A DNA stretch of 64,000 bases from an uncultured Winogradskyella sp. (lineage in GTDB: Bacteria > Bacteroidota > Bacteroidia > Flavobacteriales > Flavobacteriaceae), in NCBI RefSeq assembly GCF_937958655.1, contig NZ_CALGNH010000001.1:1-64000 (forward strand), read 5' to 3'. A program made the position numbers and the translations under genes. Positions 1 through 64,000 of the stretch are shown here, in pieces (within the stretch, counting starts at the first letter, position 1; the number at the start of each line of letters is the position of its first letter). Below the pieces are notes generated by a model. It had not been told where the DNA came from and made no database searches. It worked only from the letters and a program-made list of their open reading frames with translations.

Positions 1-800
1 CAGTAACCAAAACCATTAACGTTATGGAAGATTCTCCTTTATTCAATGCAGGAAAAGGAGCCGTGTTTACCAATGCAGAAACGAATGAGTTGGACGCTTC
101 AATTATGGATGGCAGAACTCTAAACGCTGGTGCTTCTGCAGGCACAACAACAGTTAGAAATCCAATTGATTTAGCGAGGGCAATTATGGATAAATCTCAG
201 CACGTAATGATGGCAGGTTTTGGTGCAGAAAAGTTTGCTGAAGCGCAAGATTTAGAAATCGTAGATCCACAATACTTTTTTACTGAACGTCGCTTTAACT
301 CGCTTAAGAACGCTAAAAATAGAGAGAAGGTAGAATTAGACCATGATGAGAAAACTGCCTTCTATGATGATAATATCAAAGACTACAAATTCGGAACAGT
401 GGGTTGCGCTGCACTAGATAAAAATGGAAATCTAGCTGCTGGCACCTCAACAGGAGGTATGACCAATAAACGCTATGGCAGAGTTGGTGATGCACCAATT
501 ATTGGATCTGGCACTTATGCCAATAATGCGACTTGTGCAGTCTCTAGCACTGGTTGGGGCGAATATTTTATTAGAGCACAAGTAGCGCATGATATTTCTG
601 CACTTATGGATTACAAGGGCTTAAGTTTAAAGGAAGCTTCTAAAGTAGTTTTAGACAAAGTTAAAGATCTTGGTGGCAATGGTGGCATTGTAGCCGTAGA
701 TAAAGATGGTAATATGGTAGCTGAGTTTAATACAGCTGGTATGTATCGTGCGACGATGAATGATAAAGGCGAATTAGAAATTGGAATTTATGAAAAATAG
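1..800 (+). CDS. Isoaspartyl peptidase / L-asparaginase, Ntn-hydrolase type (5' end missing)
   Basis: The reading frame is already open at base 3 and enters from outside the window, so the N-terminus is missing. The family (plant-type asparaginase) cleaves isoaspartyl dipeptides and L-asparagine after autocatalytic splitting into alpha and beta chains. The DSPLFNAGKGAVF block near the visible start and the FGTVGCAALD block are the family signatures. The Thr of GTVG (codon 396-398) is the expected new N-terminal nucleophile, and the later GTSTGG is the substrate-binding loop. The C-terminal EFNTAGMYRA is also typical. Cellular location cannot be judged because any signal peptide lies off the window. 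Function by family is well supported; substrate preference is not. Confidence 0.93.
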   Translation, partial: VTKTINVMEDSPLFNAGKGAVFTNAETNELDASIMDGRTLNAGASAGTTTVRNPIDLARAIMDKSQHVMMAGFGAEKFAEAQDLEIVDPQYFFTERRFNSLKNAKNREKVELDHDEKTAFYDDNIKDYKFGTVGCAALDKNGNLAAGTSTGGMTNKRYGRVGDAPIIGSGTYANNATCAVSSTGWGEYFIRAQVAHDISALMDYKGLSLKEASKVVLDKVKDLGGNGGIVAVDKDGNMVAEFNTAGMYRATMNDKGELEIGIYEK

Positions 801-923
801 GTTTTAAGAACAATTTAACAACCACCCAAAGTCTAAATGTTAAAACCTTGGCGTACATATTTTAACAAGAATGTACCTACCCTTCTTTTTCACTGAAGTT
901 TTATTTAATTCCATCAAACAATC

Positions 924-3900
924 ATGCACATCAAAAAGCACCTTGCCTTCCTGGCTCTAATTGTCATTGCAATTTCGTGTAAAAAGAAGCCTATAGAAAC
1001 AGATAATATTTTTAAGTATAGAGATTATATTAGTTACACTACTTCCGGAGTGGTTTCGGTAATAACACCAATTAAAATTAATCTCGCTGAGGACGTAAAA
1101 GGTTGGGAAGCAGAGCAAGAGTTAGATGCTGGTTTAATTAAAACACATCCTCATATCCAAGGAACTTTAAAAGCACTCAATAAACACACCTTATTGTTTA
1201 CGCCAGATGAAGCTTTAAAGCCAGCTACGGCATATGGTGTTACTGTAAAGTTAGGTGATATCTATAAAACCATTCCTACAGAATTTAAAAACTACACCTT
1301 TGAGTTTAAAACCATAACACCAAGTTTTAGTATTACCACTAACAACTTACAATCGTATAGTAAAGAATGGCAATATGTGTTGGGTCAGTTGCGCTCTTCT
1401 GACGTTATTACTTTAGAAGAAGCTAAGCAATTAGTCACTGCAAAACAGAAGAAAAAAGACTTAAATATTGTTTGGTTAGAAGAACCAAAGCCTTCAAAAT
1501 ATTTTGAATTTAGAATAGACAGTATAAAACGTGAAATAGAAGATAGTAAAATTGATATCGCTTGGGACGGTAAAGCCATTAAAGCCGAAAATAAAGGCGA
1601 GAATTTCATCACCATTCCTGGGAAAAACAATTTTAGTATTGTTGAAACTAATGTGATTCAAAATCCAGAGCAATACTTATCCATTAACTTCTCTGACCCA
1701 TTAAAAAAGCAACAGAATTTTGCAGGTTTAGTAACTATTCAAAATGTGAAAAACCCAAGATATATTGTAGATGGTAATATTTTAAAAGTGTATCCAGACA
1801 ATAAACTAGTCGGTGATATTAGAGTAGATGTATTTACAGGTATTAAAAATACCGACGGCTTTAAACTTAAAAGTGCATTCACTCAAACGCTAACCTTCGA
1901 AGAATTAAAACCACAAGTACGACTAATAAGCAATGGTTCAATTCTACCAAATTCAAAAGATTTAAAATTCAATTTCGAAGCCGTTAACCTCAATAAGGTT
2001 GATGTGCGTATCATAAAAATATTTGAAGATAACGTGCTTCAGTTTTTGCAAGAAAAGAACATGAATAGCAACAACGAATACCATATAAAACATGTTGGTC
2101 GTCGTATTGCTAAAGAAACAATAACGCTTATTCAAGATCCAAAACAAAACACAGGCAAATGGAAAGCCTACAGCATCGATTTATCTAAATATTTACAAGC
2201 TGATCCTGGTGCGATTTATAGAGTTGAAGTTGGTTTCAAAAAAGACTATTCACTTTACGACTGTACTTCTAATTCAGAAACGACAGAAGTCGACGAAGAC
2301 GATGATTATGATGACTATTACGATGATTATTACGAAGAAGATTTCTATGCATCAGAGGATATTTCTGAAGAAGAACAAGAACTTCGCGAAGAACGTTATT
2401 GGGATAATTTAAGCTACAGTTACAGAAATACCAATTACAGATATAGAGACAGAGACAACCCTTGTACAGATTCGTACTTTAACTACGGAAACCGTACAGT
2501 AGCACTAAATTTAATAAGTTCGGACCTTGGTGTGATAGCAAAGCAAGGCAACGACAATACCTATTTCTTTGCTGTGACTAATATTTTATCTACAAATCCT
2601 GAAGGCAATGCTAAAGTCACTTTATATAATTACCAACAACAAGAATTAGCAAAAGGCAATACCAACAGTGATGGAATTATAGAATTAGACGCTAAAAAAC
2701 GTGCTGCTTTTGCCATTGTCACCAAAGGAAAAAATGTGAGCTATGTGCGATTGTTTGATGGTAATTCGTTATCGCTAAGTAAGTTCGATGTCTCAGGTAA
2801 TCGTTTACAACGTGGACTCAAAGGTTACATCTATGGTGAGCGAGGAGTTTGGAGACCAGGTGATAGTTTATTCTTAACCTTTGTACTCAATGACAAGGCC
2901 AATAAATTACCTAAACGTCATCCTGTTAAGCTCGAAATCACAGGTCCTGTTGGAAAGCTCGTTTACAGAAAAGTGTCAGTAGATAACATCAATAATTTCT
3001 ACGATTTTAAAGTACCAACATCACCAGATTATAAAACCGGAAACTACAATGCAAAAGTGTCTGTTGGTGGAGCTAATTTTACAAAACCCTTAAAAATTGA
3101 AACGGTTAAACCGAACCGTCTAAAAATTAAAATAGACTTTAAAGACAAGGTGTTAACCAACAACAAGTCATTACAAGGTGATTTAGACGTAGCGTGGTTA
3201 CATGGTGCACCAGCAAAGAATTTAAAAGCTGAAATAAAAGCAAAATTCACGACGTCGTACACAAGTTTTAAAGGCTATAAAGGTTATGTTTTTAACGATC
3301 CAACTAAAAACTTTAACACTGAAGAAACCAATGTATTTGAAGGCTATTTAGATGCAGAAGGGAAAGCAAAAGTAGATACAGAATTAAATATTGGCAAAAA
3401 TGCTCCTGGCATGTTAACCGCTCAATTCCTAGTGAGAGCATTCGAAAATGGTGGTGATTTTTCACTCGATGCCTTCACCATGCCTTATGCTCCTTATGAA
3501 AGTTTCGTCGGTTTACAATCACCAAAAGGCAACAACTATGGTTCGTTCTTTACAGACGAAAATCACACCTTTGATATTGCTACAGTTACTGCTGAAGGGA
3601 AACCAATTCAACGTAAAAAATTAGAAGTAAAAGTCTATAAAATCGAATGGCGTTGGTGGTGGAATTCTTCTTACGATAACTTATCGAGTTACGTATCGAG
3701 TAATTACCATAGACCAGTTCAACAATATGAAATCGATACTGATGCTAATGGAAAAGCTAGCTTTAAGGTTAATATTCCAGAGAACGATCGTGGACGTTAT
3801 TTAATTAGAGTGGTTGATCCTGTAAGTGGTCATGCCACAGGACGCACAGCCTATTTCTATAAGAACTGGTGGTCTAACTCAGCTTCTGGTAATAAAGAAG

Positions 3901-6536
3901 CAGCTAAGATGTTAGTCTTTTCAACAGATAAAGAAAATTATAATGTTGGTGATACAGCTAAACTCACTTTCCCATCTGGTAGTGAAGGCAGAGCTTTAGT
4001 CAGTATAGAAAATGGAACAGAAGTGTTGCAACACCAATGGGTAAAAACAAAGCCAGGTGAAACTACGATTGATATTCCTGTAACTAAAGACATGGCTCCG
4101 AATGTATTTATCAATATTTCATTATTGCAACCACATGCAATAATCTCTAATGATTTACCAATTCGTTTATATGGAGTGATTCCGATGCTCGTAGAAAATC
4201 CGGCTACAAAATTAGAACCTCAGATTAGTATGCCAGATAAAATTCAACCAGAGCAATCGTATGAGATAAAAGTGTCAGAAAAGAACAATAAAGCTATGAC
4301 CTATACCATTGCAGTTGTTGAAGAAGGTTTATTAGACTTAACGCGTTTTAAAACGCCAAATGCTTGGAATAGCTTTTACGCTCGCGAAGCTTTAGGTGTA
4401 AAAACTTGGGATATTTTTGATGATGTCATTGGAGCATATTCTGGTAGTATAGATCAAGTCTTTGCCGTTGGTGGTGATGGCGCTGCGGCTAAGGGCAAAA
4501 ACAAAAAAGCAAATCGCTTTAAGCCAGTAGTCACCTATTTAGGACCTTTCCTTTTAAGTGAAGGAAAAACAAAAACTCACAAACTGAAAATGCCAAATTA
4601 TGTTGGTGCAGTGCGTACTATGGTTGTGGCTGGTAATAACAATAATGAAGCTTATGGAAGTGCTGAAAAATCAGTGCAAGTTAAAAAGCCATTAATGGTC
4701 TTAGCAACCTTGCCGCGCAAGTTAAGTCCTGGTGAAAAAGTAACGCTTCCTGTAACTGTTTTTGCTATGGAGAATAAAGTGAAAAACGTTACACTTTCTG
4801 TAAAAACTAGTGATGGTATTACTGTAAAAGGGAACAAATCACAATCCTTACAATTTAGTAAACCAGATGAAAAAATGGTCTATTTTGAATTGGATGTCAC
4901 TAAAGCAAAAGGCATTAATACGATTGAAGTTGTAGCCACTGGGAATGGAGAAAAATCAACCTACAAAGTAGAGATTGATGTGGAGAATCCGAATCCAATG
5001 ACCTCTCGTGTTATTGACAAGGAATTACAAGCCAATGCAAAACAAAAAATTGATATTACAACCTTTGGAGTGCCTGGAAGTAATTCCTCAACTGTAGAGT
5101 TTTCAACTTTACCTCCAATGGACTTTACCAAGCGTATGGAGTATTTAATTCGCTATCCACATGGTTGTGTTGAGCAAACCACATCTGGTGTTTTTCCACA
5201 ATTATTCTTAACCGATATTTTTGATTTAACACCTCAAAAGAAAAAGCAGGTGCAAAGCAATATTGAAAATGGCATCAGACGCTTAGGAAATTTTCAAAAT
5301 ACAAGTGGTGGCTTAGGCTATTGGATGGGTGAAAGTACAGCCAATGATTGGGGAACAAGTTATGCCGGTCACTTTATGATTGAAGCCGAAAAGAAAGGCT
5401 TTGTATTACCCTTAAGTTTTAAGAGTAATTGGATTAATTATCAAAGACAAGCTGCTCGTAATTGGAGACCAAGCTACAAACATTACCATACTGATTTTGC
5501 ACAAGCCTATCGTTTATACACCTTAGCTTTAGCTGGAAGCGCAGACTTAGCAAGTATGAACCGTTTGAGAGCGTTTGAAGAGATTTCTAACGATGCCAAA
5601 TGGAGACTAGCTGCGGCTTATGCATTAGCTGGACAAAAAGAAGCGAGTGAAGCCATTTATAAATCCGCAAACATCGATTTTGAATCTGATAAGGAAGATA
5701 ACTATACCTATGGTTCTGTTTACAGAAATAGAGCCATGGCTTTAGAAACTATGCTCATTACAAATCACCCTAAGAAAACAGATTTGGCAAAATCTATTGC
5801 AAAATCTTTAGCAAGTGATCGTTGGATGAGTACACAAACAACAGCATACAACTTATTAGCAATTGGCAAAATGATTACGAAGAATGGCGGTAAAGAATTG
5901 AAATTAACGTACAGTATTAACGGAAAAACAGAAACCATTGACACACAAAACGGCATTGCTCAACGAAATATTTCAATAAACGAAGGAGCAAATCAATTGG
6001 TAGTAGATAATGGAAAAGACAATTTGGTGTATGTACGCATTTTAAATTCTGGAAAACTAAAACTGGGAGAAGAAATAGCAGTACAACGAGGCTTTTCAAT
6101 TTCAACCGTATATAAAGATTTACAAGGCAACACCATTGATGTAACCAAATTACAACAAGGTCAGGATTTTGTAGCAACGGTTAGTATTTCAAACTTAACC
6201 AGAGATTATGTAAATGATGTGGCTTTAACACAAATTTTTCCATCAGGTTGGGATATTGTGAACACACGATTTACAGATTTTGGAGATACTACTGTGAGTC
6301 AGGCAGGATTTACAGATATACGAGATGACCGTGTAAATTTCTATTTTGATATGAGTAGAAAAGGAAAACATCCTTCGACTGCGCTCAGGACAGGCTCTAC
6401 CAAAACCTTTACTGTAATGCTAAATGCATCGTACTTAGGCACCTATTATTTGCCAGGAGCGCAAGCAGAAGCCATGTATGATAATGATGATTATTTGGTA
6501 AGAAATAAGGGCCAATGGGTTATTGTTGAAAAATAA
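924..6536 (+). CDS. Alpha-2-macroglobulin family lipoprotein with thioester
   Basis: An 1870-residue bacterial alpha-2-macroglobulin, an envelope protease trap that covalently captures attacking proteases. The N-terminus is a lipoprotein signal (IVIAISCKKK, lipid Cys near residue 19). A run of macroglobulin-like beta domains follows, with GYIYGERGVWRPGDSL marking the MG2-type region. The thioester motif YPHGCVEQ is intact (Cys1415 and Gln1418), with the alpha-helical thioester domain after it. Residues about 456-472 form an Asp/Tyr/Glu-rich low-complexity stretch. Residues about 1816-1825 (HPSTALRTGS) are encoded by what looks like an inserted intergenic palindrome. In many bacteria this gene neighbours pbpC, and a PBP1C gene lies 4 kb downstream here. 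A palindrome (6551-6669) follows the stop. Confidence 0.95.
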   Translation: MHIKKHLAFLALIVIAISCKKKPIETDNIFKYRDYISYTTSGVVSVITPIKINLAEDVKGWEAEQELDAGLIKTHPHIQGTLKALNKHTLLFTPDEALKPATAYGVTVKLGDIYKTIPTEFKNYTFEFKTITPSFSITTNNLQSYSKEWQYVLGQLRSSDVITLEEAKQLVTAKQKKKDLNIVWLEEPKPSKYFEFRIDSIKREIEDSKIDIAWDGKAIKAENKGENFITIPGKNNFSIVETNVIQNPEQYLSINFSDPLKKQQNFAGLVTIQNVKNPRYIVDGNILKVYPDNKLVGDIRVDVFTGIKNTDGFKLKSAFTQTLTFEELKPQVRLISNGSILPNSKDLKFNFEAVNLNKVDVRIIKIFEDNVLQFLQEKNMNSNNEYHIKHVGRRIAKETITLIQDPKQNTGKWKAYSIDLSKYLQADPGAIYRVEVGFKKDYSLYDCTSNSETTEVDEDDDYDDYYDDYYEEDFYASEDISEEEQELREERYWDNLSYSYRNTNYRYRDRDNPCTDSYFNYGNRTVALNLISSDLGVIAKQGNDNTYFFAVTNILSTNPEGNAKVTLYNYQQQELAKGNTNSDGIIELDAKKRAAFAIVTKGKNVSYVRLFDGNSLSLSKFDVSGNRLQRGLKGYIYGERGVWRPGDSLFLTFVLNDKANKLPKRHPVKLEITGPVGKLVYRKVSVDNINNFYDFKVPTSPDYKTGNYNAKVSVGGANFTKPLKIETVKPNRLKIKIDFKDKVLTNNKSLQGDLDVAWLHGAPAKNLKAEIKAKFTTSYTSFKGYKGYVFNDPTKNFNTEETNVFEGYLDAEGKAKVDTELNIGKNAPGMLTAQFLVRAFENGGDFSLDAFTMPYAPYESFVGLQSPKGNNYGSFFTDENHTFDIATVTAEGKPIQRKKLEVKVYKIEWRWWWNSSYDNLSSYVSSNYHRPVQQYEIDTDANGKASFKVNIPENDRGRYLIRVVDPVSGHATGRTAYFYKNWWSNSASGNKEAAKMLVFSTDKENYNVGDTAKLTFPSGSEGRALVSIENGTEVLQHQWVKTKPGETTIDIPVTKDMAPNVFINISLLQPHAIISNDLPIRLYGVIPMLVENPATKLEPQISMPDKIQPEQSYEIKVSEKNNKAMTYTIAVVEEGLLDLTRFKTPNAWNSFYAREALGVKTWDIFDDVIGAYSGSIDQVFAVGGDGAAAKGKNKKANRFKPVVTYLGPFLLSEGKTKTHKLKMPNYVGAVRTMVVAGNNNNEAYGSAEKSVQVKKPLMVLATLPRKLSPGEKVTLPVTVFAMENKVKNVTLSVKTSDGITVKGNKSQSLQFSKPDEKMVYFELDVTKAKGINTIEVVATGNGEKSTYKVEIDVENPNPMTSRVIDKELQANAKQKIDITTFGVPGSNSSTVEFSTLPPMDFTKRMEYLIRYPHGCVEQTTSGVFPQLFLTDIFDLTPQKKKQVQSNIENGIRRLGNFQNTSGGLGYWMGESTANDWGTSYAGHFMIEAEKKGFVLPLSFKSNWINYQRQAARNWRPSYKHYHTDFAQAYRLYTLALAGSADLASMNRLRAFEEISNDAKWRLAAAYALAGQKEASEAIYKSANIDFESDKEDNYTYGSVYRNRAMALETMLITNHPKKTDLAKSIAKSLASDRWMSTQTTAYNLLAIGKMITKNGGKELKLTYSINGKTETIDTQNGIAQRNISINEGANQLVVDNGKDNLVYVRILNSGKLKLGEEIAVQRGFSISTVYKDLQGNTIDVTKLQQGQDFVATVSISNLTRDYVNDVALTQIFPSGWDIVNTRFTDFGDTTVSQAGFTDIRDDRVNFYFDMSRKGKHPSTALRTGSTKTFTVMLNASYLGTYYLPGAQAEAMYDNDDYLVRNKGQWVIVEK
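6369..6398 (+). repeat. Palindromic-repeat-like segment inside the macroglobulin CDS
   Basis: The DNA reads CCTTCGACTGCGCTCAGG followed by ACAGGC. This resembles an intergenic repeat type I associate with Flavobacteriaceae genomes; a shorter relative (TTCGGCTGCGCTCAATG) lies in non-coding DNA near 35951. Here it is in frame and encodes PSTALRTG between two stretches of ordinary beta-domain sequence (SRKGK and TKTFTVML). The family assignment is from memory of such repeats, not from a search. Confidence 0.55.
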
Positions 6537-6550
6537 AAAACGAGTATGAA

Positions 6551-6669
6551 CGTCAGTTCGAGTGATTCTGACTTTTCTGTCAGAATAGTATCGAGAACCT
6601 TAGTAACTAAACATTGTTTCTCGATACAAATCTTAAGCTCCTAAAAGCCTAAAATTCACTCGAAATGAC
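6551..6669. repeat. Nested inverted repeat, family with 42433-42552
   Basis: The outer arms are GTCAGTTCGAGTGAT (6552-6566) and ATTCACTCGAAATGAC (6654-6669). The inner arms are GTATCGAGAA (6588-6597) and TTCTCGATAC (6618-6627), a perfect 10-bp match. A further small hairpin, TCTGAC/GTCAGA (6567-6584), lies between the left outer and inner arms. The same outer and inner arm sequences recur in the same order at 42433-42552. There is no coding capacity. It may end the macroglobulin transcript. Confidence 0.8.
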
Positions 6670-6763
6670 AAAACAATAAACAAAACTAAATTCTTACTAG
6701 TCGACAAGTAAGAAGCTAAGCATAAACAAACCGCTAAAATGTTTAACTTAAAAACAAGAAATT

Positions 6764-7615
6764 ATGAACAATTTAAAAATGATTTTAGCGATTGCATTGG
6801 TATTCAATATGACAATTGCAACAGCACAAGAAGAAGCCTATGTAGCGGCAGAAAGTGGATTATCTCTGAGAGATCAGCCAGATGTTAGTGGAAAAATGTT
6901 GACCAAATTAGCCTATGGTGAAGCCATTGGTGTACTAGAAGAAACGGATAAGAACTTAGTCGTATTAGATGGAGGTGAGAAAATTAGCGGTAATTGGGTA
7001 AAGGTAGAAACCAATAATCATGTTGGTTATGTGTTTAACGGATACTTATCTCCAAATAAAATTGCACAGACAATTCGAGTTACGCTTAATGATTTAAATG
7101 TTGAAATTAAAAACTTAGCAACTAGTGATTATAAACGTTTACATCGTTTAAAAGAAGATGAATCCATTACAATTAATGTAGATGAAAGCGATTCTCCAGA
7201 AGGCAAAAACATTGTCCTTATAGATAATGATTATAAGCAAGTGAGCCTATTTCAACGTTTTGAAAATAGTTTCTCATTTATGAGTGCGGATACTAATTGT
7301 AACTCTAACGAATGGACACAATTTAACACCGAATGGAAGCCATTAAAGCAATTAAAGTCTAATACTTTTGAAACTTTAACTTTTACAGAAAAGGATTGGG
7401 TCAACTTTATTGAAACTGCGACAAAAGATTTAAAAGATGATGTTGTAGATAAATGTGGTGAAGACTGGTTGGCTTATGTAAAGTCTATAGAAAATATAAA
7501 AGATTTCCCTGTTAGTGTATCTACAAACCGTGTATTTATTAAATTTATCTTGACAGATTTTGAAGATAATATCACTGAAAAAATAATTGAGTTTGAAATC
7601 CCAAAAGACTCATGA
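6764..7615 (+). CDS. Secreted SH3-domain protein of unknown function
   Basis: A 283-residue protein with a clear Sec signal peptide (to about TATAQ, residue 21). A bacterial SH3 domain covers about residues 27-95 (AESGLSLRDQPDVSGK, then GNWVKVETNNHVGYVFNGYL), the fold often used to bind peptidoglycan or other ligands outside the cytoplasm. The remaining 190 residues have no motif I recognise; they are acidic and Asn-rich. It stands alone between two palindromic repeats. The 30-bp hairpin at 7623-7704 starts eight bases after the stop and probably ends its transcript. Domain call firm; role unknown. Confidence 0.8.
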   Translation: MNNLKMILAIALVFNMTIATAQEEAYVAAESGLSLRDQPDVSGKMLTKLAYGEAIGVLEETDKNLVVLDGGEKISGNWVKVETNNHVGYVFNGYLSPNKIAQTIRVTLNDLNVEIKNLATSDYKRLHRLKEDESITINVDESDSPEGKNIVLIDNDYKQVSLFQRFENSFSFMSADTNCNSNEWTQFNTEWKPLKQLKSNTFETLTFTEKDWVNFIETATKDLKDDVVDKCGEDWLAYVKSIENIKDFPVSVSTNRVFIKFILTDFEDNITEKIIEFEIPKDS

Positions 7616-7622
7616 AATATTT

Positions 7623-7704
7623 ACACCCCTAAAGTCCCCTCAAGGGGACAATCCTAATAAGTTACTTTTGAACTATTGTCCCCTTGAAGGGACTTTAGGG
7701 GTGT
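7623..7704. terminator. 30-bp inverted repeat, probable terminator
   Basis: Arms 7623-7652 (ACACCCCTAAAGTCCCC...) and 7675-7704 (...GGGACTTTAGGGGTGT) pair over 30 bases with a single G-U, around a 22-base loop, and T residues follow the right arm. The left arm contains its own hairpin (GTCCCC/GGGGAC). A shorter relative occurs at 12913-12947, so this is also a repeat-family member. Confidence 0.75.
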
Positions 7705-7749
7705 TTTTAAAAATAAGTTTAACCTAACAGATTACCATTTTCACAGGAA

Positions 7750-7899
7750 ATGAATATGAAGGACTTTACACCATACTTCGACGTAATTTTTACGTCAATA
7801 CAGACAGAAAATACCGAAGGCTATGCTGAAATGGCTGATATAATGGAAACCTTAGCAAAACAATCAAAGGTCGGAGCAAAAAGAAAAAAGAATATTTAA
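7750..7899 (+). pseudogene. Truncated antibiotic-biosynthesis-monooxygenase (ABM) domain fragment
   Basis: A 49-codon frame in the 372-base gap between the SH3 gene and the next gene. Its first 38 residues (YFDVIFTSIQTENTEGYAEM, then ADIMETLAKQ) match the N-terminal third of small ABM-fold proteins of about 100 residues, which begin YYAVIFTS...GYxEMAxxMxxLA. After that the frame runs into a lysine-rich tail (KVGAKRKKNI) and stops, so the rest of the fold is gone. A palindromic-repeat remnant (about 7952-7980, ending CTGAATGACAAA) follows. I read this as a decayed gene; a functional micro-protein is less likely. Confidence 0.55.
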
Positions 7900-7987
7900 T
7901 AAAAACTATAAATCCTACTTAGAAATTTCTAAATAGTGGTATTTAGATTCTTCATTCGTTCTTCACTCTGAATGACAAAAAATACGT

Positions 7988-10453
7988 CTAACGTTTCAAC
8001 GTAAAATGACCTTTTAACTCTTTTCCATCTAAAACGATGCGATACCAATAATCTGATGTCGGTAAATCCTGTCCATTGAATGTGCCGTCCCAATTGACAT
8101 TTCTATTTGTTGCAGAAAATAGCAACTTACCATAACGATCAAAAATATAGACTTCGGAAGACGTAAAAAACGGGTCAAGGTTTAAGGAAAAGAAATCGTT
8201 TTTACCATCATCGTTTGGCGTCATAAATTTTGGAATATAAAAATGTGCGTGCTCTTGTATAGTAATTGTATTACACTGAGTGGATTTTACGTAAATAGTA
8301 TATAAACCAGACGGTAAATTACTAAACGTGTTACTTAACTGATAATTAATACCGTCAATTGAATATTGAATCGCTCCAGTATCTACTGTATTAATAATTA
8401 TAGAGCTTCCTAATGTGGTAATATTTTCAATTATTGGATTTTCAATCTCAGTAACATTAAACGTTATAATTTCAGTAGCGCAACCATCGGTTACCTCAAC
8501 TGCATAAACACCACCAGCACTTATATCTATAGATGGTGTGGTTTCACCAGAATTCCATTGATACACAGGATTACTAATTGATGTTGTTGCTATTAAGGTT
8601 ATTAATTCATCCTCGCATAGTGTTAAAAACGCATCTCTTGTTTCAATAGGTTGTGTTCCTATAATGCCCCATTGGCAGGTAGTTAAATTAAACTGAGTAG
8701 ATTGCCAACACTGTAAATCCATTGGCTCTTCTGGCGCAACACCTATAATTTCCCACAAGCAAGTAGCGTCATTAAATGTTGCGGTTTCCCAACAATCTAA
8801 ATTTATTGGCGCTTCAGGTTGAGTTCCTGATATTTCCCACGAGCAGGTTACTTCGTTAAAAAGTGTAGTTTCCCAACAGGCTAAATTAGTTGGTGGCTCT
8901 GGTGCTGTACCACTAACTTCCCAGCTACAATTCACAGTATTAAAAGTTGCCATTTCCCAACAGGCTAACCCTGTTGGTACTGTTGGCTCCGTACCTGTAA
9001 CGTCCCAAGCACATGTTGTTGTATTAAAGGTTACCGTTTCCCAACAAGCTATAGTGGGCTGTGCTGGTTGTGTGCCAATAATTTCCCAACTACAGGTGCT
9101 ATTATTAAATATCGTAGATTCCCAACATGCCAATCCTGTAGGTGAAGCGGGTTGTGTGCCTGTAATAGTCCAATCACAAAGCGCATTATCAAACACTGCA
9201 GTTTCCCAACATTCTAATGCAGGTTGCATTGGCTGATTTCCTGTTACCTCCCAAATACAAGTGGTATCATTAAAGGTAGCTGACTCCCAACATTCTATAA
9301 TTGGTTGCGTTGGCTGATTTCCTGTTACTTCCCAACTACAAGTTGCGTTATTAAATGTAGCGATTTCCCAACACTCTAAGTTTGTGGGTGCTGTGGGTTG
9401 TGTTCCTGTAATAACCCAATTGCATATATTATCATCAAATAGTGCGGTTTGCCAACATTCTAATACAGGTTGCGTAGGAGCCTGAGTAATATTTACCTCA
9501 TAAATATCTGAAAACGTAATACAATCTTCATTATCTAAATTGATGGGAAACTCAGCCACCTTAGCTCTAAAAAAAGTAGTTGTAGTAATGTTATTTATAG
9601 TTAAGTTAGCCATTGTCTCACCTGGGATATCTACCCAATTTAGACCATCATTACTGCTCTGCCATTGGTAAAAATGACTACTAAAAACTATATTGTCTGG
9701 TTGCGCAAAAATGGTATCTGAAAAAGGTGCCTGTGTACTACAAAAACTTACTGAATTATTGTTTCCTGTATCCGCAATAGTTATTTCATCTCCACAACTT
9801 TTAAAAACAATATCATCTATAGCGACATCATTACCACAACCACCAGAACTATTATTAATCATTTTTAAAATCACTGATGTTTGACTAGGTATGGTTTGAA
9901 AAACTAATGCAAATTGATCCCAAATTGGTGCCAATGTACCCGTAATGTTACCTGTACTGCCAGAGGCTAATAGATTAGAGTCTGTACTATCCCAAATTTC
10001 AAAACTTACGTTAACTGGTATAGCACCAGCTCCACAATACCCATTAAGTGGACTTAAATTTAACAACCAAGATGAAAACTCGTAAGTCGTATTTTCGCAC
10101 AAACCTGTTATTGTTGTTCTGTAGAATTCACCAGGACTAAAGCTAGAATTTACAATTAACATTCTACCGTGCGTGTCATTTGGCGTATGATCTCCTGTAA
10201 AGAACCAATCAAAATAATTGGTATTACTGGTGACCGTATAAAGTCCGTCATTTGGCGGTTGCCCATTGGCATAGTTATAAGTTGTAGTTCCTGGTGGTAA
10301 GGGTGTATCATTTAATCCTACCCCAAAGTCCTCAACAAAAATTGGATCACCAGAATTTCCTTGACAGAAACCTAATTGGGCTTGCATTTCTATAGTTACA
10401 AAAGAAATACACAAAATAAAAAGGGTCTTAAAATCTAAAACATTCTTTTTCAC
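7988..10453 (-). CDS. T9SS type B-sorted surface protein with ten Cys/Trp repeats
   Basis: About 821 residues, secreted by the type IX system. I place the start at GTG 10453 (VKKNVLDFKTLF, then FVTIEMQAQ), which gives a normal signal peptide; the upstream extension would run into the divergent gene. Residues about 22-230 look like a ligand-binding beta-sandwich (NYFDWFFTGDHTPNDTHGRM). Residues about 328-604 hold ten imperfect 27-28-residue repeats of pattern (L/I)xCWExxxFNxxTCxWxxxGxxPxxP. The last 85 residues (FMTPNDDGKNDFF, then YIFDRYGKLLF and WDGTFNGQDLP) are the gliding-motility-associated type B sorting domain. Each repeat has two cysteines, suggesting disulphide-stabilised beads. Ligand unknown; adhesion is a guess. 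Confidence 0.88.
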   Translation of the reverse strand: MKKNVLDFKTLFILCISFVTIEMQAQLGFCQGNSGDPIFVEDFGVGLNDTPLPPGTTTYNYANGQPPNDGLYTVTSNTNYFDWFFTGDHTPNDTHGRMLIVNSSFSPGEFYRTTITGLCENTTYEFSSWLLNLSPLNGYCGAGAIPVNVSFEIWDSTDSNLLASGSTGNITGTLAPIWDQFALVFQTIPSQTSVILKMINNSSGGCGNDVAIDDIVFKSCGDEITIADTGNNNSVSFCSTQAPFSDTIFAQPDNIVFSSHFYQWQSSNDGLNWVDIPGETMANLTINNITTTTFFRAKVAEFPINLDNEDCITFSDIYEVNITQAPTQPVLECWQTALFDDNICNWVITGTQPTAPTNLECWEIATFNNATCSWEVTGNQPTQPIIECWESATFNDTTCIWEVTGNQPMQPALECWETAVFDNALCDWTITGTQPASPTGLACWESTIFNNSTCSWEIIGTQPAQPTIACWETVTFNTTTCAWDVTGTEPTVPTGLACWEMATFNTVNCSWEVSGTAPEPPTNLACWETTLFNEVTCSWEISGTQPEAPINLDCWETATFNDATCLWEIIGVAPEEPMDLQCWQSTQFNLTTCQWGIIGTQPIETRDAFLTLCEDELITLIATTSISNPVYQWNSGETTPSIDISAGGVYAVEVTDGCATEIITFNVTEIENPIIENITTLGSSIIINTVDTGAIQYSIDGINYQLSNTFSNLPSGLYTIYVKSTQCNTITIQEHAHFYIPKFMTPNDDGKNDFFSLNLDPFFTSSEVYIFDRYGKLLFSATNRNVNWDGTFNGQDLPTSDYWYRIVLDGKELKGHFTLKR

Positions 10454-10532
10454 GTTTAAATATATATAGAAGTTTGTGTAATTTTCTTTTCTTTTCGATA
10501 AAATGAAGTTAAAAATTGATTTTGTATAGTAT

Positions 10533-12884
10533 ATGTATAGGTTGATAAAATATATGAGGCGTAAGCGCATAATTACTCTAGTGATTTTATTACTAAGTAT
10601 TGGCTACTATTTTTGCTTACCTCAACAATTATTTAAAGACCCAACTTCAACCATAATTACAAGTTCATCCAATGATCTTCTTGGCGCATTAATTGCCGAT
10701 GATGGCCAATGGAGATTTCCTGAGTGTGATAGTATTCCTCAAAAATTTAAAACGTGTATTCTTCAATTTGAAGATGAATACTTTTATAAGCACCCTGGCT
10801 TTAATCCTATTTCCATTTTTAAAGCGTTTCAACAAAATCTAAGTTCTGGCTCTATAAAACGAGGAGGAAGCACCATTACACAACAGGTGATTCGCTTATC
10901 TCGAAGGGGACAAAAACGAACATATCTTGAGAAACTTAAAGAAATCATTCTCGCTACACGTTTAGAATTTAGAAGCTCTAAAGACGACATCTTAAAACAC
11001 TATGCAAGCCATGCTCCTTTTGGCGGTAATGTCGTTGGTATAGATGCTGCTGCTTGGCGTTATTTTAATCGTAATGCTTCAGATCTATCTTGGGCAGAAA
11101 GTGCTACGCTTGCTGTGCTTCCTAACGCACCGAGTTTAATTTATCCAGGTAAAAACCAAAAAAGCTTACTAGACAAGCGTAACCGCTTATTGAAAAAATT
11201 ATTTGAAAACGGAACAATCGATGAGCTTACATACAAACTATCAATTGCAGAAGGTTTGCCTCAAAAACCTTATCCTTTGCCACAAATTACGCCTCATCTG
11301 CTTCAAAAAGCGGCGAAAAATCAAAAAGGAAAACACATAAAATCCACAATTGACATCGCTTTACAATCTCATGCCAATCAATTAGTAAAACGGCATTATA
11401 ATGTCTTAAAACAAAATGAAATTTATAATATTTCGGTATTAATATTAGATGTGAATACGCGTAAGGTTTTAACTTACATAGGCAATTCCCCTACTGATAA
11501 AGCACATCAAAAAAGTGTTGATATTGTAAATAAACCTAGAAGCACAGGCAGTATTTTAAAACCATTTTTATATGCTGCTATGCTAGATGCTGGAGATCTA
11601 CTTCCTAATACTTTGGTTGCAGATGTACCAACACAATTTGGCAGTTATCAACCAGAAAATTTTGATAAATCGTATGACGGAGCTGTACCTGCAAGTGAAG
11701 CTTTATCGCGCTCATTAAATGTACCCTCGGTTAGGATGCTTCAAGGTTTTGGACTAGATCGTTTTTATCATTACCTAAAACAACTTCAATTAAAAGATTT
11801 AAAATATAACACTAACCATTATGGTTTATCGCTTATACTTGGTGGTGCAGAAAGCAATTTATGGGACTTATGTAAGAGTTATTCGGCCATGGCCTCCACT
11901 ATAAATCATTTTAATGATAACTCTAGCCAATACTTTACTCATGAATTTATTCAACCCATTTATAATTCTAAATCAACTATTGATTTTGGTAAACCTACCC
12001 ACGAGAAAACGGTATTTGATGCTGCTTCGATTTATCTTACGTTTGAAAGTATGAAACAAGTCAATCGTCCTCAAAGTGATGAGAGTTGGGAGTTTTATGA
12101 TTCTTCACAAACTATAGCTTGGAAAACAGGTACAAGTTTTGGTTTTAGAGATGCTTGGGCCATAGGTACAACAAAAGATTATGTTGTGGGCGTTTGGGTT
12201 GGTAATGCAGATGGTGAAGGCAGACCTGGCTTAGTTGGAGTACAAACGGCAGCACCAATACTGTTTGATGTCTTTAAGCTTTTACCAAAAAGTGAATGGT
12301 TTGGCAAGCCCTATGACGAAATGATTGAGGTCTCTATTTGTAAAAAAAGTGGTTACAGAGCGTCCTCAATTTGTGATGAAACATCAATTATGCACATCCA
12401 AACTTCTGGTAAAAAGACTGAACCTTGTCCTTTTCATAAATTAGTTCATTTAGATAATTCCGAGCGCTATCAGGTGAATTCTTCTTGTGAATCGGTTTCT
12501 AACTTAAAGACCTTGTCGTGGTTTGTATTACCACCATTACAAGCCTATTATTTTCAGAATAAAAGTCCGTTTTACAAATCGCTTCCGCCTTACAGAAATG
12601 ATTGTACTGAGGTATCTAAAGTAACTATAGAATTTATTTATCCCAATCAGCAAAGCACTATTTTTCTTCCTAAAGATTTTGATGGAGAAGCTAACGAGCT
12701 CGTACTAAAAGTGGCTCACTCAAAACCTGAACTAGAGCTACACTGGTATATTAATGAAAAATATATTGGTAGTACAAGAGACATCCACGATATGGCAACA
12801 AAGCCAGAAGAAGGCGAACATATTATTACCGTTGTTGATGAGCTTGGTAATGAGATAAAACATAAAATTATAATTGCACAGTAA
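10533..12884 (+). CDS. pbpC: Penicillin-binding protein 1C (bifunctional peptidoglycan synthase)
   Basis: 783 residues with one N-terminal membrane anchor (IITLVILLLSIGYYF). The glycosyltransferase (GT51) domain carries FEDEYFYKHPGF and RGGSTITQQV. The transpeptidase domain has SxxK in STGSILKPF, SxN in SRSLNVPS and KTG in WKTGTSFGFRDAW. The C-terminal domain (about 690-783, ending in EGEHIITVVDELGN) is the beta-sandwich typical of PBP1C. All catalytic motifs are present. Its start (ATG 10533, or ATG 10554 giving MRRKR) lies about 80 bases from the divergent T9SS gene. In E. coli and many others pbpC sits next to an alpha-2-macroglobulin gene, which matches the gene at 924-6536. Confidence 0.95.
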   Translation: MYRLIKYMRRKRIITLVILLLSIGYYFCLPQQLFKDPTSTIITSSSNDLLGALIADDGQWRFPECDSIPQKFKTCILQFEDEYFYKHPGFNPISIFKAFQQNLSSGSIKRGGSTITQQVIRLSRRGQKRTYLEKLKEIILATRLEFRSSKDDILKHYASHAPFGGNVVGIDAAAWRYFNRNASDLSWAESATLAVLPNAPSLIYPGKNQKSLLDKRNRLLKKLFENGTIDELTYKLSIAEGLPQKPYPLPQITPHLLQKAAKNQKGKHIKSTIDIALQSHANQLVKRHYNVLKQNEIYNISVLILDVNTRKVLTYIGNSPTDKAHQKSVDIVNKPRSTGSILKPFLYAAMLDAGDLLPNTLVADVPTQFGSYQPENFDKSYDGAVPASEALSRSLNVPSVRMLQGFGLDRFYHYLKQLQLKDLKYNTNHYGLSLILGGAESNLWDLCKSYSAMASTINHFNDNSSQYFTHEFIQPIYNSKSTIDFGKPTHEKTVFDAASIYLTFESMKQVNRPQSDESWEFYDSSQTIAWKTGTSFGFRDAWAIGTTKDYVVGVWVGNADGEGRPGLVGVQTAAPILFDVFKLLPKSEWFGKPYDEMIEVSICKKSGYRASSICDETSIMHIQTSGKKTEPCPFHKLVHLDNSERYQVNSSCESVSNLKTLSWFVLPPLQAYYFQNKSPFYKSLPPYRNDCTEVSKVTIEFIYPNQQSTIFLPKDFDGEANELVLKVAHSKPELELHWYINEKYIGSTRDIHDMATKPEEGEHIITVVDELGNEIKHKIIIAQ

Positions 12885-12912
12885 AAGTTTATACGATATT
12901 GTTTTGCCCAAC

Positions 12913-12947
12913 ACACCTAAAGTCGCCTTGAGGAGGTTTTAGGGTGT
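12913..12947. terminator. Imperfect hairpin after pbpC, relative of the 7623-7704 repeat
   Basis: ACACCTAAAGTCGCC and GGAGGTTTTAGGGTGT can fold back on each other with bulges around a TTGA loop. The outer sequence matches the arms at 7623-7704. It is placed 28 bases after the pbpC stop, so a terminator role is plausible. Confidence 0.5.
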
Positions 12948-12993
12948 AATAGTTTTCAAATGCAAATATTGAACATTGTTGTGTTCAATTGTT

Positions 12994-13001
12994 TACTTTT
13001 G
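12994..13001 (+). promoter_or_regulatory. Promoter -7 box TACTTTTG
   Basis: Exact match to the Bacteroidota -7 consensus TAnnTTTG, 20 bases before the ATG at 13022. A TTG at 12969-12971 (22-base spacer) or 12976-12978 (15-base spacer) could be the -33 element; neither has ideal spacing. Confidence 0.5.
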
Positions 13002-13021
13002 TCATTATATAATAACTCATT

Positions 13022-13450
13022 ATGGAAACGATTCAATTTATACATTCTGGTTGGGCCTATTTAGTACTCGTGGTTTTAGTATTAGCTACTATAAACGCAC
13101 TTTTTAAATTCTTTGGTGATAAGGAATTTGATGCTAAAGATTTTAGAATCTCACTTTTTACTTTAATAATAATGCATATTCAGTTATTGTTAGGTCTTAT
13201 TTTATGGTTTACAAAAGGCTATTTTGATGAAATGACGGTTGGGGAAGTCATGAAAAATGATGGCGTAAGAAAATTAGCCGTTGAGCATCCTGTAACCATG
13301 CTAATCGCTGTAGCATTGGTAACTATTGGTTATTCTAAACATAAAAAGAAATTAGTGTCTAAGCCTAAGTTTAAGGTGCTTTCGGTTTTTTATACCATAG
13401 CATTAGTCTTAGTACTATATATGATTCCTTGGAATCTTTGGTTTAGCTAA
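13022..13450 (+). CDS. Four-helix membrane protein, cytochrome b561-like
   Basis: 142 residues with four predicted membrane helices: about 9-30 (AYLVLVVLVLATINALF), 43-64 (ISLFTLIIMHIQLLLGLILWF), 88-105 (HPVTMLIAVALVTIGY) and 120-140. Histidines lie near the ends of helices 1 (FIHSG), 2 (IMHIQ) and 3 (VEHPV), an arrangement that could bind heme. It belongs to a family I know only as conserved hypothetical in Flavobacteriia. It is monocistronic with its own promoter. Heme binding is inference from histidine placement; no function is claimed. Confidence 0.75.
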   Translation: METIQFIHSGWAYLVLVVLVLATINALFKFFGDKEFDAKDFRISLFTLIIMHIQLLLGLILWFTKGYFDEMTVGEVMKNDGVRKLAVEHPVTMLIAVALVTIGYSKHKKKLVSKPKFKVLSVFYTIALVLVLYMIPWNLWFS

Positions 13451-13563
13451 AAATAATATGATTGTCTGAAAAGTAGTGCTCTCTGTAATTTTGAGCATTA
13501 GTTAAAATGACAGTTTTTTATTAATTTACATTTTAGACATCCTCTTGTTATGAAATCTGTTTA

Positions 13564-14643
13564 TTAGCCCTTTGTAGTCTCTTTATCTTCCTCAACTTCC
13601 CTAATCAAATAAACATAAACAGGGAAGTGATCACTAAAACCATCTGTAAAACCACCATCGGCAAAACTTCTAAATGGGTAGCCTTCGTATCTGCCTCTTT
13701 TATTAGTTAAAAATGCTTTATTGTAAATACCTGCTTTCCAAAATCTAAACGACGAATAATCATTGCTAAGTAATGGCTTGGTCATCATTATTTGATCAAA
13801 CAAACTCCAAGCATCTCTATAGGCAGTTGTACCATATCCTTTTTCAGTAAACATTTTTTCAAAAGGATTATAGATCCCTTTAAAGGGCACTTTTTTTCTA
13901 TCCTTCCTAGCTTTTAGCACTTTCTTTACACTTTCGTTAGTTGGATCATCATTAAGATCTCCCATGGTTAATATCTTGGCATAAGGATCAATAGATTGCA
14001 ATGAGTCTATAAGGCGTTTATTTAATTTTGCCGCACCTACACGCTTAGATCGACTTCTTGCCTCACCACCACTTCGAGATGGCCAGTGATTAACTAAAAC
14101 ATGGATTAGGTCTCCATCTAATTTACCATAGACCAATAATTGATCTCTAGTATAGACTCTTTTCCTAGTAAGATCATCGTATATTAAAAGCTCATGAGAA
14201 GTAGATTCTATAGGTCTAAATAGTGCCTTTTGGTATAACAAAGCAACATCAATACTTCGTTTATCAGGACCATCAAAATGAATAATACCATAGTCCTTAG
14301 ATAATAATAATGGATCATTAACTAAATCCTCTAAAACCTTTCTGTTCTCAATTTCACAAACACCAATAATAGCTGGCGCATTATTGGCCATATCGTTGCC
14401 AATACCAGCAACCACAAGTGCCATGTTTTTTATCTTCTTTTTATAAACCTCTGATCGATTAGCTTTTAGTTCCATGATAGGACTAGCTTCGTCATATTTT
14501 AAAGGATCATTAATAGTATCAAAAAGATTTTCTAAATTATAAAAGGCTACGGTGTGGATTTTAAAACGCTTTTCATCTTGTGCTTCAATATTTGAAACAT
14601 AAGTTATAGCTAGTGTAAGAAGTAATAGTTTTAATGATTTCAT
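13564..14643 (-). CDS. Secreted endonuclease/exonuclease/phosphatase (EEP) family protein
   Basis: 359 residues with a signal peptide (ITYVSNIEAQ). The EEP fold motifs are complete: FYNLENLFD (Asn and Glu of the metal site), GVCEIENRKV (Glu), VNHWPSRSGGEARS (catalytic His region), MGDLNDDPTNES (Asp/Asn) and SDHFPVYVY (Asp-His pair). Enzymes of this class hydrolyse phosphodiesters in DNA, RNA or phospholipids. It is divergent from a TonB receptor and DUF5689 lipoprotein (14783-19104), with 139 bases between the starts. That context suggests extracellular nucleic acid or phosphate scavenging; the substrate itself cannot be read from the sequence. Confidence 0.9.
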   Translation of the reverse strand: MKSLKLLLLTLAITYVSNIEAQDEKRFKIHTVAFYNLENLFDTINDPLKYDEASPIMELKANRSEVYKKKIKNMALVVAGIGNDMANNAPAIIGVCEIENRKVLEDLVNDPLLLSKDYGIIHFDGPDKRSIDVALLYQKALFRPIESTSHELLIYDDLTRKRVYTRDQLLVYGKLDGDLIHVLVNHWPSRSGGEARSRSKRVGAAKLNKRLIDSLQSIDPYAKILTMGDLNDDPTNESVKKVLKARKDRKKVPFKGIYNPFEKMFTEKGYGTTAYRDAWSLFDQIMMTKPLLSNDYSSFRFWKAGIYNKAFLTNKRGRYEGYPFRSFADGGFTDGFSDHFPVYVYLIREVEEDKETTKG

Positions 14644-14716
14644 GGCTACTATATTAACTAATTGTTATATCCTAAGCAAATTGCTTGCCAAAAGTATATA
14701 ATTCTTATAAATGGTG

Positions 14717-14724
14717 TAAATTTG
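14717..14724 (+). promoter_or_regulatory. Promoter -7 box TAAATTTG
   Basis: Matches TAnnTTTG, 58 bases before the TonB receptor ATG at 14783. No TTG at good spacing is visible upstream, so the call rests on the -7 box alone. Confidence 0.4.
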
Positions 14725-14782
14725 AGGGTTTTTATTAACCATTATTTAATCTGTACTAACAATCATAATCAAATATGCAGGT

Positions 14783-17659
14783 ATGAAAAAAAGTTTTTTA
14801 TTCTTTCTATTCGGAACAATACTTACCTTAACTGCTTTTGCACAACAAACCATTGTAAAGGGTAGTGTTTTGGATGGAACTACAGGAGAACCAATTCCTG
14901 ATGTAACCATTACTATTGAAGAAACCTTACAGACACTAAAAACAGACGCCAAAGGTGAATTTAGTTTTGTACAAAATGTTCCTCTTGGGGAACAGGTTTT
15001 GAAAATTGAAAAAGTAGGCTATGTTACAAAACGTTACCCAATCATTGTTAACGAAGGACAAACCGTTGATATCAGCGGAATGACCTTAGATTTTGATACC
15101 AGTGACAAAAAAGATCTATTCATTATTTCAATTTCAGATGCCAATCTCAATAGTGAGGATGACGGATTAACAGATAACATTTCTGGTCTTCTACAAGCAT
15201 CTAGAGATGTATTTTTAAGTGCAGCAGCATTCGATTTTAGTGCAACATTCTTTAGACCGCGAGGTTTAGATAATGCCAATGGTAAAGTACTCATCAATGG
15301 TTTGGAAATGAACAAGCAATTTAATGGACGACCGCAATGGGCAAATTGGGGAGGCTTAAACGATGTGCAACGTAATCAAGAATTTTCAATGGGTATGTCT
15401 GCTAATGATTACAACTTTGGTGATTTAGCAGGTACTAATAATATTATAATGCGCGCCTCTAAGTACAGGAGAGGTGGTCGTGTATCTTATGCAGCAGCGA
15501 ATAGAAGTTATGCTGGTAGAGTTATGGGAAGTTATAGTTCTGGGCTTTTAGAAGGAGGTTGGTCGTACTCTGTGTTAGGATCTAGACGCTTTGGTAATGA
15601 AGGTTACATTGACGGAACACTTTATGATGCTAATTCGCTATTTGTTGCTGTAGAAAAGCAACTCAATGATAAGCATAGCATAAATTTTACAGGAATTTAT
15701 GCGCAGAACAGACGTGGCCGTTCTACAGCTATTACAGAAGAGGTGTTTAATCTTAAAGGAAGACAATACAATCCTTTTTGGGGACTACAAGATGGAGAAC
15801 AACGAAATTCAAGAATGCGAGAGACTAATGAACCAATACTAATGTTAAATCATTATTGGGATATAGCGCCTAAAGTTCGTTTAAATTCTAATGTCGCCTA
15901 CCAATTTGGTGAAATTGCGAATACTAGAATAGACAATGGAGGTACAAGATTGGTGACCTTTAATGGTGAAAATGCGTATTTAGGTGGTGCTCGTAATCCA
16001 GATCCTACCTACTATCAAAATTTACCAAGTTTCTTTTTACAAGATCCCAACCCAACATCGTATGATTTTCAGCAGGCTTATGTCTCTCAACAAGATTTTA
16101 TAAACGATGGTCAATGGGATTGGAATGCGCTTTATGAGGGTAACGCTACTTTAAGAGCTCAAGGAGGTAATTCATTATATGTTGTACAAGCAGATGTAGT
16201 AAAAGACCAACAGTTCTCTTTTAATTCTATATTAGATGCTGAACTTGCAGATAATATAAAATTAAATGCTGCTATTAATTATAGAAAACTAAAAAGTGAA
16301 AATTTTGCCCGTGTAGAAGATTTACTTGGAGGAACTGGCTATTTAGATGTTGATTTTTTTGCAGAAGAAGATGACAATTCAACGATCAGTGACCAAGTAG
16401 CCGCAAACTTAGCGCAGAGTGACGTAAATAATCCTAACAGAATAGTTGGTGAAGGCGATCGTTATAAATACAATTATGAGATGAATGCAGATGTTGTAAG
16501 TGGATTTGCTCAGGCACAATTTAAATATAATAAAGTCGATTTTTATACTGCCATTAATTTGTCGCAAACAACATATCAAAGAAATGGATTATATGAAAAT
16601 GGATTTTTTCAAGGTAATGGTTCATTTGGAAATAGCGAAAAATTAGACTTTTCAAATTATGGTTTTAAAGCTGGCTTTACATATAAAATAACAGGTAAAC
16701 ATTTAATAGATGTCAATGGAAGTTATTTTACTAAAGCACCATCAATTCGTAATTCGTTTAGTAATGCTAGGCAGTCTAATGCTACAGTAATAGGCTTAGA
16801 AAGTGAAAAAGTGCAATCCTTAGATGCAAGTTATATTTTTAGATCACCTATTGTAAAAGCAAGATTAACCGGTTTTTATTCTGGTTTTCAAGATGGCTCA
16901 GACATTGGTTTTTATTTTACTGAAGATCTTGCTGGTCTTGGTATAGATACTGGTGACGCATTTGTTCAAGAAGTTTTAACAAATATAGAACGTAGACATG
17001 TTGGTGTAGAGTTTGGTTTAGAAGCACAAGTTACACCAACAATAAAACTAAAAGGTGCAGCTTCTGCAGGACAGTATACATTTCAAAATAATCCAGATCT
17101 ATACTTAACGAGTGTGGATTTTCAAAACAGAAGTGATATTGGTACAGAAGTTAGATTTGGTGACGGCACAACTCAATTAGATGGTTACCATGTTGCTGGT
17201 GGACCAGAACGTGCTTACCAAATTGGGTTTGAATATAGAGATCCTGACTTCTGGAATATTGGCATTACTAGTAACTTTTTCTCTAACGCCTACGTGGATG
17301 TCAGTAATTTAGCTAGATCGGCTAACTTTACGTCAGATTTTGATGGTAATACCTTCAATGACTTCGACGAGCGTACTGCAAGAGATTTACTAAAACAAGA
17401 ACAATTTGATGACTACATGTTAGTTAACATTATAGGTGGAAAATCGTGGAAAATTAACGATTACTTTTTAGGCTTCTTTGCCACAATAAATAATGTTTTA
17501 AACGAGGAATATAGAACTGGTGGTTTTGAGCAATCTCGTTTAGCCAACTTTAGGCGTTTACAGGAGGATAAATCTAGAGATAACGGCCCTGTTTTTGGAC
17601 CTCGTTATTTCTACGGAAATGGCACTACGTATTACCTTAATCTATATGTTAGATTTTAA
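14783..17659 (+). CDS. TonB-dependent outer-membrane receptor with carboxypeptidase-like N-terminal domain
   Basis: 958 residues. After the signal peptide (TLTAFAQQ), residues about 24-95 form a carboxypeptidase regulatory-like beta-sandwich (VKGSVLDGTTGEPIPDVTI). A plug region (FFRPRGLDNANGKVLINGLE) and a 22-strand-type barrel follow, ending NGTTYYLNLYVRF with the terminal aromatic expected of an outer-membrane barrel. It imports a substrate too large for porins using TonB energy. It is the first gene of a pair with the DUF5689 lipoprotein, 35 bases before that gene's chosen start. The substrate is not evident; the neighbouring EEP enzyme points towards nucleic-acid breakdown products. Confidence 0.92.
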   Translation: MKKSFLFFLFGTILTLTAFAQQTIVKGSVLDGTTGEPIPDVTITIEETLQTLKTDAKGEFSFVQNVPLGEQVLKIEKVGYVTKRYPIIVNEGQTVDISGMTLDFDTSDKKDLFIISISDANLNSEDDGLTDNISGLLQASRDVFLSAAAFDFSATFFRPRGLDNANGKVLINGLEMNKQFNGRPQWANWGGLNDVQRNQEFSMGMSANDYNFGDLAGTNNIIMRASKYRRGGRVSYAAANRSYAGRVMGSYSSGLLEGGWSYSVLGSRRFGNEGYIDGTLYDANSLFVAVEKQLNDKHSINFTGIYAQNRRGRSTAITEEVFNLKGRQYNPFWGLQDGEQRNSRMRETNEPILMLNHYWDIAPKVRLNSNVAYQFGEIANTRIDNGGTRLVTFNGENAYLGGARNPDPTYYQNLPSFFLQDPNPTSYDFQQAYVSQQDFINDGQWDWNALYEGNATLRAQGGNSLYVVQADVVKDQQFSFNSILDAELADNIKLNAAINYRKLKSENFARVEDLLGGTGYLDVDFFAEEDDNSTISDQVAANLAQSDVNNPNRIVGEGDRYKYNYEMNADVVSGFAQAQFKYNKVDFYTAINLSQTTYQRNGLYENGFFQGNGSFGNSEKLDFSNYGFKAGFTYKITGKHLIDVNGSYFTKAPSIRNSFSNARQSNATVIGLESEKVQSLDASYIFRSPIVKARLTGFYSGFQDGSDIGFYFTEDLAGLGIDTGDAFVQEVLTNIERRHVGVEFGLEAQVTPTIKLKGAASAGQYTFQNNPDLYLTSVDFQNRSDIGTEVRFGDGTTQLDGYHVAGGPERAYQIGFEYRDPDFWNIGITSNFFSNAYVDVSNLARSANFTSDFDGNTFNDFDERTARDLLKQEQFDDYMLVNIIGGKSWKINDYFLGFFATINNVLNEEYRTGGFEQSRLANFRRLQEDKSRDNGPVFGPRYFYGNGTTYYLNLYVRF

Positions 17660-17694
17660 TAAAAGCTATGTTAAAACAATATAAAATTACAAAA

Positions 17695-19104
17695 ATGAAA
17701 ACTTTAAAAATTACAAAAATAGTACTACTTCTTTTAGGGTTAGTGGTATTTAACGCTTGTGTACAAGACGATGAATTTAATACACCAAATACTGGAGTTA
17801 CAGAACCTAATATAGATACTGTTAACGACGTCGTTAGCATCAATTCTGTTCTAGGTGAGCTAATACAAGCTAATCAAGGCGGTGAACCAATTTATACTTT
17901 TGAATTTGATGAAGGTATTGAAAGATTTGTTGAAGGTTTTGTGATTTCATCGGATGAAGGAGGAAATTTCTTTGAAGAATTTATTATTCAAAACGCACCA
18001 GAAAATCCAACTAATGGACTAAGAGTTTTATTAGATGTTAACCCTTTATTTGTGCGTTACGAAGTTGGTCGTAAAGTATTTATAAAATTAAACGGTTTAA
18101 CTGTTGGATTCTCTAATGGGGTTTTAACTCTTGGAGTATTAGAAGGTATAGATGGTGCTGCAAAAATACCCGCAGCACAAGAGAATGATTTTATTTTTAG
18201 ATCGCCAGAAGTCGCAGACCTAATTCCTCTACCAGTATCTATATCGGATTTTTCAGATGACAAAACAAATTTATTAATTGAATTACAAGATGTTCAATTT
18301 AGTAGAAATGAAGCAACTGGAGATAACCCTTTAAGTTTTGCTTCAGAACCGTCTGATCAATTTGATGGTGATCGTACTTTAGAAAGTTGTGCTTCTTCTG
18401 CATCGGTTGTTTTTAGCACTAGTACGTTTGCTGATTTTAAGGGCTTAACCTTACCGTCAGGTAGAGGTAGTATGAATGTTATATTAACTAAAGATTTCTT
18501 TGGAGAAGTATTTAATGTTGTTGTAAACTCACCTGAAGATATCAATTTTGATAGTGCAGATCGATGCGACCCAGATTTCTTAGAATGTACTGATCCATCT
18601 GGTGGTGGCGCTGCCATCTTCCAAGAAGACTTTGAAGGTTTTGGCACTTATACTTCTGAGGGTTGGGATAATATTAATATAAGCGGAACCGATACAGACT
18701 GGTTTATTAGTAGTTTTAGTGGTAATTTCTACTCTCGTATTTCGGCATTTGGCTCTGATAATAACGAAGCAGATGTTTGGTTAGTAACACCAGAGATAGA
18801 TTTAAGCACAACTGAAGGTGAGGAATTAAGTTTTGATGTTCAAGCAAATTTTGACAATGGCACCAATTTATCAGTTTGGATTTCTACGGATTACGCGGGC
18901 GACCCTACCACTGCAACTTGGTCTATTTTAGACGCCACCATACCTACTGGTCCTGCTGGTACATTTGGTAATTTTGAATCTGTTGGCCCTATAAATATTT
19001 CTTGTGTAGAAGGTACTGCTGTAGTAGGCTTTCTTTACGAAGGGTCTGATCCTAGCGCAACAACACGATATCATTTAGATAATGTTATAGTCACTGGTAA
19101 CTAA
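17695..19104 (+). CDS. DUF5689 / choice-of-anchor J surface lipoprotein
   Basis: 469 residues from ATG 17695 (MKTLKITKIVLL), preferred over ATG 17668 because it gives a standard lipoprotein signal ending VVFNACVQDD. The N-terminal half (about 50-280, YTFEFDEGIERFVEGFVISS) matches the DUF5689 type found beside TonB receptors in Flavobacteriia. The C-terminal half (FQEDFEGF, WLVTPEIDLSTTEG, HLDNVIVTG) is a choice-of-anchor J jelly-roll domain, often carbohydrate- or polymer-binding. It is probably surface exposed and delivers ligand to the preceding receptor. A hairpin terminator follows at 19128-19161. Confidence 0.82.
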   Translation: MKTLKITKIVLLLLGLVVFNACVQDDEFNTPNTGVTEPNIDTVNDVVSINSVLGELIQANQGGEPIYTFEFDEGIERFVEGFVISSDEGGNFFEEFIIQNAPENPTNGLRVLLDVNPLFVRYEVGRKVFIKLNGLTVGFSNGVLTLGVLEGIDGAAKIPAAQENDFIFRSPEVADLIPLPVSISDFSDDKTNLLIELQDVQFSRNEATGDNPLSFASEPSDQFDGDRTLESCASSASVVFSTSTFADFKGLTLPSGRGSMNVILTKDFFGEVFNVVVNSPEDINFDSADRCDPDFLECTDPSGGGAAIFQEDFEGFGTYTSEGWDNINISGTDTDWFISSFSGNFYSRISAFGSDNNEADVWLVTPEIDLSTTEGEELSFDVQANFDNGTNLSVWISTDYAGDPTTATWSILDATIPTGPAGTFGNFESVGPINISCVEGTAVVGFLYEGSDPSATTRYHLDNVIVTGN

Positions 19105-19127
19105 TTTAATGACTTTAATTTATCCTA

Positions 19128-19166
19128 AAACCGCATCTTATTCTTTTTTAAGATGTGGTTTTTTTA
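19128..19166 (+). terminator. Rho-independent terminator
   Basis: AAACCGCATCTTA (19128-19140) pairs with TAAGATGTGGTTT (19149-19161) over 13 bases with one G-U, around an 8-base loop, followed by a T run. It ends the TonB receptor/DUF5689 operon. Confidence 0.85.
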
Positions 19167-19176
19167 AGTTTACATT

Positions 19177-19539
19177 ATGCTAGACACCTATTATATAACC
19201 ATATTTAATCATTACAAGAAAAGGTTTAAAAAACAAAGTATTCGCATTGCGTTAATCTATATTATTTCTTTAGAGTTTTCAATTATTATAGCATTAGGAG
19301 CTTTCTTTTTAGCTTTTGCTAACCAGATGAAAATGGCGACTATGTCGGTCACTAAATTTTGGGTACTATTAAGCCTAATAGGTCTATTTATTATTTTTAA
19401 AAACTGGATGCGTTACAATGGCAAAAAAAGAAATATTTTAAACGCCAAACTCAAAGTAAAAGGTACATCTGTTTATTTACTATGGCTTTTGCCAGTAAGT
19501 TTTTTTGCAATGGCATTAATCTTTCTACAAACACAATAA
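19177..19539 (+). CDS. Small three-helix membrane protein, unknown
   Basis: 120 residues with three hydrophobic helices: about 24-50 (ALIYIISLEFSIIIALGAFFLAF), 61-78 (FWVLLSLIGLFIIFKNW) and 97-118 (VYLLWLLPVSFFAMALIFL). The loops are rich in Lys/Arg, consistent with cytoplasmic sides. I do not recognise the family. The gene sits alone between a terminator on its left and a two-way hairpin on its right, so it is transcribed on its own if expressed. Confidence 0.6.
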   Translation: MLDTYYITIFNHYKKRFKKQSIRIALIYIISLEFSIIIALGAFFLAFANQMKMATMSVTKFWVLLSLIGLFIIFKNWMRYNGKKRNILNAKLKVKGTSVYLLWLLPVSFFAMALIFLQTQ

Positions 19540-19542
19540 AAA

Positions 19543-19576
19543 AGCGCTACCTTATATGGTAACGCTATGCTATTTT
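19543..19576. terminator. Two-way terminator between convergent genes
   Basis: AGCGCTACC (19543-19551) and GGTAACGCT (19558-19566) pair with one G-U around TTATAT. A-rich sequence lies on the left and a T run about eight bases to the right, so it can serve the gene ending at 19539 and the minus-strand gene ending at 19604. Confidence 0.75.
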
Positions 19577-19603
19577 TTATTAGATTAAAAAACAATCTTA
19601 TTG

Positions 19604-20116
19604 TTAGGCACTTTTCTCTTGTTTACAACATGCTTTTTTGCAATCTTGCATACAAGCTTCCTTGTCGTTTTTTGCATCACCAGTGCAACATTTCATTTTA
19701 CAGTCTGCTTTGCAGGTTTTTTTATCCGAGCCAAATACCTCAACTTTTTTAATATCCTTTACCTTGTAAATATCAGCAACACTCGTTACTGTTTCTTCTA
19801 AGGACTCAGGTGATACCTTTGCTTCGTCGTACTCTACCATTGCAAGACGCTTATCAAAATCTACTTTTGCAGATTTAACACCTTCCATTTTGGCCATTTT
19901 TTTCTCTATCGTTTTAGCACAACCCATTGCACAGGTCATACCATCGATTCCAAATTCTACTTTTGCATAGGATGCATTAGGATCTAAGGTCTTAGCAACA
20001 TCCTTTTCGTCCACTTCAATTGCTACAGTTTTCACCTCTGGTTTAGTTTCATTTTTACAAGATGTGAAACCCAAAACTAAAACCACAGCTAGACATAAAC
20101 TCTTAAATACTCTCAT
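19604..20116 (-). CDS. Heavy-metal-associated (HMA) lipoprotein with duplicated cysteine tail
   Basis: 170 residues. The lipoprotein signal ends [14 protein letters not shown] (lipid Cys20). Residues about 50-128 form a ferredoxin-like HMA domain whose metal loop reads GMTCAMGC (Cys62 and Cys66), a CxxxC spacing instead of the standard CxxC. The tail has two copies of C-x3-C-x3-CC: Cys135/139/143/144 and Cys155/159/163/164. In total ten non-lipid cysteines suggest binding of copper or another soft metal at the envelope. It has no metal-pump partner next to it. The nine residues CKNETKPEV recur in the lipoprotein at 56390-56800. Metal identity is inference. Confidence 0.87.
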   Translation of the reverse strand: MRVFKSLCLAVVLVLGFTSCKNETKPEVKTVAIEVDEKDVAKTLDPNASYAKVEFGIDGMTCAMGCAKTIEKKMAKMEGVKSAKVDFDKRLAMVEYDEAKVSPESLEETVTSVADIYKVKDIKKVEVFGSDKKTCKADCKMKCCTGDAKNDKEACMQDCKKACCKQEKSA

Positions 20117-20212
20117 AAGTTTAAAATTTTAAATATTGGTTAAATCTAATAAATATTGCCATTTATTGCAGAATATTTAACGACTTTTGTGACTGTTTTA
20201 GATGGCCTTTGT

Positions 20213-21091
20213 ATGAAAAACCCTAGCATTAAGTGGATATATCTAATTATTTTATCTATAATTTGGGGCAGCTCCTTTATTTTAATTAAAAAATCGTTGT
20301 TAGGCTTATCTCCTTATCAGCTTGGTGCACTGAGAACTATTATTACAGGAGTTATTCTATTAGTAGTAGGATTTACAAAACTTAAAACCATCCCTAAATC
20401 TAAATGGAAATGGATTTGCCTTTCCGCATTCTTAGGGTCTTTCTTCCCTTCTTTTTTCTTTGCCATTGCAGAGACTGAAATTGATAGCGCCGTGGCCTCT
20501 ATTTTAAATTCTTTAGTTCCGCTCAATACAATATTACTTGGTTTCGCCATCTTTAAAATAACATCTACTAAACGACAAATTTTTGGAGTTATCATTGGCT
20601 TTATCGGTACTGCAATTTTAATTTTAAAAGGGGCTGATCTTAATCCTAACCAAAATTATTTATATGCAGGTTTTGTTATTGCATCAACACTTATGTACGG
20701 TGCTAACGTTAATATTATAAAACGTTACTTACAAGATGTAAAACCTTTAGCAATTGCCGCTGGTAATTATGTGTTTATTATAATCCCTGCATTGGTTGTA
20801 CTTCTTTTCACAGACTTTTTCACCGCTGCACGGTTTAGCCACCCAGATCTTCCCATGTCTATTTTTTATACTATTGTTTTATCTGTTTTTGGTACCGCTA
20901 TAGCTAAAGTTATTTTTAATAAATTGGTACAGATGTCTACACCAGTTTTTGCATCTTCAGTAACTTACGTTATGCCTATTATCGCTTTAATTTGGGGGCT
21001 TTTAGATGAAGAAACCTTTAGCTTAATACAAGGTTTGGCGGCATTACTTATTTTGTTTGGTGTTTATTTATCGCACATAAAAAAAGTATAA
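20213..21091 (+). CDS. EamA/DMT-family transporter
   Basis: 292 residues from ATG 20213 (MKNPSIKWIYLIILSIIWGSSFILIKK); an upstream TTG at 20156 would only add a polar leader. It has about ten membrane helices in two EamA repeats: IIWGSSFILIKKSLLGLSP opens the first and ASTLMYGANVNIIKRYL the second, ending LLILFGVYLSHIKK. Members export metabolites such as amino acids or their derivatives; the substrate cannot be assigned. It is divergent from the HMA lipoprotein and ends at a two-way hairpin. Confidence 0.9.
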   Translation: MKNPSIKWIYLIILSIIWGSSFILIKKSLLGLSPYQLGALRTIITGVILLVVGFTKLKTIPKSKWKWICLSAFLGSFFPSFFFAIAETEIDSAVASILNSLVPLNTILLGFAIFKITSTKRQIFGVIIGFIGTAILILKGADLNPNQNYLYAGFVIASTLMYGANVNIIKRYLQDVKPLAIAAGNYVFIIIPALVVLLFTDFFTAARFSHPDLPMSIFYTIVLSVFGTAIAKVIFNKLVQMSTPVFASSVTYVMPIIALIWGLLDEETFSLIQGLAALLILFGVYLSHIKKV

Positions 21092-21095
21092 AAAA

Positions 21096-21117
21096 ACCGA
21101 AACATTTCTGTTTCGGT
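21096..21117. terminator. Two-way terminator
   Basis: ACCGAAAC (21096-21103) and GTTTCGGT (21110-21117) form a perfect 8-bp stem with loop ATTTCT. An A run lies to the left and T-rich sequence to the right. It separates the convergent EamA gene and M16 peptidase operon. Confidence 0.8.
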
Positions 21118-21141
21118 TCTTATAGATAATTTTAAAAGTTT

Positions 21142-23232
21142 TTAATTAAAATCTTCTGCTGTTACTCCTTCGTTAACTTTTATTTCAGTAACATCTAATT
21201 CAATAACCTGTGGGCCATTTGCTATTTTCCATTTTTTAGGCATCATAACACCATTTACATCGGCATAGTCTGAAAAATCAGTAATTGTAGTTATTGACTG
21301 CCCTTGAGCCTCACTGGTTTCTTCAGTTCTTAAAAGATATCCTGTTTTAACATCATAATATCTAAATGAGTCTTTACCGTCTTTAGTTACTTTAATTTTA
21401 TAAACATCTTTACCATCAATCGCTGTTAAGCTTTCTAGTTTAACAGTAGAAGCTTCTAGAAATAATTCGGGAAACAAGCCTTTTGCTGATTTTCTAGAGG
21501 ATACATCTTTTTCGTCCATAGGAATTTTTCTACCCTGCTGCTCTATGTATCCGTTCTCTCCATCAAAATTCTGCTTCATTACAGTTCCCATACCTTCAAC
21601 AATCATTTCCATAGAAAACTTATTTGGCGACATCTGTTTCAGCACCGCTTTAGGCTTAAAGGGTGCACCAGCAATTGTTACATCTGCATTAGTAAGTGTT
21701 GAGTTTACCTTTCTTAAATTAGCTTCACCTCCAACTGCGCTCACATAGTTTTTAATAACAGTCTCTGCAGTTAATCCTTCTGGTAATGGCTTGGAGAAAA
21801 CTGGCTTTTCTGTTTTGTTGGCATACTTATCGTAATACATAATTGGTATACCTGTCTTTTCAAGATTTTCCAACACTTCACTTCCTTTACCAACAACTAC
21901 AATACGTGCATTTTCAGTTTTAAAGTGCTTATTTGCTACTCGCATTACATCATCTTTAGTTACCGCGTTAATCTTCTCTAAATACGTAGAATAAAAGTCC
22001 TCTGGTAAACCGTTAAGTTTTATATTTAATGCATAATTAGCAATAGTCTGTGGACGCTCTAATGCCAAAACAAAATCACCTACATACTTGGCTTTAGCAT
22101 TGGCCAAATCCTTGGCGTCAACTGGTTCTGTTTTAATTCTATTAATTTCTTTAAGCGTTTCTACAACAGCGCTATCTGTCACCATGTTTCTAACGGCTGC
22201 GCCAGCCGTAAAACGAGATGCGTTCCAACGGCTTGTACTAATATTAGAACGTGCTCCGTAAGTATAACCATGTTCTTCTCTTAAGTTCATATTTAAATAG
22301 CTCCCAAAACCACCTCCTAATATTTTATTAGCAATTAGAACTGAATGATAATCCTCATCGTTCATTTTAAAATCAACATTATTAGTCAACGAAATATTAG
22401 ATTGTACTGCATTTGGCATATCCACAAAATTAACCTGAGTATATTGTGCATTTGGAGCTGGATTAGGAATCTTAATATCTATACCCGCAGATTTCTCCCA
22501 CTTGCCAAAATGCTTTTTTATTTGGCGTTTTACACTGCTCATATCTACATCTCCAACAACAACTAAATAGGCGTTATTTGGATTGAAATACTTTTCGTAG
22601 TATGCCAAAACATCACCAAATTCAATATTATTAACGGTTTCTTCTGTAACAAATTCACCTCTTGGATGATTAGTACCGTAAGATAAAGCACTACCTACTC
22701 TGCCTGCAACAGCATCTACACTTTTAGCTTCTGATTTTAATCCTTCTATTAACTTTTCTTTTTCCTTGTCAAATTCTTCTTTAGTTAATAGTGGATTGAT
22801 GGCAGCATCGGCCATTAATTCAATAATTCTATCAGAATACTTTGATAACGAACTCGCAAATGCGCTTTGAGACCCAAAACCTAAGTTAGCCCCTAAAAAG
22901 TCGATTTCGTCATTAAACTCGTCTTTAGGAATATTAGTTGTACCATTACCTAGCATAGCACCCAAAATACTCGAAACACCTGCTTTATCGCCTTCTGCTA
23001 TTGGTTTATTATCTATTCTTAATGAATAGGATACTCTTGGTAATTTATGGTTTTCTACCACTAATACCTGAATCCCATTTTTTAACTTAAACTCACCTGG
23101 TTTCTCTAAAGTAATTTTTGGAGCAGGTCCTGGTTGTGGTTGTTTAGATCTGTCGATTTGAGCACTTACTCCAATTGCCATTAAAAACAATACAATAAAT
23201 GCTGATATTTTAGTTTTCATCTGTCTTTTCAT
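21142..23232 (-). CDS. M16 peptidase-like partner subunit lacking the zinc motif
   Basis: 696 residues (ATG 23232; ATG 23220 giving MKTKISAF is an equally good start) with a signal peptide ending IGVSAQ. The first 450 residues carry the M16 fold (FKLKNGIQVLVVENHKLPRVS), but the place where HxxEH should be reads GVSSILGAMLG, so it is not itself a zinc peptidase. M16 enzymes work as pairs of one catalytic and one R/Y-motif subunit; GYTYGARS is that motif here. Residues about 490-696 are an extra lipoprotein-carrier-like domain (YVSAVGGEANLRKVNSTLTN). It follows its catalytic partner by 7 bases. Confidence 0.9.
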   Translation of the reverse strand: MKRQMKTKISAFIVLFLMAIGVSAQIDRSKQPQPGPAPKITLEKPGEFKLKNGIQVLVVENHKLPRVSYSLRIDNKPIAEGDKAGVSSILGAMLGNGTTNIPKDEFNDEIDFLGANLGFGSQSAFASSLSKYSDRIIELMADAAINPLLTKEEFDKEKEKLIEGLKSEAKSVDAVAGRVGSALSYGTNHPRGEFVTEETVNNIEFGDVLAYYEKYFNPNNAYLVVVGDVDMSSVKRQIKKHFGKWEKSAGIDIKIPNPAPNAQYTQVNFVDMPNAVQSNISLTNNVDFKMNDEDYHSVLIANKILGGGFGSYLNMNLREEHGYTYGARSNISTSRWNASRFTAGAAVRNMVTDSAVVETLKEINRIKTEPVDAKDLANAKAKYVGDFVLALERPQTIANYALNIKLNGLPEDFYSTYLEKINAVTKDDVMRVANKHFKTENARIVVVGKGSEVLENLEKTGIPIMYYDKYANKTEKPVFSKPLPEGLTAETVIKNYVSAVGGEANLRKVNSTLTNADVTIAGAPFKPKAVLKQMSPNKFSMEMIVEGMGTVMKQNFDGENGYIEQQGRKIPMDEKDVSSRKSAKGLFPELFLEASTVKLESLTAIDGKDVYKIKVTKDGKDSFRYYDVKTGYLLRTEETSEAQGQSITTITDFSDYADVNGVMMPKKWKIANGPQVIELDVTEIKVNEGVTAEDFN

Positions 23233-23239
23233 TTTAATG

Positions 23240-24559
23240 TTATTGGTCGTCTTTTTTTGGTAAGTATTCCAAGATTAAACGTTGGTTAGAATTTAAATAC
23301 TTCTTAGCTACGTCTCTAATTTCTTCTCTGGTTATAGAGCGGTAGATATCAATTTCATTATTTATTAAATTAATATCATCGTATAACATATAGTAGCGTG
23401 CCAAAGAATTTGCAATACCCTCTACACTAGAATTAGAATTTACAAAGTCATTTTCAAATTGATTTTGAAGTTTTTGATAATCGCGCTCAGAGATTAATTC
23501 TGTTTGTATTTTTGCGAGTTCTTCATCCATTTCTGTGATTAATGTATCTAGTGACACCTCACCCAAAGGAAGTCCAAATAACGCATAGATACCATAATCT
23601 TCTTGACTGATATTTACGGCTTGGACTGCTAATGCTTGTTTTTGTTGGTCTACTAATTTTTTGTATAATACAGAACTTTTTCCACCACTTAAATAGCTAG
23701 AAATCATGTTTAAAACATACGAATCTCTATCTTTAAATGATGGTGTTCTGTATGCTGCTATAACCGCAGGGATTTGAATGTTAGGGTCATAAGCTTTATC
23801 TCTCATAGACTCAGTAATTGGCTCCTCTCTCGGTAAATCTCTTGTAACTTCAGCACCTCTAGGGATTGGACCAAAATAATCTTGAATCATTTTTTTTGCG
23901 GCGGCTTTATCTATATCTCCAGCAACAACCAAAACAGCATTATTTGGCACATAATACTTTTTATTAAATGCTTGAAATTCTTCTAAAGTAGCTGCATCTA
24001 GGTGCTCCATTTCGCCAATAGTGGTTCCTTTATAAGGATGCACTTTAAACACACGTTTCTTAACCTCTGCAAGTAGATTACCGTAAGGTTGATTATCTAC
24101 TCGTAGTCTTTTCTCTTCTTTTACAACTTCATTCTGTGTATCTACACCTATTTGATTAATTACTGGGTGTAATAAACGCTCAGACTCCATCCATAGCCCT
24201 AGTTCTAAACTATTAGACGGAAATACTTCATAATAGTATGTTCTGTCATCTGTAGTATTAGCATTGTTGCTTCCTCCATTTGAGGTTACAATATTAAACC
24301 ACTCACCACGAGGGATGTTCTCAGTACCTTCAAACAGTAAATGCTCAAAGAAATGAGCAAATCCAGTACGTTCTGGGTTCTCATCCTTAGCACCAACATG
24401 GTACATTACAGAAACTGTTACTACTGGAGCGGAATTGTCTTGATGCAAAATTACATGCATACCATTGTCTAAATCGTACTCTTCAAATTCTACTTGCTGT
24501 GCATTGGCAAAAATACCAACGAACAACATGAGTACGAGAGCAAATAAGGCTTTTTTCAT
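23240..24559 (-). CDS. M16 family zinc metallopeptidase, catalytic subunit
   Basis: 439 residues with a signal peptide (FVGIFANAQQ). The inverted zinc motif is present in TGFAHFFEHLLFEGT (His69, Glu72, His73), with the third ligand in EVVKEEKR near residue 149. DNGMHVILHQDNSAP opens the M16 domain. It should be a periplasmic or surface peptidase that degrades peptides inside a closed chamber formed with the downstream non-catalytic subunit. It is the first gene of a two-gene operon. About 290 bases of non-coding DNA separate it from divergent rplU; I see no gene there, only the rplU promoter. Confidence 0.93.
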   Translation of the reverse strand: MKKALFALVLMLFVGIFANAQQVEFEEYDLDNGMHVILHQDNSAPVVTVSVMYHVGAKDENPERTGFAHFFEHLLFEGTENIPRGEWFNIVTSNGGSNNANTTDDRTYYYEVFPSNSLELGLWMESERLLHPVINQIGVDTQNEVVKEEKRLRVDNQPYGNLLAEVKKRVFKVHPYKGTTIGEMEHLDAATLEEFQAFNKKYYVPNNAVLVVAGDIDKAAAKKMIQDYFGPIPRGAEVTRDLPREEPITESMRDKAYDPNIQIPAVIAAYRTPSFKDRDSYVLNMISSYLSGGKSSVLYKKLVDQQKQALAVQAVNISQEDYGIYALFGLPLGEVSLDTLITEMDEELAKIQTELISERDYQKLQNQFENDFVNSNSSVEGIANSLARYYMLYDDINLINNEIDIYRSITREEIRDVAKKYLNSNQRLILEYLPKKDDQ

Positions 24560-24759
24560 TAGTACTTGTGTTTAAGTTTTTATAATAATTAAAATGTAAG
24601 TCTTAACTCTATGCACTTTGTTACATAAAGTAGTGTAAAAATAAGTAATGCATAGTTTTTTTAGTATAATAAAATGTGAAAACTGTGATATTTAGATCAT
24701 CTGTCTCAATTTAAAACCTGTACCTATTAAAATATAGTGGGCTAAAGGGCTGAAAACGT

Positions 24760-24789
24760 TTGTATATTACGGATTTAAGAGTATATTTG
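24760..24789 (+). promoter_or_regulatory. Strong promoter for rplU-rpmA
   Basis: TTG (24760-24762), a 19-base spacer, then TATATTTG (24782-24789): the best match in the window to the Bacteroidota -33/-7 consensus. Transcription should start near 24795, leaving a leader of about 55 bases with a small hairpin (GCTTTCTGAGAAAAGC). Confidence 0.75.
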
Positions 24790-24849
24790 CATCCGCTTTC
24801 TGAGAAAAGCACATTTAATTATTAAACAAATTAATAAAAACGTTACGCT

Positions 24850-25530
24850 ATGTACGCAATTGTAGAGATAGCAGGGCATCAATTTAAAGTTGAAAAAGAC
24901 CAAAAAGTTTTTGTTAACCGTTTATCTACTGAAGAAGGTAAGAAAGTCTCTTTTGACAACGTTCTTTTAATAGGAAATGGTAATGACATTACTTTAGGCG
25001 CCCCAGCTATAGACGGAGCACAAGTTAGTGCAAAAGTCTTAAAGCACCTTAAGGGTGACAAAGTTATTGTTTTCAAAAAGAAAAGACGTAAAGGTTACCG
25101 TGTAAAAAATGGTCATAGACAAGCCTTAACAGAAATTATTATTGAAGGCATTACTGCTTCTGGAGCTAAGAAAGCAGCACCGAAGAAAGAAACTAAAAAA
25201 GCTGAACCTAAAGCTGCTGCTCCAAAAGCAGAAGCAAAGAAGGCAGCTCCAAAAGCTAAACCAGCTGCAAAAAAAGCAACAGGTAAAGCAGATGATTTAA
25301 AGAAAATTGAAGGTATCGGTCCTAAAATTGCATCTACTTTAGTAGAAGCTGGAGTAGCTACTTTTGCTGACTTAGCTAAAACGAGTCCAGAGAAAATTTC
25401 TGAAATCATTGCGGGAGTTCGTGGTAACCATGTTACCGATACTTGGCCAGCACAAGCTAAATTAGCTGCCGAAGGTAAATGGGACGAGCTTAAAAAATGG
25501 CAAGACGAATTAGACGGTGGTAAAGCGTAA
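24850..25530 (+). CDS. rplU: 50S ribosomal protein L21 with C-terminal helix-hairpin-helix extension
   Basis: 226 residues, more than twice the usual length of about 103. Residues 1-103 are a normal L21 (MYAIVEIAGHQFKVEKDQKV, KRRKGYRVKNGHRQALT). Residues 104-147 are a Lys/Ala/Pro linker. Residues 148-226 are a helix-hairpin-helix-type domain (LKKIEGIGPKIASTLVEAGV, then ATFADLAKTSPEKISEI) ending in a Trp-rich helical tail. L21 binds 23S rRNA in the large subunit. The added domain is a nucleic-acid-binding or protein-contact fold. The frame is continuous, with no sign of a sequencing error. rpmA follows 64 bases downstream. Confidence 0.95.
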   Translation: MYAIVEIAGHQFKVEKDQKVFVNRLSTEEGKKVSFDNVLLIGNGNDITLGAPAIDGAQVSAKVLKHLKGDKVIVFKKKRRKGYRVKNGHRQALTEIIIEGITASGAKKAAPKKETKKAEPKAAAPKAEAKKAAPKAKPAAKKATGKADDLKKIEGIGPKIASTLVEAGVATFADLAKTSPEKISEIIAGVRGNHVTDTWPAQAKLAAEGKWDELKKWQDELDGGKA

Positions 25531-25551
25531 TTGCTTAATCACTTTAGTATA

Positions 25552-25575
25552 ACCTGTCTGCCGACATAGGCAGGC
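25552..25575. repeat. Short palindrome between rplU and rpmA
   Basis: CCTGTCTGCCGACATAGGCAGG can fold as CCTGTCTGCC/GGCAGG. Related sequence occurs after rpmA (GTCTGCCGAAGC, about 25870) and after sufC (ATTCCTGCGTAGGCAGGAAT, 57570). It lies in the 64-base gap of a ribosomal operon. Confidence 0.6.
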
Positions 25576-25594
25576 CATATAAAACTTATAGATC

Positions 25595-25855
25595 ATGGCT
25601 CATAAAAAAGGAGTTGGTAGTTCGAAGAATGGTAGAGAATCAGAATCAAAACGTCTTGGCGTTAAGATTTTTGGTGGACAAGCTGCTGTTGCTGGAAACA
25701 TTATCATAAGACAACGTGGTAATACGCATCACCCAGGTGAAAACGTATACCAAGGAAAAGACCACACTTTACATGCTAAAGTTGATGGTTTAGTAAAATT
25801 TACTAAGAAAAAAGACAATAAGTCTTATGTTTCTATAGAGCCGTTTGAGGCTTAG
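25595..25855 (+). CDS. rpmA: 50S ribosomal protein L27
   Basis: 86 residues, the family length. [20 protein letters not shown] is the conserved N-terminus that reaches towards the peptidyl-transferase centre, followed by [20 protein letters not shown] and [11 protein letters not shown]. There is no N-terminal cleavage extension of the Firmicutes kind. It is the second gene of the rplU-rpmA operon. Confidence 0.98.
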
Positions 25856-25908
25856 GAAATAATTTTCTTTGTCTGCCGAAGCTTTAGCGAAGGTCGATAT
25901 TAACATTT

Positions 25909-25940
25909 AAAAACCCTTTCTGTTTCAGAGAGGGTTTTTT
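25909..25940 (+). terminator. Terminator after rpmA
   Basis: AAACCCTTTCT and AGAGAGGGTTT form an 11-base stem with one mismatch, followed by TTTTTT. It is positioned 54 bases after the rpmA stop. Confidence 0.8.
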
Positions 25941-25956
25941 GTTGCAATATATTTTT

Positions 25957-26033
25957 TTGTCATGCTGAATTTATTTCAGCATCTGGTTTATTCTATTTGA
26001 AGAGAGATTCTGAAACGAGTTCAGAATGACAAA
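25957..26033. repeat. Intergenic inverted repeat (TTGTCATGCTGAA type)
   Basis: The outer arms TTGTCATGCTGAA and TTCAGAATGACAA enclose a second pair (TTTCAGCATCT and AGATTCTGAAA). It lies between convergent rpmA and the MutS-like gene. A half copy (CTGAATGACAAA) is at about 7968-7979. Confidence 0.7.
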
Positions 26034-26035
26034 TA

Positions 26036-27808
26036 TTAAACAATCTCCATCTTCTTCAAAAGAAAACTCGCATTCATATTTTGGCAAACACCTTTTTTAA
26101 GTTTGTAATCAAAAAACAGTTCGTCATTTTTTATTTCTGCATCAAAGAAATAGTTTTTCACTGCTTCCAATTGAGTAGCAATTTCTGTGAGACTTAAATC
26201 ATGAGTCGCAATGATTCCTGTAGCATTAAGTGTTACTAGTTTTTCAACGAATTTTCTAGAACCAATGGCTTTGTCCGTACTATTAGTGCCTTTTAAAATT
26301 TCATCTAAGATTACAAAGTAATTTTTATCATTCTCTATAGTATCTACAACAAATTTTAGTCGCGTTAACTCACTAAAGAAATAAGAACTATCATCTGTTA
26401 AAGAGTCTGTAGTCCGCATACTCGTAATAAGCTTAATAGGCTTATATTGACTTTTACTTACACAAATTGGTAATCCTACATTTGCCATTACAATATGTAA
26501 AGCTATAGTTCTTAAAAAGGTGCTTTTACCAGCCATATTAGCGCCAGTAACAATAAAGAATTGCTGATAATCTATTTGTAAATTACTATCTACGCGTTTT
26601 TTTGAATTTAATAAAGGGTGACCTAAATCCTCAGCCAAAATCGTAGTGCTGTTGTTTGTAATTTCTGGATATGTGAATTTTTGATGGTTAAAAGCATAAT
26701 TGCCCAAACTATTGTAAGCATCAAAAAAAGTAACAACCTCAAACCAATCTTCAACCTTATTTGCGTATTTCGTAATCCATTGTTCTACATGGTAGGTTTG
26801 TCTAATATCCCAAAGTAAATAGCCATTACCAAAAATGGCAGAGATAAAATTATTTCTATTATCAAGTGCATCTAAAGCTTTTGAAAATTTTGAGAAAATC
26901 TGAGAGGCTTTTAAAGCTTCTGATTGTATTTTTAGTTGCTTGTGCTTTAGCAAATCAGAATTAAAAACTTTTGATTCTATTTGGTCTAACAAAAGTGCAT
27001 ATTGCCTAAAGGTATCTTTTGCTTTTTCAGTAGGCTGTGCGAGATAGTTAACTTTTTTGAGATAGCGACCTGTAATACCTAGACCTAAAAGCAACCAATA
27101 ACCAGCGTACTTTATGGGAATAATTTCTAAAATACCCAATGCCAAAATTACTATCGAGGCTAAACTAAAAACAATTGTTAACCAATACGTTACGGCATTT
27201 AAAAAAGGCTTATAATCTTTTAACCATTTAATGATTGAATTTGCCGAATGCTCTACGGCAACTCCTTGAGCTATACCGGAATAATTTTGCCTCCACTCAG
27301 GTAAGCCTGCTAATTCTTTAATAGCTTTTTGACGTGTTTTTATATTTTCAGTATCGTTAGCCAGAAGCTTAGAAGCAAGCACTTGCGTACCCTCTTTAAT
27401 TGCAGTCCGATCGATAAACTGAAAAAACGATCCTCTGCCAAATAGATCAATATCGAGACTGTAAGCATGATTTGCATTTTGAAATTGATCTCCGTCTGGT
27501 CTGTTATGAAAATCGCCAGATAAAATTTTAAGCTCATCTTCGTTTAGCATAGCCAAGCGCTTATGCAGTGCTCTTTTAGATTTTAAATCTGTATATTTTG
27601 AAAGCAGAAATAGAAAAATACCAATACCAACTATACCGAGTACAAGAGCAACTTGCCAATTGTGAAGCGTTAGATATATACCTAAAGCCACAGAGACAAA
27701 AACGGCCAATCTAAGCGTGCTTAACAGTCCCATTTGATTGTAGAGCCGTTTCGCCGTATTTTGATGTGACTCTAATTGTGATTTATAAAACGTTTCTGGG
27801 TTTTGCAT
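26036..27808 (-). CDS. Membrane-anchored MutS-family ATPase
   Basis: 590 residues. The C-terminal third is a MutS ATPase: Walker A TGANMAGKST (422-430), the TDSLTDDSSYFFSELTRLK signature, Walker B YFVILDEILKGTNS and the switch IIATHDLSL. The N-terminal part has two helix pairs (about 31-70 and 205-247) that look membrane-spanning, and no mismatch-recognition domain (no N-terminal FxE region). It is therefore not canonical MutS; it is a membrane-bound relative known in Bacteroidota whose substrate is unclear. It follows the M28 peptidase gene by 4 bases, and its stop is next to a palindrome. Confidence 0.87.
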   Translation of the reverse strand: MQNPETFYKSQLESHQNTAKRLYNQMGLLSTLRLAVFVSVALGIYLTLHNWQVALVLGIVGIGIFLFLLSKYTDLKSKRALHKRLAMLNEDELKILSGDFHNRPDGDQFQNANHAYSLDIDLFGRGSFFQFIDRTAIKEGTQVLASKLLANDTENIKTRQKAIKELAGLPEWRQNYSGIAQGVAVEHSANSIIKWLKDYKPFLNAVTYWLTIVFSLASIVILALGILEIIPIKYAGYWLLLGLGITGRYLKKVNYLAQPTEKAKDTFRQYALLLDQIESKVFNSDLLKHKQLKIQSEALKASQIFSKFSKALDALDNRNNFISAIFGNGYLLWDIRQTYHVEQWITKYANKVEDWFEVVTFFDAYNSLGNYAFNHQKFTYPEITNNSTTILAEDLGHPLLNSKKRVDSNLQIDYQQFFIVTGANMAGKSTFLRTIALHIVMANVGLPICVSKSQYKPIKLITSMRTTDSLTDDSSYFFSELTRLKFVVDTIENDKNYFVILDEILKGTNSTDKAIGSRKFVEKLVTLNATGIIATHDLSLTEIATQLEAVKNYFFDAEIKNDELFFDYKLKKGVCQNMNASFLLKKMEIV

Positions 27809-27812
27809 TTAA

Positions 27813-28712
27813 TTATAATCCTGAATTATCGATAGTTTCAAAAATTGAACTAATCATTTTTACTGAATTTTTATAGAATTCTGGTGTAATGTCCTCGAAA
27901 TCATCTGTTGGTTTATGATACGCTGGGTGATCTTCGTTACCGAAATATAAAAAGGGGATATTAGCCTTATAAAAAGGACCATGGTCTGATGCCATAGTCC
28001 AATCATCCTTTCCGTCAGTACCATCATGTCCCTGAAGTAATTTGGACGTCGTAGGGTTTTCAAAATTGGCAATAATCTTTTTTAAAGCTTTATTGTAACG
28101 ACCACCAACTACATAGAGTTCGTCCTTTGGGCTTCGGCTTATCATATCCATATTTAAGTTAACCAAAATCTTATCGTTGTCAAAACTTGAAACAAATTGT
28201 TTTGCTCCTTGAAGCCCTAATTCTTCAGCATCAAAAGCGGCCAAAATTACTGAATGCTTTGGTGGATTCTTTTTAAAATATTCAGCAAAAGCAAGTAATG
28301 CAGAAACCCCTGAGGCATCATCGTCTGCACCATTATATACCTTTCCATTTTTAATACCCAAATGGTCATAATGTGCGCTTATGACGATGTACTTCTTAGG
28401 AAATTTAGAACCCTTTATTTCAACTAAAACATTTGCGGCGTTTAATGTTCCGATGCGGTTTTGAAACGAAAATAAATGCTCAAATCCCCCATTCAATCCA
28501 GAAACATTTAATTTTTTAAATTCTTTAATTATATATGCTCTAGCTAAAGCATTTCCCTTTTCACCAGTGCGTCTCCCCTCAAACTTATCAGAACTAAGAA
28601 TCCTTAAATGTTCTAATAGTTTATCCTCGTTAAATTGTGCAGTTAAATTTTGAGAACAGCTTAACGTCACTGTCAATTGAAACAATACTATTAATAGAAT
28701 CTTATTTTTCAT
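27813..28712 (-). CDS. M28 family zinc aminopeptidase, lipoprotein
   Basis: 299 residues with a lipoprotein signal (VTLSCSQN). The two-zinc site is complete: His and Asp in SAHYDHLG, the bridging Asp in NGADDDASGV, Glu-Glu in DAEELGLQG, Asp in NLNMDMIS and His in ASDHGPF. M28 enzymes release N-terminal amino acids. It should sit in the outer membrane or periplasm and feed on peptides. It is the first gene of a two-gene operon with the membrane MutS-like ATPase. The 251 bases upstream hold no gene I can support. Confidence 0.93.
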   Translation of the reverse strand: MKNKILLIVLFQLTVTLSCSQNLTAQFNEDKLLEHLRILSSDKFEGRRTGEKGNALARAYIIKEFKKLNVSGLNGGFEHLFSFQNRIGTLNAANVLVEIKGSKFPKKYIVISAHYDHLGIKNGKVYNGADDDASGVSALLAFAEYFKKNPPKHSVILAAFDAEELGLQGAKQFVSSFDNDKILVNLNMDMISRSPKDELYVVGGRYNKALKKIIANFENPTTSKLLQGHDGTDGKDDWTMASDHGPFYKANIPFLYFGNEDHPAYHKPTDDFEDITPEFYKNSVKMISSIFETIDNSGL

Positions 28713-28902
28713 ACTACTAATTTAAGCTTTTGTAAAAGATCTTAACTTTTGCTAGTTGATAAAAAAAATGTCTGATATAAACTCTTACTCCGTTATTTCT
28801 TTTGTTTGTAGCTATGGCAGTAAGTTTCAAAATGTGCCTCGTCTATCAGAATTTAGTCTCATTTTTGCCTAAAAGCAGAAAATAAAAATGAGTTTAAAGA
28901 AA

Positions 28903-28936
28903 ATATCCTAAGATAAATATTATCATCTTAGGATAT
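28903..28936 (-). terminator. Terminator of the sdhCAB operon
   Basis: ATATCCTAAGAT (28903-28914) and ATCTTAGGATAT (28925-28936) form a perfect 12-bp stem. On the minus strand a T-rich tract follows. It lies 28 bases beyond the sdhB stop. Confidence 0.8.
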
Positions 28937-28963
28937 AACTGTATTATATATTTAAACTTAACC

Positions 28964-29710
28964 TTAGCCTTTTAATGAAGCTGATAAGTACTCACGGTTC
29001 ATACGCGCAATGTTTTCTAAAGAAATTCCTTTAGGGCACTCCACTTCACAAGCTCCTGTATTGGTACAATTACCAAAACCTTCATCATCCATTTGTTTTA
29101 CCATATTTAATACACGATCGGTAGCTTCAACCTGTCCTTGTGGCAATAAAGCAAACTGTGATACTTTTGCCGATACAAATAACATGGCACTAGAGTTTTT
29201 GCAACTCGCCACGCAAGCACCACAGCCTATACATGTGGCTGCATCAAAGGCCATATCTGCATTGTGTTTTTCTATAGGGATGGCATTTGCATCTTGCGTA
29301 TTACCAGATGTATTTACCGAAATAAATCCACCAGCCTGCTGTATGCGATCAAAGGCGGTACGATCTGTCATTAAATCTTTAATCACTGGGAATGCCTCAG
29401 CTCTCCAGGGTTCTATATATATGGTTTCCCCATCAGAAAAGCTCCGCATGTGTAATTGACACGCTGTAATTTTTGTTTGGGGACCGTGTGCACGACCATT
29501 GATATACAACGAACAAGATCCACAGATACCTTCTCTACAATCGTGATCAAAAACTACAGGATCTTGTCCTTTTTCAATTAATTCTTGATTGAGAACATCT
29601 AACATTTCTAAAAAAGACATGTCAGGTGAAATTCCACTTACAGGATAATCAACAATTTTACCTTTATCATTGGCGCTTTTTTGACGCCATATTTTTAATG
29701 TTAAATTCAT
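28964..29710 (-). CDS. sdhB: Succinate dehydrogenase / fumarate reductase iron-sulphur subunit
   Basis: 248 residues. It carries three clusters: [2Fe-2S] with CREGICGSC and ACQLH (Cys58, 63, 66, 84); [4Fe-4S] with [11 protein letters not shown] (Cys160, 163, 166, 170); and [3Fe-4S] with [12 protein letters not shown]. It passes electrons between the flavoprotein and the membrane cytochrome b in complex II of the TCA cycle and respiratory chain, on the cytoplasmic face. It is the last gene of the operon, 11 bases after the extra membrane-protein gene at 29722. Confidence 0.97.
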
Positions 29711-29721
29711 AGCTGTTCTTT

Positions 29722-30096
29722 TTATTGTTTTAGTCGTTCTTGTGAGGAACTTGTAAAATCTATATTATTTTGAAGTTCTAAATCATGCCCTTCAAATTCT
29801 ATTGGTATGCCTCCTGTTTTCTTTAAAATAAAGTTGAGTAGCATAGATGCTAATAATGTAACTACAAATATGATAGCACCGTAAAAAATCATTGCGAAAA
29901 TTATAACAAATATTCCGCCACCCATTATAGCAAAACCACCAACAGCATCTTGTGTCATCCCTACCGCAGAAGCTATGAGCATCACAGGAACAAATATTAA
30001 CAACAGTATAGCTAAGTAAGTTAATGTTGCTACAATAGCATACTTAACTGGGTCTACACGCTTTAATTTTAATTTTATAATCCTACTACTGTTCAT
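29722..30096 (-). CDS. Small membrane protein inserted between sdhA and sdhB
   Basis: 124 residues. A basic N-terminus ([18 protein letters not shown]) leads into two long hydrophobic stretches (about 18-46 and 53-92) with a Gly-rich break, then a polar, Gln/Glu-rich tail. The VDPxKxA start and paired helices recall DUF3566-type membrane proteins, but that match is from memory and weak. Spacing is tight (28 bases after sdhA, 11 before sdhB), so it is co-transcribed and probably co-translated with complex II. A role in assembly or anchoring is possible but unproven. Confidence 0.65.
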
Positions 30097-30124
30097 ATTG
30101 ATTGCTTGGATAATTGGTTAAATC

Positions 30125-32125
30125 TTATTTGTAACTTCTCTCTTTCACTTCAATATTCTCGTAAGTCAGTTCTTCTTTATGAAGTACGGCATCACTTGGT
30201 TTACCTTTATACTCCCAAGCCGAAGTAAATCTAAACTCAGGGCGTCTTAAAGCTTCACCTCCTTCTGTTTGGTATTCTTCCCTAAAATGACCACCTGCGG
30301 ATTCTTCTCGTGTTAAGGCATCTTTTGCAAATAACTCGCCCAATTCTAAGAAATCTGCTACCCTTCCTGCTTTTGCTAATTCTTCATTGTATTCATTCTC
30401 GGTACCAGGAACAAACACATCCTTATAGAATTCTTCTCTTAAAGCTGCAATTTCTGTAATGGCTTCTTTAAGCTCTTTTTCATTACGTGCCATACCACAT
30501 TTGTTCCACATAATTTTACCCAAACGTTTGTGAAAATGGTCTACAGATTTTGAGCCTTCGTTATTAATTAATTTATTAATGTCAGCTCTTACTTTCTCTT
30601 CTGCTTCATCAAACTCTTTGGAGTCCGTAGGTATTTCACCCGTTCTAATATCATGTGCTAAGTAATCACCTATGGTGTAAGGCAATACAAAGTAACCATC
30701 TGCTAAACCTTGCATTAATGCAGATGCACCTAAACGGTTAGCACCATGGTCTGAGAAGTTAGCTTCGCCAATGGCATATAATCCAGGAACCGTTGTCATT
30801 AAGTTATAATCTACCCAAAGACCTCCCATGGTGTAATGTACAGCAGGATAAATCATCATTGGTGTTTCATAAGGGTTTTGGTCAACAATCTTTTCGTACA
30901 TCTGGAAAAGATTACCATATTTATTTTCAACGACTTTTTTACCTAACTTAGTAACAAGTGCTTTATCTTCAACATTTAGGCCTTTTACATAGGCTTGCTC
31001 TTTGCCGTAACGCTCAATAGCTGCAGCAAAATCTAAATAGACAGCTTCACCTGTTTTATTTACACCATAACCAGCATCACAGCGCTCTTTAGCTGCTCTA
31101 GAGGCAACATCACGAGGTACTAAATTTCCAAAGGCGGGATAACGACGCTCTAAATAGTAATCGCGATCTTCTTCGACCAAATCTTTTGGCTTTAAGGTTC
31201 CATTTCTAATCGCTTCAACATCCTTTTTATGTTTTGGCACCCATATACGTCCGTCATTTCTTAAAGATTCGGACATTAATGTTAATTTAGATTGATGGTC
31301 TCCAGAAACTGGAATACATGTTGGGTGAATCTGAGTGTAACATGGATTGGCAAAAAATGCACCACGCTTGTGTGCTTTCCAAGCTGCCGTTACATTAGAT
31401 CCCATGGCATAGGTTGAAAGGTAAAATGCATTTCCATAACCACCTGTACCAAGAACCACAGCATGAGCCGAGTGTCTTTCTATTTCTCCTGTTATAAGAT
31501 TACGCGCAATAATCCCTCTCGCTTTTCCATCTACTATAACAACATCTAACATTTCATGTCGCGTGTACATTTTTATTTTACCACGTCCTATTTGGCGATT
31601 CATAGCTGCATAGGCACCTAGTAACAACTGCTGACCAGTTTGTCCCTTAGCATAAAACGTTCGCGATACTAACACACCACCAAACGATCGGTTATCTAAC
31701 AAACCTCCATACTCGCGAGCAAAGGGTACCCCTTGTGCAACACATTGATCAATAATGTTAGTAGATACCTCAGCTAAACGATAGACATTAGCCTCACGAG
31801 AACGGTAATCTCCGCCTTTTACTGTATCGTAAAACAAGCGGTATGTTGAATCACCATCACCTTGATAATTTTTTGCTGCATTAATACCACCTTGCGCCGC
31901 AATAGAGTGTGCACGTCTTGGTGAATCTTGAAAACAGAAGGCTTTTACATTATAACCTAATTCCGCTAGCGTTGCCGCTGCTGAACCACCAGCCAAGCCT
32001 GTACCAACAACAATAACATCTATTAACCGTTTGTTAGCCGGATTAACCAAGTTAATATCGTTTTTATGTTTTGTCCACTTGTCTTTTAATGGACCTTCTG
32101 GAATTTTAGAATCTAATATTGACAT
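30125..32125 (-). CDS. sdhA: Succinate dehydrogenase / fumarate reductase flavoprotein subunit
   Basis: 666 residues. The FAD-binding Rossmann loop is [19 protein letters not shown]. The covalent-FAD histidine lies in [18 protein letters not shown]. Active-site segments [18 protein letters not shown] and [12 protein letters not shown] are present, and [21 protein letters not shown] closes the FAD site. It oxidises succinate to fumarate, or the reverse. The length and three-subunit setting fit the Bacteroidota/epsilon type (SdhCAB, class B). It follows sdhC by 12 bases. Confidence 0.97.
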
Positions 32126-32137
32126 GTGATACTTTTT

Positions 32138-32824
32138 TTAGTGAGTGAAATAGTGAAATAAAGCGATAAAAATGAATCCAAGTGGTACTCCAATGGCGTA
32201 CACTTTACTAAAACCCTTAAGACCTCGTACGTATTTATTATTAGCACCAACAGATTGAAATGCTGAGTTAAAACCATGTAATAAATGTAGACTTAGCAGC
32301 ACAAAAGAAACTGCATAAATAGCAACACGCCAACCATCTACAAATTTATGTTGCAAATGCTCAAAATACCTGTAACCACTATCCGCATCGTTAGGGTCTA
32401 TTAAACCAGACATATCACCTTCAATAAATTTTATATTAATTTCAGGAAACCAAAAATCGTAAAAATGTAAACCCATAAATGCTAAAATAACCGCACCAGA
32501 CAATAACATATTTCTGCTCATCCATGTTGAATTTGCTGCTCTACTTGTTTTGGCATAGGCTACTTTCCTCGCACTCGAATTCTTATATTCTAGCACAAAA
32601 CCCATTACAAAGTGAAAAACAACGCCAAAAATAAGAACGGGCTGCAATACATATTGAATAACCCAAAAGGTACCCATAAAATGCGATACATCATTAAATA
32701 ATTCTGGGCTAAAAACTGATAAAATATTTATTGAAAAATGTTGTAATAAAAACACCATTAAAAAAAGTGCCGAAAGTGCCATAGCAAACTTTCTTCCTAT
32801 CGAAGAATTAAAAATTCCACTCAT
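32138..32824 (-). CDS. sdhC: Succinate dehydrogenase cytochrome b subunit (di-heme type)
   Basis: 228 residues with five predicted membrane helices, the class B one-subunit anchor. Histidines suited to ligate two b hemes occur in LLQHFSIN, DVSHFMG, GVVFHFVMG, FMGLHFYDF and SLHLLHGFNSAFQS. It anchors SdhAB and exchanges electrons with menaquinone. It is the first gene of sdhCAB with a clear promoter upstream (32852-32882). Confidence 0.95.
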   Translation of the reverse strand: MSGIFNSSIGRKFAMALSALFLMVFLLQHFSINILSVFSPELFNDVSHFMGTFWVIQYVLQPVLIFGVVFHFVMGFVLEYKNSSARKVAYAKTSRAANSTWMSRNMLLSGAVILAFMGLHFYDFWFPEINIKFIEGDMSGLIDPNDADSGYRYFEHLQHKFVDGWRVAIYAVSFVLLSLHLLHGFNSAFQSVGANNKYVRGLKGFSKVYAIGVPLGFIFIALFHYFTH

Positions 32825-32851
32825 TGTAGATACTATCTTTTGTTAGTATTA

Positions 32852-32882
32852 CAAAGATAAGGCTCTAACGGGGTTTTAACAA
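32852..32882 (-). promoter_or_regulatory. Promoter of the sdhCAB operon
   Basis: Read on the minus strand: TTG (32882-32880), a 20-base spacer, then TATCTTTG (32859-32852), 27 bases before the sdhC ATG. It is a good match to the Bacteroidota consensus. Confidence 0.7.
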
Positions 32883-32922
32883 CTAGGCTATATTATAATT
32901 ATTTATTTAGAATGATTTTAAG

Positions 32923-35766
32923 CTATTTAACCTCAAGTATCTTAGACTCATTATTAATTATAATTTTATACTCCCCTTTTGGCAGGTAGTACTTACCATT
33001 ACTAGCTTCGTTAATTACAAGGCTTGTGTTTTCTTTCATTAACGCAATACGACCTTTTGGTGTTAATTCTAGATTATAATCTATGTAATTATAACCTTTA
33101 TCCGCATCAATTGAAATACTATTTAATTGTGCGCCACCTTTAGATTGGATTTTTATTGTTTTCTTATCTGAAGAATTACTGTAAAACTGAATTGTTTTTT
33201 TAGGCTCATAAGCCTCTAACCATTTGCTCCAAGAACTTCCCCAACGACTAGAGTGGCGAACAGGCGTTAAATCAAAAATTGTAATGGCCTTTAATTTTAT
33301 ATCGGCGTTCATTTGCTGTAATGGTGCAATATTGGCCTTATAAATACTTCTTCCGTGTGTGCCTAATAGTAAATCTTTGGCTTCGGGTTGAATAACGATA
33401 TCATGAACGGCCACATTAGGAAGCCCTTTTGAAAATACATCCCAAGATTCACCTTTATTTAAAGACACATAAGCACCATTATCTGTGCCTAAGTACAGTA
33501 CCTTTTCATTTGCAGGATCTTCTTTAATAACATTAACTGGCGAAGTTGAAATATTACCGCTAATGTCTTTCCAGTTTTGTCCGTAATCTTCACTCATGTA
33601 CACATAAACTTTAAAATCGTCCCAACGATAACCGTTTAATGTCACATACACACGTTCTTTCTTATGTTGAGAAGCAATAACTCTACTTACCCATAAATCC
33701 TTTGGAAAAGACGCAGATATTGATTTCCAGGAAGCACCTGAATCTTTTGTAAGCGCCACAATACCATCATCACTGCCTGTATAAATTAATCCAAATTGAA
33801 AAGGACTCTCACTTATAGTGGTCAATGTTCCATAAGCTACATTCCCTTTTTTGCCTCCATTAGTTAAATCTTCACTAATGGCTTCCCAATCGCTACCTTG
33901 GTTCATAGAACGCATCAATTTATGGCCTCCTAAATATAAAATATCTTGATTATGAGGAGATAGTAAAATTGGAGTTTGCCAATTAAAACGGTAAGGATTT
34001 TCGCCCAAAGTATGTTTGGGCTGAATATAGGTTTGCTCGTCGGTTTCAAGGTTTAATCTAAAATAATTCCCAAACTGAAATCCTGTATATACTATATCAG
34101 AATTTCGGTTATCAATCTGAATCTGCATACCATCACCTCCCATTATTGATTTCCATGGGTATTGACCTTGTTGATGCCAACTTTTGTTTTGTCTCGTATT
34201 ATGTGCTCCTTTCCATACACCATTATCTTGTAACCCACCATAAACATTATATGGTTTTTCGTTATCTACATTAATCGCATAAAACTGACCAACCGAAGGA
34301 GAATTGTTTTTTATCCAGTTTTCACCATCGTCATAAGTAATATTTACTCCTCCATCATTACCGTTTACTAAATGATTTGGATTTTTAGGATTAATCCAAA
34401 GTGCGTGATGATCTGCATGTACATTTTCAGCACTAATTGAGGTAAACGTTTTTCCACCGTCTTTAGACTTTACAATCGGCACTCCATAAATATAAATGTG
34501 ATCTTGGTTAGCTGGTGATACATGAATGTGCCCAAAATAATAACCATAACTAAAGTAAATACCATCTAAGTAATCCTTGTGTGTTTTCTTCCAAGATTTG
34601 CCTCCATCTGTACTTTTATAGACTTCTGCACCAATCACGGGAGTATCAAAAAGCATAGAATTGGCATCCTCAAGGTATTTTACTAAATCAATAGGTTTTA
34701 CATTACCGGAACGCACCATTTGTTTTACGTTTTCAGCTCTGTATTTTTCCTGAAAACCATTGGTCTTTAAAAACGCATTCAACTTTTTGTCTTCTAATGC
34801 CAAGAAATCTGAATTAGACATCGACTTAAAATCGTCTTTAGCTAAGCCACGTTTTTCTTCTTTCTTTTCATCATCTGGTCGTCTAAACTGACTATCATGC
34901 ACTGCGTAAACGACATCGTCACTAAAAACTGCTATACCAATTCGACCGACACCATCACCTGTTGGAAAACCGCTTCCATTAGTTGACACCTTTGTCCAAG
35001 TTTCACCTGCATCTGTACTTTTATATATACCAGAATTGGTGCCATTACCTGTAAAATTCCAAGCTTTACGATCTTTAGTCCAAGACGTTGCGTACATCAT
35101 GTTATAATTATTTGGACTGTGTTGCAAATCAATCACACCACTCATATCCTCTACAAACAAGGTTTGTTTCCAAGTCTTACCACCATCCGTAGTTTTATAA
35201 ACTCCACGCTGATTATTTGGTGAATATAAATGACCTGTGACTCCAACAGTAATAACATCTGGATTATCTGGGTGGACTAAAATAGGTGCAAAATGATGTG
35301 CATCCATAAGCCCAATATTAGTCCAAGTCTTTCCGTTATCTGTAGACTTTAAAAGGCCAATACCTGCATACGATGAGCGCGATGCATTATTTTCACCTGT
35401 ACCAACGTAAATGGTACGTGTTGGCCAGTGCACCGCAATATCACCAACGTTTTGCGTGTCTGAGTTGTCTAATATTGGTGTAAAAGTCGTTCCATTATTC
35501 GTTGTGTGCCATACACCACCAGAGGCGTAACCAACATAGAACTCTGAAGTCATGTCTGGATTTACATCCAAATCGACCACACGACCACTCATTATGGTTG
35601 GCCCAATATTTTTAAATGGTACGTTTTTAACCAAAGACGACCCAGCCATTGCACGCTTTTGCTTTAAAGCTAATTGCATACTTTCAGCGGAAGTTGCTGG
35701 TTGTTGTGCAAAAGCAAATACTACACTAAAAAAAAATAGGAATGACAGATATTTTGACTGCGACAT
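32923..35766 (-). CDS. Secreted BNR/Asp-box beta-propeller protein (sortilin-like)
   Basis: 947 residues with a signal peptide (VVFAFAQQ). At least nine Asp-box turns of pattern S/TxDxGxTW are visible (STDNGKTW, TTDGGKTW, STDAGETW, STDGGKSW, YDDGENW, KDSGASW, EDYGQNW, LNKGESW). These indicate one or two large propellers, as in the VPS10/sortilin and sialidase-like folds. No sialidase FRIP motif or catalytic Arg triad is evident, so an enzyme activity should not be assumed. The tail (about 860-947) looks like a small beta domain without a T9SS sorting motif. It is monocistronic. Confidence 0.85.
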   Translation of the reverse strand: MSQSKYLSFLFFFSVVFAFAQQPATSAESMQLALKQKRAMAGSSLVKNVPFKNIGPTIMSGRVVDLDVNPDMTSEFYVGYASGGVWHTTNNGTTFTPILDNSDTQNVGDIAVHWPTRTIYVGTGENNASRSSYAGIGLLKSTDNGKTWTNIGLMDAHHFAPILVHPDNPDVITVGVTGHLYSPNNQRGVYKTTDGGKTWKQTLFVEDMSGVIDLQHSPNNYNMMYATSWTKDRKAWNFTGNGTNSGIYKSTDAGETWTKVSTNGSGFPTGDGVGRIGIAVFSDDVVYAVHDSQFRRPDDEKKEEKRGLAKDDFKSMSNSDFLALEDKKLNAFLKTNGFQEKYRAENVKQMVRSGNVKPIDLVKYLEDANSMLFDTPVIGAEVYKSTDGGKSWKKTHKDYLDGIYFSYGYYFGHIHVSPANQDHIYIYGVPIVKSKDGGKTFTSISAENVHADHHALWINPKNPNHLVNGNDGGVNITYDDGENWIKNNSPSVGQFYAINVDNEKPYNVYGGLQDNGVWKGAHNTRQNKSWHQQGQYPWKSIMGGDGMQIQIDNRNSDIVYTGFQFGNYFRLNLETDEQTYIQPKHTLGENPYRFNWQTPILLSPHNQDILYLGGHKLMRSMNQGSDWEAISEDLTNGGKKGNVAYGTLTTISESPFQFGLIYTGSDDGIVALTKDSGASWKSISASFPKDLWVSRVIASQHKKERVYVTLNGYRWDDFKVYVYMSEDYGQNWKDISGNISTSPVNVIKEDPANEKVLYLGTDNGAYVSLNKGESWDVFSKGLPNVAVHDIVIQPEAKDLLLGTHGRSIYKANIAPLQQMNADIKLKAITIFDLTPVRHSSRWGSSWSKWLEAYEPKKTIQFYSNSSDKKTIKIQSKGGAQLNSISIDADKGYNYIDYNLELTPKGRIALMKENTSLVINEASNGKYYLPKGEYKIIINNESKILEVK

Positions 35767-35991
35767 GTGGGTTTATTTTAAGAAAGCTGAATTTAATGAT
35801 TAATGCATACATCTTAAAATTTGATAACAAAGTTTAACAGATTAAGATTTCTTCTTTTGCTTGCGATTTTGTTTGTTTATTTTTGATAAAACTTACAGAT
35901 ACTGTCAGCTTAAGGGTAGTCCAACAATCTTAGAATAATATTTTTAAACAGTTCGGCTGCGCTCAATGTTATATACTAAAAAATATTAATG

Positions 35992-36012
35992 AGATTTCCG
36001 TTTTCACGGAAA
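35992..36012. repeat. Hairpin repeat ATTTCCG/CGGAAAT
   Basis: ATTTCCGTTTTCACGGAAAT sits just before the aminopeptidase start. Similar hairpins precede sufD (GATTCCCGCTTTTGCGAGAA, about 57662) and the DUF59 gene (TTTCCGCTTCTTAAGGAAA, about 62417). Translation from the ATG at 35989 would run through it, which argues for the downstream start at 36034. Confidence 0.6.
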
Positions 36013-36033
36013 TTGAAAAACAAACTTTTTCAA

Positions 36034-37326
36034 ATGAAATACAATCCAATAGACTCAAAACTCTTTACAAATAACCGTAAAAACTTCATGGCGCAAATGA
36101 AGCCTAGTAGTTTAGCGGTGTTTAACTCCAACGATATTTATCCAATTAGTGCAGACAGTACTATGCCGTTTGAGCAACACAGAGATATCTTTTATTTAAG
36201 TGGTGTGGATCAAGAAGAAAGTATTTTAGTGCTGTTTCCAGACTGTCCAAAAGAAAAGCATCGCGAGATTCTATTCTTAAAAGAAACCAACGACCATATC
36301 GCCATTTGGGAAGGTGAAAAACTAACCAAAGAAGCGGCTTTAAAAACCAGTGGCATTAAAACGGTATATTGGTTACAGGACATGGAAAAGGTAATGTTTG
36401 AACTCATGACGCAATGTGATACGGTTTACATTAATACCAACGAACATTACAGAGCTAATGTAGAAACTGAAACGCGTGAAGACCGTTTTACCAAATGGCT
36501 GAAAAATAAATATCCTGCCCATTCTGTAGCTAAGAGTAATCCTATTTTACAACGTCTGCGTTCTGTTAAAAGTCAAATAGAATTAGACCTCATCCAAAAG
36601 GCCTGTGATATTACCGAAAAAGGCTTTAGACGCGTGCTTAATTTTGTAAAACCAGATGTTTGGGAATATAATATTGAAGCCGAATTTATGCACGAGTTCC
36701 TCAACCATCGTTCTAAGGGTTTTGCCTACACTCCTATCATAGGCTCAGGAAACAATGCTAATGTCTTACATTACATAGAGAACAACCAACAGTGCAAAGC
36801 TGGAGATTTAATTTTAATTGATGCGGCTGCTGAATATGCCAATTACGCCAGTGATATGACGCGTACCATACCAGTTTCTGGTCGTTACAACAACAGACAG
36901 AAGGCCGTGTATAATGCTGTAAATCGTGTTAAAAATGAAGCTACTAAAATGCTAGTTCCCGGAACTCTTTGGGAGCAATACCACATCGAAGTTGGTAAAC
37001 TCATGACCTCTGAATTATTGGGCCTTGGGCTTATTGATAAAGCCGATGTACAAAACGAAAACCCAGATTGGCCAGCCTATAAAAAATACTTTATGCATGG
37101 TACCTCTCACCATATGGGATTAGACACCCACGATTATGGTTTACTACACGAACCCATGAAAGCCAACATGGTCTTTACCGTAGAACCTGGTATTTATATC
37201 CCAGATGAAGGTTTTGGTATTCGTTTAGAGGATGATGTGGTGATACAAAACTCTGGTGAACCTTTTAATTTGATGCGGAATATCCCAATTGAGGTTGAGG
37301 AGATTGAGGATTTGATGAATTCTTAA
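36034..37326 (+). CDS. Aminopeptidase P family protein (Xaa-Pro aminopeptidase)
   Basis: 430 residues from ATG 36034 (MKYNPIDSKLFTNNRKNF); an ATG at 35989 is rejected because it lies in a hairpin repeat. The N-terminal creatinase-like domain (YLSGVDQEES) precedes the pita-bread metallopeptidase domain. Its metal ligands are visible: the two Asp in LIDAAAEYANYASDMTRT, His in MHGTSHHMGLDTHD, and Glu in FTVEPGIYIP and RLEDDVVI. It removes N-terminal residues before proline, in the cytoplasm (no signal peptide). A restriction gene follows 23 bases later on the same strand. Confidence 0.95.
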   Translation: MKYNPIDSKLFTNNRKNFMAQMKPSSLAVFNSNDIYPISADSTMPFEQHRDIFYLSGVDQEESILVLFPDCPKEKHREILFLKETNDHIAIWEGEKLTKEAALKTSGIKTVYWLQDMEKVMFELMTQCDTVYINTNEHYRANVETETREDRFTKWLKNKYPAHSVAKSNPILQRLRSVKSQIELDLIQKACDITEKGFRRVLNFVKPDVWEYNIEAEFMHEFLNHRSKGFAYTPIIGSGNNANVLHYIENNQQCKAGDLILIDAAAEYANYASDMTRTIPVSGRYNNRQKAVYNAVNRVKNEATKMLVPGTLWEQYHIEVGKLMTSELLGLGLIDKADVQNENPDWPAYKKYFMHGTSHHMGLDTHDYGLLHEPMKANMVFTVEPGIYIPDEGFGIRLEDDVVIQNSGEPFNLMRNIPIEVEEIEDLMNS

Positions 37327-37349
37327 ATTGCATTTAAAAAAATAGACAA

Positions 37350-38060
37350 ATGAGTGAAATAGAATTATTAGCTATCATTACAGATTATTTTAAAGAAAAA
37401 ATCTTTGATAACCATAGGATTAATGCGTTAAAAACGCATTCAAAACTTAAATCTTACAAGATAAACCCGATTATTGTAAAATATCTATCTAAAATTTTAG
37501 AAGATGATTTCACAGCAATTGGTATAGCTAAAGCTTTATATTATCCGAGAATTTTAGGAACTTCCATTAATACTTCTTTTGGCACAAGAATTCAGAATAT
37601 GTTTGTTGAACTTAAATTAGCTGAAGGTTCTTTAATCAAAGGAATGGATATTGAATTTGTTGATAAAATTGACAATAGAAAGAAATGGTGTCAATTAAAA
37701 TCTGGACCTAACACTATTAACTCAGAAGATGTGAAACCGTTGCTTCGAAAATTCTCTACAGTTACTAATTTAGCTAGAACTAATTCAATGAATCTTAATA
37801 ATTCAGATTTAATTTTAGGTGTTTTATATGGTGAAGAAGATCAGTTAAGTCAACATTATAGAAAGATTGATGAAGAATTTCCAGTTATAATTGGCAAAGA
37901 ATTTTGGCATAGAATAACTGGGTTTCCAGATTTTTACAATGCACTTGTTTCAAATCTAGATGAAATGATTCTTAGTCTTGACACTGAAGATTTTTTCAAA
38001 AAAGGTTATATGGCATTAGTTAAAGAAATAGAATCTTCAGATTTATTTGATTTGGAATAA
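37350..38060 (+). CDS. Type II restriction endonuclease, Eco47II/Sau96I-like
   Basis: 236 residues. FTAIGIAKALYYPRILGTSI, NTSFGTRIQNMF and the nuclease core GMDIEFVDKID...KKWCQLKSGPNTIN match my knowledge of the RE_Eco47II family (GGNCC/GGWCC cutters). The PD-(D/E)xK site is Asp100/Glu102 with QLK (Lys117). It is visibly more A+T-rich than the aminopeptidase gene before it. It converges on the cytosine methyltransferase gene, sharing its last 55 bases with it. No promoter of its own is obvious in the 23-base gap, so it may be read from the aminopeptidase transcript. Specificity is inferred from the family only. Confidence 0.85.
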   Translation: MSEIELLAIITDYFKEKIFDNHRINALKTHSKLKSYKINPIIVKYLSKILEDDFTAIGIAKALYYPRILGTSINTSFGTRIQNMFVELKLAEGSLIKGMDIEFVDKIDNRKKWCQLKSGPNTINSEDVKPLLRKFSTVTNLARTNSMNLNNSDLILGVLYGEEDQLSQHYRKIDEEFPVIIGKEFWHRITGFPDFYNALVSNLDEMILSLDTEDFFKKGYMALVKEIESSDLFDLE

Positions 38061-39277
38061 AGTTTATTCAAAAACTTAACAATAGAATAACCAACCTCTA
38101 AACCTAAATTACAAGGAACAGCATTACCTATTTGTTTATACTGTTGAGAAACTGAACCTGCAAATTTCCATTCATCTGGAAAAGTTTGTATTCTAGCATA
38201 TTCGCGCACAGTAAAAGGTCGTGTCTCATCAGGGTGACATCTTTCGGTTTGTTTTTGAGCAGGACTACACGTCAATGTTAAGCTTGGTTCATCCCATCCA
38301 ATCCTTCTAGCCATACCTGTTTTTCCTCCGCCTAAATAAAAACTTTTACCCATAAATTCTTTCTGAATATCTAATGGTAAATCTCTCCAATAGCCTTTTG
38401 GCGGAACTAAATCTAAAACTTCTTTTTTATGCTGAGGATATTTTGAACCTTCTGATTTTGGAACATTAGAATCATATAAATCACCTTTCTTAAGAGCGTC
38501 AACTAAATTATAAATTCTATTATATGGTTTCGGATATTCATAAGATACATCAATATCTTTTCTAATACCGACCAAAATTAATCGTTCTCGCTTCTGAGGA
38601 ACATTATAATTAATAGCTTTTAAAACTTTATATGGTACAACATTATAACCGATTTCATCAAGAACAGATAGCATCCCTTGAAGTGTTTTTCCTTTTTCAT
38701 GAGATAATAAACCTTTTACATTCTCACCAATACAAATGGGAGGTTTAACCTCATTAATTACTCTAGCAAATTCATAAAACAGAGTTCCTCTAGCGTCTTC
38801 TAAACCCAATTTTTTTCCTGCATAACTAAATGCTTGACAAGGAAATCCTCCAGTTACTACATCAACTTCATTTTTATATTTTTCAAAATTAAAACTCTTA
38901 ATATCACCTTCTAAAACATTCCAATTTGGTCTATTTTCTCTAAGTGTTTGGCAAGCCCATTTATCTATTTCATTTAAAGCAACACACTTTATTCCTGCTT
39001 TTTCTAAACCAATCGCAAGCCCACCTGCACCTGCAAATAATTCTAAAACTTTGTATTGTTGTAATGGTTTTACAAAATTATTCGTAGTCTCTTCGGTCTC
39101 ATTATCAAATAACCCAATTAAAGAATCAATTTCAGATTTTTTATAAATCCTATAATCGCTAATAGGTTCTCTAGCTGCAATTAATTTTTCATCTCTATCC
39201 CATCTTCTTAGTGTCTCTTTACTTTTTCCTAGTTTTTCCGCAGCTTCTGAAAGCGAATAATAATCTTTGATAACCAT
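38006..39277 (-). CDS. DNA (cytosine-5) methyltransferase with N-terminal HTH domain
   Basis: 423 residues from ATG 39277 (a TTG at 39286 is in frame but less likely). Residues about 5-55 are a MerR/excisionase-type helix-turn-helix (YYSLSEAAEKLGKSKETLRR). The methyltransferase motifs are in order: I LELFAGAGGLAIGLE, IV GGFPCQAFSYAG (Cys147), VI GENV, VIII QKRERLILVG, IX FTVREYARIQTFPDEW and X QIGNAVP. It should protect host DNA against the convergent restriction enzyme, with which it overlaps by 55 bases. The HTH may let the enzyme repress its own promoter, as some C5 methyltransferases do. Confidence 0.95.
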   Translation of the reverse strand: MVIKDYYSLSEAAEKLGKSKETLRRWDRDEKLIAAREPISDYRIYKKSEIDSLIGLFDNETEETTNNFVKPLQQYKVLELFAGAGGLAIGLEKAGIKCVALNEIDKWACQTLRENRPNWNVLEGDIKSFNFEKYKNEVDVVTGGFPCQAFSYAGKKLGLEDARGTLFYEFARVINEVKPPICIGENVKGLLSHEKGKTLQGMLSVLDEIGYNVVPYKVLKAINYNVPQKRERLILVGIRKDIDVSYEYPKPYNRIYNLVDALKKGDLYDSNVPKSEGSKYPQHKKEVLDLVPPKGYWRDLPLDIQKEFMGKSFYLGGGKTGMARRIGWDEPSLTLTCSPAQKQTERCHPDETRPFTVREYARIQTFPDEWKFAGSVSQQYKQIGNAVPCNLGLEVGYSIVKFLNKLYSKSNKSEDSISLTNAI

Positions 39278-39302
39278 ATTACACAACCTTATACATTGGT
39301 TA

Positions 39303-39310
39303 CAAATTTA
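39303..39310 (-). promoter_or_regulatory. Methyltransferase promoter -7 box TAAATTTG
   Basis: On the minus strand TAAATTTG lies 25 bases before the ATG at 39277. Imperfect facing repeats (GTAACC and GGTTGTG, about 39286-39304) lie between this box and the start codon and could be an operator for the protein's own HTH. Confidence 0.45.
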
Positions 39311-39360
39311 AAAGTATTTTTTGAATAAAAAAGATATGTTTAAAAAATTGTTTTAAGTAC

Positions 39361-39541
39361 TTAATTATCAGAAGAATTACACCTTAAAACAAACAACCGT
39401 TCCAGACTTTCTTTAGTCGATAAGTTCTCCACATGCCAAGAAAACGTAGTTTTTGAGCCCTTTTCCCAAATACATTTAAAATCTTCTAGTGCATTGTACT
39501 CACTCACAAACACTTGGTTACCAACTTTATTTTGTTGTCTG
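39361..39541 (-). pseudogene. Remnant of a Dam-type adenine methyltransferase (C-terminal 55 residues)
   Basis: Read on the minus strand, this encodes QQNKVGNQVFVSEYNALEDF, then KCIWEKGSKTTFSWHVENLS, then TKESLERLFVLRC and a stop at 39361. It matches residues about 182-232 of the intact Dam-like protein at 41697-42401 (QQSKAGHQVFISEYNAPEDF and so on) at roughly three residues in four. The match stops at about 39541, exactly where a different, opposite-strand fragment begins. The N-terminal 180 residues, including DPPY, are missing, so it cannot be active. Confidence 0.85.
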
Positions 39542-39700
39542 CTGCAAGGAATTTCTAAAAATCAGCTCTCAGAAATGAAGCAATATAATGTACAACTAGT
39601 TGTTCCAAAAGCTTATTTGTCTAGTTTTCCACAAGAATATCGTACTGATATTTTAATACTTGAACAATTTGTAAATAAGGTAACCCACTCACAATTGTAA
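39539..39700 (+). pseudogene. Remnant of an EcoRII-C-like type II restriction endonuclease (C-terminus)
   Basis: The plus-strand frame reads LLQGISKNQLSEMKQYNVQL, then VVPKAYLSSFPQEYRTDILI, then LEQFVNKV, with a stop at 39698-39700. The GISxNQxxEMxxxxVQLVVP block is what I recall from the C-terminal end of EcoRII-C-type restriction enzymes. Only about 53 residues survive. The 5' boundary coincides with the end of the dam remnant, so the two pieces were joined by a rearrangement. The upstream codons from a TTG at 39494 are an antisense reading of the dam remnant, not protein. Confidence 0.6.
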
Positions 39701-39739
39701 ACAGTATTATTGAAAGTAATTTAATAGGTTAAATAATAC

Positions 39740-39973
39740 CTAAAATAAATCATGATTTCCATATTTTAAATAATAGTCCAATTCAAAGGTTTGCCCTTCA
39801 TCAACCTCTAAATCCTTTGCAAAAGCCATGCTGACCTGTCCAGTTTTTAGTTGATATATTCTAGCTTTTGATCTAATGCCTGCTTCTATAAAGTTTAAAA
39901 CAACATAAAGTTTTTCAAAACTTTCGTTTGGTACTTGATATTTTACAATTTGTCCGCGTCTTGTTGGTCTCAT
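39740..39973 (-). CDS. Small hypothetical protein in the restriction-modification island
   Basis: 77 residues: a basic start (MRPTRRGQIVKYQVP), then predicted beta strands (KLYVVLNFIEAG, KARIYQLKTG) and an acidic end (LEVDEGQTFELDYYLKYGNHD). The G-x-IVKYxxP...LYVVL pattern recalls a family of small Bacteroidota proteins that I associate with mobile or DNA-modification loci; this is memory, not a search. It lies between two dam remnants. The ORF is intact with an ATG. Function unknown. Confidence 0.5.
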   Translation of the reverse strand: MRPTRRGQIVKYQVPNESFEKLYVVLNFIEAGIRSKARIYQLKTGQVSMAFAKDLEVDEGQTFELDYYLKYGNHDLF

Positions 39974-40046
39974 AATAAGTCGTTTTACATAAATTTAGAT
40001 AGATAGACCTCACAAGTCAACATACAATAAGTATCAAAAAAATCTA

Positions 40047-40110
40047 TTATTTAACAAATACAAATAACCGCTCCAAAGCAACCTTAACTAACCTTTTCAA
40101 GTTCTAAAGC
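40047..40110 (-). pseudogene. Short, decayed remnant of a dam 3' end
   Basis: The minus strand reads NLKRLVKVALERLFVFVK and then a stop (40047-40049), with an in-frame stop just before NL. The intact Dam-like protein ends NLSTKLALERLFVFGG. At the DNA level ACCGCTCCAAAGCAAC compares with ACCGTTCCAAAGCTAAC in the intact gene. It is short, so chance cannot be fully excluded, but it is the third such 3' end within 2.4 kb and on the same strand. Confidence 0.5.
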
Positions 40111-40224
40111 ACAAAATTCTTATTCAAACAGCTTAAAAGCTACAACCACTTAGACAATCCGCAAACCCAATTACCACGACCTTGTCTGAGCTTTTTAAAA
40201 ATAAAATCTCACCATAGTAATCAA

Positions 40225-40313
40225 TTAGCCTTGTTTCATTACGTAAAAGTAAATATTTTACCCTTGTTTTGTTACAAATATTTAATATATTTACCTTTGT
40301 TTTATTACAAATA
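40225..40313. repeat. 33-bp-period tandem repeat upstream of the DUF4143 ATPase
   Basis: Two 24-base copies (40257-40280 and 40290-40313) differ at two positions: TTTACCCTTGTTTTGTTAC and TTTACCTTTGTTTTATTAC, each followed by AAATA. A third, weaker copy in the same 33-base register begins near 40225 (AGCCTTGTTTCATTAC). The last copy contains the promoter -7 box TACCTTTG. Confidence 0.8.
40269..40299 (+). promoter_or_regulatory. Promoter of the DUF4143 ATPase gene
   Basis: TTG (40269-40271), a 20-base spacer and TACCTTTG (40292-40299) match the Bacteroidota consensus. Transcription would begin near 40306, which places the real start codon downstream at TTG 40330 and not at ATG 40231. Confidence 0.65.
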
Positions 40314-40329
40314 CGATAAATTAGAGCTG

Positions 40330-41694
40330 TTGAATCATAAAAGACACATCTATAAAGTGCTTAGGCAATGGAAAACTAACCCTAAACGTAAACCTCTTGT
40401 TCTTAGAGGAGCAAGGCAAGTTGGTAAAACTACAGCTGTTAATCATTTCTCTAAAAACTACGATCACTATATAAGTCTCAACTTGGAGCGTCCACAAGAT
40501 GCAGATTATTTTCAAAATTATAAAGATGTAAAAACACTGGTAGACGCACTGTTTTTGGAGCACAACATATCTGTAAAAGTCATATCAAAAACACTACTTT
40601 TTATTGATGAAATACAAGAATCCCCAGAAGCAATCGCATTATTACGCTATTTTTATGAAGATCTACCTCAACTACATGTTATCGCGGCAGGCTCTTTACT
40701 AGAGCATGTTATGGATAAGGTAAAAAAATTTCCGGTTGGTCGTGTCTCTTATTTATATGTGCATCCTTTAAATTTTTTAGAATATTTGGAGGCCAAAGGT
40801 CAAAATCAGGCTTTAGAAGCGCTTTATCAAATTCCATTACACGATTTCGCGCATACCACCTTAAAAAAGTTATTTCATGAGTATGCTATTATCGGTGGAA
40901 TGCCAGAAGTAGTAAACACATATTTAGAACAAAATACATTAACCGCTTTACCTGAAGTCTACGAAAGTATATGGCTAACCTATAAAGATGATGTAGAAAA
41001 ATATGCGAACAACAATACAAATGCGGTAATTATAAAACACATAATGGATACGGCTCATTTGTATATGGATGAGCGTATAAAATTTCAAAACTTTGGGAAT
41101 TCAAACTATAGGTCTAGAGAAGTGGGAGAAGCTATGCGAAATCTAAATGATGCACGTGTTATTCAATTAATTTATCCCACTACGGTTATAGAACCACCCA
41201 TAAAACCCGATATAAAAAAATCGCCTCGCTTGCAATTTTTAGATACTGGTTTGGTAAATTATGAATTAAATATTCAAGCAAGTATGCTGGTCTTGGACGA
41301 TTTAAGTACGGCTTATAAAGGTGCTATAATTCCACATTTAATTACGCAAGAGTTACTTTCTTTGAACACTTTAAACTATAAAAAGCCTAACTTTTGGGTA
41401 AGAGAAAAAACGCAATCATCTTCTGAAGTTGATTTAGTAGTACAATACAAAGACAAAATTATTCCGATAGAAATAAAATCTGGTAAAGAAGGGAAGTTAA
41501 AATCACTACATCAATTTGTAGATCGTAGTAATCACCCTTATGCCGTACGTATGTATTCTGGAAAATTTAGTATTGAAGAGCATACCACTCCAATGGGCAA
41601 AAAACCGTATTTGCTTATGAATTTACCTTATTATTTAGGTACAAAACTTGAAGACTATATAGACTACTTTGTTACCAATCATCAATTAAAATAG
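40330..41694 (+). CDS. AAA ATPase with DUF4143 domain
   Basis: 454 residues from TTG 40330 (LNHKRHIYKVLRQWKTNPKR). The frame is open back to ATG 40231, but those 33 codons are a translation of the 33-bp repeats and lie upstream of the promoter. Walker A is LRGARQVGKTT and Walker B LLFIDEIQES, followed by IAAGSLLEHVM and GRVSYLYVHPLNFLEYL. The C-terminal DUF4143 part carries a nuclease-like EVDLVVQYKDKIIPIEIKSG (D/E...ExK). Such proteins are common, poorly understood and often seen in mobile or defence regions. It converges on the dam gene with 2 bases between stops. Confidence 0.88.
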   Translation: MNHKRHIYKVLRQWKTNPKRKPLVLRGARQVGKTTAVNHFSKNYDHYISLNLERPQDADYFQNYKDVKTLVDALFLEHNISVKVISKTLLFIDEIQESPEAIALLRYFYEDLPQLHVIAAGSLLEHVMDKVKKFPVGRVSYLYVHPLNFLEYLEAKGQNQALEALYQIPLHDFAHTTLKKLFHEYAIIGGMPEVVNTYLEQNTLTALPEVYESIWLTYKDDVEKYANNNTNAVIIKHIMDTAHLYMDERIKFQNFGNSNYRSREVGEAMRNLNDARVIQLIYPTTVIEPPIKPDIKKSPRLQFLDTGLVNYELNIQASMLVLDDLSTAYKGAIIPHLITQELLSLNTLNYKKPNFWVREKTQSSSEVDLVVQYKDKIIPIEIKSGKEGKLKSLHQFVDRSNHPYAVRMYSGKFSIEEHTTPMGKKPYLLMNLPYYLGTKLEDYIDYFVTNHQLK

Positions 41695-41696
41695 AT

Positions 41697-42401
41697 TTAC
41701 CCTCCAAAAACAAACAACCGTTCCAAAGCTAACTTAGTCGATAAATTCTCCGCATGCCAAGAAAAGGTGGTTTTTGCATCTTTTTCCCAAATGCAGGTAA
41801 AATCCTCTGGCGCATTGTATTCACTTATAAAAACTTGGTGACCTGCTTTGCTTTGTTGTTTGCACCAATCCCAAAAAACGTCATGATCAAAACCATCGCG
41901 ATACTTTGTAGTGGATGCATAAGGTGGATCACAATAGATGATACTGTGTTTAGGAACATCTAATTCGAGATAAGATTTACAAGACAGTTCTACACCTTCT
42001 AGTTTTGGGACTTGCTTGGTGATATTGCGATAATGTTCGCCCCAATAATCGCGCTTGCCTTCTTTATCGCGTCTATAACCTGCAAACCATTTGCCACCAA
42101 ACGAGTTAAAGCCAACATAACCGACTAGGTGTTTTGGGTATTGGTCTTGGTTGTTTTTTATGTGCTTATACTCATCCTCGCTTACCAATTGTGGTGGATC
42201 CCAATTATCGTAAATTAAGGCTTGCCACATCGCCATGAGTTCTTGGTGTTGATCGTTGGCAATACGTATGCCATCCACCTTGTCTATCATGTTCATGCCT
42301 CCAGCAAAGGGTTCAAGATAGGCTTGGTTGGCTTGTCTATCCTTTAGAATAATAGGTAATAAATCTTTGGCAAAGCGTGCCTTACTTCCCATGTACTTCA
42401 T
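41697..42401 (-). CDS. DNA adenine methylase, D12 (Dam) class
   Basis: 234 residues. MKYMGSKARFAKDLLPIIL carries the SAM-binding YxGSK motif, YLEPFAGGMNMID the acceptor loop, and IIYCDPPYASTTKYRDGFDH the catalytic DPPY (residues 158-161). It methylates adenine N6. No cognate restriction gene adjoins it, so it is probably an orphan or the survivor of a lost system. It is shorter than E. coli Dam and resembles phage or mobile-element versions. Truncated relatives of its 3' end lie at 39361-39541 and 40047-40110. Recognition site unknown. Confidence 0.92.
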   Translation of the reverse strand: MKYMGSKARFAKDLLPIILKDRQANQAYLEPFAGGMNMIDKVDGIRIANDQHQELMAMWQALIYDNWDPPQLVSEDEYKHIKNNQDQYPKHLVGYVGFNSFGGKWFAGYRRDKEGKRDYWGEHYRNITKQVPKLEGVELSCKSYLELDVPKHSIIYCDPPYASTTKYRDGFDHDVFWDWCKQQSKAGHQVFISEYNAPEDFTCIWEKDAKTTFSWHAENLSTKLALERLFVFGG

Positions 42402-42432
42402 AAACTTGTCTCTGTTTTGTTATATACAACCT

Positions 42433-42552
42433 CGTCAATTCGAGTGAGTTTTACCATTGAAATGAGAAAAACTTGTATCGAGAATCGAGACTTTAATTTA
42501 TCAACCTGTTCTCGATACGATTTTTCATTCTTCAAAATCACTCGAACTGACG
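42433..42552. repeat. Nested inverted repeat, second copy of the 6551-6669 family
   Basis: The outer arms are CGTCAATTCGAGTGA (from 42433) and TCACTCGAACTGACG (to 42552). The inner arms are GTATCGAGAA (42475-42484) and TTCTCGATAC (42509-42518), identical to the inner arms of the other copy. Minus-strand codons across it form an open frame from 42664 to 42398, but this is repeat sequence, not a gene. Confidence 0.85.
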
Positions 42553-42594
42553 TATCGCTATTTATTTGAAGCAAATAAGAAAATAGATATTTCA

Positions 42595-43899
42595 TTATTC
42601 CGTCTTTTGTTTTGGTTGCACAAGAGACGTAACGACTAAAGCTAATAAGGCTGGTAAAACCCAACCTAAACTATGCTTTGCTAGTGGTATAAAATCGGTG
42701 GTTTTTTTTAATCCTTCAGAAGGACTTATAAAACCAATCACATCTGGTATGCTAAAGATAAACGTTACTATAACCACAGCTCTAAAAATTAATGGAGTTG
42801 CTAATTTTTCAGGTAATACATTCAAAAAAATTAATATAATAGTGATGGGATAAATACATAACAAAACGGGTATAGCAACCACAACAATGGAGTTAAAATC
42901 GAGCTGACCAACACCAATACCAGCAATACAAGCAATAATTGCTGTAACCACATAAGCCGTTTGCGATTTATGAAACAAGCCTCTAAAATAATCTGCTGTA
43001 CCTGCAACAATACCAATAGCCGTTGTAAAACAAGCTAAGGAAATGAGCACACTTAAAACCGTGTTTCCAAATTCACCTAAGGATGCGATACTAATGCCTC
43101 TTAATAAATTAGCACGTTGCATATCTGAATTTAACTTTGTGTCAACCTGAATTTCAGAACCATAATACGCTCCTACAGAGATTAAACCTGCGTAAATGAT
43201 GAATAAACCCGTACCTGCTATAAATCCTGATTGTCGTATAAGTTTTCGTTTAGATTCAAACTGACTCACCTTCATATTTTTAAAGTTCAGGGACACGATA
43301 ATCACCGCACCAACCACCACCGCTCCAATGGCATCAAAGGTTTGATAGCCTTCTAAAATTCCGATGACAATGGGTGTTTCAAAAGTTGAAAGTCTTGGTG
43401 TAAATGACGAAGAGGACAGGCCAATACCAATAACGGCCAAAAGCATAATGACAATAAATGGCGTTAAAAACTTTCCGATCAAATTCAAAATTTTTGAACG
43501 GTTGAGCACAAAGACTAAAACCAAAGTAAAGTAAATAGCACTAGTTAATAATGGGCTTGTTCCAAAAGCAGGATGTATGGCAATCTCGTGGGTGGCTGCA
43601 GCAGTTCTAGGTGATGGAATAGCAACCGCAATCACGTAAATAATAATACAATAAATTAAACTAAAGGTCGGCGATACTTTTTTACCAAAATCGTATAAAG
43701 TGCCTTGCAGTTTCGCATGTGCTAAAATCCCGATAATTGGAATCACCACAGCCGTAATCATAAAACCTATAGTGACCCAAAACCAATTGTCACCGGCATT
43801 ATAACCTAATAATGGTGGTAATAACAAGTTTCCTGCACCAAAAAAAAGCGAGAATAAAGCGAAACTGGTCACTAAAAGTTCTTTACGCTGAATGCTCAC
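42595..43899 (-). CDS. brnQ: Branched-chain amino acid transporter, BrnQ/LIVCS family
   Basis: 434 residues with about twelve membrane helices. The family start FALFSLFFGAGNLLLPPLLG is clear, as are FDAIGAVVVGAVIIVSL and the Ser/Gly-rich helix breaks. It imports leucine, isoleucine and valine with Na+ or H+. The start is GTG 43899 (VSIQRKELLV), directly after the stop codon of the preceding serine-hydrolase gene, so the two are probably translationally coupled. A palindrome lies beyond its 3' end. Confidence 0.93.
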   Translation of the reverse strand: MSIQRKELLVTSFALFSLFFGAGNLLLPPLLGYNAGDNWFWVTIGFMITAVVIPIIGILAHAKLQGTLYDFGKKVSPTFSLIYCIIIYVIAVAIPSPRTAAATHEIAIHPAFGTSPLLTSAIYFTLVLVFVLNRSKILNLIGKFLTPFIVIMLLAVIGIGLSSSSFTPRLSTFETPIVIGILEGYQTFDAIGAVVVGAVIIVSLNFKNMKVSQFESKRKLIRQSGFIAGTGLFIIYAGLISVGAYYGSEIQVDTKLNSDMQRANLLRGISIASLGEFGNTVLSVLISLACFTTAIGIVAGTADYFRGLFHKSQTAYVVTAIIACIAGIGVGQLDFNSIVVVAIPVLLCIYPITIILIFLNVLPEKLATPLIFRAVVIVTFIFSIPDVIGFISPSEGLKKTTDFIPLAKHSLGWVLPALLALVVTSLVQPKQKTE

Positions 43900-45450
43900 T
43901 TAATTAGTTTTTTTAAGTTCTAGGTCATGAAAATCGAAACTGAAATCAGTAATTGGTGCAATGTATTTCATACTTGCTGAAACGGCTTCTCCTTTTTCGT
44001 TAAATGTAAATTGAATAAACACATCTGCGTCGTAGCTTCTGTCATTCCACTTTGTGACAAAAGTGGTTGCATTGTATGGTAGTAATTCACCAAATAATCG
44101 TGGAGAACGTTCACATCTAATAGAATAATTGCCTTGTCTTTCAGATATGATGACTTCACCAAACCAATCATCTGTATAGGTGCCAACAATCTGTTCAGGT
44201 TTTGGAAGTGCTATATTCCCTTTCATTTTTACAGTCTTAGTATAAACAGCAGCTTTTATACTATCGTTATATTTTAGGTAATCTGCGTTACGAGCTCCAT
44301 ACTTATTTAACCAATTTCTGTTTTCATAACCTAAATAAGCATCTTTAATCGTATTGGTAATGGTATTAAAAGCTGAACCATTCATTTGATTAGTCAACAC
44401 CACAATCGCTAAATCTAAATCTGGAATCATAGTAAATTGCGTAACCGTTCCTAACAAACCTCCTGTATGATACACTTGTTTGTGGCCACCTTTAACATCT
44501 GTTAAAAACCAACCCAAGCCATAACCTTTAAAATTAGAGTCGTAAGAATCATTAGGATAAACCGTTAGCGGAGTTTGCAATTGCCATAACTCATGAAATA
44601 ATTGGGCGTCTAGCAAACGTTCTCCACTTTCGGTAACCGCATCGTTCATTAAAAACTTAGCCCAGCTCATCATGTCGTGAACATTACTCACAATACCTCC
44701 TGCTGCGTTTGCTGTTTCACTCCAGTCGTGCGGAATCTGAATCACCTTACCTTCGGCTCTGGTATGCGCATCGATGATATTAGATTTATCGGTCACTCTA
44801 TTGTAAGACGCTTTAGAGTTGATCATTCCAACAGGTTTCATGATTTTAGTTTCAATGAACTCTTCCCAAGACAATCCACTCACACGTTTTAAAACTTCGC
44901 CAGCAATAATAAACATGTTATTGTTGTAGGCAAACTTACTTCTAAATGAGGTTTCGGCTTCAAGGTATTTTACTCCATTGATAACATCATCAACATCAAA
45001 ACTATTCCCTTCTGGGAAAAACATTAAATCACCTGCTCCTAAACCCATGCCACTTCTGTGTGTTACTAAATCTCTAACCGTAAAATTTTCAGTCACCCAA
45101 GGATCGTGTAATTGAAATTCTGGAATGTACTTTCTAACGGGATCGTCCCATTTTAATTTTCCGGTATCTACCATCATCGCCAAGGCAAAACATGTAAACC
45201 CTTTACTGTTAGAAGCTACACCAACTAAGGTGTTAGAATTCATATCTTTTTTAGTCGTCAATGAACGGACTCCATGTCCTTTGGCATAAACTTCTTTTCC
45301 GTCTTTAAATACTCCGACAGAAATTCCTGGCACATCAAATGTGGTTAAGGTTTCTTGAATTAATTTATCGAGTTGTTTTTCTTCAATTTGTGCTGACAAA
45401 GCTAAACTGCTTACGCATAAGGCTAACGATAATAATCGCTTTAAAGTCAT
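43900..45450 (-). CDS. Serine hydrolase, class C beta-lactamase-related, with DUF3471-like tail
   Basis: 516 residues with a signal peptide (SLALSAQIEE). The SxxK nucleophile motif is SNSK in LVGVASNSKGFTCF (Ser80, Lys83). The Tyr motif is FAYNNNMF, and GHKQVYHTGGLLG supplies the third (HTG) motif. The last 110 residues form a small lipocalin-like domain (PEQIVGTYTDDWFGEVIISE) of the DUF3471 type. Such proteins are usually peptidases or esterases acting in the periplasm, not antibiotic resistance enzymes. It heads an operon with brnQ, which suggests a link to peptide or amino-acid use. Confidence 0.92.
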   Translation of the reverse strand: MTLKRLLSLALCVSSLALSAQIEEKQLDKLIQETLTTFDVPGISVGVFKDGKEVYAKGHGVRSLTTKKDMNSNTLVGVASNSKGFTCFALAMMVDTGKLKWDDPVRKYIPEFQLHDPWVTENFTVRDLVTHRSGMGLGAGDLMFFPEGNSFDVDDVINGVKYLEAETSFRSKFAYNNNMFIIAGEVLKRVSGLSWEEFIETKIMKPVGMINSKASYNRVTDKSNIIDAHTRAEGKVIQIPHDWSETANAAGGIVSNVHDMMSWAKFLMNDAVTESGERLLDAQLFHELWQLQTPLTVYPNDSYDSNFKGYGLGWFLTDVKGGHKQVYHTGGLLGTVTQFTMIPDLDLAIVVLTNQMNGSAFNTITNTIKDAYLGYENRNWLNKYGARNADYLKYNDSIKAAVYTKTVKMKGNIALPKPEQIVGTYTDDWFGEVIISERQGNYSIRCERSPRLFGELLPYNATTFVTKWNDRSYDADVFIQFTFNEKGEAVSASMKYIAPITDFSFDFHDLELKKTN

Positions 45451-45528
45451 GAGAATCTTAGTTTAAAATGAGTAGCTTCAAATATAATAAATGTTGGTGA
45501 TGAATAGCTTTTAAACACTGCCAAAACA

Positions 45529-45536
45529 TATCTTTG
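45529..45536 (+). promoter_or_regulatory. Promoter -7 box TATCTTTG close to a start codon
   Basis: TATCTTTG ends 5 bases before ATG 45542, so transcription would start at or next to the start codon, giving a leaderless mRNA. No well-placed TTG is seen. Confidence 0.5.
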
Positions 45537-45541
45537 TCATT

Positions 45542-46315
45542 ATGATTTTAGATTATAAAAATAGCAGTATTTATTATGAAGACATTGGTACGGGACCTGT
45601 AGTAGTCCTTTTACACGGCTTTTTAGAGACAAGTGCTATGTGGTTAGATTTTATACCTCAACTAAGCCAAAACAATCGTGTAATAAGTATTGATTTATTA
45701 GGCCATGGCAAGTCCGATTGCATTGGTTATGTACATACTATGGAAGACATGGCTGATGCCGTTAGTGCCGTTTTGTCTGAGCTCCAAATTATTAAAGCTA
45801 AGATTATTGGACACTCTATGGGTGGTTATGTAGCGCTGGCACTAGCCGAACAACGACCAGCCTTGGTAGAAAGTTTATGCCTAATGAATTCTACTTTTGA
45901 GGCCGATGATAATGAACGAAAAATAGTACGATCGCGAGCTAACGTTATGGTAAAAACTAATTTGGAAAACATGGTTCGCATATCGTTCGCAAATCTATTT
46001 TCCGCAAATAGTAAAACAAGATTTAAATGCGCTTACGAATCAGCACTTTCTATAGCCTTAAAAACCACCGTACAAGGCTACATCGCTGCTAACGAAGGCA
46101 TGCGATTGCGTCCAAATCGTTTCAAAATTTTTAATTCAATTAGAAAAACAAAACTTCTCATTTTGGGTAAAAAAGATATTTTGATAAATGTTAAACAACT
46201 AAAATCTCAAACTAAAGACACAAAGATTATTATAGAAGAATTATCTGAAGGGCACATGAGTCATATTGAAAATAAATCAGATTTATCTTACTTAATTAGT
46301 CATTTTGTCGAATAA
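45542..46315 (+). CDS. Alpha/beta hydrolase
   Basis: 257 residues, cytoplasmic (no signal peptide). VVLLHGFLETSAMWLDFIPQ holds the oxyanion HG motif, IDLLGHGKSD follows, IIGHSMGGYVAL contains the nucleophile Ser in GxSxG, KLLILGKKDILIN the likely acid Asp and ELSEGHMSHIEN the His. The full catalytic triad is therefore in place. The substrate cannot be predicted; the size and cap region resemble small esterases and MenH/BioH-like enzymes. It is divergent from the serine hydrolase-brnQ operon. Confidence 0.92.
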   Translation: MILDYKNSSIYYEDIGTGPVVVLLHGFLETSAMWLDFIPQLSQNNRVISIDLLGHGKSDCIGYVHTMEDMADAVSAVLSELQIIKAKIIGHSMGGYVALALAEQRPALVESLCLMNSTFEADDNERKIVRSRANVMVKTNLENMVRISFANLFSANSKTRFKCAYESALSIALKTTVQGYIAANEGMRLRPNRFKIFNSIRKTKLLILGKKDILINVKQLKSQTKDTKIIIEELSEGHMSHIENKSDLSYLISHFVE

Positions 46316-46397
46316 TTAAACTTTTAAGCGTAATTATGGTGATAATAGTTTAAGTTTATCCGACTAAATCAAATCTCATAAATTTAACCTACCAAAT

Positions 46398-46640
46398 ATG
46401 GCTCCAATAAAACTATACTGCGACTTTTTTGGGCATAATTACAAACTTACAAAGCATGTAACAAAACATGTTAAAGAATATACCTGCAAACACTGTAAAA
46501 AGCAATTAACAACTAGCAGTAATGGTGAATTAATAGAATTGACTCCCACATATAAAGACATTAACTTTGTATTAGAACGTATCTATAACAATCGCAGGCT
46601 ACGTTTAAAGCAAAAAACACTCAGTTCATCGATTTATTGA
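46398..46640 (+). CDS. Small C-x4-H-x16-C-x2-C putative zinc-ribbon protein (paralogue 1)
   Basis: 80 residues. IKLYCDFFGHNYKLTKH and EYTCKHCKK supply Cys8, His13, Cys30 and Cys33, a spacing (C-x4-H-x16-C-x2-C) shared exactly with the proteins at 46727 and 54204. The C-FGH opening recalls DUF1660-like zinc-ribbon proteins. The tail is basic and helical (LERIYNNRRLRLKQK), which might contact nucleic acid. It is the first of a tandem pair. The function is unknown; metal binding is inferred from the four ligands. Confidence 0.75.
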   Translation: MAPIKLYCDFFGHNYKLTKHVTKHVKEYTCKHCKKQLTTSSNGELIELTPTYKDINFVLERIYNNRRLRLKQKTLSSSIY

Positions 46641-46726
46641 TTGTTAATAATATGTGAACAAGTTCTTTTCTTATATTTAAACCCCTAGCAAATTACCTTA
46701 ATTCCTAAGCTAAACTAGTTAACATA

Positions 46727-46957
46727 ATGAAGAATGTGTATTGCTCATTATTTGGGCATGATTTTAAAATTTCTAAAGAAATAACATACCACGTCAAAGA
46801 GTATAAATGCACTCATTGTAAAACTGAAATGACCATAGATGGCAATGGCAATTTTATTCCTTTAACACCAAAATATAAAGAAATAAATAAGGTGTTAAAT
46901 CGTGTTCATAACAAGCGTTTAGAACGCGGACGAAAACTTCTTATGATGGATTTTTAA
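46727..46957 (+). CDS. Small C-x4-H-x16-C-x2-C putative zinc-ribbon protein (paralogue 2)
   Basis: 76 residues: YCSLFGHDFKISKE and EYKCTHCKTEMT give Cys6, His11, Cys28 and Cys31. It is clearly a tandem duplicate of the gene 86 bases upstream (shared HVKEYxCxHCK, GNG/SNG, LTPxYKxIN). Its tail is again basic (NKRLERGRK). Its last 17 bases overlap the 3' end of convergent thiL. Confidence 0.75.
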   Translation: MKNVYCSLFGHDFKISKEITYHVKEYKCTHCKTEMTIDGNGNFIPLTPKYKEINKVLNRVHNKRLERGRKLLMMDF

Positions 46958-47993
46958 GAGCATTCCATCCCTTTGCTATAATGGCAATCTTTTCATCAGC
47001 TCTTGTTATAAGATGCGCTCCTCTTTCTTTTTCAGTTACATAACCTATTACGGTTAAATTAGGATTACCTTTAATTTTTGGATAATCTTCTTGTGAAATT
47101 GTCATTAATAATTCATAATCTTCGCCACCATTTAGAGCTACCGTTGTACTATCTATATTAAATTCTTCACATGAAGAAATAACTTGTGGATCTAATGGTA
47201 TTTTATTTTCATAAACATCCATACCTACATTACTTTCTTTGCAAAGATGGAGTACTTCAGAAGATAATCCGTCGCTAATATCCATCATACTCGTTGGTTT
47301 AACCTCTAACTGTTTTAATAACTGAACAATATCCTTTCTTGCTTCTGGTTTTAATTGGCGCTCTACGATATATGCGTACATAGATAAATCTGGCTGAGAA
47401 TTCGGATTCACTTTAAAAACCTCTTTCTCTCGTTTTAGGATTTGTAAACCCATGTAAGCTCCACCAATATCACCAGACACTACTAATAAGTCATTGGGTT
47501 TAGCACCCGAGCGCCATACTTCGTCTCCTTTATCTATTTCTCCTAAAGCTGTAACCGATACAATCAAACCCGATGTTGAAGAGGTTGTATCTCCACCAAC
47601 AACATCTACATTATATAATTTAGCTGCTGTAGATATACCTGCGTATAGTTCTTCCAAAGCTTCTAACGGAAAACGATTAGATACAGCTATTGAAACTGTA
47701 ATTTGTGAGGCTTTAGCATTCATAGCATAAATATCAGATAAATTAACTACAACTGCTTTGTAACCTAAATGCTTAAGAGGAACGTAACTTAAATCAAAAT
47801 GGACGCCCTCTACCAACAAGTCCGTAGATACCACAACCTGTTTTTTACCAAAATTTAAAACGGCAGCATCATCACCAATACCTTTTATTGTAGATTTTTG
47901 CTTCATCTCAAAGTGCTGAGTTAAATGCTCTATAAGTCTAAATTCACCCAACTCGCTTAATGGAGTTCGTTTTGGATTTTTATCTTCTATCAT
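46941..47993 (-). CDS. thiL: Thiamine-monophosphate kinase
   Basis: 350 residues. The ATP/Mg motifs are GIGDDAAVLNFG, VVSTDLLVEGVHFD, NLSDIYAMNA and DVVGGDTTSS, with SMMDISDGLSSEVLHLC and ALNGGEDYELLMTI later, all diagnostic of ThiL (AIR-synthase fold). It phosphorylates thiamine monophosphate to thiamine pyrophosphate, the last step of the pathway. No other thiamine genes are near. It converges on, and overlaps by 17 bases, the small zinc-ribbon gene. Confidence 0.96.
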   Translation of the reverse strand: MIEDKNPKRTPLSELGEFRLIEHLTQHFEMKQKSTIKGIGDDAAVLNFGKKQVVVSTDLLVEGVHFDLSYVPLKHLGYKAVVVNLSDIYAMNAKASQITVSIAVSNRFPLEALEELYAGISTAAKLYNVDVVGGDTTSSTSGLIVSVTALGEIDKGDEVWRSGAKPNDLLVVSGDIGGAYMGLQILKREKEVFKVNPNSQPDLSMYAYIVERQLKPEARKDIVQLLKQLEVKPTSMMDISDGLSSEVLHLCKESNVGMDVYENKIPLDPQVISSCEEFNIDSTTVALNGGEDYELLMTISQEDYPKIKGNPNLTVIGYVTEKERGAHLITRADEKIAIIAKGWNALKNPS

Positions 47994-48098
47994 ACTGCAA
48001 AAATATTATGCTTTTTTCAATAAAACCCCCTTTATTAACGTTAATTCAGTCCCTCTACTAATGAAATATAAAATTTAAAGTAACTTGCTAAAAAAAAT

Positions 48099-49355
48099 AT
48101 GAAAATTTCAGCACTAGATAAGTCCTTAAGCAGGATTACTTTTTGTGCCATTGTATTTATAAATTTGTCATGTTCCAATGATGATAATGGTAATATAACT
48201 GTACAAAATTCACAATTTCAGTGCGTAAATGGTTTAGCTAACGGTTACCCTTGTAATGGCTTCGATTTAATGAGCCATATTCCTAATGAAATCTTGGGTG
48301 GTGCAGATGCAGAAGGCAATGATTCTTGGGGCTGGACAGATCCCGAAACCGGAAAAGAATACGCTTTAGTAGGCACAACAACAAGTACTGCTTTCGTTGA
48401 TGTTTCAGAACCTAACAACCCTGTTTTTTTAGGAAGAATCCCAACAGAAACAGTGAGTAGCATTTGGAGAGATATAAAAGTCTATAACAATCATGCTTTT
48501 ATTGTCGCTGATTTTCGCTCAAATGTGCCATTAGAAAATCAAGAACATGGCATGCAAGTTTTTGATTTAACAAGATTAAGAAATGTTCAAAATGCGCCAA
48601 CTACATTTACTCCAGATGCGGTATATAGTGAATTTACTAAAGCACATAATATTGTAATTAATGAAGAAACCGGTTATGCTTACGCCGTAGGTACCAATAC
48701 ATTTAATGGAGGTCCTCATTTTATTAATATCCAGAATCCAACTAATCCAATAGCAGCAGGCGGCTATGGTGACGATGCTTACTCGCACGATGCGCAAGTT
48801 GTTAGTTACAATGGTCCAGATGTTGATTATACAGGAAAAGAAATTTACATTGGCAGTAACGAAAATGAAGTTGTAATTATTGATGTTACCGATAAGACTA
48901 ATCCCACTCAAATCTCAACTATAGATTATAGTAACATTGGCTATACACACCAAGGGTGGTTTACAGAAGACATGCAGTACTTTTTATTGGGTGACGAAAT
49001 TGATGAGATAAATTTTGGGGTAAATTCTAGAACCATTGTTTTTGACTTTTCTGACCTAGATAATCCCGTTTTTCATATAGATTATTCTGGCCCAACGGCT
49101 GCTATTGACCACAATGGCTATGTTGTTGGCAATACATTTTATGTAGCAAATTACACAGCTGGTCTTAGAGCTATTGATATTTCTAATATAGCCTCTGGTG
49201 TTATGAATGAAATTGGTTTTTTTGACACTTACATACCAAACGATAATACTGCTTTTAATGGTGCATGGAATATTTATCCATTTTTTGAAAGTGGAAATAT
49301 TGTAATAAGTGATGTTGATGGAGGTTTGTTTATTGTAAGAGAAAGCAACCCTTAA
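48099..49355 (+). CDS. Choice-of-anchor B family lipoprotein (LVIVD-type repeats)
   Basis: 418 residues with a lipoprotein signal (VFINLSCSNDD). The family landmarks are CVNGLANGYPCNGFDLMSHI, WGWTDPETGKEYALVGTT, FVDVSEPNNPVFLG, WRDIKVYNNHAFIV, HGMQVFDLTRLRN and AFNGAWNIYPFF. The repeats should form a propeller. There is no sorting domain at the C-terminus, so it is held by lipid. The next gene encodes a paralogue that is secreted instead. It opens a same-strand run that reaches the MbnH-like gene at 54091. Confidence 0.88.
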   Translation: MKISALDKSLSRITFCAIVFINLSCSNDDNGNITVQNSQFQCVNGLANGYPCNGFDLMSHIPNEILGGADAEGNDSWGWTDPETGKEYALVGTTTSTAFVDVSEPNNPVFLGRIPTETVSSIWRDIKVYNNHAFIVADFRSNVPLENQEHGMQVFDLTRLRNVQNAPTTFTPDAVYSEFTKAHNIVINEETGYAYAVGTNTFNGGPHFINIQNPTNPIAAGGYGDDAYSHDAQVVSYNGPDVDYTGKEIYIGSNENEVVIIDVTDKTNPTQISTIDYSNIGYTHQGWFTEDMQYFLLGDEIDEINFGVNSRTIVFDFSDLDNPVFHIDYSGPTAAIDHNGYVVGNTFYVANYTAGLRAIDISNIASGVMNEIGFFDTYIPNDNTAFNGAWNIYPFFESGNIVISDVDGGLFIVRESNP

Positions 49356-49410
49356 GTTAAAATATAATACCTTTATTTTAGATTATATAGCATAGGTTTA
49401 ATACTTAAAC

Positions 49411-50856
49411 ATGAAAAATAAATTACCCCATTTCTTATTTTTTCTTATTACACTTTCTCAAGTTATTTATTCTCAAACCAATTGTATTAACGGTTTTGCA
49501 GGAGAATACCCTTGTAACAATTTAGATTTAATGGCTAACATTCCTATTTCTGTCCTTGCAAATACAAGCGGAAATCCTGAGGGAAGCGATGTTTGGGGTT
49601 GGACGGACCCTATGGATAATAAAGAATATGCCATTGTTGCTACAACAAATAGCACAGCTTTTGTAGATATTTCAGACCCAATAAACCCAGTATTTTTGGG
49701 TAGATTAGATACTTCCGCCGGAACAAATTTTTGGAGAGATGTTAAAGTATACAATGATCACGCATTTATAGTTGCTGATAATGTTGGTCCACATGGTATG
49801 CAAGTTTTTGATTTAAAACGACTAAGAAACGTAACCTCTCCTCAAACCTTCACTGCCGATGCCATTTTTAATGGTGTTAATAGCTGTCATAATATTGTTA
49901 TTAACGAAACTATTGGTGTGGCCTACTTAGTGGGTTGTAATACCTTTGGTGGTGGCCCACATTTTATTGACATATCTAATCCTCTAAACCCTCTAAGTCT
50001 AGGAGGTTATGCTGCAGAAGGTTACACGCACGACGCGCAAGTGATAACCTATAATGGCCCTGACCCAGATTACACAGGTAGAGAAATCCTCATTGGCAGT
50101 AACGAAACAAAAGTTGTTATTTTAGATGTTACTGACAAAAACAATGTCATTAAAATAAAAGATGTCGACTATCCACAAATCGGTTACACTCACCAAGGTT
50201 GGTTTACCGACGACCAACGTTATTTTATTTTAGGAGATGAAACTGATGAGCAAAACTATGGTATTAATACAAGAACCATCATATTTGATTTTTTAGATCT
50301 CGATAACCCTACACAATCGTCCACATATTTCGGAAACTCATCAGCTATAGACCATAATGGTTACGTATTAGGAAATGAATTTTACCTAGCAAGTTATAGA
50401 GCAGGATTAAGACTCCTCGATATTTCAAACATTCAGTCTCCAACCAATCCTATGACAGAGATCGCTTACTTTGACACCTATCCAGATAACGACGGCACGG
50501 CTTTTAACGGAGCCTGGAGCGTATACCCTTACTTTAGTAGTGGCAACATAGTAATTAGCGATATTGAAAGAGGGCTATTTGTTGTTAGAAAAAACCAGAC
50601 ATTATCCGTTAAAGAAGAGACGGCTGACGCCGGCTATTCACTTTCTCCAAACCCAACCAATGCTTCAGCTCAAGTAAAAGCATCACAAAATCAAATTATT
50701 AATTCTATTGAAATCTATAATAATCTAGGACAAATAGTATATTCTAACGCTTATATTAATAACAACAATTTTACACTGCCAACGCAGAACTATACATCGG
50801 GTTTATATCTTGTAAGAATAAATAATAAAGTCATAGAAAAACTAGTTATTAAGTAG
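49411..50856 (+). CDS. Choice-of-anchor B family protein with T9SS type A sorting domain
   Basis: 481 residues with a cleaved signal peptide (LITLSQVIYSQ). Residues 20-395 repeat the landmarks of the preceding protein almost in register (VWGWTDPMDNKEYAIVATTN, HGMQVFDLKRLRN, AFNGAWSVYPYF). Residues about 405-481 are a type A sorting domain (YSLSPNPTNASAQV, IEIYNNLGQIVY, TSGLYLVRI, EKLVIK). The tandem pair therefore displays one fold in two ways: lipid-anchored and T9SS-exported. Confidence 0.92.
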   Translation: MKNKLPHFLFFLITLSQVIYSQTNCINGFAGEYPCNNLDLMANIPISVLANTSGNPEGSDVWGWTDPMDNKEYAIVATTNSTAFVDISDPINPVFLGRLDTSAGTNFWRDVKVYNDHAFIVADNVGPHGMQVFDLKRLRNVTSPQTFTADAIFNGVNSCHNIVINETIGVAYLVGCNTFGGGPHFIDISNPLNPLSLGGYAAEGYTHDAQVITYNGPDPDYTGREILIGSNETKVVILDVTDKNNVIKIKDVDYPQIGYTHQGWFTDDQRYFILGDETDEQNYGINTRTIIFDFLDLDNPTQSSTYFGNSSAIDHNGYVLGNEFYLASYRAGLRLLDISNIQSPTNPMTEIAYFDTYPDNDGTAFNGAWSVYPYFSSGNIVISDIERGLFVVRKNQTLSVKEETADAGYSLSPNPTNASAQVKASQNQIINSIEIYNNLGQIVYSNAYINNNNFTLPTQNYTSGLYLVRINNKVIEKLVIK

Positions 50857-50918
50857 TAGATGAATACCACAGAGAATTATAATGAAATACGTTTTAATTA
50901 TTAATAATTACAACACTA

Positions 50919-52253
50919 ATGAAAAATAGAACGTTAATATATAGTGTACTTTTTTGCTTTTTTTTAGCCCTTTTCAATTGTACTAATGATGACACTCCTG
51001 CACCAAACTTATTTGAAGGTATTATTGAGAGTACAATAACCTATGGAGGTACTAAAAATGAGAGTGCCCAAGCGGTGACTAAAACTACTGATGGAGGATT
51101 TGCCGTTTTAGGCTACACTCAAAGTATGAATGGTGATGTTACTGATAAGCAAAATGAAAGTTTTGATTATTGGTTATTAAAATTTGATTCCGAAAACAAC
51201 CTTCAATGGTCTAAAACTTACGGTGGCAGTAATGACGATAGAGGAAACGATATCATACAAACAACCGATGGAGGTTATGCCATTATCGGCTACAGCTCTA
51301 GCATTGACCAAGATGTTACAGAAAACCAAGGCACAAGAGATTACTGGCTACTAAAATTAGACAGTTCTGGTAACATTAGTTGGCAAAAATCTTATGGTTA
51401 TTCGGGAGTTGATGTCGGCCATAATGTTATACAAACAAACGAAGGAGGATTTTTTATTACTGGTGTTTTAGACGTAACTGCATCAGCGGGAGAAGGTAAC
51501 ACATCAAGAACCACAAGCCGTCATGCAGGTGGAGATTATTGGGCTCTTAAATTAGATGCCTCTGGCACTATTGAATGGAGTAGATATTATGGCGGAGGAT
51601 TTACAGACACTCCTTTTGATGCTATACAAACTAATGATGGGTACATCATCATTGGTTCCTCTGATAGTAATGACGTGGATATTTCAAACAACAAAGGCAC
51701 CTACGATTTTTGGGTTGTAAAAGTTTCTAACTCAGGAAATCTTATTTGGGAAAAATCCTTTGGTGGCGATGAGATTGATGAAGCCCGCGCTATAGCAGCG
51801 ACCGATGATGGTAATTTTATAATTGCTGGTGATACAAGAAGCAATACCATAGATGTATCTCAAAATAATGGAGCTGCCGATTTATGGCTCATTAAATTAG
51901 CACCAAACGGAGATTTACTTTGGGAAAAAACATATGGAGGAAGTAATTTTGATGTTGCAAGATCCATTGAAAAAACAGACGATAATGGCTTCTTAATATC
52001 CGGAAGCACAAGAAGTTCAGATGGGGATGTCACCACAAATAAAGGACAAAATGATGCTTGGGTTCTAAAGACCGATCCAAACGGCAACATTCAATGGCAA
52101 AAAACAATCGGCGGATCGGACATAGATTTTGCCTTTGATGCTACAGAACTAAATGATAAGACTGTAATACTTGTTGGAGAGTCTAATAGCAATAATATAG
52201 ATATACCAACTAATCAAGGTTTTACAGATCTACTAATTACTAAAATAAAATAA
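50919..52253 (+). CDS. Seven-repeat beta-propeller lipoprotein
   Basis: 444 residues with a lipoprotein signal (FLALFNCTNDD). Seven repeats of about 50-60 residues follow the pattern YGGSxxDxxxxIxxTxDGGYxIxGxxxSxxxDVxxNxGxxDxWLxKLDxxGNxxWxK, for example KTYGGSNDDRG and KSFGGDEIDEA. Seven units suggest one closed propeller. No catalytic motif is seen. Its stop overlaps the start of the next gene (TAATG, 1 base), so it is translationally coupled to the MbnP-like protein, which supports a shared role. Confidence 0.8.
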   Translation: MKNRTLIYSVLFCFFLALFNCTNDDTPAPNLFEGIIESTITYGGTKNESAQAVTKTTDGGFAVLGYTQSMNGDVTDKQNESFDYWLLKFDSENNLQWSKTYGGSNDDRGNDIIQTTDGGYAIIGYSSSIDQDVTENQGTRDYWLLKLDSSGNISWQKSYGYSGVDVGHNVIQTNEGGFFITGVLDVTASAGEGNTSRTTSRHAGGDYWALKLDASGTIEWSRYYGGGFTDTPFDAIQTNDGYIIIGSSDSNDVDISNNKGTYDFWVVKVSNSGNLIWEKSFGGDEIDEARAIAATDDGNFIIAGDTRSNTIDVSQNNGAADLWLIKLAPNGDLLWEKTYGGSNFDVARSIEKTDDNGFLISGSTRSSDGDVTTNKGQNDAWVLKTDPNGNIQWQKTIGGSDIDFAFDATELNDKTVILVGESNSNNIDIPTNQGFTDLLITKIK

Positions 52254-53026
52254 TGATAAAGAAAATTCTATTACACCTGTGCATAGGCTTATGTTTGTTT
52301 GCCTGTGAGAGTGATACCTACAGTAGTGCAACGGTAAGCCAAGTAAATCCAACATTTATTTTTCAGCATAATTGGAACGGTAATAATGTAAGCAATGCCG
52401 ACTTTAATGATTTTATTTTCACTACAGAAAACGGCACCTCTATTAGCATAGAACGGTTACGATATTTAATTTCGGATATAACATTCACTTCCAATTCTGG
52501 CGAAGTTCTAAATACTAATCTTTATAAATTAGTAGACGTCACAAACAACAATATTACCTATACACTAGCAAACACAATACCTTCTGGCAATTACGCTAAC
52601 GTATCTTTTACCTTTGGTTTAAATAACGAAAACAATGCACTAAACTATACCGATTTAAACTCAGTGTCCTTTAATGTACCAGAGCTGTTGGGTGGTGGTT
52701 ACCATTACATGCAGTTAGATGGTAAGTTTATAAATAGTAACATGCAAGAGCAAGGCTTTAACTACCATGCCATACGCGCAGTAGATAATACTGGTGCTAA
52801 TCCTACATTTCCACAAGACACTTTTTTTACAGTAAATTTAGGCCCTATAACTATTGGTAATTCTACAGAAATAGAGGTAAACGCTAACCTCGCAGAATGG
52901 TTTAAAAATCCTTATGAATGGGATCTAAACACTTACAACCAAATGCTTATGCCTAATTCTGAAGCTCAAATTTTAATGTACAATAATGGCCAAAGCGTCT
53001 TTTCTCTAGGAGACGTAACACAATAG
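52253..53026 (+). CDS. MbnP-like copper-binding lipoprotein
   Basis: 257 residues with a lipoprotein signal (GLCLFACESD). FIFQHNWNGNNVSNADFND, ISIERLRYLISDITF, SGNYANVSFTFGLNNENN and GGGYHYMQLDGKFIN match the MbnP family as I know it. In methanotrophs MbnP binds copper after MbnH oxidises one of its tryptophans to kynurenine. The next gene here encodes the MbnH-like partner 6 bases downstream, which strengthens both calls. Trp residues are available (NWNG, AEWFKNPYEWDL). Copper binding in this organism is inference. Confidence 0.8.
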   Translation: MIKKILLHLCIGLCLFACESDTYSSATVSQVNPTFIFQHNWNGNNVSNADFNDFIFTTENGTSISIERLRYLISDITFTSNSGEVLNTNLYKLVDVTNNNITYTLANTIPSGNYANVSFTFGLNNENNALNYTDLNSVSFNVPELLGGGYHYMQLDGKFINSNMQEQGFNYHAIRAVDNTGANPTFPQDTFFTVNLGPITIGNSTEIEVNANLAEWFKNPYEWDLNTYNQMLMPNSEAQILMYNNGQSVFSLGDVTQ

Positions 53027-53032
53027 TAAAAT

Positions 53033-54091
53033 ATGAAGAGATTCTGTGTTTTAATATTAGCTGTGCTAACCGTTGTAAATTGTGCAAATGAAGATTCAAA
53101 TTTAGACTACCAGCCTACATTGCAACCCTTAGATACACCACAAATTTTCTCATCTAACATAATTGCTCCAATAATCCCTGCAGATAACCCGCAAACTACT
53201 GAAGGTATAGCTTTAGGAAAACGCCTTTTTTTTGATCGAATTTTGTCAGCAGACGGCACGCAATCCTGTGCAACGTGTCATTCTCCGCAAAGTGCCTTTA
53301 CTGATAATTTACAGACTAGTTTTGGTGTTAGTGGTAGCGCTGGCACTCGTAATTCTATGCCATTATTTAATTTAGCTTGGAATTATGGCGAACGATTTGC
53401 TTGGGACGGCAAAGAACTAAGTTTAGAACGCCAAGCAGAAGAACCTGTGCAAAATCCAATAGAATTACATAGTAATTGGGATAACGTTATAGAGCGGTTA
53501 CAGAATCACCCTGAGTATCCTGAGCTCTACAGATTAGCTTTTAATAGCACTATAATAAACAAAGAACTTACAACAAAAGCAATCGCTCAATTTGAGCGTA
53601 CTTTGATTTCAGCAAATTCTAAATTCGATAGATATTCGCTGGGACAAGCCTCATTATCAAATCAAGAATTAAATGGTTTAGATGTATTTTTAAGAGAAGA
53701 TAAAGGAGACTGCTTTCATTGTCATGGCAACCCAAATAATCCACTATGGACCGACAATGATTTTCATAACAACGGTTTAGATAGCACATTTAATGATCTA
53801 GGGCTTGGTGGTGTAACTGGCGACCCTAATGATAACGGAAAATTTCGTTCACCATCATTACGCAACTTGGCTTTCACCGGACCTTACATGCACGATGGTA
53901 GATTTGCAACCATAGAAGAAGTTATAAATCATTACAGCGAAGGGCTACAAAATTCACCAACTATAGATCCATTAATGAAGAACATCAATGAAGGTGGTGC
54001 ACAATTAACCGAACAAGATAAAGCGGATTTAAAGGCCTTTTTATTAACACTTACCGATCAGTCTTTCGTTAACAATCCAAATTTTCAATAA
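53033..54091 (+). CDS. MbnH-like di-heme cytochrome c peroxidase-family enzyme
   Basis: 352 residues with a lipoprotein signal (TVVNCANEDS). It has two heme c sites, CATCH (Cys79, Cys82, His83) and CFHCH (Cys227, Cys230, His231). GKRLFFDRILSADGTQS, SMPLFNLAWNYGERFAWDG and FTGPYMHDGRFATIEEVI are typical of the MauG/CcpA superfamily. Paired with MbnP it is expected to perform tryptophan oxidation and not plain peroxide removal. A classical cytochrome c peroxidase role remains possible. It is the last gene of the cluster. Confidence 0.87.
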   Translation: MKRFCVLILAVLTVVNCANEDSNLDYQPTLQPLDTPQIFSSNIIAPIIPADNPQTTEGIALGKRLFFDRILSADGTQSCATCHSPQSAFTDNLQTSFGVSGSAGTRNSMPLFNLAWNYGERFAWDGKELSLERQAEEPVQNPIELHSNWDNVIERLQNHPEYPELYRLAFNSTIINKELTTKAIAQFERTLISANSKFDRYSLGQASLSNQELNGLDVFLREDKGDCFHCHGNPNNPLWTDNDFHNNGLDSTFNDLGLGGVTGDPNDNGKFRSPSLRNLAFTGPYMHDGRFATIEEVINHYSEGLQNSPTIDPLMKNINEGGAQLTEQDKADLKAFLLTLTDQSFVNNPNFQ

Positions 54092-54203
54092 TCTTAGAGT
54101 AGTAAATCTTTAATTTTAGTGCATTTCATCGAAAATAAATGTATTTCATCTTGGAGCGTTACATTTTTTTAATATTTTCATGGTCCCTAAATAACCTACA
54201 CCT

Positions 54204-54449
54204 ATGAAATTTAAAGTAAACTCAGCGCTACCGTGTGCAGTTTTTGGTCATAATTATATTAAATCAAAAATGAATGCAGATCAAACTTCAGAATTAACAT
54301 GCTCACATTGCAAAACGGTTGCAAATACTGATCCTTTTGGCAACTTTATTGAAACCTCATCACCAAGTAAGGATGTTCAGAGCACACTAAGAAAACTCTA
54401 TCACTTAAGCCTTAGAACTCGACAATTTAAAGTGGCTGAATTACAATAA
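54204..54449 (+). CDS. Small C-x4-H-x16-C-x2-C putative zinc-ribbon protein (paralogue 3)
   Basis: 81 residues: PCAVFGHNYIKSK and LTCSHCKTVAN give Cys11, His16, Cys33 and Cys36 with the same spacing as the pair at 46398 and 46727. GNFIETSSPSKDVQSTLRKL aligns with their GNFIPLTPKYKEINKVLNRV. The tail is basic. It lies alone between the MbnH-like gene and the suf operon, so the family is dispersed and not only a tandem duplication. Confidence 0.75.
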   Translation: MKFKVNSALPCAVFGHNYIKSKMNADQTSELTCSHCKTVANTDPFGNFIETSSPSKDVQSTLRKLYHLSLRTRQFKVAELQ

Positions 54450-54514
54450 TTAAATACAATACCAGTATATCCTAATATAATGTTAGGTTGTATGGTTAAG
54501 AGAGACTTATATCG

Positions 54515-54522
54515 TATCTTTG
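54515..54522 (+). promoter_or_regulatory. Promoter -7 box TATCTTTG for the suf operon
   Basis: TATCTTTG followed by CA lies 31 bases before the sufA-like ATG (54554). A TTG at 54488-54490 gives a 24-base spacer, longer than ideal. Confidence 0.6.
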
Positions 54523-54553
54523 CACACTGTTTAGAGTTAATCTATATAAGAAT

Positions 54554-54883
54554 ATGATAAAAGTTTCCGATTCTGCTAAAAAGAAAGTGGTTGAGCTTAT
54601 GACTGACGACGGCTATAATCCTAGTAATGATTATATTAGGGTTGGCGTTAAAAGTGGTGGTTGCTCTGGTCTATCTTATGACTTAAAATTTGATAATTCT
54701 AAGGCCGAAGAAGATAAAGTCTTTGAAGATAATGGCGTAAAAATTATTGTAGACAAGAAAAGCTTTTTATATCTCATCGGTACAACTTTAGAGTATTCTG
54801 GAGGATTAAATGGAACCGGATTTGTTTTCAACAATCCAAATGCCAACCGCACCTGTGGTTGCGGAGAATCATTTTCACTTTAA
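54554..54883 (+). CDS. sufA: A-type iron-sulphur carrier (SufA/IscA family)
   Basis: 109 residues. Three conserved cysteines, SGGCSGLSY (Cys37) and RTCGCGESF (Cys101, Cys103), hold the [2Fe-2S] or [4Fe-4S] cluster. It carries clusters from the SUF scaffold to target enzymes. It is the first gene of the suf operon, 9 bases before the ATG of sufB. Confidence 0.93.
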   Translation: MIKVSDSAKKKVVELMTDDGYNPSNDYIRVGVKSGGCSGLSYDLKFDNSKAEEDKVFEDNGVKIIVDKKSFLYLIGTTLEYSGGLNGTGFVFNNPNANRTCGCGESFSL

Positions 54884-54892
54884 AACAAATTG

Positions 54893-56341
54893 ATGAGCAA
54901 GTATACTGAAGACGATTTAAGAGAAGAATTAAAAACCAAGGAGTACGAATATGGTTTTTACACAGATATTGAGTCTGAGACGTTTCCAAATGGTTTAAAC
55001 GAGGATATTGTTAGAGCAATTTCCAAGAAAAAAGAAGAACCAGAATGGATGACAGAATGGAGATTAGAAGCCTTTAAAGTTTGGAAACAAATGACTGAGC
55101 CAGATTGGCCAAATGTTCATTATGAAAAACCAGACTTTCAAGCTATTTCTTACTATTCTGCTCCTAATAGCAAACCAAAATATGAAAGTCTTGATGAAGT
55201 AGATCCCGAGCTTTTAGCAACATTTGAAAAACTGGGTATTTCTTTAGATGAGCAAAAGAAGTTAACAGGTGTAGCAATGGATGTTGTTGTAGATTCAGTT
55301 TCTGTAGCAACTACCTTTAAAAAGACCTTAGCAGAAAAAGGTATCATTTTTATGAGCATTTCTGAGGCCATCCAAAAACACCCAGAATTAGTCAAAAAAT
55401 ATATCGGTACCGTTGTGCCGCAAAAAGATAATTTTTATGCCGCTTTAAACTCTGCAGTGTTTAGTGATGGTTCATTCTGTTACATTCCTAAAGGCGTACG
55501 TTGTCCTATGGAATTATCTACATACTTTAGAATTAACCAAGCTGGTACAGGACAATTTGAAAGAACCTTAGTTATTGCAGACCAAGGCAGTTATGTAAGT
55601 TACTTAGAAGGCTGTACAGCGCCAAGTAGAGATGAAAATCAATTACATGCAGCAGTTGTTGAATTAATTGCATTAGATGATGCAGAAATAAAGTACTCAA
55701 CTGTACAAAATTGGTATCCAGGAAATGCCGAAGGAAAAGGTGGTGTTTATAATTTTGTAACCAAAAGAGGTCTGTGCGAAAAGAATGCAAAAATTTCATG
55801 GACACAAGTAGAAACAGGTTCTGCTGTGACTTGGAAATATCCATCTTGCGTATTAAAAGGTGATAATTCTGTAGGCGAATTTTACTCTATTGCTGTCACC
55901 AACAACTTTCAACAAGCCGATACAGGAACTAAAATGATACATCTTGGTAATAATACCAAGTCCACAATTATATCTAAAGGAATCTCTGCCGGTAAATCGC
56001 AGAACTCCTACAGAGGTTTAGTACAAATTAGTCCGAGAGCTAAAAATGCACGTAACTTTTCGCAATGTGATAGTTTACTAATGGGCAATGAGTGCGGTGC
56101 ACATACATTTCCTTATATAGAAGCTAACAATAAATCCGCACAGATTGAGCATGAAGCTACAACTAGTAAAATTGGAGAAGACCAAATTTTCTATTGCAAC
56201 CAACGCGGTATTGATACCGAAAAGGCCATAGCATTAATTGTAAATGGTTTTAGTAAAGAAGTACTAAATAAGTTACCAATGGAATTTGCTGTTGAAGCCC
56301 AAAAACTATTAGAAATTAGTTTAGAAGGTTCTGTAGGATAA
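54893..56341 (+). CDS. sufB: Fe-S cluster assembly scaffold SufB
   Basis: 482 residues from ATG 54893 ([20 protein letters not shown]); a TTG directly before it is not needed. [60 protein letters not shown] and [20 protein letters not shown] are SufB blocks with the conserved cysteines. The beta-helix core forms the SufBC2D scaffold in the cytoplasm on which clusters are built. A lipoprotein gene sits between it and sufC. Confidence 0.97.
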
Positions 56342-56389
56342 AGCTATTTATAAGTAGATGCTTTCCATCATGAAATAAATAACAAATCA

Positions 56390-56800
56390 ATGAAAAAGCT
56401 TGTAATCATTTTAGTATTAATCGTAAGTGTTTTAGCCTGTAAAAACGAAACAAAGCCCGAAGTTAACCTAGAAGAACAAAACCGTGCAAAATCATACGAT
56501 GTAAACGATGGCTATATAACTATGCGTGGCGAATTTGTGTATTATGCTGATGCTGCGGTTTTTCAGACATCAAACGATATCTATGGTGTTGTTATTGACG
56601 AAAATATGCACCTATTAAACGAAACAGCAAAACCATTTAAAACTGCCGACACAGATGGAGTTATGGTTACAGCTCGTGTAAAAAAAATTAAAAAACCAGA
56701 AGGTGAAGAAGGCTGGCCTTTTTCTTTAGAAATTAAAGAAATATTAAAGGTAGAAGCTACCAAAAAAAGTAATAAAGACGTTATAAAATTATCAAACTAG
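56390..56800 (+). CDS. Small lipoprotein within the suf operon, unknown
   Basis: 136 residues with a lipoprotein signal ([14 protein letters not shown]). The mature part reads [20 protein letters not shown] and [13 protein letters not shown]...EIKEILKVE, a predicted small beta-barrel (OB-like) domain; I know it only as a conserved hypothetical. The gene lies 48 bases after sufB and 4 before sufC, so it is part of the operon. CKNETKPEV is identical to the start of the mature HMA lipoprotein at 19604-20116. Why an envelope lipoprotein lies in a cytoplasmic cluster-assembly operon is unclear. Confidence 0.75.
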
Positions 56801-56804
56801 TAAG

Positions 56805-57557
56805 ATGTTAAATATAAATAACTTGCACGCAAGTGTAGATGACAAAGCGATTTTAAAAGGAATAAACCTCAATGTAAAACCAGGCGAAGTCCATGCTATA
56901 ATGGGACCAAATGGTTCTGGTAAAAGCACCTTGGCTTCTGTTATTGCCGGTAAAGAAGATTACGAAGTTGATGAAGGTGAAATTCTGTTAGAAGGAGAAA
57001 ACATTGATGAACTTGGAGCAGACGAGCGTGCACACAAAGGAGTGTTTTTATCTTTTCAATATCCGGTAGAGATACCAGGTGTTAGTGTTACTAACTTCAT
57101 AAAAACAGCCATCAACGAAACACGTAAAGCAAAAGGTTTAGAAGATATGCCTGCTAACGAGATGCTAAAGATGATTAGAGAAAAGGCAGAGCTGTTAGAG
57201 ATAGACCGTAAGTTTTTATCGCGCTCTTTAAACGAAGGATTTTCTGGTGGTGAAAAGAAGCGTAATGAGATTTTTCAAATGGCAATGTTAGAGCCTAAGC
57301 TGGCTATCTTAGATGAAACAGATTCTGGTTTAGATATTGATGCCCTGCGTATTGTTGCCAATGGAGTTAATAAATTAAAATCCGAAGATAACGCCGTGGT
57401 AGTTATAACGCATTATCAAAGACTGTTAGACTACATTGTACCAGATCACGTTCATGTTTTAATGAACGGTAAGATCGTTAAGTCGGGTGGTGCAGAATTA
57501 GCCCACGAGTTAGAGGCCAAAGGTTACGACTGGATTAAAGAAGAAGTTAGCGCGTAA
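56805..57557 (+). CDS. sufC: Fe-S cluster assembly ATPase SufC
   Basis: 250 residues. The ABC-type ATPase motifs are Walker [12 protein letters not shown], signature [10 protein letters not shown], Walker [15 protein letters not shown] and the His switch [13 protein letters not shown]. It powers conformational change of the SufBCD scaffold. It is followed by 128 non-coding bases with several palindromes before sufD. Confidence 0.97.
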
Positions 57558-57568
57558 CGCTAGTTTGT

Positions 57569-57684
57569 CATTCCTGCGTAGGCAGGAATCCAAAAAAAGA
57601 ATAATAAACTTTACACAAAATCCCACTGTTTTAGGGATTATAAAAATATAAAGCGAGGTGAGATTCCCGCTTTTGCGAGAATAA
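57569..57684. repeat. Three adjacent palindromes between sufC and sufD
   Basis: ATTCCTGCGTAGGCAGGAAT (about 57570-57589), AATCCCACTGTTTTAGGGATT (about 57619) and GATTCCCGCTTTTGCGAGAA (about 57662-57681) follow one another. The last ends a few bases before the sufD ATG (57686). The first resembles the 25552 repeat and the third the 35992 hairpin. Confidence 0.65.
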
Positions 57685-57685
57685 A

Positions 57686-58999
57686 ATGGAATTAAAAGAT
57701 AAGCTTATATCATCATTTATGGCGTTTGAAAATAACGTTGATGTAGATTCTCCTATACACGATATTCGTACGGAAGCTATAAAGAATTTTGAAGATGAAG
57801 GGTTTCCTACAAAACGACAAGAGGCTTGGAAATACACCTCATTAGATGCTGTACTAAAACACGATTATAGTGTTTTCCCCAAGCACGAGAGTGCGTTAGA
57901 GTATAAAGATGTAAAGAAATATTTCATACATGAGATTGATTGCTATAAAATCATTTTTGTGGATGGTAAGTACTCTTCGCACCTATCACAAACCACACAC
58001 GACGATATCGACGTATGCTTAATGTCCTCAGCTTTAAGTAAGCCAAAATATAGACTCATCATTGAAAACTATTTCAATAAAATAGCAACAAAAGATGGTA
58101 TATCATCATTAAACACGGCTTTCTCAGCAGAAGGTGCTTACATTCATATTCCAAAAAATAAATTGGTTCAAAAACCAATACAAATTATTCATTTCTCAAC
58201 AGGGCGCGAAGGTGCTTTACTCTTACAACCTCGTAATTTAGTTGTTGTAGATGAGAACTCACATGTTCAAATTATAGAGCGTCACCAAAGTTTAACGGAC
58301 AACCCTATCTTAACAAATAGTGTTACCGAAATTTTCGCGAATAAACGCGCTATAGTAGACTATTATAAAATACAGAATGATACCTCTTCGGCATCTTTGA
58401 TTGATAACACTTTCATAAATCAAAAGCAGGAAAGTATAGCTAAAGTACACACCTTCTCCTTTGGTGGAAAACTCACTAGGAATAATCTTAATTTTTATCA
58501 AAACGGAGAACGCCTAGACTCCACTATGAAGGGTATTACTATAATCGGAGATAAACAGCACGTAGATCACAACACCTTAGTACACCATATTGAGCCTAAT
58601 TGCGAAAGTCACCAAGATTATAAAGGGATTTATAATGATAGTGCCACAGGTGTTTTTAATGGCAAGGTCGTTGTAGAAAAAGAGGCGCAAAAGACCAATG
58701 CATTTCAGGCTAATAACAATATTTTAATTAGCGATAAAGCAAGTATTAATACCAAACCTCAGCTAGAGATTTTTGCTGATGACGTAAAATGTTCTCACGG
58801 TTGTACCATTGGTCAGCTAGACGAGAGTGCCATGTTTTATTTACGTTCTCGTGGCATCCCAGAAAAGGAAGCAAGAGCATTGTTAATGTTTGCATTTAGT
58901 AACAATGTATTAGATTCAGTTAAAATTCCTGAAATTAAAACTCGAATTACTAAGATTATAGCAAGTAAATTGGGTGTTAATATTGGGTTTGATTTGTAG
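57686..58999 (+). CDS. sufD: Fe-S cluster assembly protein SufD
   Basis: 437 residues. DEGFPTKRQEAWKYTSLDAV is the SufD N-terminal signature, then AYIHIPKNKLVQKPIQIIHF, NTLVHHIEPNCESHQDYKGI, VVEKEAQKTNAFQANNNILI and DDVKCSHGCTIGQLDESAMF. It is the partner of SufB in the scaffold and helps iron entry. Separated from sufC by palindromes, it may be expressed at a different level. Confidence 0.96.
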   Translation: MELKDKLISSFMAFENNVDVDSPIHDIRTEAIKNFEDEGFPTKRQEAWKYTSLDAVLKHDYSVFPKHESALEYKDVKKYFIHEIDCYKIIFVDGKYSSHLSQTTHDDIDVCLMSSALSKPKYRLIIENYFNKIATKDGISSLNTAFSAEGAYIHIPKNKLVQKPIQIIHFSTGREGALLLQPRNLVVVDENSHVQIIERHQSLTDNPILTNSVTEIFANKRAIVDYYKIQNDTSSASLIDNTFINQKQESIAKVHTFSFGGKLTRNNLNFYQNGERLDSTMKGITIIGDKQHVDHNTLVHHIEPNCESHQDYKGIYNDSATGVFNGKVVVEKEAQKTNAFQANNNILISDKASINTKPQLEIFADDVKCSHGCTIGQLDESAMFYLRSRGIPEKEARALLMFAFSNNVLDSVKIPEIKTRITKIIASKLGVNIGFDL

Positions 59000-59049
59000 A
59001 TTATTAACAATAAATAGCTTTATCACTTTTTAAAAGACGTTTGTCCTAA

Positions 59050-59400
59050 TTACGATTTACGCTGTAAATAGTAGAAAAGAATAGCACTAAACATATATAG
59101 AACAACATCTACAGCGTCAGGTGTATAGCGCTTATAGTATTTAGGTAAAATAAATTCAAAAAGTATTGCGTAGACAATGGCTAGATATAAAACGTGGTGT
59201 AATCTCAAATAAAAATGAGGTTCATTTTTTGTAATCCGTAATACTGTTAAACTTATTGTTAAACAAATAGGTACAATTAAAAAATCATTGACGTAATTAT
59301 TAACAATTGCAGGCAGTTCCATATTTAGTCGCTGAGCACCATAAATAAGGGTGCCGATAATTACAGAAACAATAAAATATAGTTTTAAAGTTCTATTCAT
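59050..59400 (-). CDS. Small four-helix membrane protein, conserved hypothetical
   Basis: 116 residues from ATG 59400 (MNRTLKLYFIVSVIIGTLIY); the frame extends to a TTG at 59421, which would overlap the gene before it. About four helices are visible, with a conserved-looking LRLHHVLYLAIVYAILFEFI and LPKYYKRYTPDAVDVVLY. The pattern is familiar from Bacteroidota proteins sometimes labelled, without good evidence, as magnesium citrate transporters. It is 1 base after the zinc-ribbon membrane gene, so the two form an operon. Function unknown. Confidence 0.6.
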   Translation of the reverse strand: MNRTLKLYFIVSVIIGTLIYGAQRLNMELPAIVNNYVNDFLIVPICLTISLTVLRITKNEPHFYLRLHHVLYLAIVYAILFEFILPKYYKRYTPDAVDVVLYMFSAILFYYLQRKS

Positions 59401-59401
59401 G

Positions 59402-59704
59402 TCATCCAGCTGCAATAGCAAAAACTAGCCAGGCAATAAATGCTCCTATAGCACTAACAACCGCAAAACTAGAATACAGGAATGCTCCTGTAATACGATA
59501 GACCATATTTGGATGACTTCTCAAGTTTTCGATAAAATTTGGTGGCTGCATCTTTAAAACTTCCGCTCTTTTTTTCTTTTGTGCTTCCACCTTTTGCTCA
59601 CGACGTTTTCTAAAGGATAAAACAGCACCACAGTTTTTACAGAACTCAAGATTTTCATTATAAACACCACAGCTAATACATTTTATGATTCTTCTCTTCG
59701 CCAA
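59402..59704 (-). CDS. Zinc-ribbon membrane protein, conserved hypothetical
   Basis: 100 residues. The start is TTG 59704 (MAKRRIIKC); no ATG is available upstream before a stop. Two CxxC knuckles, CISCGVYNENLEFCKNC, form a zinc ribbon. A Lys/Arg/Glu-rich helix (FRKRREQKVEAQKKKRAEVL) follows, then one or two membrane helices (YSSFAVVSAIGAFIAWLVFA). It probably sits in the inner membrane with the zinc ribbon in the cytoplasm. It is opposite in direction to the flanking suf genes. Confidence 0.65.
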   Translation of the reverse strand: MAKRRIIKCISCGVYNENLEFCKNCGAVLSFRKRREQKVEAQKKKRAEVLKMQPPNFIENLRSHPNMVYRITGAFLYSSFAVVSAIGAFIAWLVFAIAAG

Positions 59705-59776
59705 ATAGTTATTGTTTTTCTAATATTTATACTGTACAAAGATACCAAATCACCATTCATAAAGTGGTCCTAATTA

Positions 59777-59808
59777 TTGTTTACTAACTTTAACTATTCG
59801 TATTTTTG
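59777..59808 (+). promoter_or_regulatory. Promoter upstream of sufS
   Basis: TTG (59777-59779), a 21-base spacer and TATTTTTG (59801-59808). Transcription would start about 59814, so the ATG at 59812 would be untranslated and ATG 59827 is the better start. Confidence 0.55.
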
Positions 59809-59826
59809 TATATGGAATTGAAACAG

Positions 59827-61041
59827 ATGTTAGACATACAAAAAATAAGAAAAGATTTTCCAATACTTAATAGAAAAGTTAACGGAAAACCTTTAATTTA
59901 TTTTGATAACGCTGCCACCTCACAAACACCACAGCAGGTTATTGATGTTATAGTAGATTATTACTCCAATTACAATGCCAATATCCATAGAGGTGTACAT
60001 GCTTTAAGCCAAGAAGCCACAGATGCTTATGAGCTAGCACGCGTTAAAATTCAGAAACATTTTAATGCCAAAAGTCCTCATGAAATTATTTATACCTCTG
60101 GTACCACACATAGTATAAACCTTGTTGCTAATGGATTTTCTTCACTTTTAACAAAGGGAGACGAAATTTTAATTTCAGCTTTAGAACATCATAGCAATAT
60201 TGTACCCTGGCAAATGCTATGCGAACGAACAGGCGCTACATTAAAAGTCATTCCCATGAATCAAAATGGTGAGTTGGTTTTATCAGAATTTGATGCGCTT
60301 TTAAATGATAAGACAAAACTCGTTTTTGTAAATCATATCTCTAATGCTTTAGGCACCATAAATCCAATAGAATATATTATAAATGAGGCCCATAAAGTTG
60401 ATGCTGCGGTTTTAGTTGATGGTGCACAATCTTGCCCTCATATAAAACCAGATGTACAGTCCTTAGACGTAGATTTTTATGTGTGTTCCGCACATAAAAT
60501 ATGTGGCCCAACAGGTGTTGGTATGCTATACGGAAAAGAAGCGTGGCTAAATAAATTACCACCTTACCAAGGAGGTGGTGAGATGATTGCAGAGGTTACG
60601 TTTGAAAAAACAACTTACGCAGACTTACCTCATAAGTTTGAAGCTGGTACGCCAAACATTTGTGGAGGTATTGCTTTTGGTGCCGCTGTCGATTATATGA
60701 ATGCTATAGGATTTGAAGCCATAGCGGCTCATGAAAACGAGCTTTTAGATTATGCCACACATCAATTACAACAAATAGAAAGACTAAAAATATATGGTAC
60801 ATCTAAAGAAAAAACCTCTGTAATATCATTTAATGTAGGTGCCATTCACCCTTACGATATTGGTACAATTTTAGATAAAATGGGTATTGCTGTACGTACT
60901 GGTCACCATTGTGCCCAACCTATAATGGACTTCTATAATATACCAGGTACTATTAGAGCGTCTTTTATGTTTTATAATACTAAGGAAGAAATAGATACCT
61001 TTATAGCAGCTTTAAAAAAAGCAGTTTTAATGCTCTCCTAG
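59827..61041 (+). CDS. sufS: Cysteine desulfurase SufS
   Basis: 404 residues from ATG 59827 (MLDIQKIRKDFPILNRKVNG), chosen because the promoter lies just upstream of the other in-frame start. The PLP lysine is Lys224 in VCSAHKICGPTGVGMLYG, and the active-site cysteine is Cys362 in RTGHHCAQPIMDFY. The positions fit group II desulfurases. It takes sulphur from cysteine and passes it to SufE (61952) and on to SufBCD. It belongs to the suf locus but has its own promoter. Confidence 0.96.
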   Translation: MLDIQKIRKDFPILNRKVNGKPLIYFDNAATSQTPQQVIDVIVDYYSNYNANIHRGVHALSQEATDAYELARVKIQKHFNAKSPHEIIYTSGTTHSINLVANGFSSLLTKGDEILISALEHHSNIVPWQMLCERTGATLKVIPMNQNGELVLSEFDALLNDKTKLVFVNHISNALGTINPIEYIINEAHKVDAAVLVDGAQSCPHIKPDVQSLDVDFYVCSAHKICGPTGVGMLYGKEAWLNKLPPYQGGGEMIAEVTFEKTTYADLPHKFEAGTPNICGGIAFGAAVDYMNAIGFEAIAAHENELLDYATHQLQQIERLKIYGTSKEKTSVISFNVGAIHPYDIGTILDKMGIAVRTGHHCAQPIMDFYNIPGTIRASFMFYNTKEEIDTFIAALKKAVLMLS

Positions 61042-61090
61042 AGTTTGGCATTAAAAATGTATCTTAGTTAACAAACAAAGCGTTATAATT

Positions 61091-61918
61091 ATGAAATTTA
61101 TATTCAGTTTAATAGCAATGATAATGTTAACAGAATCTTGTAAATCAACAATAGAAACTCCAACATCTCTACAAAAACAAGTGGAAGCTGAGTCATTACC
61201 CTCTGGCACTTATAAAATCAATACACTGCAAGGGTATTCTAACTCCATGAAAAAAGCAAAAATCACATTTAATAGTGATGGAACAATTTCGGGCTCTACA
61301 GGCTGTAATTGCATGTTTGGAAATTACAGAATAGATGGAAATACCATTACATTCAAGGGTATTGGTGCATCTAAAAAATATTGCCCAGAGGTCTCTAAAT
61401 CTGAACGGCTTTTATTAAAAGCATTAAATTCTACCACTAATTTCTCAATAGGTGATAATATGCTTACCTTATCTAACGTTGATGGCTTGTTAATTAAAGC
61501 AGTCCCAGTTGGTGGAGCTTCAGAACAAAAAAAAATAAGTGAGCATTATTACACCACAAGTGTTAGCTATAAAGCTTTAGGTCGTGGTTATTTTGAGTTT
61601 ATAGAAGTTTCAGAAGATAAAGTTTCAATCGCTTCGGACGCAAATTTAAAGGATATTAAAACCTATAAGTCTACTAATAAAAAGGATTGGGCTTCTGTAG
61701 AAGCTATGATTAAAAGCGTAAATCTTTCAAATTTAAATAACTTAAAAGCGCCTACTAATAAAAGGCTATACGATGGTGCTGCCAGCGCTACCTTAACCAT
61801 TAGAACAGGTGATATGATAGTGACCTCCTCCGCCTTTGACCATGAGCATCCCCCAAAAGAGATTGAAGCACTTGTTAATAAAGTGTTATCCATAAAAGAA
61901 AACAGCACTAAAGAGTAG
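61091..61918 (+). CDS. META-domain lipoprotein
   Basis: 275 residues with a lipoprotein signal (MIMLTESCKST). Residues about 37-130 are a META (HslJ-like) domain: LPSGTYKINTLQGYSNSMKK, SDGTISGSTGCNCMFGNYRI, KYCPEVSKSERLLLKAL. The C-terminal 140 residues (YTTSVSYKALGRGYFEFIEV) are a second domain I do not recognise. It lies between sufS and sufE on the same strand. Like the lipoprotein at 56390 it places an envelope protein inside the suf locus. Confidence 0.8.
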   Translation: MKFIFSLIAMIMLTESCKSTIETPTSLQKQVEAESLPSGTYKINTLQGYSNSMKKAKITFNSDGTISGSTGCNCMFGNYRIDGNTITFKGIGASKKYCPEVSKSERLLLKALNSTTNFSIGDNMLTLSNVDGLLIKAVPVGGASEQKKISEHYYTTSVSYKALGRGYFEFIEVSEDKVSIASDANLKDIKTYKSTNKKDWASVEAMIKSVNLSNLNNLKAPTNKRLYDGAASATLTIRTGDMIVTSSAFDHEHPPKEIEALVNKVLSIKENSTKE

Positions 61919-61951
61919 TGATTTTGTAACTTTGATATAAAGATATTTATT

Positions 61952-62374
61952 ATGACTATTGAAGCTATTCAAAACGACATTATTGATGAGTTTTCCATGT
62001 TTGAGGATTGGGAAGAACGCTACCAGTATATGATAGACCTTGGAAAAACACTTCCGCTAATAGATGAAAAATACAAAACTGAAGATCATATTATCAAAGG
62101 ATGCCAAAGTAAGGTATGGGTGCATGCAAATTTAGAAGATGATAAAATTAATTTTACAGCAGACAGTGATGCCATAATAACTAAAGGTATTATTGCTATA
62201 TTAATACGCGTATTTTCTAATCAGAACCCAAAGGCCATTATAGATGCTAATACGGATTTTATTGATAAAATTGGCTTAAAAGAACATTTATCGCCTACTA
62301 GAGCCAATGGCTTAGTGAGTATGATAAAACAACTAAAGCTGTATGCTATAGCATATCAAACACAATTAAACTGA
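61952..62374 (+). CDS. sufE: SufE sulphur-transfer protein
   Basis: 140 residues. FEDWEERYQYMIDLGKTLP and IIKGCQSKVWVHAN give the sulphur-accepting Cys51, at the same position as in E. coli SufE. It stimulates SufS and carries persulfide to the SufBCD scaffold. The order sufS-META-sufE-DUF59-DUF2480 is what I expect in Flavobacteriia. Confidence 0.95.
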   Translation: MTIEAIQNDIIDEFSMFEDWEERYQYMIDLGKTLPLIDEKYKTEDHIIKGCQSKVWVHANLEDDKINFTADSDAIITKGIIAILIRVFSNQNPKAIIDANTDFIDKIGLKEHLSPTRANGLVSMIKQLKLYAIAYQTQLN

Positions 62375-62453
62375 TTTGTAATTATTGCTTAGACAATAAT
62401 CTAAATCTTAAAAAGATTTCCGCTTCTTAAGGAAACAAAAAATAAATTTTTCG

Positions 62454-62780
62454 ATGAGTGAAACAACTATAGACACCAATATTCTAGGAGACAAAATTGT
62501 AAGAGTTTTAAAAACCATTTACGATCCTGAAATTCCTGTTGATATATACGAGCTAGGCCTTATTTACGATGTTTTTGTAAACGAAGATTACGATGTTAAA
62601 ATTTTAATGACACTAACCACACCAAACTGCCCAGTTGCAGAAACATTGCCGTTAGAAGTTGAAGAAAAAGTAAAGTCCTTAAATGATGTTAAGGATGCTG
62701 AAGTAGAAATAACTTTTGATCCTCCTTGGTCTCAGGATTTAATGAGTGAAGAGGCAAAATTAGAATTAGGAATGCTTTAG
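62454..62780 (+). CDS. DUF59/MIP18-family iron-sulphur assembly factor (SufT-like)
   Basis: 108 residues. KTIYDPEIPVDIYELGLIYD is the DUF59 hallmark, MTLTTPNCPVAETLP has the conserved Cys59, and ITFDPPWSQDLMSEEAKLEL closes the domain. It helps deliver or mature Fe-S clusters. A small hairpin (TTTCCGCTTCTTAAGGAAA) lies shortly upstream. The DUF2480 gene begins 2 bases after its stop. Confidence 0.92.
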   Translation: MSETTIDTNILGDKIVRVLKTIYDPEIPVDIYELGLIYDVFVNEDYDVKILMTLTTPNCPVAETLPLEVEEKVKSLNDVKDAEVEITFDPPWSQDLMSEEAKLELGML

Positions 62781-62782
62781 CT

Positions 62783-63289
62783 ATGGCTGAAGAAATAATA
62801 AATAGAGTAGCCAAAAGTAATCTAAAAGTCATTGACTTAGAGGATTATTATCCCAATGGAGATCGTGTGCTTTTTGATATTAAAGACTGGCTGTTTGAAG
62901 GCTTAGTACTTAGAGAAAAAGAATTTAGAGCTTTTGTGTCTCACCAAGATTGGTCAAAATTTAAGGATACTTATGTGGCGTTATATTGTTCAACAGACGC
63001 TATTATACCAGATTGGGCTTTTATGCTCATTGCAACCCAACTCCAAGACCTTTCAAAACTTACTGTTATTGGCTCTCTTGAGCATTTAGAGTCTATAATT
63101 TACACTTCAATTATTAATAACCTAGATGTGTCAACATACAAGGATAGACCTGTAATTATTAAAGGATGTTCTCATAAACCCGTGCCAACAAATGCGCTTG
63201 TATTACTTACCCAGAAACTAAAACCAGTGGCTAAATCTATTATGTTTGGCGAAGCATGTTCTGCAGTACCTATATTTAAAAGAAAATAA
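62783..63289 (+). CDS. DUF2480 family protein
   Basis: 168 residues, cytoplasmic. VIDLEDYYPNGDRVLFDIKD, LREKEFRAFVSHQDWSKFKD, VALYCSTDAIIPDWAFMLIA and GCSHKPVPTNALVLL match DUF2480, a Bacteroidota-specific family regularly found at the end of the suf locus. It has conserved Cys residues (YCST, KGCSHK, EACS). No biochemical role is known to me; its constant position next to the DUF59 gene suggests an accessory Fe-S function. Confidence 0.88.
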   Translation: MAEEIINRVAKSNLKVIDLEDYYPNGDRVLFDIKDWLFEGLVLREKEFRAFVSHQDWSKFKDTYVALYCSTDAIIPDWAFMLIATQLQDLSKLTVIGSLEHLESIIYTSIINNLDVSTYKDRPVIIKGCSHKPVPTNALVLLTQKLKPVAKSIMFGEACSAVPIFKRK

Positions 63290-63355
63290 TGTGACTTTTC
63301 TTATTTTTTAAGGTCTTAATAGTAATACGTTTTTTATAGAAAATTATTATTAACC

Positions 63356-63363
63356 TATATTTG
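63356..63363 (+). promoter_or_regulatory. Promoter -7 box TATATTTG
   Basis: Exact TAnnTTTG, 40 bases before the ATG at 63404. No TTG at good spacing. Confidence 0.5.
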
Positions 63364-63403
63364 TAAACTAATAACTATAACGATTTACTAAAATTAATTT
63401 ATT

Positions 63404-64000
63404 ATGAACAAAAAATTACTTTTATCCGTATTCTTAATGTTTAGCCTAGCGATTAGTTTTGCGCAGACTAAAGAGGAATTAGAATCTCAAAAAGCTGAAA
63501 AACAGGCTGAAGCCGATAAATATCAGGCTGAGGCTAATGCTTTGCAAGCAAAAATAGATGCATTACCAGGTTGGAGAAAAGGTGCTTTTGGTACAATAGG
63601 TGGAAGCCTTTCTAATTTTAACAACTGGTTTGCTCAAGGTACACCTAATAACACCTCTGGTAATATAGGCGCAACCTTAAATGCCTTTGCTAATAAAGTA
63701 GAAGACAAATACTTTTGGAATAATTCCTTAAATTTAAATTTAGCGTGGGTAAAGCTAGACGATAAAGATAATGGTACAGATGACGATAGCGATTTTAACC
63801 CAACTACAGATGTATTTAACATAAGTTCATTATACGGTAGAAGGTTAAGTGATAAATGGGCTGTTTCTGGTTTAGGTGAATATAGAACTACCTTATTAGA
63901 TAACTTCAACGATCCAGGATATCTTGATCTTGGTGTTGGAGCAACATGGACACCAATAGAAAATTTATTTGTTGTTATACACCCATTAAACTACAACTTT
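63404..64000 (+). CDS. DUF3078 outer-membrane beta-barrel protein (3' end missing)
   Basis: 199 codons are visible and the frame is still open at the window edge. A signal peptide (SLAISFAQ) is followed by a short coiled coil (KEELESQKAEKQAEADKYQA, about 22-52) and then beta-strand-rich sequence with alternating aromatic residues (GTIGGSLSNFNNWFAQGTPN, WNNSLNLNLAWVKL). This matches the DUF3078 family of Bacteroidota barrel proteins. It has its own promoter and is not part of the suf operon. Function unknown. Confidence 0.85.
   Translation, partial: MNKKLLLSVFLMFSLAISFAQTKEELESQKAEKQAEADKYQAEANALQAKIDALPGWRKGAFGTIGGSLSNFNNWFAQGTPNNTSGNIGATLNAFANKVEDKYFWNNSLNLNLAWVKLDDKDNGTDDDSDFNPTTDVFNISSLYGRRLSDKWAVSGLGEYRTTLLDNFNDPGYLDLGVGATWTPIENLFVVIHPLNYNF

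Follow-up and report, generated by a model that had tools for sequence, protein, structure and literature searches.

Gene-end stubs at a defence-gene hotspot between pepP and brnQ in Winogradskyella

In the type VI effector-immunity loci of Vibrio cholerae, modules undergo sequential displacement (Kirchberger 2017, PMC5361080), and that report proposes that a new module is anchored by homology on one side and illegitimately joined on the other, with older 3' pieces, including a shifted effector 3' end, being pushed back and kept. Homology-facilitated illegitimate recombination similarly combines one homologous with one illegitimate end, with a micro-homology of 3 to 10 bp in most reported joints (PMC3240628). 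The core defence hotspots of Pseudomonas aeruginosa carry diverse defence genes between fixed core genes; part of them are without detectable mobile genes, and its authors name homologous transfer, which would leave no mobile-element scars, as a possibility and leave the question open (PMC10250203).

Here we describe the interval between pepP and brnQ in Winogradskyella, which resembles all three systems and differs from each. What is retained in V. cholerae are mostly immunity genes belonging to a single system (PMC5361080), whereas Winogradskyella retains short ends of boundary genes that are unrelated to one another, at both edges of the hotspot. Whereas homology-facilitated illegitimate recombination was described from laboratory events in single species (PMC3240628), the present case is read from a cross-species comparison of genomes, and whereas homologous transfer in the P. 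aeruginosa hotspots would leave no mobile-element scars (PMC10250203), the Winogradskyella hotspot has scars of another kind. The initial annotation of this DNA had seen in it a candidate for an undescribed process; because one-sided homologous/illegitimate exchange has been published for other loci (PMC5361080 and PMC3240628), a wholly undescribed process is not supported, and our best reading is that the process is of a known kind whose scars are unusually legible here. Among the matches listed in a literature search, the scope of which left out most subscription journals, no title concerned gene-end stubs in defence hotspots or this Winogradskyella locus.

The variable interval between pepP and brnQ

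The window, i.e. the whole stretch of DNA that was analysed, comprises 64,000 nt of a marine bacterium, an uncultured Winogradskyella sp. (GCF_937958655.1, contig NZ_CALGNH010000001.1, positions 1-64,000). The left anchor gene of the interval (35989..37326, + strand), with its 3' end towards the cargo, is presumably pepP, encoding an M24 Xaa-Pro aminopeptidase-like protein, and the right anchor gene is brnQ (42595..43899, - strand; Pfam PF05525, E 9.8e-92), encoding a branched-chain amino acid transporter. pepP was matched in 34 of 36 same-genus relatives and in 29 of 32 in a second set (which repeats G015); comparison of the intervals showed pepP and brnQ to be syntenic in relatives, where brnQ adjoins dam or cargo.

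We resolved 54 intervals (the window and 53 relatives, from 69 oriented stretches), which ranged in length from 94 to 14,078 bp with a median of 2,841.5 bp. A dam gene was present in 30 and lysC in 34, with both in 14 and neither in 4, and Winogradskyella ouciana carries two full dam genes around lysC. Empty, occupied and alternative-cargo states of one site were all found among the relatives, and the defence-type cargo families include type I and II restriction-modification, AbiE, AbiH, AbiC-like, AIPR/Z1/DUF4420 and a Schlafen-group helicase. Thus, as in the core defence hotspots of P. aeruginosa, diverse defence genes (by family name) lie between pepP and brnQ or dam in many genomes, and the pepP-brnQ interval is a hotspot where phage-defence-type genes differ from species to species. 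The view of the locus as a turnover hotspot with repeated gain and loss of methyltransferase and restriction modules, for which unoccupied sites and alternative cargo were to be sought in relatives, is borne out by these states and by the two dam genes of W. ouciana. Since interval length and cargo change among the 54 intervals, a single old locus decaying in place is excluded. In the window, lysC is absent from this place, the best matches within the same genome being 33-36% identical to the lysC of the locus.

Self-comparison of the window interval also yielded one 20-bp direct pair, and direct repeats were likewise seen in G004, G017, G060, G061, G068, G075 and G089; all of them are unrelated to gene ends and were left out of the stub analysis.

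Dam remnants and a restriction gene tail in the window

Next to pepP lie a type II restriction endonuclease gene of the EcoO109I family (37350..38060, + strand; Pfam PF14511, E 6.3e-27), hereafter R, and a C5 cytosine methyltransferase gene, hereafter M (38006..39286, - strand; Pfam DNA_methylase, E 2.9e-86), the product of which has a helix-turn-helix-like N-terminal part (MerR and HTH_17, slightly under the Pfam cut-off). At the other end of the cargo, adjacent to the intact dam gene, an AAA_14/DUF4143 ATPase is encoded in an open reading frame at 40231..41694 (+ strand; AAA_14 E 2.4e-26, DUF4143 E 3e-19), which probably starts near 40321, judging from where relatives begin to align. Upstream of the ATPase coding region, two operator-like direct copies of ~20 bp can be read at 40256..40309 (+ strand), with counterparts in G017, G061 and G028. 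Both R and the ATPase are restricted to this site: R was matched in 5 of 68 genus genomes (E <= 1e-15) and the ATPase in 4 of 68 (E <= 1e-20), every one at this locus. A further open reading frame, ORF77 (39740..39973, - strand, 77 aa), was given neither a family by Pfam nor a function by the Pfam and NCBIfam scans, and it is weakly matched in 3 of 397 genomes of the family, its own genome excluded.

The intact Dam-type (D12) adenine methyltransferase gene proposed at 41697..42401 (- strand) was confirmed by Pfam (MethyltransfD12, E 1.2e-13); its translation contains DPPY, presumably the motif of this enzyme class, and its C-terminus was matched in 38 of 68 genus genomes, the window's own genome counted. 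The truncated relative first placed at 39361-39541 proved to be a 158-bp dam 3' remnant (remnant 1, 39385..39542, - strand, codons about 181-232) that is 81% identical to the intact dam on the same strand (blastn, 127/157 over 39386-39542, E 5e-38). Profile search with Pfam and NCBIfam gave no family for this fragment of 59 codons, so that its kinship to Dam, which had been left to such a search, comes from blastn and from a translated search of its own genome (E 1.3e-21). The second remnant, annotated at 40047-40110, is real but shorter (remnant 2, 40055..40086, - strand); it matches its own dam at 27/32 (E 9e-4 over 64 kb) and the dam end of the relative G004 at 28/29, and none of 1000 dinucleotide shuffles of 39543-40230 reached its score against dam 3' ends. 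As noted originally, the minus strand carries all three dam 3' ends. Remnant 2 lies upstream of the ATPase gene, and the stubs of G028 and G061 are placed likewise.

Remnant 1 is joined to the 3' end of an EcoRII-C-type restriction endonuclease gene on the opposite strand (39545..39700, + strand; Pfam PF09019, E 7.2e-9, profile positions 120-165 of 165). Of the 397 genomes of the family, 5 others match this tail; three of them, from three other genera, were aligned and are 75-79% identical at the protein level. Alignment of the EcoRII genes of these genera and of 37 dam genes pinned the joint, previously set near 39540, at about 39539..39545: dam similarity ends at 39542 and EcoRII similarity begins at about 39545, which places the fusion in a span of about 7 bp. 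No more than about 4 bp (possibly CTGC) are shared at this joint, the sole one mapped against both parents, and with such short or no homology it is of the illegitimate kind.

Gene-end stubs across the genus

The window is not alone in carrying such remnants. Eight 3' stubs were found in 6 genomes, four of dam, two of pepP and one each of lysC and DUF2188: two dam stubs in the window, a dam and a pepP stub in G028, a dam stub in G061, a pepP stub in G009, a lysC stub in G023 and a DUF2188 stub in G072. The stub search returned 198 raw hits, with many genes hitting the same stub, in 7 of 66 searched stretches and 0 hits in a control with reversed genes; the seventh stretch is the second full dam of W. 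ouciana, which is not among the eight, and the dam stub of G028 was masked in this controlled search and seen in other comparisons. In G035 a possible 12-bp dam end lies beside an M gene and, being too short, was kept outside the count. The idea of a dam 3' segment at every boundary is not supported, since pepP, lysC and DUF2188 leave stubs at others and a dam stub was seen in only 3 of 30 resolved intervals carrying dam; the dam end was accordingly rejected as a general marker of boundaries.

For several stubs there is a 'before' genome, with the stub still forming the end of an intact gene. In G034 pepP is followed by c51, and G009 has the order pepP-AbiEi-AbiEii-pepP stub-c51, the two being collinear over 235 bp at 88% identity with the stub included. 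Starting at its first base, the DNA past the dam stub of G061 matches that past the intact dam of G073 (252 bp, 70%, E 2e-23), that of G028 matches it in two pieces, and further on the DNA past the dam stub matches that past the intact dam of G071 (G061: 94%, E 2e-61), whereas against the DNA past their own intact dam genes G028 and G061 gave just chance matches of 7-10 bases. G011 and G023 are collinear over about 3.6 kb (77.5%) as far as the lysC stub, and G012, G036 and G070, which carry an intact dam at the corresponding position, align with the M-gene-side flank of remnant 1 in the window. Some cargo swaps appear to have left the tail of a neighbouring gene as a scar, so that past swaps would be readable from the sequence.

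Routes by which the stubs may have arisen

We consider it likely that hotspot cargo is exchanged among Winogradskyella species by ordinary DNA import, anchored by homology at one end and illegitimately joined at the other. One end of an incoming chromosomal fragment would pair with a homologous boundary gene, on the left side pepP and on the right side lysC, dam or brnQ, and the second end would be joined with little or no homology. Because the 3' ends of the boundary genes point into the interval, a joint inside such a gene would leave its last tens of bases as a stub, the intact copy being a hybrid or the allele of the other parent. At 39539-39545 of the window, two cargo states would have met, the left part being pepP-R-M-dam 3' end and the right part EcoRII-C tail-ORF77-remnant 2-ATPase-dam-brnQ; remnant 2 would stem from a separate exchange of like sort, the ATPase gene having arrived with its own dam end. 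The stubs, the joint in the window, the before/after pairs and the restriction of cargo to this site are observed; from the compared genomes we infer that one end was anchored by homology, that DNA was taken up by transformation, and in which direction and order the transfers took place. ComEC was found in the window's own genome, which says little on uptake because the same search also matches in 10 of 14 control genomes. Distance correlations in pepP, lysC and brnQ showed no gradient towards the hotspot; those of dam fall from 0.41-0.44 to 0.29 against brnQ and are flat against pepP, and identity along the dam ends is mosaic in the G028/G061/G073 group.

Repeated gene ends around cargo are also expected from insertion with long target duplication, which reportedly was applied to restriction-modification units by Kobayashi's group and in which, as at this hotspot, a repeated target sequence flanks restriction cargo. 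Cargo would insert at the 3' end of a boundary gene and copy tens to hundreds of bases, so that stub and gene end are identical at first and then diverge. The geometry fits wherever cargo is flanked on both sides by the 3' end of one gene, the own copy is the best match to the stub in G072 (first of 9), and the AU test leaves remnant 1 as sister to its own dam unrejected (p 0.179; grouping with the dam of G009 was likewise unrejected, p 0.378; 158 columns, the short dam row G082 dropped). However, the five stub/gene-end pairs from self-comparison are 81-87% identical, none near 100%, and for 6 of the 7 stubs with an own intact copy the allele of another genome, as the best of up to 62 compared, is closer than the own copy. 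As this ranking is best-of-many, the narrow cases, in which the own copy ranks 2nd of 38 (G028 dam) or 3rd of 38 (G061 dam), carry little weight. The pepP stub of G009 matches the pepP of G000 at 27/27 and its own pepP end at 23/27, and that of G028, which matches G026 at 36/36 and its own pepP at 26/32, is foreign, sitting away from the resident pepP end and behind the gene that follows pepP in G001, G061 and G071. Stubs that mostly fit the alleles of other genomes over the adjoining copy set the hotspot apart from long target duplication, and make that origin unlikely.

Some integrases use tRNA or other gene ends as attachment sites, and a site-specific or transposable element attaching at gene 3' ends would suit the two pepP stubs, both of which begin 27-40 bp before the gene end, as well as the stub lengths (entered by hand), which fall below those expected of evenly spread break points (Fisher p 0.0019; p 0.05 if breaks are limited to the last 400 bp). 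Stub starts vary, however, from gene to gene and also among the dam stubs, which begin about 167, 60 and 92 bp from the gene end, and the ATPase and R match only here in genus genomes, unlike a free element. Profile scans of 68 proteins, from stretches containing 254 ORFs in 102 clusters, gave no integrase or transposase family above the cut-off, leaving the suggestion of a recombinase acting on the dam 3' segment without a candidate among them, and there is no tRNA gene within the 64-kb window. The element reading is therefore disfavoured and, in our estimate, very improbable. We give equally little credence to old tandem dam copies that decayed in place irrespective of cargo: two-dam states do exist, as in W. 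ouciana with its pair of full dam genes in close proximity, but the remnants lie at cargo boundaries, one of them fused to a restriction gene tail, the same pattern recurs in pepP, lysC and DUF2188, and the before/after pairs contradict it.

One-sided exchange thus remains our preferred explanation, yet by itself it does not predict short stubs. Conceivably, though we doubt it, break points are non-random and exchange is guided into the final tens of bases of genes that converge, e.g. by breaks where transcription ends meet, in which case each exchange would add cargo, spare the genes and write a readable stub.

How cargo is gained and lost in defence hotspots without mobile elements is an open question, stated as such for Pseudomonas (PMC10250203). 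Gene-end stubs are a different kind of mark, which can be counted and compared with candidate donors, and the question therefore becomes testable in any genus with enough genomes. If the steering of break points were true, defence hotspots would be built by a 3'-end-directed, element-free route, which may be general in marine Bacteroidota.

The pepP–brnQ interval across the genus

The window is assigned to the genus Winogradskyella, because nearly all its relatives in a named collection belong there. Throughout the genus pepP and brnQ lie close together, and the content between them varies. We compared 69 oriented stretches, two of them from G009 and one being the window (G-numbers denote genomes of relatives). 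Both anchor genes were present in 54 of these, separated by 94–14,078 bp (median 2,841.5 bp); the anchors of G006 are only 94 bp apart, and in G076, G077 and G029 the interval is big enough only for dam. Across the 54 intervals dam occurred in 30 and lysC (here an amino acid kinase with an ACT domain, taken as aspartate kinase) in 34, with both in 14 and neither in 4. By Pfam, the cargo between the anchors includes type I and type II restriction-modification, AbiE, AbiH, AbiC-like and AIPR/Z1/DUF4420 genes, as well as a Schlafen-group helicase, HTH genes, NUDIX, HNH and others. Since both cargo and interval length change among relatives, a single locus decaying in place is ruled out, and the interval is a hotspot of genes whose predicted role in defence is read from their family names.

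The anchors themselves also vary. In the stretch from G075 (L129) pepP is split into two frames beside an otherwise empty pepP–dam–brnQ site. The identity of brnQ to the window protein ranges from 48 to 90% in relatives, compared with a steady 80–94% for pepP, which suggests that replacement may have extended to brnQ in some genomes.

Gene-end stubs in the window and in relatives

In the window, the interval is bounded by pepP (35989–37326, + strand) on the left and brnQ (42595–43899, − strand) on the right. Next to pepP lie an EcoO109I-family endonuclease gene (R; 37350–38060, +) and a C5 methyltransferase gene (M; 38006–39286, −), which are convergent and overlap by 55 bp at their 3′ ends (38006–38060). 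These are followed by a dam 3′ remnant (remnant 1; 39385–39542, −), the tail of an EcoRII-C endonuclease (39545–39700, +), a 77-aa ORF, a short second dam 3′ remnant (remnant 2; 40055–40086, −), an AAA_14/DUF4143 ATPase gene (40231–41694, +) and an intact Dam-type methyltransferase gene (41697–42401, −). The initial annotation had rightly recognised the dam remnants, the EcoRII-C tail and the intact dam, although remnant 2, which is real and exceeds chance, is somewhat shorter than it had proposed.

Several further features of this locus were observed. In the 37350–39286 region, the window's restriction protein shares 93% identity with that of G012 but only 44–46% with those of G035, G036 and G070, whereas the adjacent methyltransferase is 89–94% identical in all four; with M constant and R divergent, the locus seems to have exchanged its R allele. 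Immediately ahead of the ATPase coding sequence lie two direct copies of a ~20-bp repeat (TTTACC...TTACA type; 40256–40309), similar repeats precede ATPase relatives in G017, G061 and G028, and the pair looks like a candidate operator travelling with the gene. Paired inverted copies of TTCTCGATACG occur at 42474–42519 and 6587–6628; with five matches in the window at ≤1 mismatch (0 of 100 shuffles reached five), this is a dispersed palindromic repeat with one copy between dam and brnQ.

We searched 66 of the 69 stretches (leaving out G075, G082 and the second piece of G009), with intact genes masked, for leftover ends (stubs) of seven neighbouring gene families. This gave 198 raw matches in 7 genomes, each stub being matched by many genes, and a reversed-gene control on the same 66 masked stretches gave 0. 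Combined with further comparisons, from which the G028 dam stub (masked in the search) was counted, there are eight stubs in six genomes (dam 4, pepP 2, lysC 1, DUF2188 1): two of dam in the window, dam and pepP in G028, dam in G061, pepP in G009, lysC in G023 and DUF2188 in G072. G028 and G061 are close relatives, so their dam stubs probably reflect one common event. All eight stubs are 3′ ends, as is partly expected, since the 3′ ends of pepP, DUF2188, lysC and dam face the cargo. In W. ouciana, the seventh genome with matches, no stub was present; an additional complete dam lies there, with the cargo on one side and lysC on the other, and thus dam itself can occur twice. Its two full-length copies stand in direct orientation on either side of lysC (stretch L156); recombination between them would delete lysC, which may explain the dam-without-lysC genomes at the site.

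Origin of the stubs and proposed mode of exchange

Comparison with relatives yielded states resembling before and after. In G009, pepP–AbiEi–AbiEii is followed by a 235-bp stretch that opens with 28 bp of the pepP end and is 88% identical to G034, where it comprises the intact pepP end and the following gene, c51 (its likeness to the FokI cleavage domain is below the cut-off). The DNA after the G061 dam stub matches that after the intact G073 dam from the first base (252 bp, 70%, E 2e-23), as does that after the G028 stub, in pieces of 52 and 56 bp; further on, both match the post-dam DNA of G071 (94%) and of G084 and G026 (83–85%), and comparison with the sequence beyond the intact dam of each gave chance-length matches only. 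In both genomes an ATPase gene now lies between stub and intact dam. G023 is collinear with G011 over ~3.6 kb, as far as the final portion of lysC, where it joins dam. The window sequence that begins at the start of the methyltransferase gene and ends with remnant 1 aligns with G012, G036 and G070, in which dam is whole at that position; beyond it, the window breaks into the EcoRII-C tail.

If cargo insertion had simply duplicated its target, stub and adjoining gene end would be sisters, and the stub would be expected to be closest to the adjoining copy. Seven stubs could be ranked, G023 having no lysC of its own, and six of them fit another genome's allele better than their own copy: among 38 dam genes the own copy comes 10th for window remnant 1, 8th for remnant 2, 2nd for the G028 stub and 3rd for the G061 stub, and among 63 pepP genes it comes 54th in G028 and 36th in G009. 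Each of these comparisons takes the best of many matches to a short and partly decayed sequence, so near ranks carry little meaning. The clearest foreign allele is the G028 pepP stub (36/36 to G026 versus 26/32 to its own pepP), which sits behind another gene, one that follows pepP in G001, G061 and G071. Duplication is, however, favoured by the G072 DUF2188 stub, whose own copy ranks first of 9, and in an AU test (158 columns) a sister relationship between remnant 1 and the window's own dam was not rejected (p 0.179), so that the case for the window alone rests on matching end types and neighbours and not on the tree.

Both the ATPase (present in 4 of the 68 genomes of the genus at E ≤ 1e-20) and the EcoO109I-family gene (5 of 68, E ≤ 1e-15) were always found at the pepP–brnQ locus, which fits exchange via common flanks; free transposition would be expected to spread an element over many sites. 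Among the 68 proteins scanned, no integrase or transposase family scored above cut-off (there are 254 ORFs in 102 clusters in the stretches, some single-genome and small ORFs falling outside the scan).

The best account of the exchange is one-sided recombination, in which an incoming fragment would pair by homology within a boundary gene at one end and be joined illegitimately at the other. The window joint has at most ~4 bp common to both sides; according to the introduction of a paper on such one-sided events, most joints have 3 to 10 bp of micro-homology, and three of four joints in the paper's own E. coli events had none (PMC3240628). A similar one-sided process is proposed for the layered immunity genes of Vibrio cholerae (PMC5361080). 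We infer homologous anchoring and DNA uptake; ComEC is present in the window's own genome and is uninformative on uptake.

For pepP, lysC and brnQ, distance correlations showed no gradient on approach to the hotspot; those of dam fell towards its 3′ end against brnQ (from 0.41–0.44 to 0.29) and not against pepP, and because correlations were low throughout, the test may have little power. Stub lengths fall below those predicted for evenly spread break points (p 0.0019; 0.05 with breaks confined to the last 400 bp). This could be explained if recombination requires a long stretch of upstream homology as its anchor, or if long repeats are later lost; a 3′-end-directed process is the bolder reading.

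Overall, the exchange process is of a known kind, and gene-end scars at a defence hotspot were absent among the matches listed in our literature searches. In a study of Pseudomonas defence hotspots, movement by homologous exchange, which would leave no mobile-element scars, was left undecided by its authors (PMC10250203). Gene-end stubs turn the question of homologous exchange at defence hotspots into a testable one.
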